From a virus: 30,968 nucleotides of DNA. The notes under the pieces are model-generated. The model was not told where the DNA came from and ran no database searches. It saw only the letters and a program-made list of their open reading frames with translations. Below are positions 1 through 30,968 of this stretch, piece after piece. How positions within the stretch are numbered: position 1 is the first letter of the stretch; every line of letters begins with the position of its first letter. The DNA lies in the IMG/VR virus record IMGVR_UViG_3300037809_000523, positions 1 through 30,968 of that record. One strand, 5' to 3'. Both the position numbers and the translations under genes were made by a program.

Positions 1-84
1 CAAGATGAAGAAAACATGAGTAGATGGTTTGGTTCAAATATTAGACAAGATTGTGTTGACTATATAGCAAATTATACAGTTTAA
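1..84 (+). CDS. 3' end of an unidentified protein (partial)
   Basis: An open frame runs from the first base to a TAA at 82-84 and encodes the last 27 residues of a protein whose start lies outside the window. The tail contains RWFGSNIRQDCVDYIANY. It has no motif I can assign. It is followed by a short intergenic stretch with a TATAAATA octamer, so it may end a transcription unit. The reading frame is supported only by its openness and its normal position before the next gene. Confidence 0.5.
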   Translation, partial: QDEENMSRWFGSNIRQDCVDYIANYTV

Positions 85-97
85 AGTTCAAGATTCA

Positions 98-105
98 TAT
101 AAATA
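98..105 (+). promoter_or_regulatory. TATAAATA octamer, candidate T4-type late promoter
   Basis: The exact octamer TATAAATA, the consensus of T4 late promoters, lies in an intergenic gap 13 bases upstream of the ATG at 119. This is the usual arrangement for a late promoter. In DNA this AT-rich the octamer will also occur by chance, so position is the main support. Confidence 0.4.
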
Positions 106-118
106 ATTAAACAAAACA

Positions 119-379
119 ATGTCAAATCACTACCCAAGCAGACGCTTTGTTATCTTTAACGTAAGCGAATTATCCACTATTGACTTTAGTCAAGTTTATG
201 AAACATCAGCAGATACAGTTAGAAACTCTGTGGATGAGTTAGAAACTTTTGTTAAATTCGATTTACCAACACCACCATCAGTTACAGCCCTAACTACGAA
301 ATCTCAAGAATATGATTATGATGAGATATTAGCAATTTTAGCTACTCCTGAATGGACGGATCCAAATCCTCCAACTTAA
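119..379 (+). CDS. Small phage protein of unknown function (86 aa)
   Basis: This 86-residue frame starts at an ATG just after an A-rich leader and a late-promoter-like octamer. The N-terminal half (RRFVIFNVSEL, then DFSQVYETSADTVRNSVD) looks like a compact beta/alpha domain. The C-terminal third is Pro- and Thr-rich with an acidic YDYDEI segment. I have an impression of similar short proteins in marine myoviruses but cannot name a family. There is no signal peptide or membrane segment. The TATAAATA upstream hints at late, possibly virion-related expression; this is inference. Confidence 0.65.
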   Translation: MSNHYPSRRFVIFNVSELSTIDFSQVYETSADTVRNSVDELETFVKFDLPTPPSVTALTTKSQEYDYDEILAILATPEWTDPNPPT

Positions 380-391
380 TTTCAAATTTAA

Positions 392-423
392 TTTGGCATT
401 TGCTAAATTAATTCGTATATTGG
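392..423 (+). promoter_or_regulatory. Bacteroidota-type promoter, copy 1 (folE)
   Basis: TTTG at 392-395 is separated by exactly 20 bases from TATATTGG at 416-423, with TTCG directly before the second box. The arrangement matches the -33 TTTG and -7 TAnnTTTG boxes of Bacteroidota primary sigma factors. It is one of seven copies in the window with the same spacing. It lies in the gap before folE and would give a leader of roughly 20 bases. Confidence 0.7.
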
Positions 424-445
424 TACAAACAAAAAGTTATAATTA

Positions 446-1141
446 ATGGAAAACAAACGAAGAAAAATTCACAAAGAATTAGAAGTAGTACAAACAGGTT
501 TTGCAAATGGAGTTGCTGAAGGATTCCCCCTAGAACAAGCTGATAAGGATAAAATGATAGACGAAGCAGAAGAAGCTTATGGTAAGTTTTTAGATGCTTT
601 AAAATGCGATTGGAGAAATGATCCCAATTCAATGGAAACACCAAGACGTGTAGCAAAATCATATGTAAATGATTTATGGGTAGGAAGATATACAGCAATG
701 TCTCCTATCACATCTTTTCCTTCAGATGGGTATGATGGAATAATAATTGAAAGAAATATTCCTTTAACCTCAATGTGTTCACACCACCACCAAACAATTG
801 GGGGCGTAGTTCATATAGGTTATATTGCAGGTGAAGATGGTCAAGTAATTGGTTTAAGTAAATTAAACAGAATTGTAGAATTATTTGGTAGAAGAGGAGC
901 TATTCAAGAGCAATTAACATCAGCTATCCATAATGCAGTAGGTAAAATTACTGAAGGTAATAGAGGGGTTATAGTAACAATTGTAGCAACCCATAATTGT
1001 GTAAGTTGTAGAGGAGTAAAACATAATGGGGCCTCAATGGTAACGACAAAAGCATCAGGAGTATTTAGAGATAATGATAATTTATCAAGAAAAGAATTTT
1101 TTGATTCAGTAAAAATTAATAATGGAGGACATCAAATTTAA
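446..1141 (+). CDS. folE: GTP cyclohydrolase I
   Basis: The enzyme converts GTP to 7,8-dihydroneopterin triphosphate, the first step to folate and, by another branch, to 7-deazaguanines. The 231-residue length fits the family. The zinc site is visible as C111 and H114 in SMCSHHH, and C185 in ATHNCVSCRG. The core IGLSKLNRIVELFGRR (about 135-150) and the C-terminal SGVFRDN are typical. A helical N-terminal section of about 50 residues precedes the catalytic core. It has its own promoter-like element and heads a short unit with the MazG-like gene 13 bases downstream. In phages FolE may supply folate for dNTP synthesis or a pterin for modified guanine; no queuosine genes are visible in this window. 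Confidence 0.95.
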   Translation: MENKRRKIHKELEVVQTGFANGVAEGFPLEQADKDKMIDEAEEAYGKFLDALKCDWRNDPNSMETPRRVAKSYVNDLWVGRYTAMSPITSFPSDGYDGIIIERNIPLTSMCSHHHQTIGGVVHIGYIAGEDGQVIGLSKLNRIVELFGRRGAIQEQLTSAIHNAVGKITEGNRGVIVTIVATHNCVSCRGVKHNGASMVTTKASGVFRDNDNLSRKEFFDSVKINNGGHQI

Positions 1142-1154
1142 ATAAATAATAGTT

Positions 1155-1667
1155 ATGAGTAAAGAAAAAGATTTTAATGTACCATTTGTAAATGAAGTAG
1201 AGGAATTTAATTTCACTATGGGTAAACCAAATAATTATGAACCTACAATTCCCGAAAAGAAAGAATGGCAGTTTGTTTATGATTTCATCCTCGAAGAACT
1301 TGAGGAGTATAAACATGCCTGTGAAAGAGGAGATATTGTTGAGGTTCTTGATGCTTTATGTGACATTGCCTATGTTTCGTTGGGTAACGGAACTATGCTA
1401 CATGGTCTTAAGGATAAGATATGGCCAGCCTATCAAGAAGTACAAGGTTCGAATATGTCGAAGGCTTGTTCAAGCGAAGAGGATGCACAAGCAACCGTGG
1501 AAAAACGCTCCGCCGAACAAAAAGAACCATGTCATTATGAAAAGGTTGGTAAGTATTATATTGTCTATAGAACACGTGACAAAAAAGTCTTAAAAAATGT
1601 TAATTATTTTAGACCGGATCTAAAGCAATTCTTTACTGAGGAAGAGTTAAAAAATAGTACCAAGTAG
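1155..1667 (+). CDS. MazG-like / PRA-PH superfamily NTP pyrophosphohydrolase
   Basis: Residues about 36-85 carry the all-alpha pyrophosphatase signature: an EELEEY helix, then a helix with EVLDALCDIAYV, giving the ExxE and ExxD metal-binding pattern. Such enzymes hydrolyse (d)NTPs to monophosphates and pyrophosphate, either to clean the pool or to channel precursors. The remaining 85 residues include a basic segment with YYIVYRTRDKKVLKNVNYFRPDL, which is not part of the usual fold. The gene follows folE by 13 bases. The stretch around 1260-1530 is visibly richer in G and C than its neighbours, which may reflect transfer. The exact substrate cannot be read from the sequence. Confidence 0.8.
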   Translation: MSKEKDFNVPFVNEVEEFNFTMGKPNNYEPTIPEKKEWQFVYDFILEELEEYKHACERGDIVEVLDALCDIAYVSLGNGTMLHGLKDKIWPAYQEVQGSNMSKACSSEEDAQATVEKRSAEQKEPCHYEKVGKYYIVYRTRDKKVLKNVNYFRPDLKQFFTEEELKNSTK

Positions 1668-1701
1668 GTTACCTTAGTAACAAATATGAAAAATAAAAGT
1701 T

Positions 1702-3384
1702 ATGTACAAGAAAGCATTCGCAATACGTCTTAAAGATAATAAGTTTTTAATACATTTATGGGAAGATCAGGGTTATAGTAAAGTAGAATGGGATAACCAA
1801 GCTTACATTGAATGTCATGAAGCTGATGCTCAATTTACGGGGCTAAATGGTGAACCTCTTAAAAAGATTAAGAACTACAGAAATGATACTCCAAAACTTC
1901 ATTTCCATGATATGACCCCATATCAAAAATTTCTTGTTGAAAAGTATGGTACAAATGATGAACCATCAACAACACAAAAAGAATTTTTTTTTGATATTGA
2001 GACTGAAATGGGTGATGCCCTTACTGAAGATTATATTAAATCAGCTCCAAAAAAAGTAACCTCAATTGCTTGGTATGATAAACAAGTAGATGAGTGGGCT
2101 ATTTTAATTTTAGATCCTAAATCTAACCTTAAAAGAACAAAAGCAAAAACTAAAGAAATTATTCCTTGTAAAACTGAGGAAGAATTATTACTTAAATTTC
2201 TAGAACGATTTAGAGAAATTGATCCTGACATTGTAGTAGGATGGAATAGTGATTATTTTGATATTCCCTACTTATATTACAGAATGTGTAATGTGTTAGG
2301 ACAAGATGTTGCACGTTATTTATCTCCAATAGGTTATGTTCGAGAAACACCTTGGTTTAAGGACCAATACATACAAATTGCAGGAGTTGAGTCTTTGGAT
2401 TATATGAGATTGCATAAGAAGTTTAGTTGGAAAGATGAACCTTCGTTTAAACTAGATGCTATTGGAGAAAAATATGCTGGGTTAAATAAAATTGAGTATG
2501 ATGGTAATTTAGATAAATTATTTGATGATGATCCTCTTAAATTTATTCAGTATAACTTTAGGGATGTTGAAATATTAAAGATATTAGATGAAAAGTTAGA
2601 GTATCTATCACTAGTAAAGAATTTGGCTCACAAAGGTAAACACAACTATAGTGAAGTATATGCAAATACTAAAACACAAGATGGGGCAATTTCAGCTTAT
2701 CTGTTAAGTAAAAAAATAATTCCTCCTGCTAAAGATCGTAATCCTTTATCTAAAAAGAATTATGCTGGTGGTTATTTATTCTGCCCTAAAGCTGGTATTT
2801 ACAATTATGTGTTTGATGAGGATTTAACTTCACTATACCCTTCAATCATTATGACTATTAATATTGGTAAAGAAACTATGGTTGGTAGAATTATAGATGC
2901 TGATGATAGAAACAATCGCTTAGGATTAAATGATTTAAAACTTAAAGATCCTGATGAAGAATTTATAGTTGAAAATATCAAACGTAGTAGAACTAAAGTT
3001 AATGCTGGTAGATTAATAGCTATGATAGAACAAAATGAATTATCAATATCAGCTAATGGGGTTTTATTTAATACAAATCGTGAATCAGTATTATCAACTA
3101 TATTAAAAAAATGGTTTGATGAAAGAGTTTTATATAAAAATAAAATGAAAAAAGCATTTAAATCAGGGAATGATAAATTAGGTGCTACATTTCACATGAA
3201 ACAATATACAATGAAGATTTTACTTAATTCGTTGTATGGTGCAACAGCACTGGGATCATTCCGTTATGGGAATGTTATATTATCTGAAGCTATAACGCTT
3301 AGTGGACAACGTATTATACAAGAATCTGCATTGGCTGCCAACAGACATATGAACAAAGTAATGAAAAATGAAGTAGAATTATGA
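1702..3384 (+). CDS. 43: DNA polymerase, family B, N-terminal part (gp43A)
   Basis: This 560-residue part of a T4-type replicative polymerase carries the 3'-5' exonuclease and the first half of the polymerase domain. Exo I is FFFDIE (D98, E100), Exo II is WNSDYFDIPY (D187), and Exo III is YNFRD (Y284, D288). Polymerase motif A is DLTSLYPSII (catalytic D374), and motif B is the K505...NSLYG block. The frame stops in TGA at 3382-3384, within a linker before motif C. The next frame starts at 3381 through an ATGA overlap and continues the polymerase without loss: 560 + 310 residues against 898 in T4. The two chains would have to assemble to make an active site. Confidence 0.93.
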   Translation: MYKKAFAIRLKDNKFLIHLWEDQGYSKVEWDNQAYIECHEADAQFTGLNGEPLKKIKNYRNDTPKLHFHDMTPYQKFLVEKYGTNDEPSTTQKEFFFDIETEMGDALTEDYIKSAPKKVTSIAWYDKQVDEWAILILDPKSNLKRTKAKTKEIIPCKTEEELLLKFLERFREIDPDIVVGWNSDYFDIPYLYYRMCNVLGQDVARYLSPIGYVRETPWFKDQYIQIAGVESLDYMRLHKKFSWKDEPSFKLDAIGEKYAGLNKIEYDGNLDKLFDDDPLKFIQYNFRDVEILKILDEKLEYLSLVKNLAHKGKHNYSEVYANTKTQDGAISAYLLSKKIIPPAKDRNPLSKKNYAGGYLFCPKAGIYNYVFDEDLTSLYPSIIMTINIGKETMVGRIIDADDRNNRLGLNDLKLKDPDEEFIVENIKRSRTKVNAGRLIAMIEQNELSISANGVLFNTNRESVLSTILKKWFDERVLYKNKMKKAFKSGNDKLGATFHMKQYTMKILLNSLYGATALGSFRYGNVILSEAITLSGQRIIQESALAANRHMNKVMKNEVEL

Positions 3385-4313
3385 AACATTTAGAAGATAC
3401 TCCTTGGTGGATTTGTGATCCTGAAGATACAAATTATGTAGCTTATTCCGACACAGATTCAATTTATATACATGCTGAACCTTTACTTAAACATTTATAC
3501 CCTAACTTTGAAGAAATGTCAAGTGAGGAAAAGGATAATGTTTTAGAAGAAGCTGCTTTAAAGTATCAAGATATTATTACTGATTCCTATAGTGATTTAG
3601 CTACAGATTGTTTTAATGCTAAGGGTCAACATAGATTAGAAATGAAAACTGAATGTGTTATCAGATCAGCTTATTTTAGAGCAACAAGAAGATATGCCCA
3701 ATGGATTACTAAACAAGAAGGAATTGTCAAAGAATCACTTGATGTTAAGGGTCTTGAATTTAAAAAAGCAAATTTTCCACCTGTATTAGGTAAGTTTTTT
3801 CATAAAACTTTAGTTGATGTGTTAAAAGGAGAAGGACAAAGTGAAATAGATAAAAGATTAAAGGAATTTAAAACCCAAATATTAGATGGTACTATTCCTC
3901 TTACAGAATTAGGTAATCCAACATCAGTAAAAACTTTGAATAAATACACTGAACGAAAAGCAAGAGCGGGTGAAATGTTTACGGTAGTAGCTAAAGGAGC
4001 CCCAGCAGCTGTAAGAGCAGTTATTAGATATAATGATTTACTTAATTTTTGGGGTTTAAACAAAAAACACAGTCAAATTGGTCAAGGTGATAAAATTAAA
4101 TGGATTTATTTAAAACCTAACCCATATCAAATTGATGCTATTGCTTTTTTAGAGTGGGATTTACCTGAAAAAATCCACAAATTCATTGAGCAAAACGCAG
4201 ATAGAAAGAAGATTTTTGAATCAATATTACTTAATAAACTAGAAGGATTTTATAATGATTTAGGGTGGACTTTAAATTTAAACCCTTATAAAGAAATGTT
4301 TTTTAAATTTTAA
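3381..4313 (+). CDS. 43: DNA polymerase, family B, C-terminal part (gp43B)
   Basis: This 310-residue part supplies the rest of the palm and the thumb. Motif C is AYSDTDSIYI with catalytic D24 and D26. FRATRRYAQWI (about residues 95-105) matches the T4 stretch after motif C that ends in KKRYAL. The protein ends in EMFFKF, a hydrophobic tail like the C-terminal clamp-binding peptide of T4 gp43 (ending LDFLF), so it probably docks on gp45. Its ATG overlaps the stop of the first part as ATGA, in the -1 frame. The frame is closed by a TGA at 3369-3371, so any ribosomal frameshift would have to occur within about a dozen bases. I see no standard slippery heptamer there. Confidence 0.92.
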   Translation: MKHLEDTPWWICDPEDTNYVAYSDTDSIYIHAEPLLKHLYPNFEEMSSEEKDNVLEEAALKYQDIITDSYSDLATDCFNAKGQHRLEMKTECVIRSAYFRATRRYAQWITKQEGIVKESLDVKGLEFKKANFPPVLGKFFHKTLVDVLKGEGQSEIDKRLKEFKTQILDGTIPLTELGNPTSVKTLNKYTERKARAGEMFTVVAKGAPAAVRAVIRYNDLLNFWGLNKKHSQIGQGDKIKWIYLKPNPYQIDAIAFLEWDLPEKIHKFIEQNADRKKIFESILLNKLEGFYNDLGWTLNLNPYKEMFFKF

Positions 4314-4317
4314 ATAT

Positions 4318-5919
4318 ATGAAAATATTAGGAATAACAGGAGGAATGCATAGTTGTGGTTTAGCTTATTTAGAAGATGGACAACCTATATTTGCATTTGA
4401 AGAAGAAAGATTTAATAGAATTAGAACATATAAAGACTTCCATCAGACATTCTTTAGATTCCCTAATAATTGTGGAAAAAACACTGTAAAGTTTAAAGAG
4501 TTTAATTGGGAGGAAATTGATTTTATCGCATCTAATTTCTCTATAAAACAGACGGATCAAATTTGGAGGGGTACTGGGTTAGGTCCTCTACCTGAAGAAA
4601 AATATATTAAAATAAATCATCACTTAGGCCATTGTGCTTTAGCTTATTATTGTAGTGGGTTTAAAGAAGATACCTTTGTAATATCTATTGATGCATCAGG
4701 TGAAAAATATTCTTGCAGAGTGTATGTAGGAATTGAGGGGGATCTTAAAGAAATTTCAAATATTTCTTTTGAATACAAATCTTTAGGACATTATTATGCT
4801 ATGCTTACTGAGTTTTTAGGTTTTAAAAGACTAAAAGATGAAGGAAAGGTTGTTGGTAGAGCTTCGCATGGGGTTTATAATGAAAAAATATATAATATCT
4901 TTAATAAATGTATTACAATTGAAGGATTAAGAACTGATAGAGATACTTCAAATAATTTATTAGGAGGAGTATATGAAGAGTTTTATAATCTCTGGCTTAA
5001 AGAATTTGGAAGTGAATATTGGAAGGATTTAACTGATGATATAGCATTTAATGGACAATTAGTATTTGAAGAAAAAATACTTCAATTAATTAATAATATG
5101 CACCTAACATACCCAACTGTGAAAAATATAGCAGCAGCTGGTGGGGTATTTGCTAATGTTAAACTTAATAAAAGAATTAATGATCTTTCATGGGTAAAAG
5201 AAGTATTTATTGCCCCTCCAATGGGGGATGAAGGCTTACCTTTGGGAACAGCCTTAGCAGCCCATAAATTAAAAAATCCATCCTTTAAACCTTTTAAATT
5301 AGATAATGTTTTTTTAGGTACTTCTTATACTGATGATGAATTTGAAGTAGATGAAAGTAAATATAATATAAGACCTTACTCTCCAAATCAAATAGCTTAT
5401 GAATTAAAAGGAGGAAAAGTAGTAGGATGGTTTCAAGATAGATATGAGCATGGTCCTAGAGCTTTATGTAATAGAAGTATTATAGCAGACCCTAGCATAC
5501 CCGGCACCTACAAAAAAATAAATGATAGATTACAACGGAATGACTTTATGCCCTTTGCCCCCGTTGTTATTGATGAATACGCTGATAAAGTATTTAATGT
5601 AAATAAATCTAAATACACAGCTGAGTTTATGACTATGCTTTATGATACTAGGGAAGAATGGATTAATAAAATACCAGCAGTTGTCCACCCAATTGATAAA
5701 ACAGCAAGAATTCAAATTGTAACTGAAAATAGTAATCCTAAGTTCTATAACTTAATTAATAAATTTAATAAAATAACCAATATCCCTGTTTTATTAAATA
5801 CAAGTTTTAATATACATGGTGAACCTATAGTTTGTCATCCCAAAGAAGCTTTCGTACATTTGGACAACAATATAGTGGATATCTTAGTAATTAATGATAA
5901 AATATATTTTAAAAAATGA
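4318..5919 (+). CDS. Carbamoyltransferase, NodU/TobZ/CmcH family
   Basis: Family members transfer a carbamoyl group from carbamoyl phosphate, via carbamoyl-adenylate, to a hydroxyl on a sugar or other small molecule. The 533-residue length is normal. The N-terminal Kae1-like domain shows ILGITGGMHSCGLAYLEDG, the metal-binding motif HHLGHCALAYY (about 100-110) and FVISIDASGE. The C-terminal domain shows GWFQDRYEHGPRALCNRS and LLNTSFNIHGEPIV. It lies between the polymerase and clamp genes and shares an ATGA junction with the clamp gene, so it is transcribed with the replisome. The acceptor is unknown; a modified nucleotide or a surface sugar are both possible. Confidence 0.92.
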   Translation: MKILGITGGMHSCGLAYLEDGQPIFAFEEERFNRIRTYKDFHQTFFRFPNNCGKNTVKFKEFNWEEIDFIASNFSIKQTDQIWRGTGLGPLPEEKYIKINHHLGHCALAYYCSGFKEDTFVISIDASGEKYSCRVYVGIEGDLKEISNISFEYKSLGHYYAMLTEFLGFKRLKDEGKVVGRASHGVYNEKIYNIFNKCITIEGLRTDRDTSNNLLGGVYEEFYNLWLKEFGSEYWKDLTDDIAFNGQLVFEEKILQLINNMHLTYPTVKNIAAAGGVFANVKLNKRINDLSWVKEVFIAPPMGDEGLPLGTALAAHKLKNPSFKPFKLDNVFLGTSYTDDEFEVDESKYNIRPYSPNQIAYELKGGKVVGWFQDRYEHGPRALCNRSIIADPSIPGTYKKINDRLQRNDFMPFAPVVIDEYADKVFNVNKSKYTAEFMTMLYDTREEWINKIPAVVHPIDKTARIQIVTENSNPKFYNLINKFNKITNIPVLLNTSFNIHGEPIVCHPKEAFVHLDNNIVDILVINDKIYFKK

Positions 5920-6650
5920 TAAATAAATTAACAGTACAAAGTATAATAGATAAATACTATCTTGGAACAAATGAATCAGTAAAATGGAATATTGAAAATA
6001 ATACCCTTAATATTGATTTTATGACTCCTACTAAAGATGTTATTGGTAATGTAACTTGCAATAATTTCCAACTAGAAGATAGTAAATTAGCTATTTATGA
6101 TACTAAAAAATTAAATAGTTTAATTAGTATTTGTAATGGTGATTTACTTCTAGAATTAGAAAAAAATAATGCAATTTATACAAAACTAAAAATATCAGAT
6201 CTTAATTTTAATCTTAATTATGCATTATCAGACCCATTACTTATAAATAAAGTAGGAGAAGTTAATGAAGCTGAGTGGGTTGTTGAATTAAATTTAACTC
6301 AAGAAGATGTTGTTAATATTATTAAAGCAAAAAGTGCATTAGCCCAAATTGATAATATGTTAGTAACAACTACAACTAATTTAGATGGGGAGAATGTTGT
6401 TGAATTTGTTTTTGGAGATGAATCAGGACACAATAATAAAATCACATACCAAGTATTAGGAGACATTAAAGAAACAGATATAAAATTACCATTTAATTCA
6501 GATACATTTAAAACCATCCTCCAAGCTAATAAAGATATGGATGGTGGTAAATTATTACTAAGTAGTATGGGATTAATAAGATTAGATTTTGAATTAGATG
6601 ATATTTCTTCAAAATATTACATGGTAAGGAAAGCTGAGTCGGAGTTCTAA
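5916..6650 (+). CDS. 45: Sliding clamp (gp45, DNA polymerase processivity factor)
   Basis: The T4-type clamp is a trimeric ring that tethers gp43 to DNA and also activates late transcription. The protein has 244 residues against 228 in T4. The stretch LAIYDTKKLNSLISICNGD (about 57-75) corresponds to the conserved T4 clamp segment VAIYDLNGFLGILSLVNDD. The C-terminal half shows the expected strand-rich pattern, with KITYQVLGDIKETD and GGKLLLSSMG. The start overlaps the carbamoyltransferase stop (ATGA). Identity rests on weak sequence similarity, on length and on position beside gp43, gp44 and gp62. Confidence 0.85.
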   Translation: MINKLTVQSIIDKYYLGTNESVKWNIENNTLNIDFMTPTKDVIGNVTCNNFQLEDSKLAIYDTKKLNSLISICNGDLLLELEKNNAIYTKLKISDLNFNLNYALSDPLLINKVGEVNEAEWVVELNLTQEDVVNIIKAKSALAQIDNMLVTTTTNLDGENVVEFVFGDESGHNNKITYQVLGDIKETDIKLPFNSDTFKTILQANKDMDGGKLLLSSMGLIRLDFELDDISSKYYMVRKAESEF

Positions 6651-6676
6651 AATTAGGGTAAGAAAAGCAGAAATTT

Positions 6677-6692
6677 ACATATGTATAATAAA
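6677..6692 (+). promoter_or_regulatory. Shared upstream motif ACATATGTATAATAAA, copy 1
   Basis: This intergenic motif lies about 70 bases before the hsp20 start. Two other gaps at unit heads carry a close relative: 9783-9800 before the endonuclease/gp44 unit and 15557-15574 before the RHH/glycosyltransferase unit. The shared core is CATAT(AT)GTAT. It contains a TATAAT hexamer here, so it could be a promoter of a second class. Its function is inferred only from recurrence and position. Confidence 0.4.
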
Positions 6693-6759
6693 TTGACCCT
6701 AGGGCGCACGTTTTATTTTTATTAATCGATGATCGAAAGACATCACAAAACCAAATGAT

Positions 6760-7179
6760 ATGAGTACATTATTTTATGAACACACCCCATTCGATATTTT
6801 ATATCGAAATCTTTTCAAATCAGATGAGCAATTTGCTCCTGCATTAAATTCCAAACAACCCCACCCTCTAGACATTTATTACGATCAAGAAGGCATTTAC
6901 TTCGAGATTGCATGTACAGGTCTTACAAAAGAAGATATTAACATTGAGATTGAATCTGATGTTTTACGTATTTCTTATGCTAAACCTAAAGATGAGGAGA
7001 CAAAAGACTTATCAGGGTATATTTACCATGGTCTGTCTAGAAAGTCATTTAGCTTAGGATATAAAATTGCTCCTAAGTTTGACTTAACTAAAGTTAATGC
7101 TGAAATGGAAAATGGATTATTAAAAATAAATATTCCTCTTTCTAAAGAAGCTAAACCAAAAGCAATTAAAATTAAGTAA
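6760..7179 (+). CDS. Hsp20-family small heat shock protein
   Basis: This is a 139-residue alpha-crystallin domain protein. The domain spans about residues 35-130, with HPLDIYYDQEGIYFEIACTG, LTKEDINIEIESDVLRISY and the typical AEMENGLLKINIPL near the end, followed by a basic KPKAIKIK tail. Small heat shock proteins form oligomers that hold unfolding proteins. Hsp20 genes are frequent in marine T4-like phages. It has its own upstream region with the CATATGTATA motif and is followed by an inverted repeat. It sits just before the phage GroES/GroEL unit, which suggests a folding module. Confidence 0.93.
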   Translation: MSTLFYEHTPFDILYRNLFKSDEQFAPALNSKQPHPLDIYYDQEGIYFEIACTGLTKEDINIEIESDVLRISYAKPKDEETKDLSGYIYHGLSRKSFSLGYKIAPKFDLTKVNAEMENGLLKINIPLSKEAKPKAIKIK

Positions 7180-7199
7180 CCTAAAAGCGCCCTTAGGTT
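7178..7199 (+). terminator. Hairpin after hsp20, weak terminator candidate
   Basis: AACCTAA at 7178-7184 pairs perfectly with TTAGGTT at 7193-7199 around an 8-base loop (AAGCGCCC). It begins at the hsp20 stop codon. No proper T tract follows, and its right arm overlaps the -33 box of the next promoter, so it might act as an operator or attenuator instead. Confidence 0.3.
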
Positions 7200-7228
7200 G
7201 GTTTATATGAATTATTTTCGTATATTTA
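7198..7228 (+). promoter_or_regulatory. Bacteroidota-type promoter, copy 2 (groES-groEL unit)
   Basis: TTG at 7198-7200 (GTTG where other copies have TTTG) stands exactly 20 bases before TATATTTA at 7221-7228, again preceded by TTCG. It is the only such element before the four-gene unit at 7254-9752 with GroES and GroEL. The leader would be about 20 bases and ends in AAAAAGTTAT directly before the ATG. Confidence 0.7.
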
Positions 7229-7253
7229 CGCATAATAAAAAATAAAAAGTTAT

Positions 7254-7550
7254 ATGTCAAAAATTACAGACCCCAAGATGGATCCCTACTACATAGGGAG
7301 AGATTCTCACTGTTACACAGTGTATGAAGTAGTAACCCCACAAGCAAAATATCTAGAAAAAGGTAGTGAAGGTAAAGATTATGAAAAACCAGTAGCTCAT
7401 TATTCTAATTTTTCTAATGCTCTTGAAAAAGTTATGAAAGAAAAACTTAATAGTAAGGATGAACATTATACAAGTGTAAGAGCCTATATGGAGGAATGGA
7501 ATAAAATTAAAAATGAGTTAAGTGAAATATTAAATTACAACAAAATATGA
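7254..7550 (+). CDS. Unknown protein (98 aa) leading the chaperonin unit
   Basis: The 98-residue protein begins MSKITDPKMDPYYIGRDSHC and has no membrane segment or recognised motif. The C-terminal half is helical and charged (NALEKVMKEKLNS, NKIKNELSEIL). The start is well set: a promoter-like element and the AAAAAGTTAT leader precede it. Its TGA overlaps the GroES start as ATGA, which implies co-translation with the chaperonin genes. I do not recognise a function. Confidence 0.75.
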   Translation: MSKITDPKMDPYYIGRDSHCYTVYEVVTPQAKYLEKGSEGKDYEKPVAHYSNFSNALEKVMKEKLNSKDEHYTSVRAYMEEWNKIKNELSEILNYNKI

Positions 7551-7837
7551 AATTAGAAGCACTATTTAATGCTATTATAGTAAAACCTATTGAAGCAGAA
7601 GAAACCCAACATGGTAACATTATTGTTCCTGATATGGGAAATGAGAAAAACCAAACAGGAGAAATTATATCTGTGGGACCAGGACAAAATACAATTACTG
7701 GTGAGTTTATTAAAACTATTAGTAAGGTAGGTGATGTAGTGGTATTACCCACCCAAGGTTTTACAAAATTACCTTATGATGGTGAGGAATATTGGGTTGG
7801 TCCTGAAAATCAAATCTTAGCAAAAATTAATAAATAA
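7547..7837 (+). CDS. groES: Co-chaperonin GroES
   Basis: The 96-residue length is typical of GroES. Visible features are FNAIIVKPIEAEETQHGNII, where the mobile loop that binds GroEL lies around residues 17-32, the GEIISVGPG strand-turn, and GDVVVLPTQGFTKLPYDGEEYWV. It is a bacterial-type GroES rather than the divergent gp31 of T4. It overlaps the previous gene by four bases and precedes GroEL by four, so the pair is made together. The heptameric cap would act with phage GroEL, host GroEL or both. Confidence 0.93.
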   Translation: MKLEALFNAIIVKPIEAEETQHGNIIVPDMGNEKNQTGEIISVGPGQNTITGEFIKTISKVGDVVVLPTQGFTKLPYDGEEYWVGPENQILAKINK

Positions 7838-7841
7838 AAAA

Positions 7842-9476
7842 ATGGGAATGGATTATAAAAAACAAATTGAATTTGGCCCTGAAGCAAGGGAAGAGTTAAT
7901 GAAAGGTATTAATATTTTAGCGGATGCTGTTGTCTGCACATTAGGACCTAATGGGAGAAATGTATTAATTGATAATAGTGGTTATGGTGCAAAAGCTCCT
8001 CCAACACACACAAAAGATGGTGTAACTGTTGCTAAGAATATTACTGTTGATGGTTTAGTTCCTAATTTAGGAGCACAAATGATTAAAACAGCAGCTATGA
8101 AAACTGCTGATAAGGCTGGGGATGGTACTACTACTTCAACTTTATTAGCTCGTGAATTAGTAAAAGCTGGGTTATCTCATCTTAATAATGGTGAAAATGC
8201 TGTTGAAATTAAAAGAAATATTGAAGCAGCTGTAAACGAAGTAGTTTCTGTTATTAAAAATAATATTAGTAAAGAAATTTCATCTGAAGAACAACTACAA
8301 CAAATAGCAACAATATCAGCAAACAATGATATTGAAATTGGAAAACTTATTGCAACTGCAATTGAAAAAGTAGGACAAGATGGAGTAGTTCATATTGAGG
8401 AATCAAAATCAGGAGATACTTATCTTGAAACTGTTGAGGGTATGCAATTCGATAGAGGATATAAATCTCATTTCTTTGTTACTAACAATTCAGATATGAG
8501 TTGTACATTAGATAATCCTTTTGTATTAATTGCCGATCATAAATTTACACAAGTAAAAGAATTACTCCCTATTTTAGAAAGTGTTTCTAATCAAAATCGT
8601 TCATTACTTCTTATTACTGATGATATTGATGGTGAAGCGTTAGCAACCCTTATTGTAAATAAAGCAAGAGGAATACTTAAAGTATGTGCTATTAAAGCTC
8701 CTGATTTTGGAGAGAGAAAAAAATTATCATTAGAAGATATTGCTACATTAACAGGTGGTACTGTATTTGATAAAGATAAAGGAATGAAGCTTGATAAGTT
8801 TTCTTATGATTGGTTTGGAGAAGCTCGTACTGTTACTATTACTAAAGAACAAACAACAATTGTTGATGGTAAAGGAGCAGCTGAAGATATTGAAGCTAGA
8901 GTATCTGAATTACAATCTCAAATTGATAAAGAAGATACACCTTATATTATTGAACATTTACAAAATAGATTGGCTAAAATGGTAGGTGGAGTGTCTATTA
9001 TTCATGTAGGTGGATTTACTGAAACTGAAGCTAGAGAAAAGAAGGATAGAGTTGATGATGCCCTCCATGCTACAAAAGCAGCTTTAGAAGCTGGAGTGGT
9101 ACCAGGAGGAGGGGCAGCATTACTTTATGCTTCTAATGGATTAGATAATAATAATTTAGGTAATTCAATTGTTAAAAAAGCATGTAGAAAACCATTTACT
9201 CAAATTTTAGTTAATGCTGGTCATGAACAAACAGAAGCAGAAATAATTGCAAATAAATTAATTGAATCTGGAAATGATTATTGGGCTGGTTATGATGTTA
9301 AAAATGAAGAAATTGTTAATATGGAAAAAGAAGGAATTATTGATCCTTCTAAAGTGACAATTACAGCATTACAAAATGCAGCATCCGTAGCAGGTACTAT
9401 ACTTTTAACAGAATGTGTAGTTGTTGACCATCCAGAACAAAAAGAACCAACTCCAGATGGGGTAAGTAATTTTTAA
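7842..9476 (+). CDS. groEL: Chaperonin GroEL
   Basis: The 544 residues cover the full chaperonin. The N-terminal equatorial part has LGPNGRNVLID and the ATP-binding GDGTTTSTLLARELVKAG (D94). The apical and intermediate regions include GYKSHFFVTN and IKAPDFGERKK. The C-terminal equatorial part has VPGGGAALLYA and ALQNAASVAGTILLTECVVV. Compared with bacterial GroEL, a small insertion is visible at YGAKAPPTHTKDG, and the C-terminal GGM repeat is missing (ends DGVSNF). That tail lines the cavity floor, so substrate handling may differ. The gene has no Shine-Dalgarno; an A-rich run precedes the ATG. Confidence 0.97.
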   Translation: MGMDYKKQIEFGPEAREELMKGINILADAVVCTLGPNGRNVLIDNSGYGAKAPPTHTKDGVTVAKNITVDGLVPNLGAQMIKTAAMKTADKAGDGTTTSTLLARELVKAGLSHLNNGENAVEIKRNIEAAVNEVVSVIKNNISKEISSEEQLQQIATISANNDIEIGKLIATAIEKVGQDGVVHIEESKSGDTYLETVEGMQFDRGYKSHFFVTNNSDMSCTLDNPFVLIADHKFTQVKELLPILESVSNQNRSLLLITDDIDGEALATLIVNKARGILKVCAIKAPDFGERKKLSLEDIATLTGGTVFDKDKGMKLDKFSYDWFGEARTVTITKEQTTIVDGKGAAEDIEARVSELQSQIDKEDTPYIIEHLQNRLAKMVGGVSIIHVGGFTETEAREKKDRVDDALHATKAALEAGVVPGGGAALLYASNGLDNNNLGNSIVKKACRKPFTQILVNAGHEQTEAEIIANKLIESGNDYWAGYDVKNEEIVNMEKEGIIDPSKVTITALQNAASVAGTILLTECVVVDHPEQKEPTPDGVSNF

Positions 9477-9479
9477 CCT

Positions 9480-9752
9480 ATGGAAAAAAAAGTTATAGAA
9501 CATAATGAATTAATTGCTACTAGAGTACCACCTGGAGATAGGTGGACTCTGGTTGGTGATCCTAAAAAAGAAGTATTTACAAATTTAACAGATTCTTTAG
9601 AAGCCTTTTTCCACCAAACAGGATTTCAGGGAGCTTATAGACTAGATCCTTTAGATAATAAATTATATGCTGTTCAATCTTCTGAAATTGAAGTTAAAAA
9701 GGATACTCCTAAAATGTATGGTATGTATGGTGAATTTAGGCAAGGCATATAG
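9480..9752 (+). CDS. Unknown protein (90 aa) after GroEL
   Basis: This small soluble protein starts three bases after the GroEL stop, so it belongs to the same unit. It contains RVPPGDRWTLVGDPKKEVF and FFHQTGFQGAYRLDPLDNKL, and ends with a Gly/Tyr-rich MYGMYGEFRQ. I see no known domain. Its place suggests a link with the chaperonin, but this is only context. Confidence 0.7.
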   Translation: MEKKVIEHNELIATRVPPGDRWTLVGDPKKEVFTNLTDSLEAFFHQTGFQGAYRLDPLDNKLYAVQSSEIEVKKDTPKMYGMYGEFRQGI

Positions 9753-9782
9753 GTGTTAATGCTTGCGACGAACGAGGAAGTT

Positions 9783-9800
9783 CATATATGTATTATAAAA
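9783..9800 (+). promoter_or_regulatory. Shared upstream motif CATATATGTATTATAAAA, copy 2
   Basis: The motif lies in the 52-base gap before the endonuclease/gp44 unit and ends five bases before the ATG at 9805. It shares CATATATGTAT with the copies at 6677 and 15557. It may be a promoter of a class distinct from the TTCGTATATTTA elements. Confidence 0.4.
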
Positions 9801-9804
9801 CAAT

Positions 9805-10443
9805 ATGAAGAAAGAATATAAATGTCCTCAATGTTCAAATATAAAACTATTGGCTGAGTCAAGTTGGAAAGAGTCAACTAGATTAAATCGTATTTGTAAG
9901 AGTTGTGCTATGAGAAAATGGCAAGCTAAAAAATATGGAGTAAAGTCAGATGTTGAATTTACTAGTAACTGCTGTAATTGTGGGAAGTTAAAAAAACATA
10001 AACATAAAAATTTGAGTCCAACTCAAGCAATTACCCTCTCAAAGACTATGTCCCAAAAGATGTGTAGAAGTTGCTCAAATTCAATACATTATACTTTGTC
10101 TAAGAAGAAGAAAAATACAAAACCCGAAAGAGAATTAAAGGTTATTCTTAAAGAATTAAATATTAAATTTAAGCAGAGTTATAAATATAAAGGTCATAAT
10201 TATGATTTTTACCTCCCAGAATTTAATATGTTAGTAGAAGTAGATGGAAATTATTGGCATGGGAAAAATTTAAAATGGGGTGAATTAAATGACACCCAAA
10301 AAAATTCCCGGAAAAATGATGAAAAGAAAAACAAAATATGTTTGGAGACCCAACAATCTCTTATTAGATTGTGGGAAGACGAAATTAACAAAGAAACAGT
10401 TATATCTAAATTAAAGAATGGAAGATCACGGATTATTAGTTGA
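9805..10443 (+). CDS. Vsr-like (EDxHD) free-standing endonuclease with zinc-finger N-terminus
   Basis: The N-terminal 95 residues carry Cys pairs (C7/C10, C31/C34, C57/C59, C87/C90) that suggest zinc ribbons. From about residue 105 the fold is that of very-short-patch-repair-like nucleases: TKPEREL, then HNYDFYLPEFNMLVEVDGNY (D134, E145, D147), WHG (H152) and LIRLWEDEI (W190, E191). Such proteins occur as phage homing endonucleases. The gene overlaps the gp44 start by 26 bases, so it is fused tightly to the replisome operon. If it homes, the target is likely near gene 44; that is inference from position. Confidence 0.82.
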   Translation: MKKEYKCPQCSNIKLLAESSWKESTRLNRICKSCAMRKWQAKKYGVKSDVEFTSNCCNCGKLKKHKHKNLSPTQAITLSKTMSQKMCRSCSNSIHYTLSKKKKNTKPERELKVILKELNIKFKQSYKYKGHNYDFYLPEFNMLVEVDGNYWHGKNLKWGELNDTQKNSRKNDEKKNKICLETQQSLIRLWEDEINKETVISKLKNGRSRIIS

Positions 10444-11335
10444 GAGATACAGACCACAAACATTAAAAACATTTATTGGGAGTGAAACATTAAAAACCCA
10501 ATTACAAAAATTCATTGACCAAAATGACATTGTAAATATGCTTTTTTACGGTCCTGCAGGCTCTGGAAAAACTACTTTAGCAAAACTGATAGTTAAAAAC
10601 CTAGATTGTGATTACCTCCTAATTAACGCCTCAGATGAACGTGGTATTGAAACGATTAGAGATAAAGTATCAGGATTTGCATCATCAGCTAGTTTTAAAC
10701 CACTTAAAGTGGTCATTTTGGATGAAGCTGATTTTCTTACTATACAAGCGCAAGCTTCTCTCCGTAATGTCATTGAAACGTTTTCGCGTACTACTAGATT
10801 TATCTTAACTTGTAATTATGTAGAACGTATTATTGATCCTTTACAGTCAAGATGTCAAACATTAAAAGTTATTCCTCCAACTAAATCAGATGTTGCAAAA
10901 CATCTTGCTTGGGTTATGGGTGAAGAAAGTTGTTCATTTGAAATGGAGGATTTAAAAATCATAGTTAACCAATTCTACCCAGATTTACGTAAATGCCTTA
11001 ATACAATTCAATTATCTATTTTAGATGGGGGAGCCAATGATAGATATCTTAAATTAGATAAATCAATATTAGTATCATCTAATTATATGGCTCAAATATT
11101 AAAAGAATTAACAGGTAAAAAATCATGGAAAGGTATTAGGCAAATTATTGCAGATGCTAATGTTCAAGACTTTGAAGAGTTATATCGTTATCTTTATGAT
11201 AATGCTAACAAGTTTGCCCCTGGTAAAGAAGGGATGGTAGCATATTATATTAATGAATATTCATATCAATCTAATTTTAGAATTGATAAGGAAATAAATT
11301 GCATGGCTTTAATAAATCAATTAATTAGTTTATAA
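10418..11335 (+). CDS. 44: Clamp loader ATPase (gp44)
   Basis: This AAA+ subunit opens and loads the gp45 ring in a complex with gp62. The 305 residues compare with 319 in T4. The Walker A motif is GPAGSGKTT (45-53), Walker B is VVILDEAD (98-105), sensor 1 is ILTCNY (129-134) and the arginine finger is SRC (144-146). The start MEDHGLLVERYRP fits the family N-terminus, with YRP at 11-13, and lies inside the 3' end of the endonuclease gene. The stop overlaps the next start as TAATG. Confidence 0.95.
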   Translation: MEDHGLLVERYRPQTLKTFIGSETLKTQLQKFIDQNDIVNMLFYGPAGSGKTTLAKLIVKNLDCDYLLINASDERGIETIRDKVSGFASSASFKPLKVVILDEADFLTIQAQASLRNVIETFSRTTRFILTCNYVERIIDPLQSRCQTLKVIPPTKSDVAKHLAWVMGEESCSFEMEDLKIIVNQFYPDLRKCLNTIQLSILDGGANDRYLKLDKSILVSSNYMAQILKELTGKKSWKGIRQIIADANVQDFEELYRYLYDNANKFAPGKEGMVAYYINEYSYQSNFRIDKEINCMALINQLISL

Positions 11336-11961
11336 TGAATATTAATCCTGATTACCATAATGAAAAGTTAACCTATACAGATGATAATCTTTTATTAGAT
11401 TCTAATGGAAGTGCCATTATGATGGGTTGGGAAAAAAATATCATGAAACATAGTGCTGTTGAAATTTGCAAAAATGGGGGGGATATTCTTAATGTTGGAT
11501 TTGGGTTAGGTTTTATTGATAATTATATTCAAAAGTATAATACACTTATTAAAACCCATTGGATAATTGAATCACACCCTGATGTACAAGAAAAAATGAT
11601 TAAAGAGGGGTGGTTGAAAAAGGAAAATGTAAAGGTTATATTTAAACCTTGGCAGGAAGTAATAAAATATTTACCTAAATTTGATGGCATTTATTTTGAT
11701 ACTTGGTTAGAATCTCAAAAAGAATTTGATATAAATGTTAAAAACTTATTAAAACCTAAAGGAATATATTCATTTTTCAATAATCCAAATGGTGGGGTAA
11801 TTAATAATATAGCAAAACAATCTTATGATATTTTAAAATCATCATTCGATATAATACCCATAGAAATTCCAATAAAAAATGATTCTAATCAATCTTTGAA
11901 GCATCAATATTTTGATACTAATATTAAAACCTATTTTATTCCTAAATGTCAATTAAAATAA
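11335..11961 (+). CDS. Class I SAM methyltransferase, RMT2/guanidinoacetate methyltransferase-like
   Basis: SAM-binding motif I is GDILNVGFGLGFID (49-62), motif II is THWIIESHPDV with acidic E79, and motif IV is FDGIYFDTW with D122. The combination IIESHPDV plus YFDTW is characteristic of the arginine N-methyltransferase 2 / GAMT group, which methylates guanidino nitrogens of proteins or small molecules. It is 208 residues long and lies between gp44 and gp62, coupled to gp44 by TAATG. The substrate is unknown; a phage or host protein is possible. Confidence 0.8.
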   Translation: MNINPDYHNEKLTYTDDNLLLDSNGSAIMMGWEKNIMKHSAVEICKNGGDILNVGFGLGFIDNYIQKYNTLIKTHWIIESHPDVQEKMIKEGWLKKENVKVIFKPWQEVIKYLPKFDGIYFDTWLESQKEFDINVKNLLKPKGIYSFFNNPNGGVINNIAKQSYDILKSSFDIIPIEIPIKNDSNQSLKHQYFDTNIKTYFIPKCQLK

Positions 11962-11982
11962 ATTAATTTAAATTAAATAAAA

Positions 11983-12234
11983 ATGAGTGAACAAAAACAA
12001 CAAATGAACATGAATGTAGATGTTAAGAACACTACAAAAATTGAAACACCAGATGGTGGAGTAGTTTTTCAACAAGGAGTATTGCTTCGTAAAGTATCTA
12101 AATTTGTAGTAGGTGCTGATGAAGATGCATTAATGCCTATTCCTGTATTTTTTGACCCTAAAACAGGCAAAATATTAGAAGCTACAGTACCAGCTGAACT
12201 TAGAGAAGAATATAAAGAACATACTATTGCCTAA
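11983..12234 (+). CDS. Unknown small protein (83 aa) between gp44 and gp62
   Basis: The protein begins with a polar Gln/Asn/Met-rich segment and continues with KIETPDGGVVFQQGVLLRKV and PIPVFFDPKTGKILEATVP, a strand-rich pattern. No catalytic motif is visible. In T4 the regA repressor follows gene 62 instead, and this protein does not look like RegA. It is preceded by an A/T-only leader and ends in TAATG with gp62. Confidence 0.75.
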   Translation: MSEQKQQMNMNVDVKNTTKIETPDGGVVFQQGVLLRKVSKFVVGADEDALMPIPVFFDPKTGKILEATVPAELREEYKEHTIA

Positions 12235-12647
12235 TGAAGCTCTGGGATTGGTTAGAAGAAATAACAGTTAAGAAAACATCAGCCTCTCAATTTAGTGAAA
12301 AAGATTGGGAGAGCTGGAATTCTTATATGGTTCACAGGTTTATATCTATGGGAAAAAATAACATAGAAATATCTAACATGGCCCAAAGATTTTTACCAAC
12401 AGATAAAATAGGAATTTACAATTTTTATTGTAATATGATTCCTAGAAAAAAGGTATGGAACAAATATATTAAATCTAGCGTTAAAGGAAAAAATAAGGAA
12501 TTAGTTGAAGTAATAGCTAATTATTTTGAATGTGGTTCCTATGAAGCAGATAATTATATTGATGTTATAGGTAAAAATGAAGTGAAAAATATTTTATTAT
12601 CTATAGGAAAAGAAAAAAAAGAAATAACCCAATTACTAAAAATATGA
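12234..12647 (+). CDS. 62: Clamp loader small subunit (gp62)
   Basis: The protein resembles the short gp62 of marine T4-like phages: an N-terminal LWDWLEEITVKK, WNSYMVHRFISM, then FYCNMIPRKKVWNKYIK at about 63-79 and a helical C-terminus ending ITQLLKI. It has 137 residues against 187 in T4. gp62 has no ATPase site; it completes the gp44/62 clamp loader. Its place a short distance behind gp44 supports the call. Coupling is TAATG upstream and ATGA downstream. Confidence 0.85.
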   Translation: MKLWDWLEEITVKKTSASQFSEKDWESWNSYMVHRFISMGKNNIEISNMAQRFLPTDKIGIYNFYCNMIPRKKVWNKYIKSSVKGKNKELVEVIANYFECGSYEADNYIDVIGKNEVKNILLSIGKEKKEITQLLKI

Positions 12648-12868
12648 CACCAGAATTATTAAAAATGCTAAAAACATCAGCAGAAGCTGATAAAGCTAAG
12701 GCATTATTATCATTAGAATTATTAGGAAATAAATTAGTAGGTATTGGAGACCACTCAACCGAAGATTTTTATAAAAATGCTGAAGAAGCACTTTCAATGT
12801 TAGTAGATGCTGATGATAGACTTAATACATTAAAAATTTATTTTAACTATAAAAAAATAATAAAATGA
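12644..12868 (+). CDS. Unknown small helical protein (74 aa)
   Basis: This short, charged, alpha-helical protein (LLKMLKTSAEADKAKALLSL; ADDRLNTLKIYFNYKK) shares ATGA junctions with both neighbours, gp62 and Nmad1. The perfect coupling on both sides supports it as a real gene. No family is recognised. Confidence 0.7.
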   Translation: MTPELLKMLKTSAEADKAKALLSLELLGNKLVGIGDHSTEDFYKNAEEALSMLVDADDRLNTLKIYFNYKKIIK

Positions 12869-13260
12869 GTAGTACAGTAGAAAAATATTACGAAAAACCC
12901 CCAAATGAAGGCACAACTGTATCAAGTGCAGTAGAGTTATTTGAAAATGAATACCCAGAATTATCTGAAGAATTTAAAAGAATTACTGAAGAAATGTATG
13001 AAATGTTTGCTAGTAAACATATGGATTATGGTTTAAACAACATTACTTTAGGGGGTGATATATTAAATAGTGAAGATGATAAGAAATTTTCATTAACAGG
13101 TCTAGCTATTAGACTTACAGATAAAATATCTCGTTTAAAAAATCTTTTAATTAATGGAAGAAATTTTGTTAAAGGAGAGGGGATGGAAGATACTTTTATT
13201 GATATTGCTAATTATGGTATAATTGGTTTGCTGGTAGGACGTAATAAATGGAAAAAATAA
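12865..13260 (+). CDS. Nucleotide modification associated domain 1 protein (DUF1599/Nmad1)
   Basis: Motifs typical of the family are ASKHMDYGLNNI (about 49-60), LAIRLTDKISRLKNLL (about 79-94) and MEDTFIDIANYGIIGLLV (about 107-124). The family is an all-alpha domain related in design to MazG-type pyrophosphatases, and it is found near systems that make modified bases. The protein has 131 residues and is translationally coupled to the preceding small gene. The presence of MazG-like and carbamoyltransferase genes in the same replisome cluster fits a role in nucleotide modification, but the reaction is not established. Confidence 0.83.
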   Translation: MSSTVEKYYEKPPNEGTTVSSAVELFENEYPELSEEFKRITEEMYEMFASKHMDYGLNNITLGGDILNSEDDKKFSLTGLAIRLTDKISRLKNLLINGRNFVKGEGMEDTFIDIANYGIIGLLVGRNKWKK

Positions 13261-13907
13261 TGATTAGTATTATAATCCCTACAATGTACAAATCCCCGAG
13301 ATTACCAAAATTAATCCAGGATTTAGAGCAACATAATTTAGTTAGTGAGATTCTTCTTATTGAGGATACTCCCTCCATTGGGATGTTAGATAATATTACT
13401 ACTACAAAAACCACTATATATCCTTTTACTAAAAAAAGATATTGTAATGGGGCATGGAATTTTGGGGTAAGTAAAGTTAAAAATCATTTTTATGCTTTAT
13501 GTAATGATGATATTAATTTTAATACCAACATTATTGATGATGTCTTTTATTTCTACCAATCAAAACCAAACATGGGTTTTGTAGGTATGCACCACACATC
13601 ATACATTTATCAGAAAGCTGAAATGTATGCTATTCAGAAAAACCAACCAAATACAGAAAATTATGGTTGGGGGTATTTAATATTTAACCATAAAAATAAT
13701 GATGTTATAATTCCTGACGATTTAAAAAATTATTTTGGTGATAATTTCTATAGAGAAAATAGTAAATTTCAAAATTGGGACTATATAGGCCATAAAATAG
13801 AAACAGAAATGAGTACAACTTCAAAAAATGTTCCTATGGATTTAGAAAAGGATATTTGGGAATCTAAATATAAAAAATATCATGACCAGAAATACAAGAT
13901 TAGTTAG
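13260..13907 (+). CDS. Glycosyltransferase-like protein, GT-A fold (family 2-like)
   Basis: The N-terminus MISIIIPTMYKSPRLPKLIQ is the first strand of a GT2-type nucleotide-binding domain, and FYALCNDDINFN (about 78-89) supplies a DxD-like acidic pair. EILLIEDTPS lies between them. I choose the ATG at 13260, which overlaps the previous stop as TAATG, over an in-frame ATG at 13248. The resulting start MISIIIPT matches the homologous gene at 23757. The protein has 215 residues, shorter than full GT2 enzymes, so donor and acceptor cannot be guessed. Its 3' end overlaps the FkbM gene by 26 bases. Confidence 0.75.
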   Translation: MISIIIPTMYKSPRLPKLIQDLEQHNLVSEILLIEDTPSIGMLDNITTTKTTIYPFTKKRYCNGAWNFGVSKVKNHFYALCNDDINFNTNIIDDVFYFYQSKPNMGFVGMHHTSYIYQKAEMYAIQKNQPNTENYGWGYLIFNHKNNDVIIPDDLKNYFGDNFYRENSKFQNWDYIGHKIETEMSTTSKNVPMDLEKDIWESKYKKYHDQKYKIS

Positions 13908-14544
13908 TATCAAAGGGTGTCCTATGGTAATATTTGAAGCACCTGAATGCATATCAGATGATATAGTTAAGCATAATAATTTTTTTGAATTTAAAATATT
14001 TGAAAAATGGAAACACCACTTCCCCGAGGAAGGATTTATGTTAGATATAGGGGCCAATATAGGATCTCACTGTGTGCAATTCAACCATCATTTCCCAAAT
14101 ATAGAAATCCATGCTTTTGAACCTTATCTAGAAAATTACCAACTTCTTCTTCAAAATACTAAACAATATAAAAATACTAAATGTTTTAATGTTGGTGTGG
14201 GGAGTCGAGATAGTGTAGTTTCATTTACTGATGGACATTATAATAATAGTGGGGTCGTGCAAATTACTCCTAATAGTGATAATCATAACATAGTATTAGC
14301 TTTAGATAATTTATTATTTCTAAAACCAATCAAATTTATAAAAATTGATATTGAAGGGCATGAACTTTCAGCCTTCGAAGGTATGAAAAATTTATTAATA
14401 ACTCACAAACCTACAATTTGGGCAGAAGACCACAGTGGAAAAGCTATTCCCTTTTTAGAAGAGTTGGGTTATCAAATTATAGATAATGAACCTATAACTA
14501 AGGATTATTTAATGTGTCACCCTGACAATGTTTGGTATAAATAA
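13882..14544 (+). CDS. FkbM-family methyltransferase
   Basis: The SAM-binding motif is FMLDIGANIGSHCVQF (about 52-67), followed by IEIHAFEPYLENYQLL and the family hallmark FIKIDIEGHELSAFEGM (about 152-168). FkbM enzymes O-methylate sugars or polyketides, and phage copies usually sit in glycan clusters. The protein has 220 residues, close to the family norm, and directly follows a glycosyltransferase gene, which supports a sugar O-methylation role. A promoter element begins directly after its stop. Confidence 0.9.
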   Translation: MTRNTRLVSIKGCPMVIFEAPECISDDIVKHNNFFEFKIFEKWKHHFPEEGFMLDIGANIGSHCVQFNHHFPNIEIHAFEPYLENYQLLLQNTKQYKNTKCFNVGVGSRDSVVSFTDGHYNNSGVVQITPNSDNHNIVLALDNLLFLKPIKFIKIDIEGHELSAFEGMKNLLITHKPTIWAEDHSGKAIPFLEELGYQIIDNEPITKDYLMCHPDNVWYK

Positions 14545-14576
14545 TTTGGATACTTAATAGTATTTTCGTATATTAC
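14545..14576 (+). promoter_or_regulatory. Bacteroidota-type promoter, copy 3 (Cas4-like nuclease)
   Basis: TTTG at 14545-14548, a 20-base spacer ending TTCG, then TATATTAC at 14569-14576. The second box deviates by one T from the commonest TATATTTA. The predicted leader to the TTG start at 14596 is about 15 bases. Confidence 0.65.
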
Positions 14577-14595
14577 GTCAATAAAATACATTATT

Positions 14596-15552
14596 TTGGC
14601 TAAAAAAAAATTACCTGTAATAGTTAGAGATATAAGAGAAAATCCCCCAACACCTGTTAATTTTGGTGTTGAAAAAAATATCTCATATTCTCAACTATCA
14701 ATGTTTACTCAATGTCCTAAAAAATGGTCTCTCCAATATAGAGATGGTCATAAAATTAGTGAACAAAGTATTCATATGACTTTTGGTACAGCCCTACATG
14801 AGGTATTACAACATTATTTAGATGTAATGTATGCTAAAAGTGGTGCTGAAGCAGATAGGATTGATATTAATGAATTATTTGAAGAAACATTAAGAGAATG
14901 CTACGCTAAAGACTACAAAAAAAACAAAAACCAACACTTTAGCACACCCGAGGAATTAAGGGAATTTTATGAAGATGGGAAAGCTATATTAGATAACTTT
15001 AAAAAGAAAAAAAGTGGTTATTTTTCTAAAAAAGGATGGTATTTAGTAGGTTGTGAAATACCCATAGTTATGGCGCCTAATTTGCGTCTTAACCGCGTTA
15101 AATATATAGGTTATTTGGACATCGTAATGTACCATGAACCAACGAATACATTTAAAATAATCGATATAAAAACAAGTACAAAAGGTTGGAATAAATACAC
15201 CAAAAAAGATGAATCCAAACAATTCCAATTAATACTTTACAAGTACTTCTTCAGTAAACAGTATAATATTCCAATTGAAAATATAAAAATTGAATTTTTT
15301 ATTGTTAGAAGGAAAGTTTATTTAGATGGTGAATATCCTCAAAAACGCATACAAACATTTGTTCCTGCTTCTGGTAGGAATAAAGTAAACAAAGCTACCA
15401 AAAATCTAGATGATTTTATAAATAGAGCATTTAATTTGGATGGCTCATATAAAGATACTACATTTATGGCAAAACCAAGCAAATGGAATTGTACATTTTG
15501 CCCTTATAAAGAAAATAAAGAACTATGTAGCGCAGTTGGTAAATCTTTATAA
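14596..15552 (+). CDS. PD-(D/E)XK nuclease, RecB/Cas4-like with iron-sulfur cysteines
   Basis: The 318-residue protein has the RecB-type nuclease layout: ISYSQLSMFTQCPKKW near the start, H68 in GTALHEVL, D175 in YIGYLDIVMY, IIDIK (D190, K192) and QFQLILYKYF (Q-x4-Y helix). Four cysteines (C40, and C299, C302, C311 in WNCTFCPYKENKELC) have the spacing of the Fe-S cluster in Cas4 and AddB. It probably trims DNA ends in replication or recombination. The start is a TTG; the next in-frame ATG would remove the first 36 residues, including part of the SYSQL motif. Its own promoter lies just upstream. Confidence 0.9.
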   Translation: MAKKKLPVIVRDIRENPPTPVNFGVEKNISYSQLSMFTQCPKKWSLQYRDGHKISEQSIHMTFGTALHEVLQHYLDVMYAKSGAEADRIDINELFEETLRECYAKDYKKNKNQHFSTPEELREFYEDGKAILDNFKKKKSGYFSKKGWYLVGCEIPIVMAPNLRLNRVKYIGYLDIVMYHEPTNTFKIIDIKTSTKGWNKYTKKDESKQFQLILYKYFFSKQYNIPIENIKIEFFIVRRKVYLDGEYPQKRIQTFVPASGRNKVNKATKNLDDFINRAFNLDGSYKDTTFMAKPSKWNCTFCPYKENKELCSAVGKSL

Positions 15553-15556
15553 TCTG

Positions 15557-15574
15557 CATATATGTATAGACAAA
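15557..15574 (+). promoter_or_regulatory. Shared upstream motif CATATATGTATAGACAAA, copy 3
   Basis: The motif lies in the 42-base gap between the nuclease gene and the RHH gene. It shares CATATATGTAT with copies at 6677 and 9783. All three occur in gaps at the head of a gene group. Promoter function is inferred. Confidence 0.4.
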
Positions 15575-15594
15575 TATATTAAAAAATAATAATT

Positions 15595-15789
15595 ATGTCA
15601 CAAACAAAAGAAATGACACTTACGAGTGTAAAAGTAAAAAGCAACCTATTTGAAAATTTTAAAATAGAATGTGTAAAAAGAAAATTTAGTTTTCAAAAAC
15701 TTGCTGATCGATCAATTTATTTGTATCTTACAGATGAAGATTTTAGAAAAAAAATCAACAATCAAATTAATTTAGAAATTAAAGACTAA
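15595..15789 (+). CDS. Ribbon-helix-helix-like small DNA-binding protein
   Basis: The 64-residue protein has an N-terminal strand (EMTLTSVKVKS) followed by two helices (LFENFKIECVKRKFSFQKL and DRSIYLYLTDEDFRKKI). This is the pattern of Arc/MetJ-type ribbon-helix-helix proteins, although no DNA-binding residue can be proven. It starts after an A/T-rich leader ending AATAATAATT, seven bases before the glycosyltransferase gene, and could regulate that unit. Confidence 0.65.
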   Translation: MSQTKEMTLTSVKVKSNLFENFKIECVKRKFSFQKLADRSIYLYLTDEDFRKKINNQINLEIKD

Positions 15790-15796
15790 AACAAAA

Positions 15797-17227
15797 ATGA
15801 AAGAAGGTTATATTAAACAAAGTGATAGAAAGAAAATTCTATTGTTAACGGATGATATTAGAGTACATTCGGGAGTTGCTCAAATTGGTAGGGAAATTGT
15901 CACTAATACTTCGCACCATTATAATTGGTGTCAATTAGCAGGTTCTGTCCAACACCCAGATAAGGGAAAAGTCCAAGATCTATCAGAAGAAGTAAATAAA
16001 ACAGAAGGGATTGAGGATGCTTATGTAAAGCTATATCCTGTAGATGGTTATGGTAATCCTGATATTTTAAGAGAAGTTTTAAAAATTGAAAAACCAGATG
16101 CAATTTTTCTAATTACTGATCCAAGATATTTTGAATGGGTATTTCAAATGGAAGATGAAATCAGAACAAAAATTCCAATAGTATACCTCAACATTTGGGA
16201 TGATCTCCCAGCTCCTCAATATAATGAAGAATTTTATGAATCTTGTGATGCCTTATTCGGTATTTCCAAACAAACTGTAGCAATTAATAAAATTGTTTTA
16301 GGTGATAAAGCTAAAAATAAGGTTATTGAATATGTTCCTCATGGTTTAGATACTAAAAAATTCTTCACAATAACAGATCCAAATGAAGAATTTGATAATT
16401 TTAAAAAACAAATAACTAGGGGTGTTGAAAAAGACTTTATATTACTTTTTAATTCAAGGAATATTAGAAGAAAATCTATACCAGATGCTATTTCTGCTTG
16501 GAAATTATTTACAGAAACATTAACAGAAGAAGAAAAAAATAAAGTATTATTTATCTTACATACTGATATAGTTAGTGATGCAGGGACAGACATACCGGCA
16601 GTAGTAGAATATTTAATGGGAGAGGATGATGAAACTGTAGTAATTTCTCAAAATAAATTACCACACTCCCATATGAATTATCTTTATAATATGGCGGATG
16701 GAGTTATATTATTATCATCTGCTGAAGGTTGGGGACTAGCATTAACTGAATCCTTACTTACAGGAACCCCTTTTATTGCTAATGTAACAGGTGGAATGCA
16801 AGATCAAATGAGATTTGTAGACCATAAAGGTAATTGGTATGTTAATTCAATTGATATGCCTTCCAACCAATTTGGTACTTACACAGAACATGGAGAATGG
16901 GCACTCCCAGTTTACCCTAAAGCTATGGGGATGGTAGGTTCACCAATAACCCCTTATATTTGGGATAGTAGATGTGATTTTAGAGATGCTAAAGATAGAA
17001 TCATTGAATTATATAAGATGGGTGATGAAGAGAGAAAAAGAAGAGGTAATTTAGGTAAAGAATGGGCTAAAGGAGATGAAGCTGGGTTTACTGCTGAACA
17101 AATGGGTAAAACTTTTACTGAAGGGATGGAAAAATTATTTTCAACTTGGACGCCTAGAGAAAGATTCACATTTTGGAAAGATACAGATTTCAAAGTAAGA
17201 ACATTAAATCATAAATTAGAATACTAA
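15797..17227 (+). CDS. Glycosyltransferase, GT-B fold (group 1/GT4-like)
   Basis: The 476-residue protein begins with KILLLTDDIRVHSGVAQIGR, the Gly-containing loop of the GT-B acceptor domain. The donor domain follows, with FNSRNIRRKSIPDAISAW (about 218-235) and the family signature AEGWGLALTESLLTGTPFI (about 310-330), which places the glutamates that bind the nucleotide sugar. It heads a run of sugar genes and abuts a second GT-B gene with no gap. The acceptor is unknown. Confidence 0.9.
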   Translation: MKEGYIKQSDRKKILLLTDDIRVHSGVAQIGREIVTNTSHHYNWCQLAGSVQHPDKGKVQDLSEEVNKTEGIEDAYVKLYPVDGYGNPDILREVLKIEKPDAIFLITDPRYFEWVFQMEDEIRTKIPIVYLNIWDDLPAPQYNEEFYESCDALFGISKQTVAINKIVLGDKAKNKVIEYVPHGLDTKKFFTITDPNEEFDNFKKQITRGVEKDFILLFNSRNIRRKSIPDAISAWKLFTETLTEEEKNKVLFILHTDIVSDAGTDIPAVVEYLMGEDDETVVISQNKLPHSHMNYLYNMADGVILLSSAEGWGLALTESLLTGTPFIANVTGGMQDQMRFVDHKGNWYVNSIDMPSNQFGTYTEHGEWALPVYPKAMGMVGSPITPYIWDSRCDFRDAKDRIIELYKMGDEERKRRGNLGKEWAKGDEAGFTAEQMGKTFTEGMEKLFSTWTPRERFTFWKDTDFKVRTLNHKLEY

Positions 17228-18517
17228 ATGAAAAATACATTTGTAATAAGCGCTCCAGTTGAGACTTACTCAGGATATGGAGCAAGAGCTAGAGATTTTG
17301 TAAAAGCTTTAATAGAATCAGATAAATATGATATTAAAATTTTATCACAAAGATGGGGTGATACTAGAAAGGGATTTTTAGATGATTTTCCAGAATGGAA
17401 TTTCATGAAAGAATATCTTATACCTAATTTAACGTCAAAACCAGACATTTGGTGTCAAGTCACAGTACCCAATGAATTTCAACCTGTAGGCGAATATAAC
17501 ATTGGTTTAACGGCAGGTATCGAAACTACAGCATGTGCCCCCCAATGGATTGAAGGTTGTAATAGGATGAATTTAATTTTAACTTCATCTAATCATTCTA
17601 AGAATGTATTTGAAAATACATCTTATGAGATGCAAAATAAACAAACAGGTCAAAAACAACCTTTAAAATTAACCACACCAGTTAAAGTATTATTTGAAGG
17701 CGCTAATTTAGATGTTTATAAAGGAATTAAAGAATTTACTAATGAAAAATTATATAATCACATAAATGACATACCTGAAAAATTTGCTTATTTATTTGTT
17801 GGACATTGGTTAAAAGGTGCATTAGGTCATGATAGAAAAAATGTAGGTTTATTAATTAAAGCTTTCTTTGAAGTATGGAAAAATAAATCAAATGCACCGG
17901 CACTAGTTCTTAAAACATCTATTGGAAAAGGATCTCACATAGATCGGAGAGAAATATTGAAAAGGATTGATACAATTAAAAAAAGTCTTCCACCTTCAAA
18001 CAAATTACCAAATGTTTATTTACTTCATGGTGATTTATCTGATGGGGAAATTAATGAATTATATAATCACCCAAAGGTTAAAGCTATGATTAGTGCTACT
18101 AAAGGAGAAGGATTTGGTAGACCATTATTAGAATTTGCATTAACAGGCAAACCAACAATTGCAACTGGGTGGAGTGGGCATATAGATTTTCTAAATCCTA
18201 AATTTGCACCTATAATGGGGGGTAAATTAGGTAAACTAGATCCATCTTCAATACAAAAAGATGTATTAATTGAAGGGGCAGAATGGTTTGATGTAGACCA
18301 CGGCCATTTGGGTCATTTTATGGTTGATGTTAAGAAAAATTATAAAGACTGGAATAAGAAATCAAAAATATTAGGTAGTAGACTAAGAAAAAACTTTAGC
18401 TATGAAGGTATGAAAAAGGTATTAATTGATATTTTAGATAATAATGTTGATGTTCCAACACAAATAAAATTAAAACTCCCAGAAATAAAAGGGGTTGAAC
18501 TACCAAAATTACAATAA
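17228..18517 (+). CDS. Glycosyltransferase, GT-B fold (group 1/GT4-like)
   Basis: The 429-residue protein begins with VISAPVETYSGYGARARDF, a typical acceptor-domain start with a Gly loop. AYLFVGHWLKGALGHDRKN opens the donor domain, and TKGEGFGRPLLEFALTGKP (about 289-307) is the sugar-nucleotide signature. The start codon follows the preceding stop directly (TAAATG). The two tandem GT-B proteins have similar plans but clearly different sequences and may add successive sugars. Confidence 0.9.
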   Translation: MKNTFVISAPVETYSGYGARARDFVKALIESDKYDIKILSQRWGDTRKGFLDDFPEWNFMKEYLIPNLTSKPDIWCQVTVPNEFQPVGEYNIGLTAGIETTACAPQWIEGCNRMNLILTSSNHSKNVFENTSYEMQNKQTGQKQPLKLTTPVKVLFEGANLDVYKGIKEFTNEKLYNHINDIPEKFAYLFVGHWLKGALGHDRKNVGLLIKAFFEVWKNKSNAPALVLKTSIGKGSHIDRREILKRIDTIKKSLPPSNKLPNVYLLHGDLSDGEINELYNHPKVKAMISATKGEGFGRPLLEFALTGKPTIATGWSGHIDFLNPKFAPIMGGKLGKLDPSSIQKDVLIEGAEWFDVDHGHLGHFMVDVKKNYKDWNKKSKILGSRLRKNFSYEGMKKVLIDILDNNVDVPTQIKLKLPEIKGVELPKLQ

Positions 18518-18518
18518 A

Positions 18519-19231
<713 letters not shown>

Positions 19232-19235
<4 letters not shown>

Positions 19236-19852
19236 AGATAAGTTATGCTGTAACAGTATGTGATGAATTTGAAGAAATTAAAAAATTACTTGAAATATTA
19301 TCAAATACTAAAAGAAATATTGATGAGGTAGTTGTTTTATTAGATACTACGAAATCAAACAATAAAATATTAGATTATTTAACTAAATTAGAATCTAATA
19401 ATGAAATAGTTTTAATACAAGGAAAATTTAATAATCACTTTGCTGATTGGAAAAATAAATTAAACAGTGCCTGTACAGGAGACTATATATTTCAAATTGA
19501 TGCTGATGAATATCCACATTTATATCTATTAAAATCTCTTCATATAATATTAGAATCAAACCCTGTAGATTTAATTAGGGTTTCTAGAGTTAATACTGTA
19601 AAAGGTTTAACATCCTACCACATACAAGAATGGGGGTGGAATATAAATAAAAATAATTGGGTCAATTGGCCTGATAAGCAGTGGAGAATTTATAAAAATA
19701 ATTCTAAGATTAAATGGGAAGGAAAGGTTCATGAAAAAATTATTGGACATGAAACTTTTGCTGAGCTACCTGAGGAGGAAGCATATTCTTTATATCACCC
19801 TAAAAATATTAAAAAACAAGAAGCACAAAATAATTATTATAATACTCTTTAA
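19232..19852 (+). CDS. Glycosyltransferase, GT-A fold (family 2)
   Basis: The protein of 206 residues has MKISYAVTVCDEFEEIKKLL at the nucleotide-binding start, IDEVVVLLDT, and the metal-binding YIFQIDADEYPH (DAD at about 89-91). WRIYKNNSKIKWEGKVHEKI is the segment seen in GT2 enzymes of the SunS/WaaE type. Its start overlaps the stop of the epimerase remnant frame. A TATAAATA octamer lies at 19211-19218, 13 bases upstream of the ATG. Confidence 0.87.
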
Positions 19853-19854
19853 AA

Positions 19855-20679
19855 ATGGAAATAGGAATAATAGGGCAAGGTTTTGTTGGTAATGCCGTTT
19901 ACCAAAAATTTAAAAATTATTATAATGTTAAAACATTCGATATAAAAGGTAGAATTCATTGTAATAGCAATGAGCAAGAAGTATTCGATAGTGAAGTTGT
20001 ATTTATTTGTTTACCAACCCCAATGAATAAAGATGGGAGTTGCCACACAAATATAGTTGAAAAAGCAATCAAACGTGTAGTTGAACTTGGTACATCTAAA
20101 ATAGTAGTCATTAAATCAACAGTACCTCCGGGTACTACTGAAAGATTAAATAAACTATATAGTAATTTAGATATAGTATTTAATCCCGAATTTCTAACTG
20201 AAGCAAATGCTGTAGATGATTATAATAGACAAAAACGAATTATATTGGGTGGACCCCGAAAATCAACTACAAAATTAAAACCATTATTTTCTAAAGCATT
20301 TCCTAAAGCCCATATAATTAAAACAGATCCAACATACGCTGAAATGATTAAATATGTTACTAATTGTTTTTTAGCAACTAAAGTTTCATTTGCTAATGAA
20401 ATGTATGATGTGTGTGAAGGGTTAGGTGTGGATTATGATAAAGTAATTGAATATGCTTGTTATGATGAAAGATTAGGAACATCACACTGGTCAGTTCCAG
20501 GCCCAGATGGAGATAGAGGATATGGGGGGCATTGTTTTCCTAAAGATGTAAAAGCATTAATTAAAGTAGCTATAGATAATGATTTACTCCCTCAAATGTT
20601 GATAGCAACAGATGATAAAAATAATGAAGTAAGAAATAACAGAAATTGGGAAAATATGAAAGGAAGAGCAATTATATAA
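19855..20679 (+). CDS. UDP-glucose/GDP-mannose 6-dehydrogenase family, short form
   Basis: The family oxidises the C6 hydroxyl of a nucleotide sugar to the acid. The NAD-binding start is IGIIGQGFVGNAVY. Conserved VVIKSTVPPGTTERL, FNPEFLTEANAV and the central helix residues K166 and N170 are present. The catalytic cysteine is C227 in YGGHCFPKD. At 274 residues it is much shorter than typical enzymes (about 400 or more) because the C-terminal UDP-binding domain is missing, so activity or substrate may differ. It sits two bases after a glycosyltransferase and next to an intact epimerase. Confidence 0.88.
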   Translation: MEIGIIGQGFVGNAVYQKFKNYYNVKTFDIKGRIHCNSNEQEVFDSEVVFICLPTPMNKDGSCHTNIVEKAIKRVVELGTSKIVVIKSTVPPGTTERLNKLYSNLDIVFNPEFLTEANAVDDYNRQKRIILGGPRKSTTKLKPLFSKAFPKAHIIKTDPTYAEMIKYVTNCFLATKVSFANEMYDVCEGLGVDYDKVIEYACYDERLGTSHWSVPGPDGDRGYGGHCFPKDVKALIKVAIDNDLLPQMLIATDDKNNEVRNNRNWENMKGRAII

Positions 20680-20689
20680 ATTTGATAAA

Positions 20690-21709
20690 ATGAAAAAAAC
20701 AGTATTAATAACAGGAGTAGCAGGGCTACTAGGAAGTAGACTAGCAGATTGGATTATTGAAAATAAACCTGAGTATGAGGTTGTTGGGATTGATGATTTA
20801 AGTGGTGGATTTGCTGAAAATATCAACCCTAAAGTAAAATTTTGGAATTTAGATTTGGCTAATACAGATATTGAAAACTGCTTTAGAGTTAATAAACCTG
20901 ATTATGTTTTTCATTTTGCTGCATACGCTGCCGAAGGTTTATCTCCATTTATTCGTTGTTATAATTATGATAATAATTTAAAACCCACAGCCCGCATAGT
21001 TAATGAGTGCATAAAACATGATGTTAAAAGACTGATATTCACGTCAACTCTTGCAGTATATGGTCATGGGGATGGAGGAATATTTGATGAATCCCAAAGA
21101 CAAGCACCAATTGATCCTTATGGAGTTGCAAAATATGCTTGTGAAATGGACATCCAAATTGCGGGTGAACAGCATGGGTTAGATTGGTGCATTATTAGAC
21201 CTCATAATGTGTATGGTATTAAACAAAACTTTTGGGATAAATATAGGAATGTATTAGGTATTTGGATGTACCAACATTTAAATGATATGCCTATGACAAT
21301 ATTTGGAGATGGTGAACAAACCAGAGCATTTAGTTTTATTGATGATTCATTAGAACCTTTATGGAATGCTGCTGTTAGACCTCAAGCAAGCAAAGAAATT
21401 ATTAATTTAGGAGGCATTGAAGAAGTATCTATAAAAGACGCATCTTTAATTTTAAGAGAAGTAATAGGTGAAGGAGAAATTGTACATTTAGAAGGCAGAC
21501 ATGAAGTTAAACACTCAATTCCAACATACCAAAAATCAATTGATTTATTAGGATTTGAATATAAAACTGATATGAAATCAGGTTTAACTAAAATGTGGGA
21601 GTGGGCTAAAAATCAACCTATGAGAGATAGGTTTGTATGGCCTCAGTATGAGATTGAAAAAGGAATTTATAGTTTTTGGAAAAATGAAACTAAAAAACAT
21701 AATAAATAA
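20690..21709 (+). CDS. NAD-dependent nucleotide-sugar epimerase/dehydratase (extended SDR)
   Basis: The 339-residue protein carries the dinucleotide motif TGVAGLLGSR (G9, G12, G15), the strand end VVGIDDLSGG, the catalytic STLAVYG (S119/T120) and YGVAK (Y144, K148), and FGDGEQTRAFSFIDDS near the substrate pocket. It is similar to UDP-glucose 4-epimerase and relatives, but the exact reaction is not readable. It retains all parts missing in the remnant at 18980. Its 3' end overlaps the next gene. Confidence 0.9.
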   Translation: MKKTVLITGVAGLLGSRLADWIIENKPEYEVVGIDDLSGGFAENINPKVKFWNLDLANTDIENCFRVNKPDYVFHFAAYAAEGLSPFIRCYNYDNNLKPTARIVNECIKHDVKRLIFTSTLAVYGHGDGGIFDESQRQAPIDPYGVAKYACEMDIQIAGEQHGLDWCIIRPHNVYGIKQNFWDKYRNVLGIWMYQHLNDMPMTIFGDGEQTRAFSFIDDSLEPLWNAAVRPQASKEIINLGGIEEVSIKDASLILREVIGEGEIVHLEGRHEVKHSIPTYQKSIDLLGFEYKTDMKSGLTKMWEWAKNQPMRDRFVWPQYEIEKGIYSFWKNETKKHNK

Positions 21710-22475
21710 AAGTTATTATTGTACTATAGGCCATGTAAGTAGTGAAAGCGATCTAGAATTACATGAAAGATATATTTTATATAATCTACCAGTACTAAAG
21801 GAATTTAAACAACACATAATTGTTGTTAATTACTCAACACCCCTTCAACAAGAAAATACTAAATTATGGAGACACTACTTTCCAAATTGTGTAATTTTAA
21901 ATTTAGAGGAAAATAGAGGCCATTCATTTGGAATTGCAGATCAGGAAAATGTTATAATTGATTACTGTCATGAAAATGATATAGATTGGGTATGTAAATC
22001 CTCTCATGATGTAGTATTCCAACCTACAATTTTAGATATTAAAGTTGATGATAGTGATTTTTATTACATGAATGGTATTGGTTTTGGGGGGATGGAAAAA
22101 TATAATTTTGATTTAGATAAAATCTCTAAGGAGGATTTTTACCCACAGACTAATTTTTATTTTATAGATACAACTAAAATTGATTATCTTTATGACAAAA
22201 AATATGTTAATGATACTTACGATTATATTCAAAATTTAGAAGTTTATAGTGGTAGAGTTTGGGAACATATTGAAGGATGGACTTGTGAAGATTTTTTGAA
22301 AAAGTGTATAATTAGAAATAAACTCTCCAAATATCATTTGGTTTCCCATAAAAAATATCGTATATTATTGGAGACAATAAAACAACAACAAATACACGAT
22401 TGTAGCCATAAAAATATCATGATAGAAGGAATATGTCATTTCCAACATCCTGATCAAAACGTTTTAATTATATGA
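21684..22475 (+). CDS. Putative glycosyltransferase-like protein (GT-A-type pattern)
   Basis: The start at 21684 (MKLKNIINKSYYCTIGHVSS) gives the shortest overlap with the epimerase gene, 26 bases; in-frame ATGs at 21633 and 21648 are less likely. The region HIIVVNYST, LNLEENRGHSFGIADQ and WVCKSSHDVVF resembles the core of GT-A enzymes, with SSHD in the place of the DxD. No strict family signature is visible, so the call is cautious. It overlaps the next gene as ATGA, inside the sugar cluster. Confidence 0.6.
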   Translation: MKLKNIINKSYYCTIGHVSSESDLELHERYILYNLPVLKEFKQHIIVVNYSTPLQQENTKLWRHYFPNCVILNLEENRGHSFGIADQENVIIDYCHENDIDWVCKSSHDVVFQPTILDIKVDDSDFYYMNGIGFGGMEKYNFDLDKISKEDFYPQTNFYFIDTTKIDYLYDKKYVNDTYDYIQNLEVYSGRVWEHIEGWTCEDFLKKCIIRNKLSKYHLVSHKKYRILLETIKQQQIHDCSHKNIMIEGICHFQHPDQNVLII

Positions 22476-23071
22476 AAATAGACATAGAAAGAAAAGTTAA
22501 TGATATATTCAGAACTCCATCAGATATTAACGAACATATCCCTACAATAATTAACTTAGCACAAGAATGCGATCATATCACGGAAATGGGCGTAAGAGGA
22601 ATTATTTCAACTTGGGGGTGGCTAGCAGGTTTTCCAAAGAATGGTTTATATAGTTACGATCTTCATAATCCCTCTAAATGGGGTGGTGATATTCAAAGTG
22701 TTTATGACACCGCTGAAGCTTATAATATCCCTTTTAAATTTATAGAAGGGGATGTGTTAAAAATTGATATTGAAGAAACTGATTTACTATTTATTGACAC
22801 TTGGCATCGTTATGACCAATTAAAATCAGAATTAGCAAGACACTCAGATAAAGCAAAAAAATATATTTGTTTCCATGACACAACAACTTATGAACATCGA
22901 GGGGAAGCAATGAGCTCTGAAGGAGGGGATAAATGGGATGAAAATGATTTGGAAAATAATAAAGGATTATGGGATGCTGTTACTGAGTTTTTAGATGAAA
23001 ATAATGACAAATGGGAATTATTTAAAAGATACACAAATAATAATGGATTTACAATTATTAAACGTAAATGA
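22472..23071 (+). CDS. Class I SAM methyltransferase-like protein (CmcI/Methyltransf_24 type)
   Basis: The glycine-poor motif I is ITEMGVRGIISTWGWLAG (about 36-53), followed by GLYSYDLHNP, EGDVLKIDI and DLLFIDTWHRYDQLKSEL, with YICFHDTTTYEHRG downstream. The D-TWH and HDT pattern matches cephalosporin-hydroxylase-like and rhamnosyl O-methyltransferases. It is 199 residues long, coupled by ATGA on both sides, and lies amid glycosyltransferases, so sugar O-methylation is the likeliest role. The substrate is unknown. Confidence 0.78.
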   Translation: MKIDIERKVNDIFRTPSDINEHIPTIINLAQECDHITEMGVRGIISTWGWLAGFPKNGLYSYDLHNPSKWGGDIQSVYDTAEAYNIPFKFIEGDVLKIDIEETDLLFIDTWHRYDQLKSELARHSDKAKKYICFHDTTTYEHRGEAMSSEGGDKWDENDLENNKGLWDAVTEFLDENNDKWELFKRYTNNNGFTIIKRK

Positions 23072-23760
23072 AAGTAATATACAGGATATCAGATGCTGGT
23101 TATAATAAAGTTAAACCAGACTATATAAATAATGAAAAGTGTTTGGCAAATGCTATGAATGTATTTGGAGACGCTGAGTGGTCAATTATAGCTGACGGAA
23201 TATCAGAAGAAACCAACAATATGATTCAAAAGTATATTCCACGGAATTATATTTATTATGTTAATGAAGGGAATGGAGCTAGTACATTTAATATAGCTTT
23301 AGATGAAGCCATAATGGAGGATGATGGAGATGAAATAATATATTTTTTAGAAAATGATTATTTACATAAACCTAATTCACTAAAAATTTTAAATGAAGGA
23401 TTTACATTAGGAGCCTCTTTTATATCCTTATATGATCATCCTGATAAGTATTTACCCCCCAATAAAGGAGGTAACCCATTTTGTGAAGGGGGAGCTGAAG
23501 ATACTAGAGTGCATTTAACTGATAGTTGTCATTGGAAAATTACAAATTCAACTACAATGACGTTTGCGTCTAAAGTATCTACTTTAAGAGCTAATGAAAG
23601 TATACTTCGCAAACATACCTCTAATACCCACCCAAATGATTTTAATATGTTTTTAGAATTAAGAGAAAAAAATGAATTATTAGTAACACCTATACCAGGT
23701 TATGCTACTCATGGAGAAACTGCTTGGTTATCGCCTTTAACAGATTGGAATAAAATATGA
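23068..23760 (+). CDS. Putative glycosyltransferase-like protein (230 aa)
   Basis: The protein starts KVIYRISDAGYNKVKPDYIN and contains EIIYFLENDYLHKPNSLKIL (about 88-107), in which END could serve as the metal-binding acidic motif of a GT-A enzyme. FISLYDHPDKYLPP and a C-terminal GYATHGETAWLSP follow. Family signatures are weak, so this is inferred mainly from the acidic motif and from lying between a methyltransferase and a GT2 gene, with ATGA junctions on both sides. Confidence 0.6.
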   Translation: MKVIYRISDAGYNKVKPDYINNEKCLANAMNVFGDAEWSIIADGISEETNNMIQKYIPRNYIYYVNEGNGASTFNIALDEAIMEDDGDEIIYFLENDYLHKPNSLKILNEGFTLGASFISLYDHPDKYLPPNKGGNPFCEGGAEDTRVHLTDSCHWKITNSTTMTFASKVSTLRANESILRKHTSNTHPNDFNMFLELREKNELLVTPIPGYATHGETAWLSPLTDWNKI

Positions 23761-24554
23761 TTAGTATAATAATCCCAACATATAGAAATCCTGAATATTT
23801 GGATATTTGCTTAAAATCAGCTATTGAACAACAGTCAAGAAAAAACGAAATAATTGTTGCTGTAGATGGTTTTATTGAAGAAAGTCAATTAGTATTAGAT
23901 AAATATAAAAATGATATTCAAATACTAGATTTAGGTGAAAACCAAGGTATGCAAATGGCTCTTAATTTAGGAGTAATGAATGCTACAAATGAAATTATCT
24001 TTATAGTAAATGATGATAATGTATTTTGTAAAAATTATGATTTAACTATATCAAAAGAAATAAAAAATTATCCAAAAACAGTACTAACTTTAAATCAAAT
24101 AGAACCAACAGGTCCAGGTATATTCAACTTCCCCGTTAAGGATTTAGGACGTAACCCTAAAGAATTTAAATATGAAGAATTTATTAAGTACGAGCAATCA
24201 ATTAATAAAGAGGAATTAACGATTGATGGTGGTATTTTCCCATTTGCAATGCATAAAAAATATTATATGGCTGCTGGTGGGTTTGATACAATGTATCAAT
24301 CACCTTTTATTTGTGATTGGGATTTCTTTTTAAAATTAGATTTAATAGGACTTGGATTTATTAGAACACATAGAGCACATTTATATCATTTTGGGAGCAC
24401 CGCAACTAAAAATGGTAATGAAGGAGATAAATTTAAAGCAACAGAAGGACCAGCAGCTGAAATGTTTATGTATAAATGGGGTATGACACCTCAATTATTT
24501 GAAAATAATTCCCACAGCCCTAAAGGATCTAATATTAGAGGAATCAATTTTTAA
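23757..24554 (+). CDS. Glycosyltransferase, GT-A fold (family 2)
   Basis: The 265-residue enzyme begins MISIIIPTYRNPEYLDICLK, followed by IIVAVDGF, ENQGMQMALNLGV and the metal-binding IIFIVNDDNVF (DDN at about 83-85). Later AAGGFDTMYQSPFICDWDFF is the acceptor-side segment with a conserved ED/WD pattern. It ends the main sugar cluster. The N-terminus resembles that of the gene at 13260, so the two may be related by duplication. Confidence 0.9.
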   Translation: MISIIIPTYRNPEYLDICLKSAIEQQSRKNEIIVAVDGFIEESQLVLDKYKNDIQILDLGENQGMQMALNLGVMNATNEIIFIVNDDNVFCKNYDLTISKEIKNYPKTVLTLNQIEPTGPGIFNFPVKDLGRNPKEFKYEEFIKYEQSINKEELTIDGGIFPFAMHKKYYMAAGGFDTMYQSPFICDWDFFLKLDLIGLGFIRTHRAHLYHFGSTATKNGNEGDKFKATEGPAAEMFMYKWGMTPQLFENNSHSPKGSNIRGINF

Positions 24555-24560
24555 ATATTT

Positions 24561-24926
24561 ATGACCATAACCCCCAAAAATATAATACAAATGGAAGAAA
24601 ATGATAAAATGAATAAGGTATCTAAGAGAGAGGTTATAAACATAGAAATAGATTGGGATAATGAAGAAGATTTAATAGGATTAAGTGATAATGAAATATT
24701 TGTTGATTTTATACTAGAAGAAAGTTTAAAAGCAATAGTTGATGCTTTAAAGAATAATAAAGATAAAGCAGAGCTATTTAATATATTTAATATGTCTGTT
24801 ATTATAGAATTAAAAAAATCTCAATTTAAAAATGTTTTAAATAAAATCACTGATATGCTTATAAAGAATGAGGAATATGAGAGATGTTCAGAATTACAAA
24901 AATTAATAAAAAAATATGAAATATAA
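24561..24926 (+). CDS. Unknown protein with UVR-like C-terminal helix pair
   Basis: The 121-residue frame (an ATG at 24591 giving 111 residues is an alternative start) is acidic and helical. Its last 24 residues, MLIKNEEYERCSELQKLIKK, have the E-x-Y-E-x2-x-x-L-x2-x-I spacing of the UVR motif of UvrB and ClpC-type proteins, which mediates helix pairing. No other domain is visible. It overlaps the following small gene. Confidence 0.6.
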   Translation: MTITPKNIIQMEENDKMNKVSKREVINIEIDWDNEEDLIGLSDNEIFVDFILEESLKAIVDALKNNKDKAELFNIFNMSVIIELKKSQFKNVLNKITDMLIKNEEYERCSELQKLIKKYEI

Positions 24927-25077
24927 ATTCTACAGTCCAAAAAATAAAGATAAAGAAACAATGGGGATAGTAAAGGCATCCTCATTAAATGAAGCATACC
25001 AAATAGCAGCTTCAACTAAAAAACTAACTTTATCACAATTCAAAAAATTATTCATAGTAGAAGAAATAAAAATATGA
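24916..25077 (+). CDS. Small basic protein (53 aa), unknown
   Basis: This short frame begins MKYKFYSPKNKDKETMGIVK and ends KKLFIVEEIKI. It overlaps the preceding gene by 11 bases, and its stop overlaps the next start as ATGA. That coupling, and the fact that it fills an otherwise empty 147-base gap, argue that it is real. SSLNEAYQIAASTKKL looks like a small helix and suggests a compact fold. Function unknown. Confidence 0.65.
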   Translation: MKYKFYSPKNKDKETMGIVKASSLNEAYQIAASTKKLTLSQFKKLFIVEEIKI

Positions 25078-25463
25078 ATACTGGAAACGAGGGTTTAAAA
25101 CAATTATTTAAAATGGTTATCGGAGCTGATGTAAATATTAATGATAATTTTGATAAAACAGAAGAAGTAATATTTACAAGTTTAATTAAAAGACTAGAAG
25201 AATCTGAAAAAATGGAACATAAAGTGTTTCAAACTAGTGGTATTGATTTAAGTAAAGTAACAGATGGGTTATGGTTTGTTATAGAAAACCAAATGAGAAT
25301 GTTATATGGCCCTGAATCATCAGAGTTAATTCAGTGGTACATTTATGATAGATTTAACCCAGATGGTAGTATTATACCTCTAGAAGGTCCTAATGGTAAA
25401 TTATTTATATTAAGAAATCCAAATGATCTTTGGAGTTATATAAAATTTAAATTTACAAAATAA
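25074..25463 (+). CDS. Unknown protein (129 aa)
   Basis: The protein includes EGLKQLFKMVIGADVNIND, an acidic helix around 30-50, and LWFVIENQMRMLYGPESSEL followed by GPNGKLFILRNPNDLWSYIK. It is soluble, with a mixed alpha/beta pattern. It is coupled to the small gene before it by ATGA, and a promoter element begins directly after its stop. I do not recognise a family. Confidence 0.7.
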   Translation: MNTGNEGLKQLFKMVIGADVNINDNFDKTEEVIFTSLIKRLEESEKMEHKVFQTSGIDLSKVTDGLWFVIENQMRMLYGPESSELIQWYIYDRFNPDGSIIPLEGPNGKLFILRNPNDLWSYIKFKFTK

Positions 25464-25495
25464 TTTGGGTATCTAATATTCCTTTCGTATATTTA
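25464..25495 (+). promoter_or_regulatory. Bacteroidota-type promoter, copy 4
   Basis: TTTG at 25464-25467, a 20-base spacer ending TTCG, and TATATTTA at 25488-25495. The leader to the ATG at 25547 would be about 45 bases, the second longest among the seven copies, and A/T-rich with GTATAAATTAAATATAG. Confidence 0.72.
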
Positions 25496-25546
25496 CACAT
25501 AAATAGTTTATAATTATAGTGTAAGTATAAATTAAATATAGCATTA

Positions 25547-25798
25547 ATGAAATTGAAAATGATACCATGCATTGCATGTAAAGAACCTATGCCTGAATTA
25601 AGATTAACTAAGTTTGGGTATAAGGAATGTGTAGATTGCTCAACTGTAGGCGCATATAAGGCAGTAAGTATGCAACATGGCGAAGGTGACCATACATGGA
25701 ATGATATTCAAATTATGACGCCTGAACAAATGGAGAAGTACAATAATGATTCAAAGAAAAAATCAAAATTAGACTCATATAAAAATTTAGATGCCTAA
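25547..25798 (+). CDS. Small zinc-finger protein, unknown function
   Basis: Residues 8-31 hold CIACKEPMPELRLTKFGYKE and CVDC, a pair of CxxC knuckles with the MPE-R-x-GY-x-CVDC look of DksA/TraR-type zinc fingers. The rest (GAYKAVSMQHGEGDHTWNDI, then a basic helix) is not part of that family. It lacks the coiled coil of DksA. It starts its own transcription unit and overlaps the next gene by eight bases. Confidence 0.7.
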   Translation: MKLKMIPCIACKEPMPELRLTKFGYKECVDCSTVGAYKAVSMQHGEGDHTWNDIQIMTPEQMEKYNNDSKKKSKLDSYKNLDA

Positions 25799-26417
25799 AG
25801 CAAGACCACTTACTAAAGAACATATTTTAGCTGCAATGGCTAAGACAAAATCAAATATGGCAGCAGCTAGATATTTGAATTGCTCTTATCAACATTATAA
25901 AAAGTGGGCTAAGTTCTATGAAAGTGACACACATGATAGTTTATTTGCACAGCATAAAAACCAATCAGGTAAAGGTATACCTAAATTTTTAAGAACTGGT
26001 GGTAAGGAACCTGCATTATTAGATATTATTGAAGGTAGGGCTAACGCATCATCATTCACACCAGCTAAAATTAAATATAGACTTTTAACTGAGGGTTATT
26101 TAGAAGAAAAATGTAGTATGTGTGGGTTTCAAGAACGTAGGGTATTAGATTATAAAATGCCTTTATTGCTACATTTCAAAGATAATAATAAAAAAAATTA
26201 TAAATTAGATAATATAGAATTATTATGTTATAACCATTATTTTCTAACAGTAGGTGATATTTTTACTGAAAAACAAGTTGAAGGTATTGAGGACCACAAA
26301 CCAGTAAATCAGGGTAAAGTAGAGTGGGAAGTTGATGATTACCATCTTGAACGTTTAAAAGAATTAGGATTAGGTGATGATGATGAAGATGAATTAAATA
26401 TAATCTCAAGAATATAA
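25791..26417 (+). CDS. HNH-endonuclease-like protein with N-terminal helix-turn-helix
   Basis: The N-terminal 45 residues look like a helix-turn-helix: LTKEHILAAMAKTKSNMAAA followed by YLNCSYQHYKKWAKFY. Residues about 115-165 have the HNH treble-clef pattern: CSMCGFQE, LLLHFKDNNKKNYKLDNIEL and LCYNHYFL. The canonical catalytic histidine pair is only partly conserved, so cleavage is uncertain. Relatives are common in T4-like marine phages. The tail is acidic (GDDDEDELN). Confidence 0.7.
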   Translation: MPKARPLTKEHILAAMAKTKSNMAAARYLNCSYQHYKKWAKFYESDTHDSLFAQHKNQSGKGIPKFLRTGGKEPALLDIIEGRANASSFTPAKIKYRLLTEGYLEEKCSMCGFQERRVLDYKMPLLLHFKDNNKKNYKLDNIELLCYNHYFLTVGDIFTEKQVEGIEDHKPVNQGKVEWEVDDYHLERLKELGLGDDDEDELNIISRI

Positions 26418-26420
26418 ATT

Positions 26421-26597
26421 ATGGCTAAAAAAACTAGAAATATTAAGAGAAAAAAACACGACCAAATAGTAAATGATTATGATAAAATTAAATCAAAACA
26501 TTTGGAAAGATTAGCAAATAAAATTCTTAAAGATGAAGAAAAGAGAGATAATTTGAGATTAAAACACATTAAAGGTAACTTTTTAGATAAATTTTAA
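26421..26597 (+). CDS. Small highly charged basic protein (58 aa)
   Basis: The frame starts MAKKTRNIKRKKHDQIVNDY and is almost wholly helical and Lys/Arg-rich, with short acidic patches (LKDEEKRDNLRLKHIKG). It fills the gap between the HNH-like gene and the glucosaminidase gene and ends three bases before the latter. Its charge suggests nucleic acid binding; this is inference. Confidence 0.6.
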   Translation: MAKKTRNIKRKKHDQIVNDYDKIKSKHLERLANKILKDEEKRDNLRLKHIKGNFLDKF

Positions 26598-26600
26598 CAT

Positions 26601-27170
26601 ATGAAACTTTTTAAATACAATTCGGATAAACTACAATTTGAACCTCTAACCCGAGATTGTGGGATGATTTTCTTAAAAATAGCATTAGTATTTTTTTTAA
26701 CAATTTCCTTTTTAGGATTAACGTATGCCCCTAGAGATCCTGAAATTATTACTGAAACAGAGAAAATATTAATTATAGATGAAGCTAATGAATTTAGTGA
26801 GGAAAAATTAATAGAAAAAATAGCTAAATTAAATTTTAAATTTCCACATATTATATTAGCTCAGTCAATTTTAGAAACAGGACATTATGACTCAAAAATA
26901 TTTATAGAAAATCATAACTTATTTGGTATGAAGGAAGCTCGTGTAAGACTTAATTTAGCTGAAGGAACTCAATATGGACATGCTTATTATAATAATTGGG
27001 AAGAATCAGTAATGGATTATGCTTTATGGTATTCAACATATGCTTATAAATGTAAAACAGAAAAACAATTATATAAGTTATTAGATAAACAATATGCTGA
27101 AGCTACAGCATATGTATCATCGTTACAACACGTAATTGAAATAAATAACTTAAAAGAAAAATTCGAATAA
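26601..27170 (+). CDS. Membrane-anchored glucosaminidase (FlgJ-type), probable phage lysin
   Basis: The 189-residue protein has one hydrophobic segment at about 21-42 (GMIFLKIALVFFLTISFLGL) after a basic N-terminus, consistent with a signal anchor. Residues 75-185 form a glucosaminidase domain with HIILAQSILETGHYDSKIF (catalytic E92), NHNLFGMK and SVMDYALWYSTYAYK. These enzymes cleave the peptidoglycan glycan chain after GlcNAc. The anchor would place the enzyme in the periplasm. Host lysis is the likely role. Confidence 0.87.
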   Translation: MKLFKYNSDKLQFEPLTRDCGMIFLKIALVFFLTISFLGLTYAPRDPEIITETEKILIIDEANEFSEEKLIEKIAKLNFKFPHIILAQSILETGHYDSKIFIENHNLFGMKEARVRLNLAEGTQYGHAYYNNWEESVMDYALWYSTYAYKCKTEKQLYKLLDKQYAEATAYVSSLQHVIEINNLKEKFE

Positions 27171-27171
27171 A

Positions 27172-27309
27172 ATGGCCAAAATGGTATCTTTTACCCACAA
27201 GGGGAATGGAAGAAAAAAGCGTCCTGGTGTCCACGCTAAAACTAGAACATCAAAAATGAAAAACAGTGTTAATTATAAAAAAGCCTATAGAGGACAAGGT
27301 AAACCCTAA
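27172..27309 (+). CDS. Small very basic protein (45 aa)
   Basis: The frame starts MAKMVSFTHKGNGRKKRPGV and ends YKKAYRGQGKP. It has almost no acidic residues. The RKKRPGVHAKTRTSK pattern resembles ribosomal or nucleic acid-binding tails. I recall similar peptides in marine phages without known function. It lies one base after the lysin stop, so it is probably co-transcribed. The regular codon use and clear ATG support it. Confidence 0.6.
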   Translation: MAKMVSFTHKGNGRKKRPGVHAKTRTSKMKNSVNYKKAYRGQGKP

Positions 27310-27323
27310 AATGAAGTGAGATT

Positions 27324-27443
27324 ATGTCAAAGAATTCAACACAACAAACGGTAGAACAAATCAAAGAATGGAGACAATGGATGATAAAAAGAGGAAGTTT
27401 AAAGATAAAGAAAAAAACCAAACCTTTATACAAAATACAGTAA
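27324..27443 (+). CDS. Possible small protein (39 aa)
   Basis: The short frame MSKNSTQQTVEQIKEWRQWM continues with a Lys-rich tail and stops at 27441-27443. It overlaps, in another frame, an upstream extension of the next gene. Its amphipathic start looks natural, but its size makes it uncertain. Confidence 0.4.
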   Translation: MSKNSTQQTVEQIKEWRQWMIKRGSLKIKKKTKPLYKIQ

Positions 27444-27457
27444 AAAAGAAGAAAGAA

Positions 27458-27622
27458 ATGGATCATTTTAAACATTTTGATGAAGATGTTTTATTAGAAA
27501 TGGCCTTATATTATCCTGATCAACTTAAAAAAATGTGTATGTTAATTAGTTTAGATCAACAATTAGAAAAAGAACGTTATGAAAAATATGAAAATCGTTA
27601 TAATAGGGGAGACTTGTGTTGA
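27458..27622 (+). CDS. Small helical protein (54 aa), unknown
   Basis: The start at 27458 (MDHFKHFDEDVLLEMALYYP) gives a compact acidic protein. An in-frame ATG at 27368 would extend it by 30 Lys-rich residues that overlap the previous small frame. YPDQLKKMCMLISLDQQLEK looks helical. It overlaps the kinase gene by 35 to 44 bases depending on start choice. No family recognised. Confidence 0.5.
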   Translation: MDHFKHFDEDVLLEMALYYPDQLKKMCMLISLDQQLEKERYEKYENRYNRGDLC

Positions 27623-28325
27623 TAAATTTATATACTGTAATATAAATAGATTATCCCCAGAAGCACCAGTCCCAGTATTAATTCCAATCCATACTGAAAC
27701 AAACCCCGGCATGTCAGGTAATACTTGTGCTAATATTAAAGCATTATCACCAGACTCACAAGTTATTCACTTTTCAAATTTAAAACAAATAACAAAAACA
27801 AGGTATGTAGAAAAGAAAACAAACCATATGTTTTTGAGGGTTGATGAAGGTGATGATAATATCGAATCCTTTAAATGGAGTGATGATTATATCTATTTTT
27901 TAGAAGAAGCTGATGTTGTTATTGTAAGCGATTATGATAAAGGATACTTAACAGACGAAGATTTAATAAAAATTGCTACATATTCAAAATTATCAATCTT
28001 AGACAGCAAACGTGAACTCACTAACTCAATTTCAAACTCTTTTGACTTTGTTAAATTGAATGAAGAAGAATGGGCTAGTAATAATGTTTTAAACCCTAAA
28101 AATATTATTGTAACTTTAGGATCTAAAGGCTCAATGTATATGGGAGAAATATTCCCATCTGATAATCCACAAGAAACAATTGATGTTAGTGGTGCTGGAG
28201 ACACATTTACAGCTGCATTTGCTATATCATATGCAACAGCCCCATCTGTTCCTAATGCTATTAAATATGCTAATACAGTGGCGTCTAAAGTCGTTAGTAA
28301 ACGAGGAGTAAAGACTCCCGCATAA
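27579..28325 (+). CDS. PfkB-family sugar kinase, HldE (heptose-7-phosphate kinase)-like
   Basis: The protein has the HldE-type start IVIIGETCVDKFIYCNINRL followed by SPEAPVPV, the VIVSDYDKGYL strand-loop, and the ribokinase-family active site TIDVSGAGDTFTAAFA with base D208. HldE makes activated heptose for LPS cores. At 248 residues it is shorter than the HldE kinase domain (about 315), so part of the lid is missing. Start 27588 (MKIVIIGETC) is an equally good choice. It may supply sugar phosphates to the glycan genes upstream, or it may act on another sugar. Confidence 0.85.
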   Translation: MKNMKIVIIGETCVDKFIYCNINRLSPEAPVPVLIPIHTETNPGMSGNTCANIKALSPDSQVIHFSNLKQITKTRYVEKKTNHMFLRVDEGDDNIESFKWSDDYIYFLEEADVVIVSDYDKGYLTDEDLIKIATYSKLSILDSKRELTNSISNSFDFVKLNEEEWASNNVLNPKNIIVTLGSKGSMYMGEIFPSDNPQETIDVSGAGDTFTAAFAISYATAPSVPNAIKYANTVASKVVSKRGVKTPA

Positions 28326-28328
28326 ATG

Positions 28329-28360
28329 TTTGGAGAAGCAAGAGAGGGTTCGTATATTTA
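28329..28360 (+). promoter_or_regulatory. Bacteroidota-type promoter, copy 5
   Basis: TTTG at 28329-28332, 20 bases, TATATTTA at 28353-28360. The spacer carries GAGAAGCAAGA, also found in copies 6 and 7, so these three are closely related. A TATAAATA octamer (28363-28370) follows three bases later. Confidence 0.75.
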
Positions 28361-28362
28361 GG

Positions 28363-28370
28363 TATAAATA
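28363..28370 (+). promoter_or_regulatory. TATAAATA octamer, candidate late promoter
   Basis: An exact T4 late-promoter octamer lies 12 bases before the ATG at 28383 and immediately behind promoter copy 5. Such tandem early and late elements could let one gene be expressed in both phases. Chance occurrence is possible. Confidence 0.3.
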
Positions 28371-28382
28371 AAGGTAAAGCAT

Positions 28383-28823
28383 ATGGCACTCTGGAAATTC
28401 ACAAATTTAAATAAATACGGAAACCCAAGATCTAGGATTATCTATAGACCTGATGGTGAAGCTTTTGGGTTTAATCCTAAAGGGTTTGGTCCTTTTGTTA
28501 ATGTTCAAAGGTTTAAATATGAGCATAAACATGAATTAATTCCACCAGCATTAGTAGTATCAAATGGTAAAAAATATATTGTACCAACATGGAAAGAAGT
28601 TGATCCAAATACTACTTTAAATGATATTCAATGGATTAGACCAAAAGTTAAAATAACTAAATCTGAAACTGTAGTTAAGATTTCAAAAAGTAGTAGTGGT
28701 GATGCTGAATATACTACAAAATACTACCCAGATTCAGGTAGATGTCATTGTGATTGTCCTGGTACTTGGAGGACTAGAGGAAATTGTAAACACGTAAAAG
28801 AAATGAGAAATGAACAGGGGTAG
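28383..28823 (+). CDS. SWIM zinc-finger protein
   Basis: Residues 121-137 form CHCDCPGTWRTRGNCKH, matching the SWIM pattern C-x-C-xn-C-x-H (C123, C125, C135, H137), a zinc module for DNA or protein contact. The first 90 residues contain YGNPRSRIIYRPDGEAFGFN and PPALVVSNGKKYIVPTWKEV, which I cannot assign. It has 146 residues and its own promoter. It overlaps the next gene by 14 bases. Confidence 0.78.
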   Translation: MALWKFTNLNKYGNPRSRIIYRPDGEAFGFNPKGFGPFVNVQRFKYEHKHELIPPALVVSNGKKYIVPTWKEVDPNTTLNDIQWIRPKVKITKSETVVKISKSSSGDAEYTTKYYPDSGRCHCDCPGTWRTRGNCKHVKEMRNEQG

Positions 28824-29226
28824 ACCAGCAGAAAACACAGAACGTAGAACTAAATATGTTCTAGAATTTATTGATGTACCATCAAAACCAGAATTAGGTG
28901 GTAGACAATTATGGCATTTTGATGATAATAAATCTAAAAATGGAGCATGGAAAGTAGAAAGTTTTCCTGGACCTGAGGAAAAGAAAAGTAAATTCAAACC
29001 AAATATTCAAAAAGGTAAAGCGTATGGTAAACTACCAGTAGTTATGGTGTTTAAATCATCAAATCGCTCAAATGCAAAAACCAAAATGAAAATTTGGAAT
29101 AACGAAAATGTAGATTACATTATATCAGCTAAAAAACTCCCGGGCGTTCCTGATAATGCTATTATATTAGAATTGGGTGTGGGGAAAAGTTTTATTGAAA
29201 AATGGCAATTAGAATATAGTTTGTAA
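28810..29226 (+). CDS. Unknown protein (138 aa), coupled to the SWIM protein
   Basis: The basic protein begins MNRGRPAENTERRTKYVLEF and contains GGRQLWHFDDNKSKNGAW and LPVVMVFKSSNRSNAKTK, followed by a C-terminal helix. The mixed strand pattern suggests one globular domain. The start lies inside the end of the SWIM gene. No catalytic motif is visible. Confidence 0.7.
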   Translation: MNRGRPAENTERRTKYVLEFIDVPSKPELGGRQLWHFDDNKSKNGAWKVESFPGPEEKKSKFKPNIQKGKAYGKLPVVMVFKSSNRSNAKTKMKIWNNENVDYIISAKKLPGVPDNAIILELGVGKSFIEKWQLEYSL

Positions 29227-29255
29227 TATTTATCAACGAATAAAAATTAAACACA

Positions 29256-29882
29256 ATGGCAACACGAGCACTTATAGGTTATTTAGATGAAGATAGAAAC
29301 TTCACTTGCACATACAATCATTACGATGGTTACCCAGAAGGTTTAGGTAAAGCATTACTTAACCACTATGATACTGAAGACACAGCTAAAAAAATAGCAA
29401 ACACAGGATATATCTCATCTGTAGATGAAGATGGGACTATTGATTCAAAATACGATGAACCAGCTAATAAAATAAAATTAGATGGTGAGTGGGAAGATGC
29501 ATTAGAAGAAATGGCTGGTAAAGTAGATGAAGTTGGTGGTGATTATGGCTATATTTGGTGGGAAGGTGATGGAGATTGGGTCCAAATAAAAAATACTGGT
29601 ATGAGAAGTATGATGGATCAAATAGCAAACCAAATGTCATCAGCTACTAGCATGTTTGGCCCTGTTGATGAAAATAAAAAAGAAGAAATGGCGGAAAATT
29701 ACATAACAAAATGGAATGATTTTATTACTGAAAATAAAGTAATTGATGATCAATGGACATTATATGTAAAATCATTAGTTAATGCCATTAGATTAAATGG
29801 AGTTGATGATTATATTGACTTTAGTGAAGATGACTTTAAAGAAGATTTTGATAATTATATAGCAGATAAAATGGATCTCTAG
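29256..29882 (+). CDS. Conserved phage protein of unknown function (208 aa)
   Basis: The N-terminus MATRALIGYLDEDRNFTCTY followed by NHYDGYPEGLGKALL is a conserved start seen in small proteins of phages and bacteria whose role is not known. GDYGYIWWEGDGDW (about 94-107) is a second conserved-looking block. The protein is strongly acidic, with a helical C-terminal half. A rho-independent terminator follows at 29912. Confidence 0.75.
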   Translation: MATRALIGYLDEDRNFTCTYNHYDGYPEGLGKALLNHYDTEDTAKKIANTGYISSVDEDGTIDSKYDEPANKIKLDGEWEDALEEMAGKVDEVGGDYGYIWWEGDGDWVQIKNTGMRSMMDQIANQMSSATSMFGPVDENKKEEMAENYITKWNDFITENKVIDDQWTLYVKSLVNAIRLNGVDDYIDFSEDDFKEDFDNYIADKMDL

Positions 29883-29911
29883 TATTAATTTTCACCCCTG
29901 ATCCTAAAATT

Positions 29912-29936
29912 GAGGCACCATTGGTGCCTCTTTTTT
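29912..29936 (+). terminator. Rho-independent terminator
   Basis: GAGGCACC (29912-29919) pairs perfectly with GGTGCCTC (29923-29930) around a three-base ATT loop, followed by six T. The 8-bp GC-rich stem is the most GC-rich hairpin I saw. It ends the unit at 28383-29882 and lies directly before promoter copy 6. Confidence 0.93.
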
Positions 29937-29946
29937 ATTGAAAAAA

Positions 29947-29978
29947 TTTGGAGAAGCAAGACAGGGTTCGTATATTCA
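29947..29978 (+). promoter_or_regulatory. Bacteroidota-type promoter, copy 6
   Basis: TTTG at 29947-29950, 20-base spacer with GAGAAGCAAGA and ending TTCG, TATATTCA at 29971-29978. If +1 lies at the usual distance from the -7 box it falls at or within a base or two of the ATG at 29983, implying a leaderless transcript. Confidence 0.75.
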
Positions 29979-29982
29979 TACC

Positions 29983-30381
29983 ATGGATAAAGAAAGGATA
30001 CGATCTATAATAAATAAAACTTACCCAAAAATAGAAAAATATTATGGTAATTCAAAATACCATAATTGTACTCCTTATATTGAACTTCACCACAACATTT
30101 ATATAAGAATAACAGGTGATGATTATGACCAAGATATTCTATCAGAAACAGAATGTAACCCTGATGCTGAATATGATAAGGATGATAATACTATTGTAAT
30201 TTATTGGCCTAAAATGATTGATAAAGAAACAATTATTAGGTCTTTAATACATGAATACCAACATTATTTACAATCACCCTCATGGATGAAACGATATTAT
30301 AATATAGGATATGATTATAATACCCACCCCTATGAAGTGCTAGCAAAAGAAGAAGAAGAAAATTGGAAGATATTTGTGTAA
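29983..30381 (+). CDS. Small HExxH metallopeptidase-like protein
   Basis: The 132-residue protein starts MDKERIRSIINKTYPKIEKY. I chose 29983 because the upstream in-frame TTG (29938) lies inside the promoter. Zinc-binding HEYQH (H90, E91, H94) lies in SLIHEYQHYLQSP, and HPYEVLAKEEEENW could supply the third ligand (E118). The design matches single-domain gluzincin-like peptidases. The target is unknown. No signal peptide is visible, so the protein is probably cytoplasmic. Confidence 0.75.
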   Translation: MDKERIRSIINKTYPKIEKYYGNSKYHNCTPYIELHHNIYIRITGDDYDQDILSETECNPDAEYDKDDNTIVIYWPKMIDKETIIRSLIHEYQHYLQSPSWMKRYYNIGYDYNTHPYEVLAKEEEENWKIFV

Positions 30382-30384
30382 AAA

Positions 30385-30416
30385 TTTGGAGAAGCAAAAA
30401 ATCGTTCGTATATTTA
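30385..30416 (+). promoter_or_regulatory. Bacteroidota-type promoter, copy 7
   Basis: TTTG at 30385-30388, a 20-base spacer starting GAGAAGCAAA and ending TTCG, TATATTTA at 30409-30416. It begins three bases after the metallopeptidase stop. The leader of roughly 50 bases ends in AAAGGTTAT before the ATG at 30471. Confidence 0.75.
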
Positions 30417-30470
30417 CGGGGTAAATGAGGCATGAAGCCAATAGAACACAAATAAATTAATAAAGGTTAT

Positions 30471-30656
30471 ATGAAAATCAATTTAAATCCGTCCAATTCA
30501 AAAGTAATAAATGAAGTTGTATTTGTTACAGCATTAAAAGTTCAATCAATGTCTAAAAAATTAGAAGAACTTGTAGAGTATGGTAATAATATTAAACACC
30601 CAACATTAGGAATAATGTATCAATATAATGGGAAGTTTTCAAGAACTAATTCATAA
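30471..30656 (+). CDS. Unknown small protein (61 aa)
   Basis: The protein begins MKINLNPSNSKVINEVVFVT and has a central helix (KVQSMSKKLEELVEYGNN) and a Gly/Tyr-containing tail. The start has a good leader (TAAAGGTTAT) and promoter. No function recognised. Confidence 0.6.
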   Translation: MKINLNPSNSKVINEVVFVTALKVQSMSKKLEELVEYGNNIKHPTLGIMYQYNGKFSRTNS

Positions 30657-30667
30657 AAATAAAAGTT

Positions 30668-30850
30668 ATGTTAAAATCAATAAATTATAAAGCAGTTATT
30701 GGAGGTTTGGGATCATTAGGAGTAGCATATCTTATTGCAGCTGGTGTAGCCCAACAATATATTCACTTTTCAGACCCATTAAATGAAATGGGCACATTTA
30801 TGTGTGCTATTTTCTTGGGTGTTGGTTCATTTATGTGTATAAAAAAATAA
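30668..30850 (+). CDS. Small membrane protein (60 aa)
   Basis: Two hydrophobic segments are visible, AVIGGLGSLGVAYLIAAGVA (about 9-28) and MGTFMCAIFLGVGSFMCI (about 41-58), separated by a short polar loop. A leader AAAAGTT precedes the ATG. Two short membrane spans could suit a holin-like or inner-membrane modifying role, but nothing specific supports that. Confidence 0.6.
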   Translation: MLKSINYKAVIGGLGSLGVAYLIAAGVAQQYIHFSDPLNEMGTFMCAIFLGVGSFMCIKK

Positions 30851-30854
30851 TAAT

Positions 30855-30968
30855 ATGAATAAATTTGAAGAAAAAGTATTTTGGAAAGATGGATTTGATG
30901 GTAAAGCATTAGGTGGCATTATGTTTAGGTCATTTGACTTAAATAAATTCCTTAAAAAAATAGAAATT
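30855..30968 (+). CDS. 5' part of an unknown protein (runs off the window)
   Basis: An ATG at 30855 opens a frame to the last base with 38 codons, starting MNKFEEKVFWKDGFDGKALG. It begins four bases after the previous stop. Too little is present to name a family. Confidence 0.5.
   Translation, partial: MNKFEEKVFWKDGFDGKALGGIMFRSFDLNKFLKKIEI

What the first reader, a model, noticed from the sequence alone, without database searches (positions are those of the whole stretch)
3369..3390. Family B DNA polymerase split between motif B and motif C at an ATGA junction
The first frame holds the exonuclease and motifs A and B; the second holds motif C and the thumb. Nothing is missing (870 residues together) and no mobile gene lies between them. 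The two catalytic aspartate sites are on separate chains. The same ATGA coupling is used at many other junctions here, which argues for a real split. The frames coexist only between 3372 and 3384, and no standard slippery heptamer is visible, so frameshifting is less likely. Split gp43 is known in some T4-related phages, usually with a homing gene at the break.
Basis: partly seen in the sequence, partly recalled or inferred. Interest (0 to 1): 0.7.

Follow-up and report, generated by a model that had tools for sequence, protein, structure and literature searches.

The report
Two-piece replication DNA polymerase in phages
A group of uncultured ocean phages related to T4 makes its only recognisable DNA-copying enzyme as two separate proteins that must come together to build the active site; this is real, old and shared by nearly the whole group, and the break between the two genes has become a place where many other genes are inserted.

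Summary
ORFs 1702-3384 (560 aa: exonuclease, motifs A and B) and 3381-4313 (310 aa: motif C, thumb) overlap by ATGA and together cover the whole family-B polymerase profile with all catalytic motifs intact. Comparison excludes assembly error and makes frameshifting very unlikely. Over 120 distinct related junctions from many metagenomes are split at the same place, with ATGA, TAATG, or 60 to over 1,000 bp of other genes between the halves. Both halves are under strong purifying selection (dN/dS mostly about 0.1) and diverge in step (r = 0.97). In three ~164-kb T4-like relatives the split enzyme is the only polymerase found. Best reading: an obligate two-chain replicative polymerase. Split gp43 is known (Aeromonas phages 25 and 44RR), but there the cut is in the fingers, before motif B; here it lies in the loop between motifs B and C. 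The break is also a gene-insertion hotspot: an unnamed 87-aa protein in 64 of 73 insert-bearing loci (a sample enriched for it), sugar, cupin and halogenase-type genes, homing endonucleases in only 3. The nearest intact relatives (L088, L090) keep the neighbourhood but not the split. New variant of a known kind.

The parts
1702..3384 (+). N-terminal polymerase chain (560 aa): N-terminal and 3'-5' exonuclease domains, motif A half of the palm, fingers with motif B
   Evidence: PHROG 262 16-569 E 5e-116; Pfam DNA_pol_B and DNA_pol_B_exo1; Foldseek best hits RB69 gp43, E 1e-27, TM(query) 0.6-0.67
3381..4313 (+). C-terminal polymerase chain (310 aa): motif C half of the palm, thumb, clamp-binding-like tail
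   Evidence: PHROG 262 565-850 E 2e-49; Foldseek best hits RB69 gp43 over about 176 columns, E 1e-6
3381..3384 (+). ATGA stop/start overlap (stop of chain 1, start of chain 2)
   Evidence: sequence; 39 of the distinct junctions tallied in relatives are ATGA and 8 are TAATG
2821..2844 (+). motif A DLTSLYPS (catalytic Asp 374) on chain 1
   Evidence: translation, aligned to RB69
3214..3240 (+). motif B KILLNSLYG on chain 1
   Evidence: translation, alignment
3444..3461 (+). motif C YSDTDS (catalytic Asp 24/26) on chain 2
   Evidence: translation, alignment
3381..3440 (+). N-terminal head of chain 2 (MKHLEDTPWWICDPEDTNYV), as conserved as the rest of the chain; M1, P8, I11, C12, N18 invariant in 21 relatives
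4296..4310 (+). C-terminal MFFKF, resembles the clamp-binding tail of T4-type gp43
   Evidence: translation; resemblance from general knowledge, not tested

Best explanation
This is the replicative family-B (gp43-type) DNA polymerase of a T4-like phage, encoded as two cistrons that are translated one after the other (ATGA, termination-reinitiation) into a 560-residue and a 310-residue chain. The chains bind each other without splicing and complete one palm active site: the motif A aspartate comes from chain 1 and the motif C aspartates from chain 2. The cut lies in a length-variable loop between the helix after motif B and the palm strand that carries motif C. Shown here: the split, its conservation, intact motifs, selection on both chains, and that no other polymerase was found in ~164-kb relatives. 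Inferred: association and activity, translational coupling, and an origin in an insertion at the loop (the small 87-aa gene and/or a homing gene) that was later lost in the window's lineage, leaving the ATGA overlap.
For: Every one of 78 close relatives with both halves has separate ORFs. Junction tally over distinct loci, including later searches: 39 ATGA, 8 TAATG, 3 short, 65 inserts of 60-1000 bp, 7 longer, 2 intact. dN/dS is mostly about 0.1 in the closer comparisons, up to 0.28 in the most distant, where synonymous sites are near saturation; N and C distances correlate r = 0.967 over 94 loci. Three ~164-kb gp23-bearing relatives have the split PolB and no Pol A or Pol III alpha match. Precedent: phage 25 gp43A and gp43B co-purify and have polymerase activity (PMC2988022, citing Petrov 2010). 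The loop that is cut varies in length between intact enzymes. Folded alone, chain 1 has low confidence at 345-391 and 505-551 and chain 2 at 1-6, 17-25 and 88-129, which include much of the palm.
Against: No biochemical evidence for this clade. Structure models are of moderate confidence (pLDDT 69) from shallow alignments, so the low-confidence palm segments may partly reflect that. The intact pair L088/L090 falls beside one split subclade in the best trees (support 99/91, 91/86 and 93/87), which would need two splits or one re-fusion; a single split is not rejected (AU p 0.106 and 0.14). The 164-kb records carry no completeness estimate.
Confidence: 0.9

Rival explanations
1. One fused polymerase is made by programmed -1 frameshifting across the ATGA overlap.
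For: ATGA and TAATG junctions leave the same relative frame, and the second frame is open for a few codons upstream of its ATG.
Against: About 70 distinct relatives have 60 to over 1,000 bp, usually with other complete genes, between the halves, in differing frames. No slippery heptamer is present. The upstream open stretch is only 0-9 codons.
Confidence: 0.03
2. Sequencing or assembly error has broken an intact gene.
For: A single-base error could create this pattern in one contig.
Against: The same break occurs in dozens of IMG/VR assemblies from different samples and in GTDB MAG contigs, at 58-100% protein identity.
Confidence: 0.005
3. A decaying pseudogene, with a host or second phage polymerase doing the work.
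For: None specific.
Against: All catalytic residues intact; low dN/dS in both chains; no other polymerase found in the ~164-kb relatives; clamp loader present in the window.
Confidence: 0.015
4. The two chains are joined by a split intein (protein trans-splicing), as in some jumbo phages.
For: Other phage polymerases do this or are predicted to: MIJ3 (PMC6892783), and L207 here has intein-like pieces at motif C with a third gene between.
Against: Chain 1 ends right after the helix that follows motif B and chain 2 starts about 20 residues before motif C; there is no room for intein sequence, and none is seen in the window clade.
Confidence: 0.02

Closest known systems
Split gp43 (43A/43B) of Aeromonas phages 44RR2.8t and 25 (Petrov, Ratnayaka and Karam 2010; summarised in PMC2988022)
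   Same: T4-type replicative PolB encoded as two adjacent cistrons; the two parts co-purify and are active (phage 25). Homing endonuclease or untranslated spacer at the break.
   Different: Break at window residue 479 in the fingers, before motif B, so 43B carries motifs B and C. Here the break is at 560, between B and C, the junction rarely has a homing gene and is often directly overlapping.
Vibrio phage PVA8 split gp43
   Same: Two-piece T4-type polymerase.
   Different: Breaks at residue 479 with an HNH endonuclease gene on the opposite strand in the break.
Split-intein polymerases (Pseudomonas phage MIJ3, PMC6892783; L207 here)
   Same: PolB in two genes with another gene between.
   Different: In L207 the cut is inside motif C, flanked by intein-like sequence and presumably rejoined by splicing; the window has no intein.
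LR756508.1 (484-kb uncultured megaphage)
   Same: PolB split in the same B-C loop region (alignment residue ~573), several genes between the halves.
   Different: About 30% identical, with apparent inteins at motif B and motif C; probably an independent split.
Split DNA polymerases of MEP401-type phages of marine OM43 bacteria (PMC10580990)
   Different: A different phage lineage (related to Zobellviridae); polymerase family and cut position were not compared here.
Archaeal split PolB (Methanothermobacter, Kelman 1999)
   Same: Family-B polymerase made of two polypeptides (cited in PMC7776575, PMC4104785).
   Different: Cellular; attributed in PMC4104785 to erratic intein excision. Its exact break position was not checked here.

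Membership tests
T4-type family B DNA polymerase (gp43, PHROG 262) | Profile match across exonuclease and polymerase domains | tested here: met
   Two chains cover 16-569 and 565-850 of 856
T4-type family B DNA polymerase (gp43, PHROG 262) | Catalytic motifs exo I-III, A, B, C intact | tested here: met
   Read from translations; aligned to RB69 gp43
T4-type family B DNA polymerase (gp43, PHROG 262) | Single chain (usual, not required: split members are known) | tested here: not met
   Two ORFs in the window and in all close relatives
T4-type family B DNA polymerase (gp43, PHROG 262) | Genomic context of T4-like phage: clamp loader, gp23 capsid | tested here: met
   Clamp loader at 10418; gp23 in ~164-kb relatives
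Split gp43 of the Aeromonas type (43A/43B) | Two cistrons, contiguous coverage, both functional regions present | tested here: met
Split gp43 of the Aeromonas type (43A/43B) | Break in the fingers before motif B | tested here: not met
   Window 560 versus 44RR and PVA8 479
Split gp43 of the Aeromonas type (43A/43B) | Chains co-purify and polymerise | not testable with these tools
   Needs biochemistry
Split-intein (fractured) gene | Intein N and C parts at the junction | tested here: not met
   No room for and no sign of intein sequence at the junction
Homing-endonuclease-split gene | Homing gene in the break | tested here: not met
   None in the window; 3 of 73 insert-bearing relatives have one, so an origin by homing insertion is not excluded

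The most novel reading that the evidence does not exclude
A whole lineage of marine T4-like phages has an obligate two-subunit replicative polymerase cut between motifs B and C, with a conserved docking head on the C chain (PWWIC), and has turned the break inside its polymerase gene into a lasting insertion site for cargo genes co-expressed with replication.
Probability: 0.4. Interest if true: 0.6.

Novelty: new variant of a known kind. Interest (0 to 1): 0.5.

Why it matters
It shows that cutting a replicative polymerase through its catalytic palm can be stable over deep divergence (58% identity) and in many populations, with the only recognised polymerase of the phage depending on it. It offers a natural permissive cut site, a clean test of how two chains rebuild one active site, and a case where a broken essential gene became an insertion locus for ordinary genes rather than only for homing endonucleases. 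Gene callers and marker-gene surveys will see two partial polymerases in this group.

Tried and rejected
Frameshift, assembly error, pseudogene and intein trans-splicing were tested and rejected as above. The idea that no mobile gene is ever at the break was dropped: GIY-YIG (2 loci) and HNH (1 locus) endonuclease genes occur there. The idea that the small 87-aa gene is exclusive to the break was dropped: of 80 loci found with it, 53 have pol N upstream and pol C downstream, 10 have one half only, and 17 were scored as having neither within 2.5 kb (one of these, L274, in fact has the C half directly behind it). Of 14 of those 17 records, 3 have an intact polymerase elsewhere, 1 more is unbroken across the B-C loop but cut by the contig end, 2 have split halves 3-4 kb apart, 1 is a fragment, and 7 show no polymerase. 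A search for relatives of LR756508 in viral contigs found none. A PDB sequence search for the ORF at 5916-6650 found nothing. The position of the Methanothermobacter break could not be checked (paper not held). Paper searches found no description of this B-C split in this phage group, but the library lacks most subscription journals.

Full report
Observation. The window (30,968 b, a virus record) holds ORFs 1702..3384 and 3381..4313 overlapping in ATGA. PHROGs identify both as family-B DNA polymerase; PHROG 262 is covered 16-569 by the first and 565-850 by the second, so the enzyme is complete. The best solved relative is RB69/T4 gp43. All exonuclease and polymerase motifs are intact, with motifs A and B on chain 1 and motif C on chain 2.

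Is the break real? Eighty relatives were fetched from IMG/VR. In all 78 that hold both halves, the halves are separate ORFs. With later searches the distinct junctions are 39 ATGA, 8 TAATG, 3 short, 65 with 60-1000 bp between, 7 with more, and 2 intact (the insert classes are over-represented because one search used the small insert gene as bait). Complete genes between the halves exclude a frameshifted fusion there, and assemblies from many samples exclude an error. Both chains show low dN/dS, mostly about 0.1 in the closer comparisons and up to 0.28 in the most distant, where synonymous sites are near saturation; pairwise distances of the two chains correlate at r = 0.967 over 94 loci. Three ~164-kb relatives with a T4 gp23 capsid gene have the split PolB and no Pol A or Pol III alpha; no completeness estimate is given for them.

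Where is the cut? Aligned with other phage polymerases, the window is cut after residue 560, between the helix following motif B and the strand carrying motif C. Aeromonas 44RR and Vibrio PVA8 are cut at window residue 479, in the fingers before motif B. The megaphage LR756508 is cut in the same B-C loop region and has apparent inteins at motifs B and C; L207 is cut inside motif C with intein-like pieces and a third gene between. The loop is short in Mel-JY01 and about 30 residues long in intact L088, so it tolerates length change. The head of chain 2, MKHLEDTPWWICDPEDTNYV, is as conserved as the rest of that chain (mean 0.82 versus 0.80 over 21 sequences; M1, P8, I11, C12, N18 invariant), which suggests a role, perhaps docking; this is inference.

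What sits in the break? Of 73 distinct insert-bearing loci, 64 hold an unnamed 87-aa protein ('QSIR' family, alignment A1), 13 a cupin/mannose-6-phosphate-isomerase-type protein, 11 DUF6165, 6 Smr, 3 DUF2452, 3 cytidylyltransferase, 2 each PALP (cysteine-synthase-type), 2OG oxygenase and tryptophan halogenase, 1 each phosphomannomutase, glycosyltransferase and two methyltransferase types, and 3 homing endonucleases (2 GIY-YIG, 1 HNH). In one record a 1,037-aa collagen-like protein lies between the halves (L308; the C half of that record has one internal TAA in the profile match). In the window the break is empty. The 87-aa gene sits in the break in both deep split subclades, which suggests that it was there early and was lost in the window's lineage. 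Of 80 loci found with this gene, 53 have pol N upstream and pol C downstream, 10 have one half only, and 17 were scored as having neither within 2.5 kb. A polymerase search of 14 of those 17 records found a match in 7: three carry an intact polymerase at another place, one is unbroken across the B-C loop but cut by the contig end, two carry split halves 3-4 kb apart, and one is a fragment; the other 7 contigs show none. So the gene is associated with the break but not confined to it.

History. Intact relatives with the same neighbourhood exist (L088, L090; ~51% identity over the whole enzyme). In the best trees they lie beside the split subclade L091-L101, which would mean two splits or a re-fusion, but one split with L088/L090 outside is not rejected (AU p 0.106 and 0.14). 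Three more intact polymerases (L304-L306) branch outside.

How it most likely works. The two cistrons lie in one run of closely packed genes, so they are probably co-transcribed, and the ATGA overlap fits termination-reinitiation, which would give the chains in related amounts. The second chain brings the motif C strand and the thumb to a first chain that holds exonuclease, motif A and fingers. Models of each chain alone find the RB69 gp43 fold, but segments forming the palm are of low confidence in both, as expected if the palm forms only on association, though shallow alignments may contribute. The only direct experimental support is by analogy: the Aeromonas phage 25 halves, cut elsewhere, co-purify and polymerise (PMC2988022).

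Host and context. Relatives occur in MAGs labelled Flavobacteriales/Flavobacteriaceae (L085, L087) and one Pelagibacter MAG (L089); binning makes this weak. The twelve start sites inspected lack clear Shine-Dalgarno-like sequence, which would fit Bacteroidota. No cultured phage is close: best identities are about 33%.

Conclusion. A real, conserved, most likely obligate two-chain replicative polymerase. The kind is known; the cut site and the clade-wide, cargo-bearing break are new to my knowledge and to the papers searched.

Noticed in passing
window 9805-10443: Homing-endonuclease-like gene (PHROG 559 HNH endonuclease E 2e-18, Vsr Pfam hit) directly upstream of and overlapping the start of the clamp loader gene at 10418.
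   Followed up: no
window 5916-6650: 244-aa ORF shortly behind the polymerase genes, where a sliding clamp might be expected; no Pfam or PDB sequence match.
   Followed up: partly
window 6760-9476: Hsp20, GroES and GroEL genes in the replication region.
   Followed up: no
window 4318-5919: Nol-like carbamoyltransferase between the polymerase C half and the next gene; in L086 the corresponding junction is only 24 bp, so the region takes up other genes at several junctions.
   Followed up: no
L207 5001-9084: Apparent split intein inside motif C of a PolB, with a 322-aa gene between the parts.
   Followed up: partly
L083 (LR756508.1 257000-270000): Megaphage PolB split in the B-C loop with two apparent inteins and several genes between the halves.
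   Followed up: partly
alignment A1; L224-L303: 87-aa protein family without annotation; 53 of 80 loci lie between polymerase halves, 10 have one half only; some other records carry it away from an intact polymerase.
   Followed up: partly
L308 2693-5806 (reverse complement of the fetched stretch): Collagen-like 1,037-aa protein between polymerase halves.
   Followed up: no

Follow-up and report, generated by a model that had tools for sequence, protein, structure and literature searches.

The DNA analysed here (hereafter the window) is the whole 30,968-base stretch of a virus record. It harbours seven copies of a putative 30-base promoter, all on the plus strand: six match TTTGG-N15-TTCGTATATT (at 392, 14545, 25464, 28329, 29947 and 30385; 0.00 expected from 100 dinucleotide shuffles) and one, at 7197, is a version with GTTGG. 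The copies at 28329, 29947 and 30385 also match TTTGGAGAAGCAA-N7-TTCGTATATT. The features are given below, with RNA starts predicted from the -7 spacing of F. johnsoniae promoters as found in excerpts of PMC6847099.

392..421, plus strand: promoter of the same family with a different spacer (pattern match)
7197..7226, plus strand: promoter of the same family with a GTTGG box and a different spacer (pattern match)
14545..14574, plus strand: promoter of the same family with a different spacer (pattern match)
25464..25493, plus strand: promoter of the same family with a different spacer (pattern match)
28329..28358, plus strand: promoter copy 1, with TTTGG (-33 box), GAGAAGCAA at 28333-28341 and TTCGTATATT; predicted RNA start 28365, next gene ORF 28383-28823
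29912..29936, plus strand: terminator-like site, an 8-bp stem then six T, directly 5′ of promoter copy 2
29947..29976, plus strand: promoter copy 2, with GAGAAGCAA at 29951-29959; predicted RNA start 29983, which is the ATG of ORF 29983-30381
30385..30414, plus strand: promoter copy 3, with GAGAAGCAA at 30389-30397; predicted RNA start 30421, next gene ORF 30471-30656
30413..30425, plus strand: TTTAC-GGG-GTAAA dyad spanning the predicted RNA start of copy 3, seen again in relatives
30429..30439, plus strand: putative short leader hairpin GGC-ATGAA-GCC of copy 3, read by eye

The upstream neighbour of copy 1 is a PfkB-like gene. Copy 2 starts 36 bases 5′ of an ATG that opens the frame of a small protein, itself weakly matched by a PHROG of unknown function, and copy 3 comes after this gene (29983-30381). 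Since its ATG coincides with the predicted RNA start at 29983, the mRNA of ORF 29983-30381 may be leaderless; an element at 109253 of the related record G001 has an ATG at the same distance from its promoter. At 30413-30439 and in many relatives, the predicted RNA start is spanned by a TTTAC-NNN-GTAAA dyad and followed by a putative leader hairpin, which often has a GNRA loop in the relatives (GGGTGCGAACCC). Moreover, a GC-rich box resembling TAAAGACTYCCGCG lies just 5′ of the promoter at 28309-28321 and upstream of many elements, sometimes overlapping the 3′ end of the upstream gene.

Bacteroidota promoters carry TTTG at -33 and TAnnTTTG at -7, according to excerpts of PMC7366714 and PMC6847099. 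Applied to the element, the F. johnsoniae spacing found in such excerpts places the RNA start at base 37 and TTTG at -36 to -33. TTTGG lies exactly 20 bases 5′ of TTCGTATATT in 144 of 202 contexts, any other distance occurring at most three times, in a count where 49 of the 129 loci came from a search pattern that itself fixes the distance. At the -7 box, TATATT was fixed by the search and the following bases are T in 75% and A in 83%, so that TAnnTTT is mostly present and its final G mostly absent. Judged from their sequence, the boxes fit a Bacteroidota primary-sigma promoter. A phage sigma factor was rejected as the reader: region 2 matched weakly in three of ten records, one match being over the cut-off, and region 4 in none of the ten. 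Likewise, a 270-aa protein at 130553-131365 of G001 (L280:10553-11365), with a weak sigma region 2 match (similar matches occur in G004 and G011), was discarded as the reader of these promoters (Pfam E 0.023, solved structures E 0.68, nothing in PHROGs). Matches to Lactococcus (E 3) were put down to chance.

The original prediction held that the last three copies share GAGAAGCAA and that the four upstream copies do not, and this is borne out. In the window GAGAAGCAA is seen three times (0.24 expected, first-order), always inside these promoters and never on the other strand. The exact ten-base spacer form at 28329, 29947 and 30385 alone stands out; with one mismatch allowed, there is no enrichment in the window (5 found, 3.71 expected). 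Over their 30 bases, copies 1 and 2 show a single difference, whereas copy 3 has the same boxes and GAGAAGCAA and differs in the next seven bases. The three copies do lie within 2.1 kb, as had been pointed out, but their clustering is partly an effect of the window edge: contig stretch L044, 99.94% identical over 3,562 shared bases, continues beyond the window end with one more AGAAGCAGG copy and one CTTAGCC copy. A recent duplication of the three copies as a unit, also proposed, is not supported, because the exact GAGAAGC form of the element was found in 49 stretches of viral contigs and because likeness within the window stops after about 38 bases (84-87%, repeat finder); a recent tandem duplication of a larger cassette was rejected, likeness ending there.

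Relatives were gathered by pattern, among the matches listed, and with the protein encoded at 29938-30381 (80 of 195 relatives kept). Twelve larger records chosen from them, some being near duplicates, each contain 17-40 pattern matches with at most two mismatches, mostly on one strand, compared to 0-2 per strand for a reversed control. Among phage records, Flavobacterium phage immuto_2-6A comes closest, a 3,968-base query matching it with 70% identity over 181 bases; of the 19 sites listed for it, none has a spacer of the AGAAGC type. The exact form also occurs in three bacterial-genome contigs, all MAGs; the titles of two read Flavobacteriaceae or Flavobacteriales, and that of the third Pelagibacter. 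G001 has a tail sheath gene and is thus a myovirus. Altogether, the promoters probably belong to a large myovirus of marine Flavobacteria-type hosts. The window also carries a GTP cyclohydrolase gene (446-1141), and immuto (L273) a queuosine/7-deazaguanine set with DpdA, which together suggest modified phage DNA. In the literature, no account of this promoter motif stood out among titles and abstract openings, in a search of text and not of the sequence itself.

In G001, TTCGTATATT is found 25 times on the plus strand and never on the minus strand; a bidirectional promoter, judged by eye, was dismissed on this absence. Twenty-three of the 25 listed elements lie at 58-127 kb, among small genes and replication genes (exonuclease, helicase, ribonucleotide reductase), while terminase, portal, capsid, sheath and baseplate genes are located outside this block, as judged from 20 ORFs scanned against PHROGs, several without a match. 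Another motif, TATTTATAA, has 27 copies on the plus strand of G001 and six on the minus strand; 19 of the 27 plus copies are outside 58-127 kb and eight inside this presumed early block. One example (G001, L274-L282), at 8649, is just before the portal gene at 8667. In the window, TATTTATAA is absent from the plus strand and present three times on the minus strand. These positions relative to replication and structural genes and to TATTTATAA lead us to regard the TTTGG promoters as probably early or early/middle, and TATTTATAA as a candidate late promoter motif of these viruses.

GAGAAGC is one of a few recurring spacer types and not a private duplication. The 258 deduplicated elements, a set that the choice of search patterns biases, often have CC (73 elements) or AG (66) at bases 9-10, where mutual information is 0.63 bits against 0.08 for the 99.9% level of shuffles; 81% have A at base 13. 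The type is rare when the spacer is unselected: a search that left the spacer unconstrained gave 76 elements, with AGAAGC or AAAAGC in six, other nnnAGY in five, nnnCC in 28 and others in 37, and only two had GAGAAGCAA[AG]. Among protein-retrieved loci, six of 26 elements start with AGAAGC. Finally, the spacers of 203 TTTGG elements have CAAA at base 11 in 23 cases and at base 12 in 19, none of the other positions among 12 having it more than twice (1.7 per position in shuffles).

At this fixed place, CAAA forms an imperfect dyad, TTTG-N6-CAAR, with the -33 box. Scoring TTTGG against bases 10-15 with wobble allowed, we found at least four of the five pairs in 72 of 76 elements, compared to at most 34 in spacer shuffles. 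A column shuffle that keeps the consensus gives the same values (five pairs in 47 of 76, shuffled mean 47.3) and the left arm is fixed; the pairing is therefore consensus and no proof of folding. A general RNA hairpin, strong at first, failed this control and was abandoned.

It is unlikely, in our view, that the element is a stem-loop of the coding-strand RNA, with the -33 box as 5′ arm and GAGAAGC as loop and 3′ arm, which would end or protect the upstream transcript in a terminator-promoter overlap. The bases facing the box are those that RNA wobble permits, with purines opposite T and pyrimidines opposite G (opposite T: A 140, G 66, T 14, C 8; other spacer bases: G 83, C+T 438), and the fold of the coding strand is more stable in 141 of 254 elements against 59 for the other strand, but the column shuffle yields equal pairing. 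Swapping arms weakens folds overall (z about -7 to -8, n=254), an effect driven by the nnnAGC and "other" classes that clade composition may inflate. The 29 elements of the nnnAGCCARA subtype have extended, covarying arms (sum 4.1; mean 3.5 and maximum 4.0 in 1000 swaps). Among nnnAGCC elements (15 in one test, 29 in another), AGGGA/TCCCT and AGATA/TATCT substitute for each other. However, arms do not covary in the AGAAGC[AG] class to which the window copies belong (-2.13 vs -1.99 swapped, 37 of 200 reaching), nor in the CCAAA (z 0.0) and nnnCC (22 of 200 swaps reaching) classes. Support for folding thus comes only from a small subtype. By an ORF/terminator rule, long hairpins are seen in 48 of 300 elements without an upstream terminator of their own and in none of 12 with one, the latter being too few to tell. 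The dyad also occurs at a divergent pair that has no co-directional gene in between. The five pairs are kept in all four elements scored divergent by the ORF rule, one of which (L346) is doubtful by the ORF list, and one true divergent pair was read in the sequence of L016, both elements starting with TTTGGAGAA. A related and quite unlikely possibility is that the -33 box doubles as a stem-loop arm with interchangeable loop modules (AGAAG, CTTAG, YTNC), the same block-swapped 30 bp serving both as promoter and as a signal read through its structure (terminator, insulator or phage-factor recognition).

The original prediction also called for an alignment of the intergenic gaps in related phages. 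At the same places in relatives, the boxes are kept and the spacer is often changed, and GAGAAGC therefore does not simply track the boxes or the gene; promoters of the same type group instead by contig stretch. Over 94 independent ortholog pairs, whose flanks have a mean identity of 0.894, the boxes, which the search required, hardly change, while bases 15-20 change most (0.209 vs 0.09 in flanks) and bases 6-8 also change faster than flanks (0.156 vs 0.093). In pairs of the AG class, bases 6-8 change at 0.091 (0.095 in flanks), bases 12-14 are fast (0.182) and only bases 9-11 appear held (0.045). In three of the 94 pairs, two of them from the same two contigs, bases 6-11 change as a block between the AG and CC types. 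One pair (L316/L319) has six differences in bases 6-11 and one in 12-20; in L009/L063, two promoters changed in opposite directions, each with five differences in 6-11, and with none and three in 12-20. The DNA around these promoters aligns well, though imperfectly, the centre of the downstream TTTAC-NNN-GTAAA differing in two of the three.

At the 29947 site, comparison with L072 (92.3% DNA identity) reveals a patch: GAGAAGCAA is kept and five of the next seven bases differ, the window version being like copy 1 and the L072 version like copy 3. This patch appears conversion-like, and together with the block changes of bases 6-11 at orthologous promoters it lends support to the gene conversion that had been proposed. 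Among the 31 relatives examined out of the 80, only L072 has AGAAGC at the 29947 site; at the 30385 site, it is found in five (L051, L054, L069, L070 and L072), with AAAAGC in seven, TTCCCC, CTCCCC or TTACCG in four and a weak or no match in 15. At the site of the 28383 gene, the spacer starts AGAAGC in L051, L054 and L072, CTCCCC in L064, which shares with the window only the gene downstream of the 28329 site (67%), and TTTCCT in L165, which shares both neighbours; promoters of L058 and L060 were dropped as orthologs, being located downstream of the matched gene. For 129 elements of AG or CC type at 50 loci, pairs within a locus are of the same type at 0.693, against 0.521 when permuted (reached in 2 of 2000), the loci being contig stretches (only G001 and G011 are whole records) and pattern ascertainment and shared ancestry being caveats. 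Adjacency adds nothing to type sharing (51 of 79, permuted mean 53.3). In L016, five AG-type elements on both strands are all AGAAGC. Such clustering would fit within-genome homogenisation or a genome-wide factor better than local duplication.

Descent and exchange alone, with promoter copies converting each other and GAGAAGCAA having no function of its own, could account for the 29947 patch and the block changes, for identical 30-mers 270 bp apart in G001 and for the fast change at bases 6-8 (0.156) and 15-20 (0.209). We consider this improbable: the types recur across many contigs, the position of CAAA is fixed, and the three AG/CC changes run from one recurring type to another. Equally improbable is a spacer preference of the RNA polymerase, by which YYRRR after TTTGG would be part of sigma/polymerase recognition with no extra regulator; the dyad may be such a plain consensus, since the column shuffle fully reproduces the pairing, and YYRRR is seen by eye in many AT-rich G009 spacers, but discrete AG or CC types at bases 9-10 (0.63 bits, pattern-biased set) would be unusual, and in F. 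johnsoniae promoters, according to excerpts of PMC6847099, AT-rich stretches at -18 and -28 stand out far more than a -33 motif.

With moderate confidence, we propose that the spacer box is a regulatory site acting at the DNA level and spread by exchange in host-type early promoters. The host primary sigma factor would read the promoters, and bases 6-14, adjoining the -33 box, would be a short exchangeable DNA box that comes in a handful of versions, GAGAAGCAA(G/A) among them. This box, the partner of the -33 box in the imperfect dyad, would be a regulatory half-site; by binding it, a factor would cover part of the -33 box and so modulate or silence the genes that follow. Short-tract exchange between promoters may spread and homogenise the copies, which would explain why GAGAAGCAA is shared in the window and why blocks change between relatives. 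The earlier proposal of an additional regulator site holds as a fact of sequence, with recurring types at a fixed position, but no regulator binding the spacer box was found. For a group of marine Bacteroidota viruses, these results map candidate early and late promoter motifs in a form that can be tested, and point to six-base, putatively regulatory blocks exchanged between promoters of related viruses.

Several known systems can be compared. The PeSL cassettes, reportedly described in T4-like phages by Arbiol in 2010 and Comeau in 2014 (cited in PMC4503421), combine a promoter and a stem-loop. In PeSLs, a stem-loop terminator is joined to an early promoter, and the cassette mediates the shuffling of accessory modules. 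As in PeSLs, the promoter copies are dispersed among small accessory genes, and the 29947 copy is directly behind a stem-loop terminator. Unlike PeSLs, the promoter is of Bacteroidota type, an adjacent terminator is seen at one of the three copies (29947, none being seen at the other two) and, by rule, at 12 of 312 elements, and six-base blocks inside the promoter are among the exchanged parts; exchange was seen inside the promoter only. N4-type DNA-hairpin promoters also have a dyad inside the promoter and are served by an encoded virion RNA polymerase. Here, the dyad is centred near -29 and the boxes are of host type. A cursory motif scan of the three plus frames of G001 and G011 identified no virion polymerase: DxDGD gave two matches, one in a 523-aa ORF without a PHROG or Pfam match. 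This protein (L282:15-1586) holds PDFDGDDEM, slightly like an RNA polymerase catalytic motif, perhaps by chance; a 2263-aa protein (L281:768-7559), Hint/intein-like over residues 1624-1763, matches no polymerase in Pfam. Finally, like the primary-sigma (sigma-ABfr) promoters of Bacteroidota, as presented in excerpts of the literature, the elements have TTTG at the -33 place and TATATT at the -7 place with 20 bases between, but they differ by GG after TTT, TTCG before TATATT, mostly TATATTTA instead of TAnnTTTG, and a patterned spacer. We infer a family of host-type promoters whose unusual spacer box can be exchanged and would have a regulatory function.
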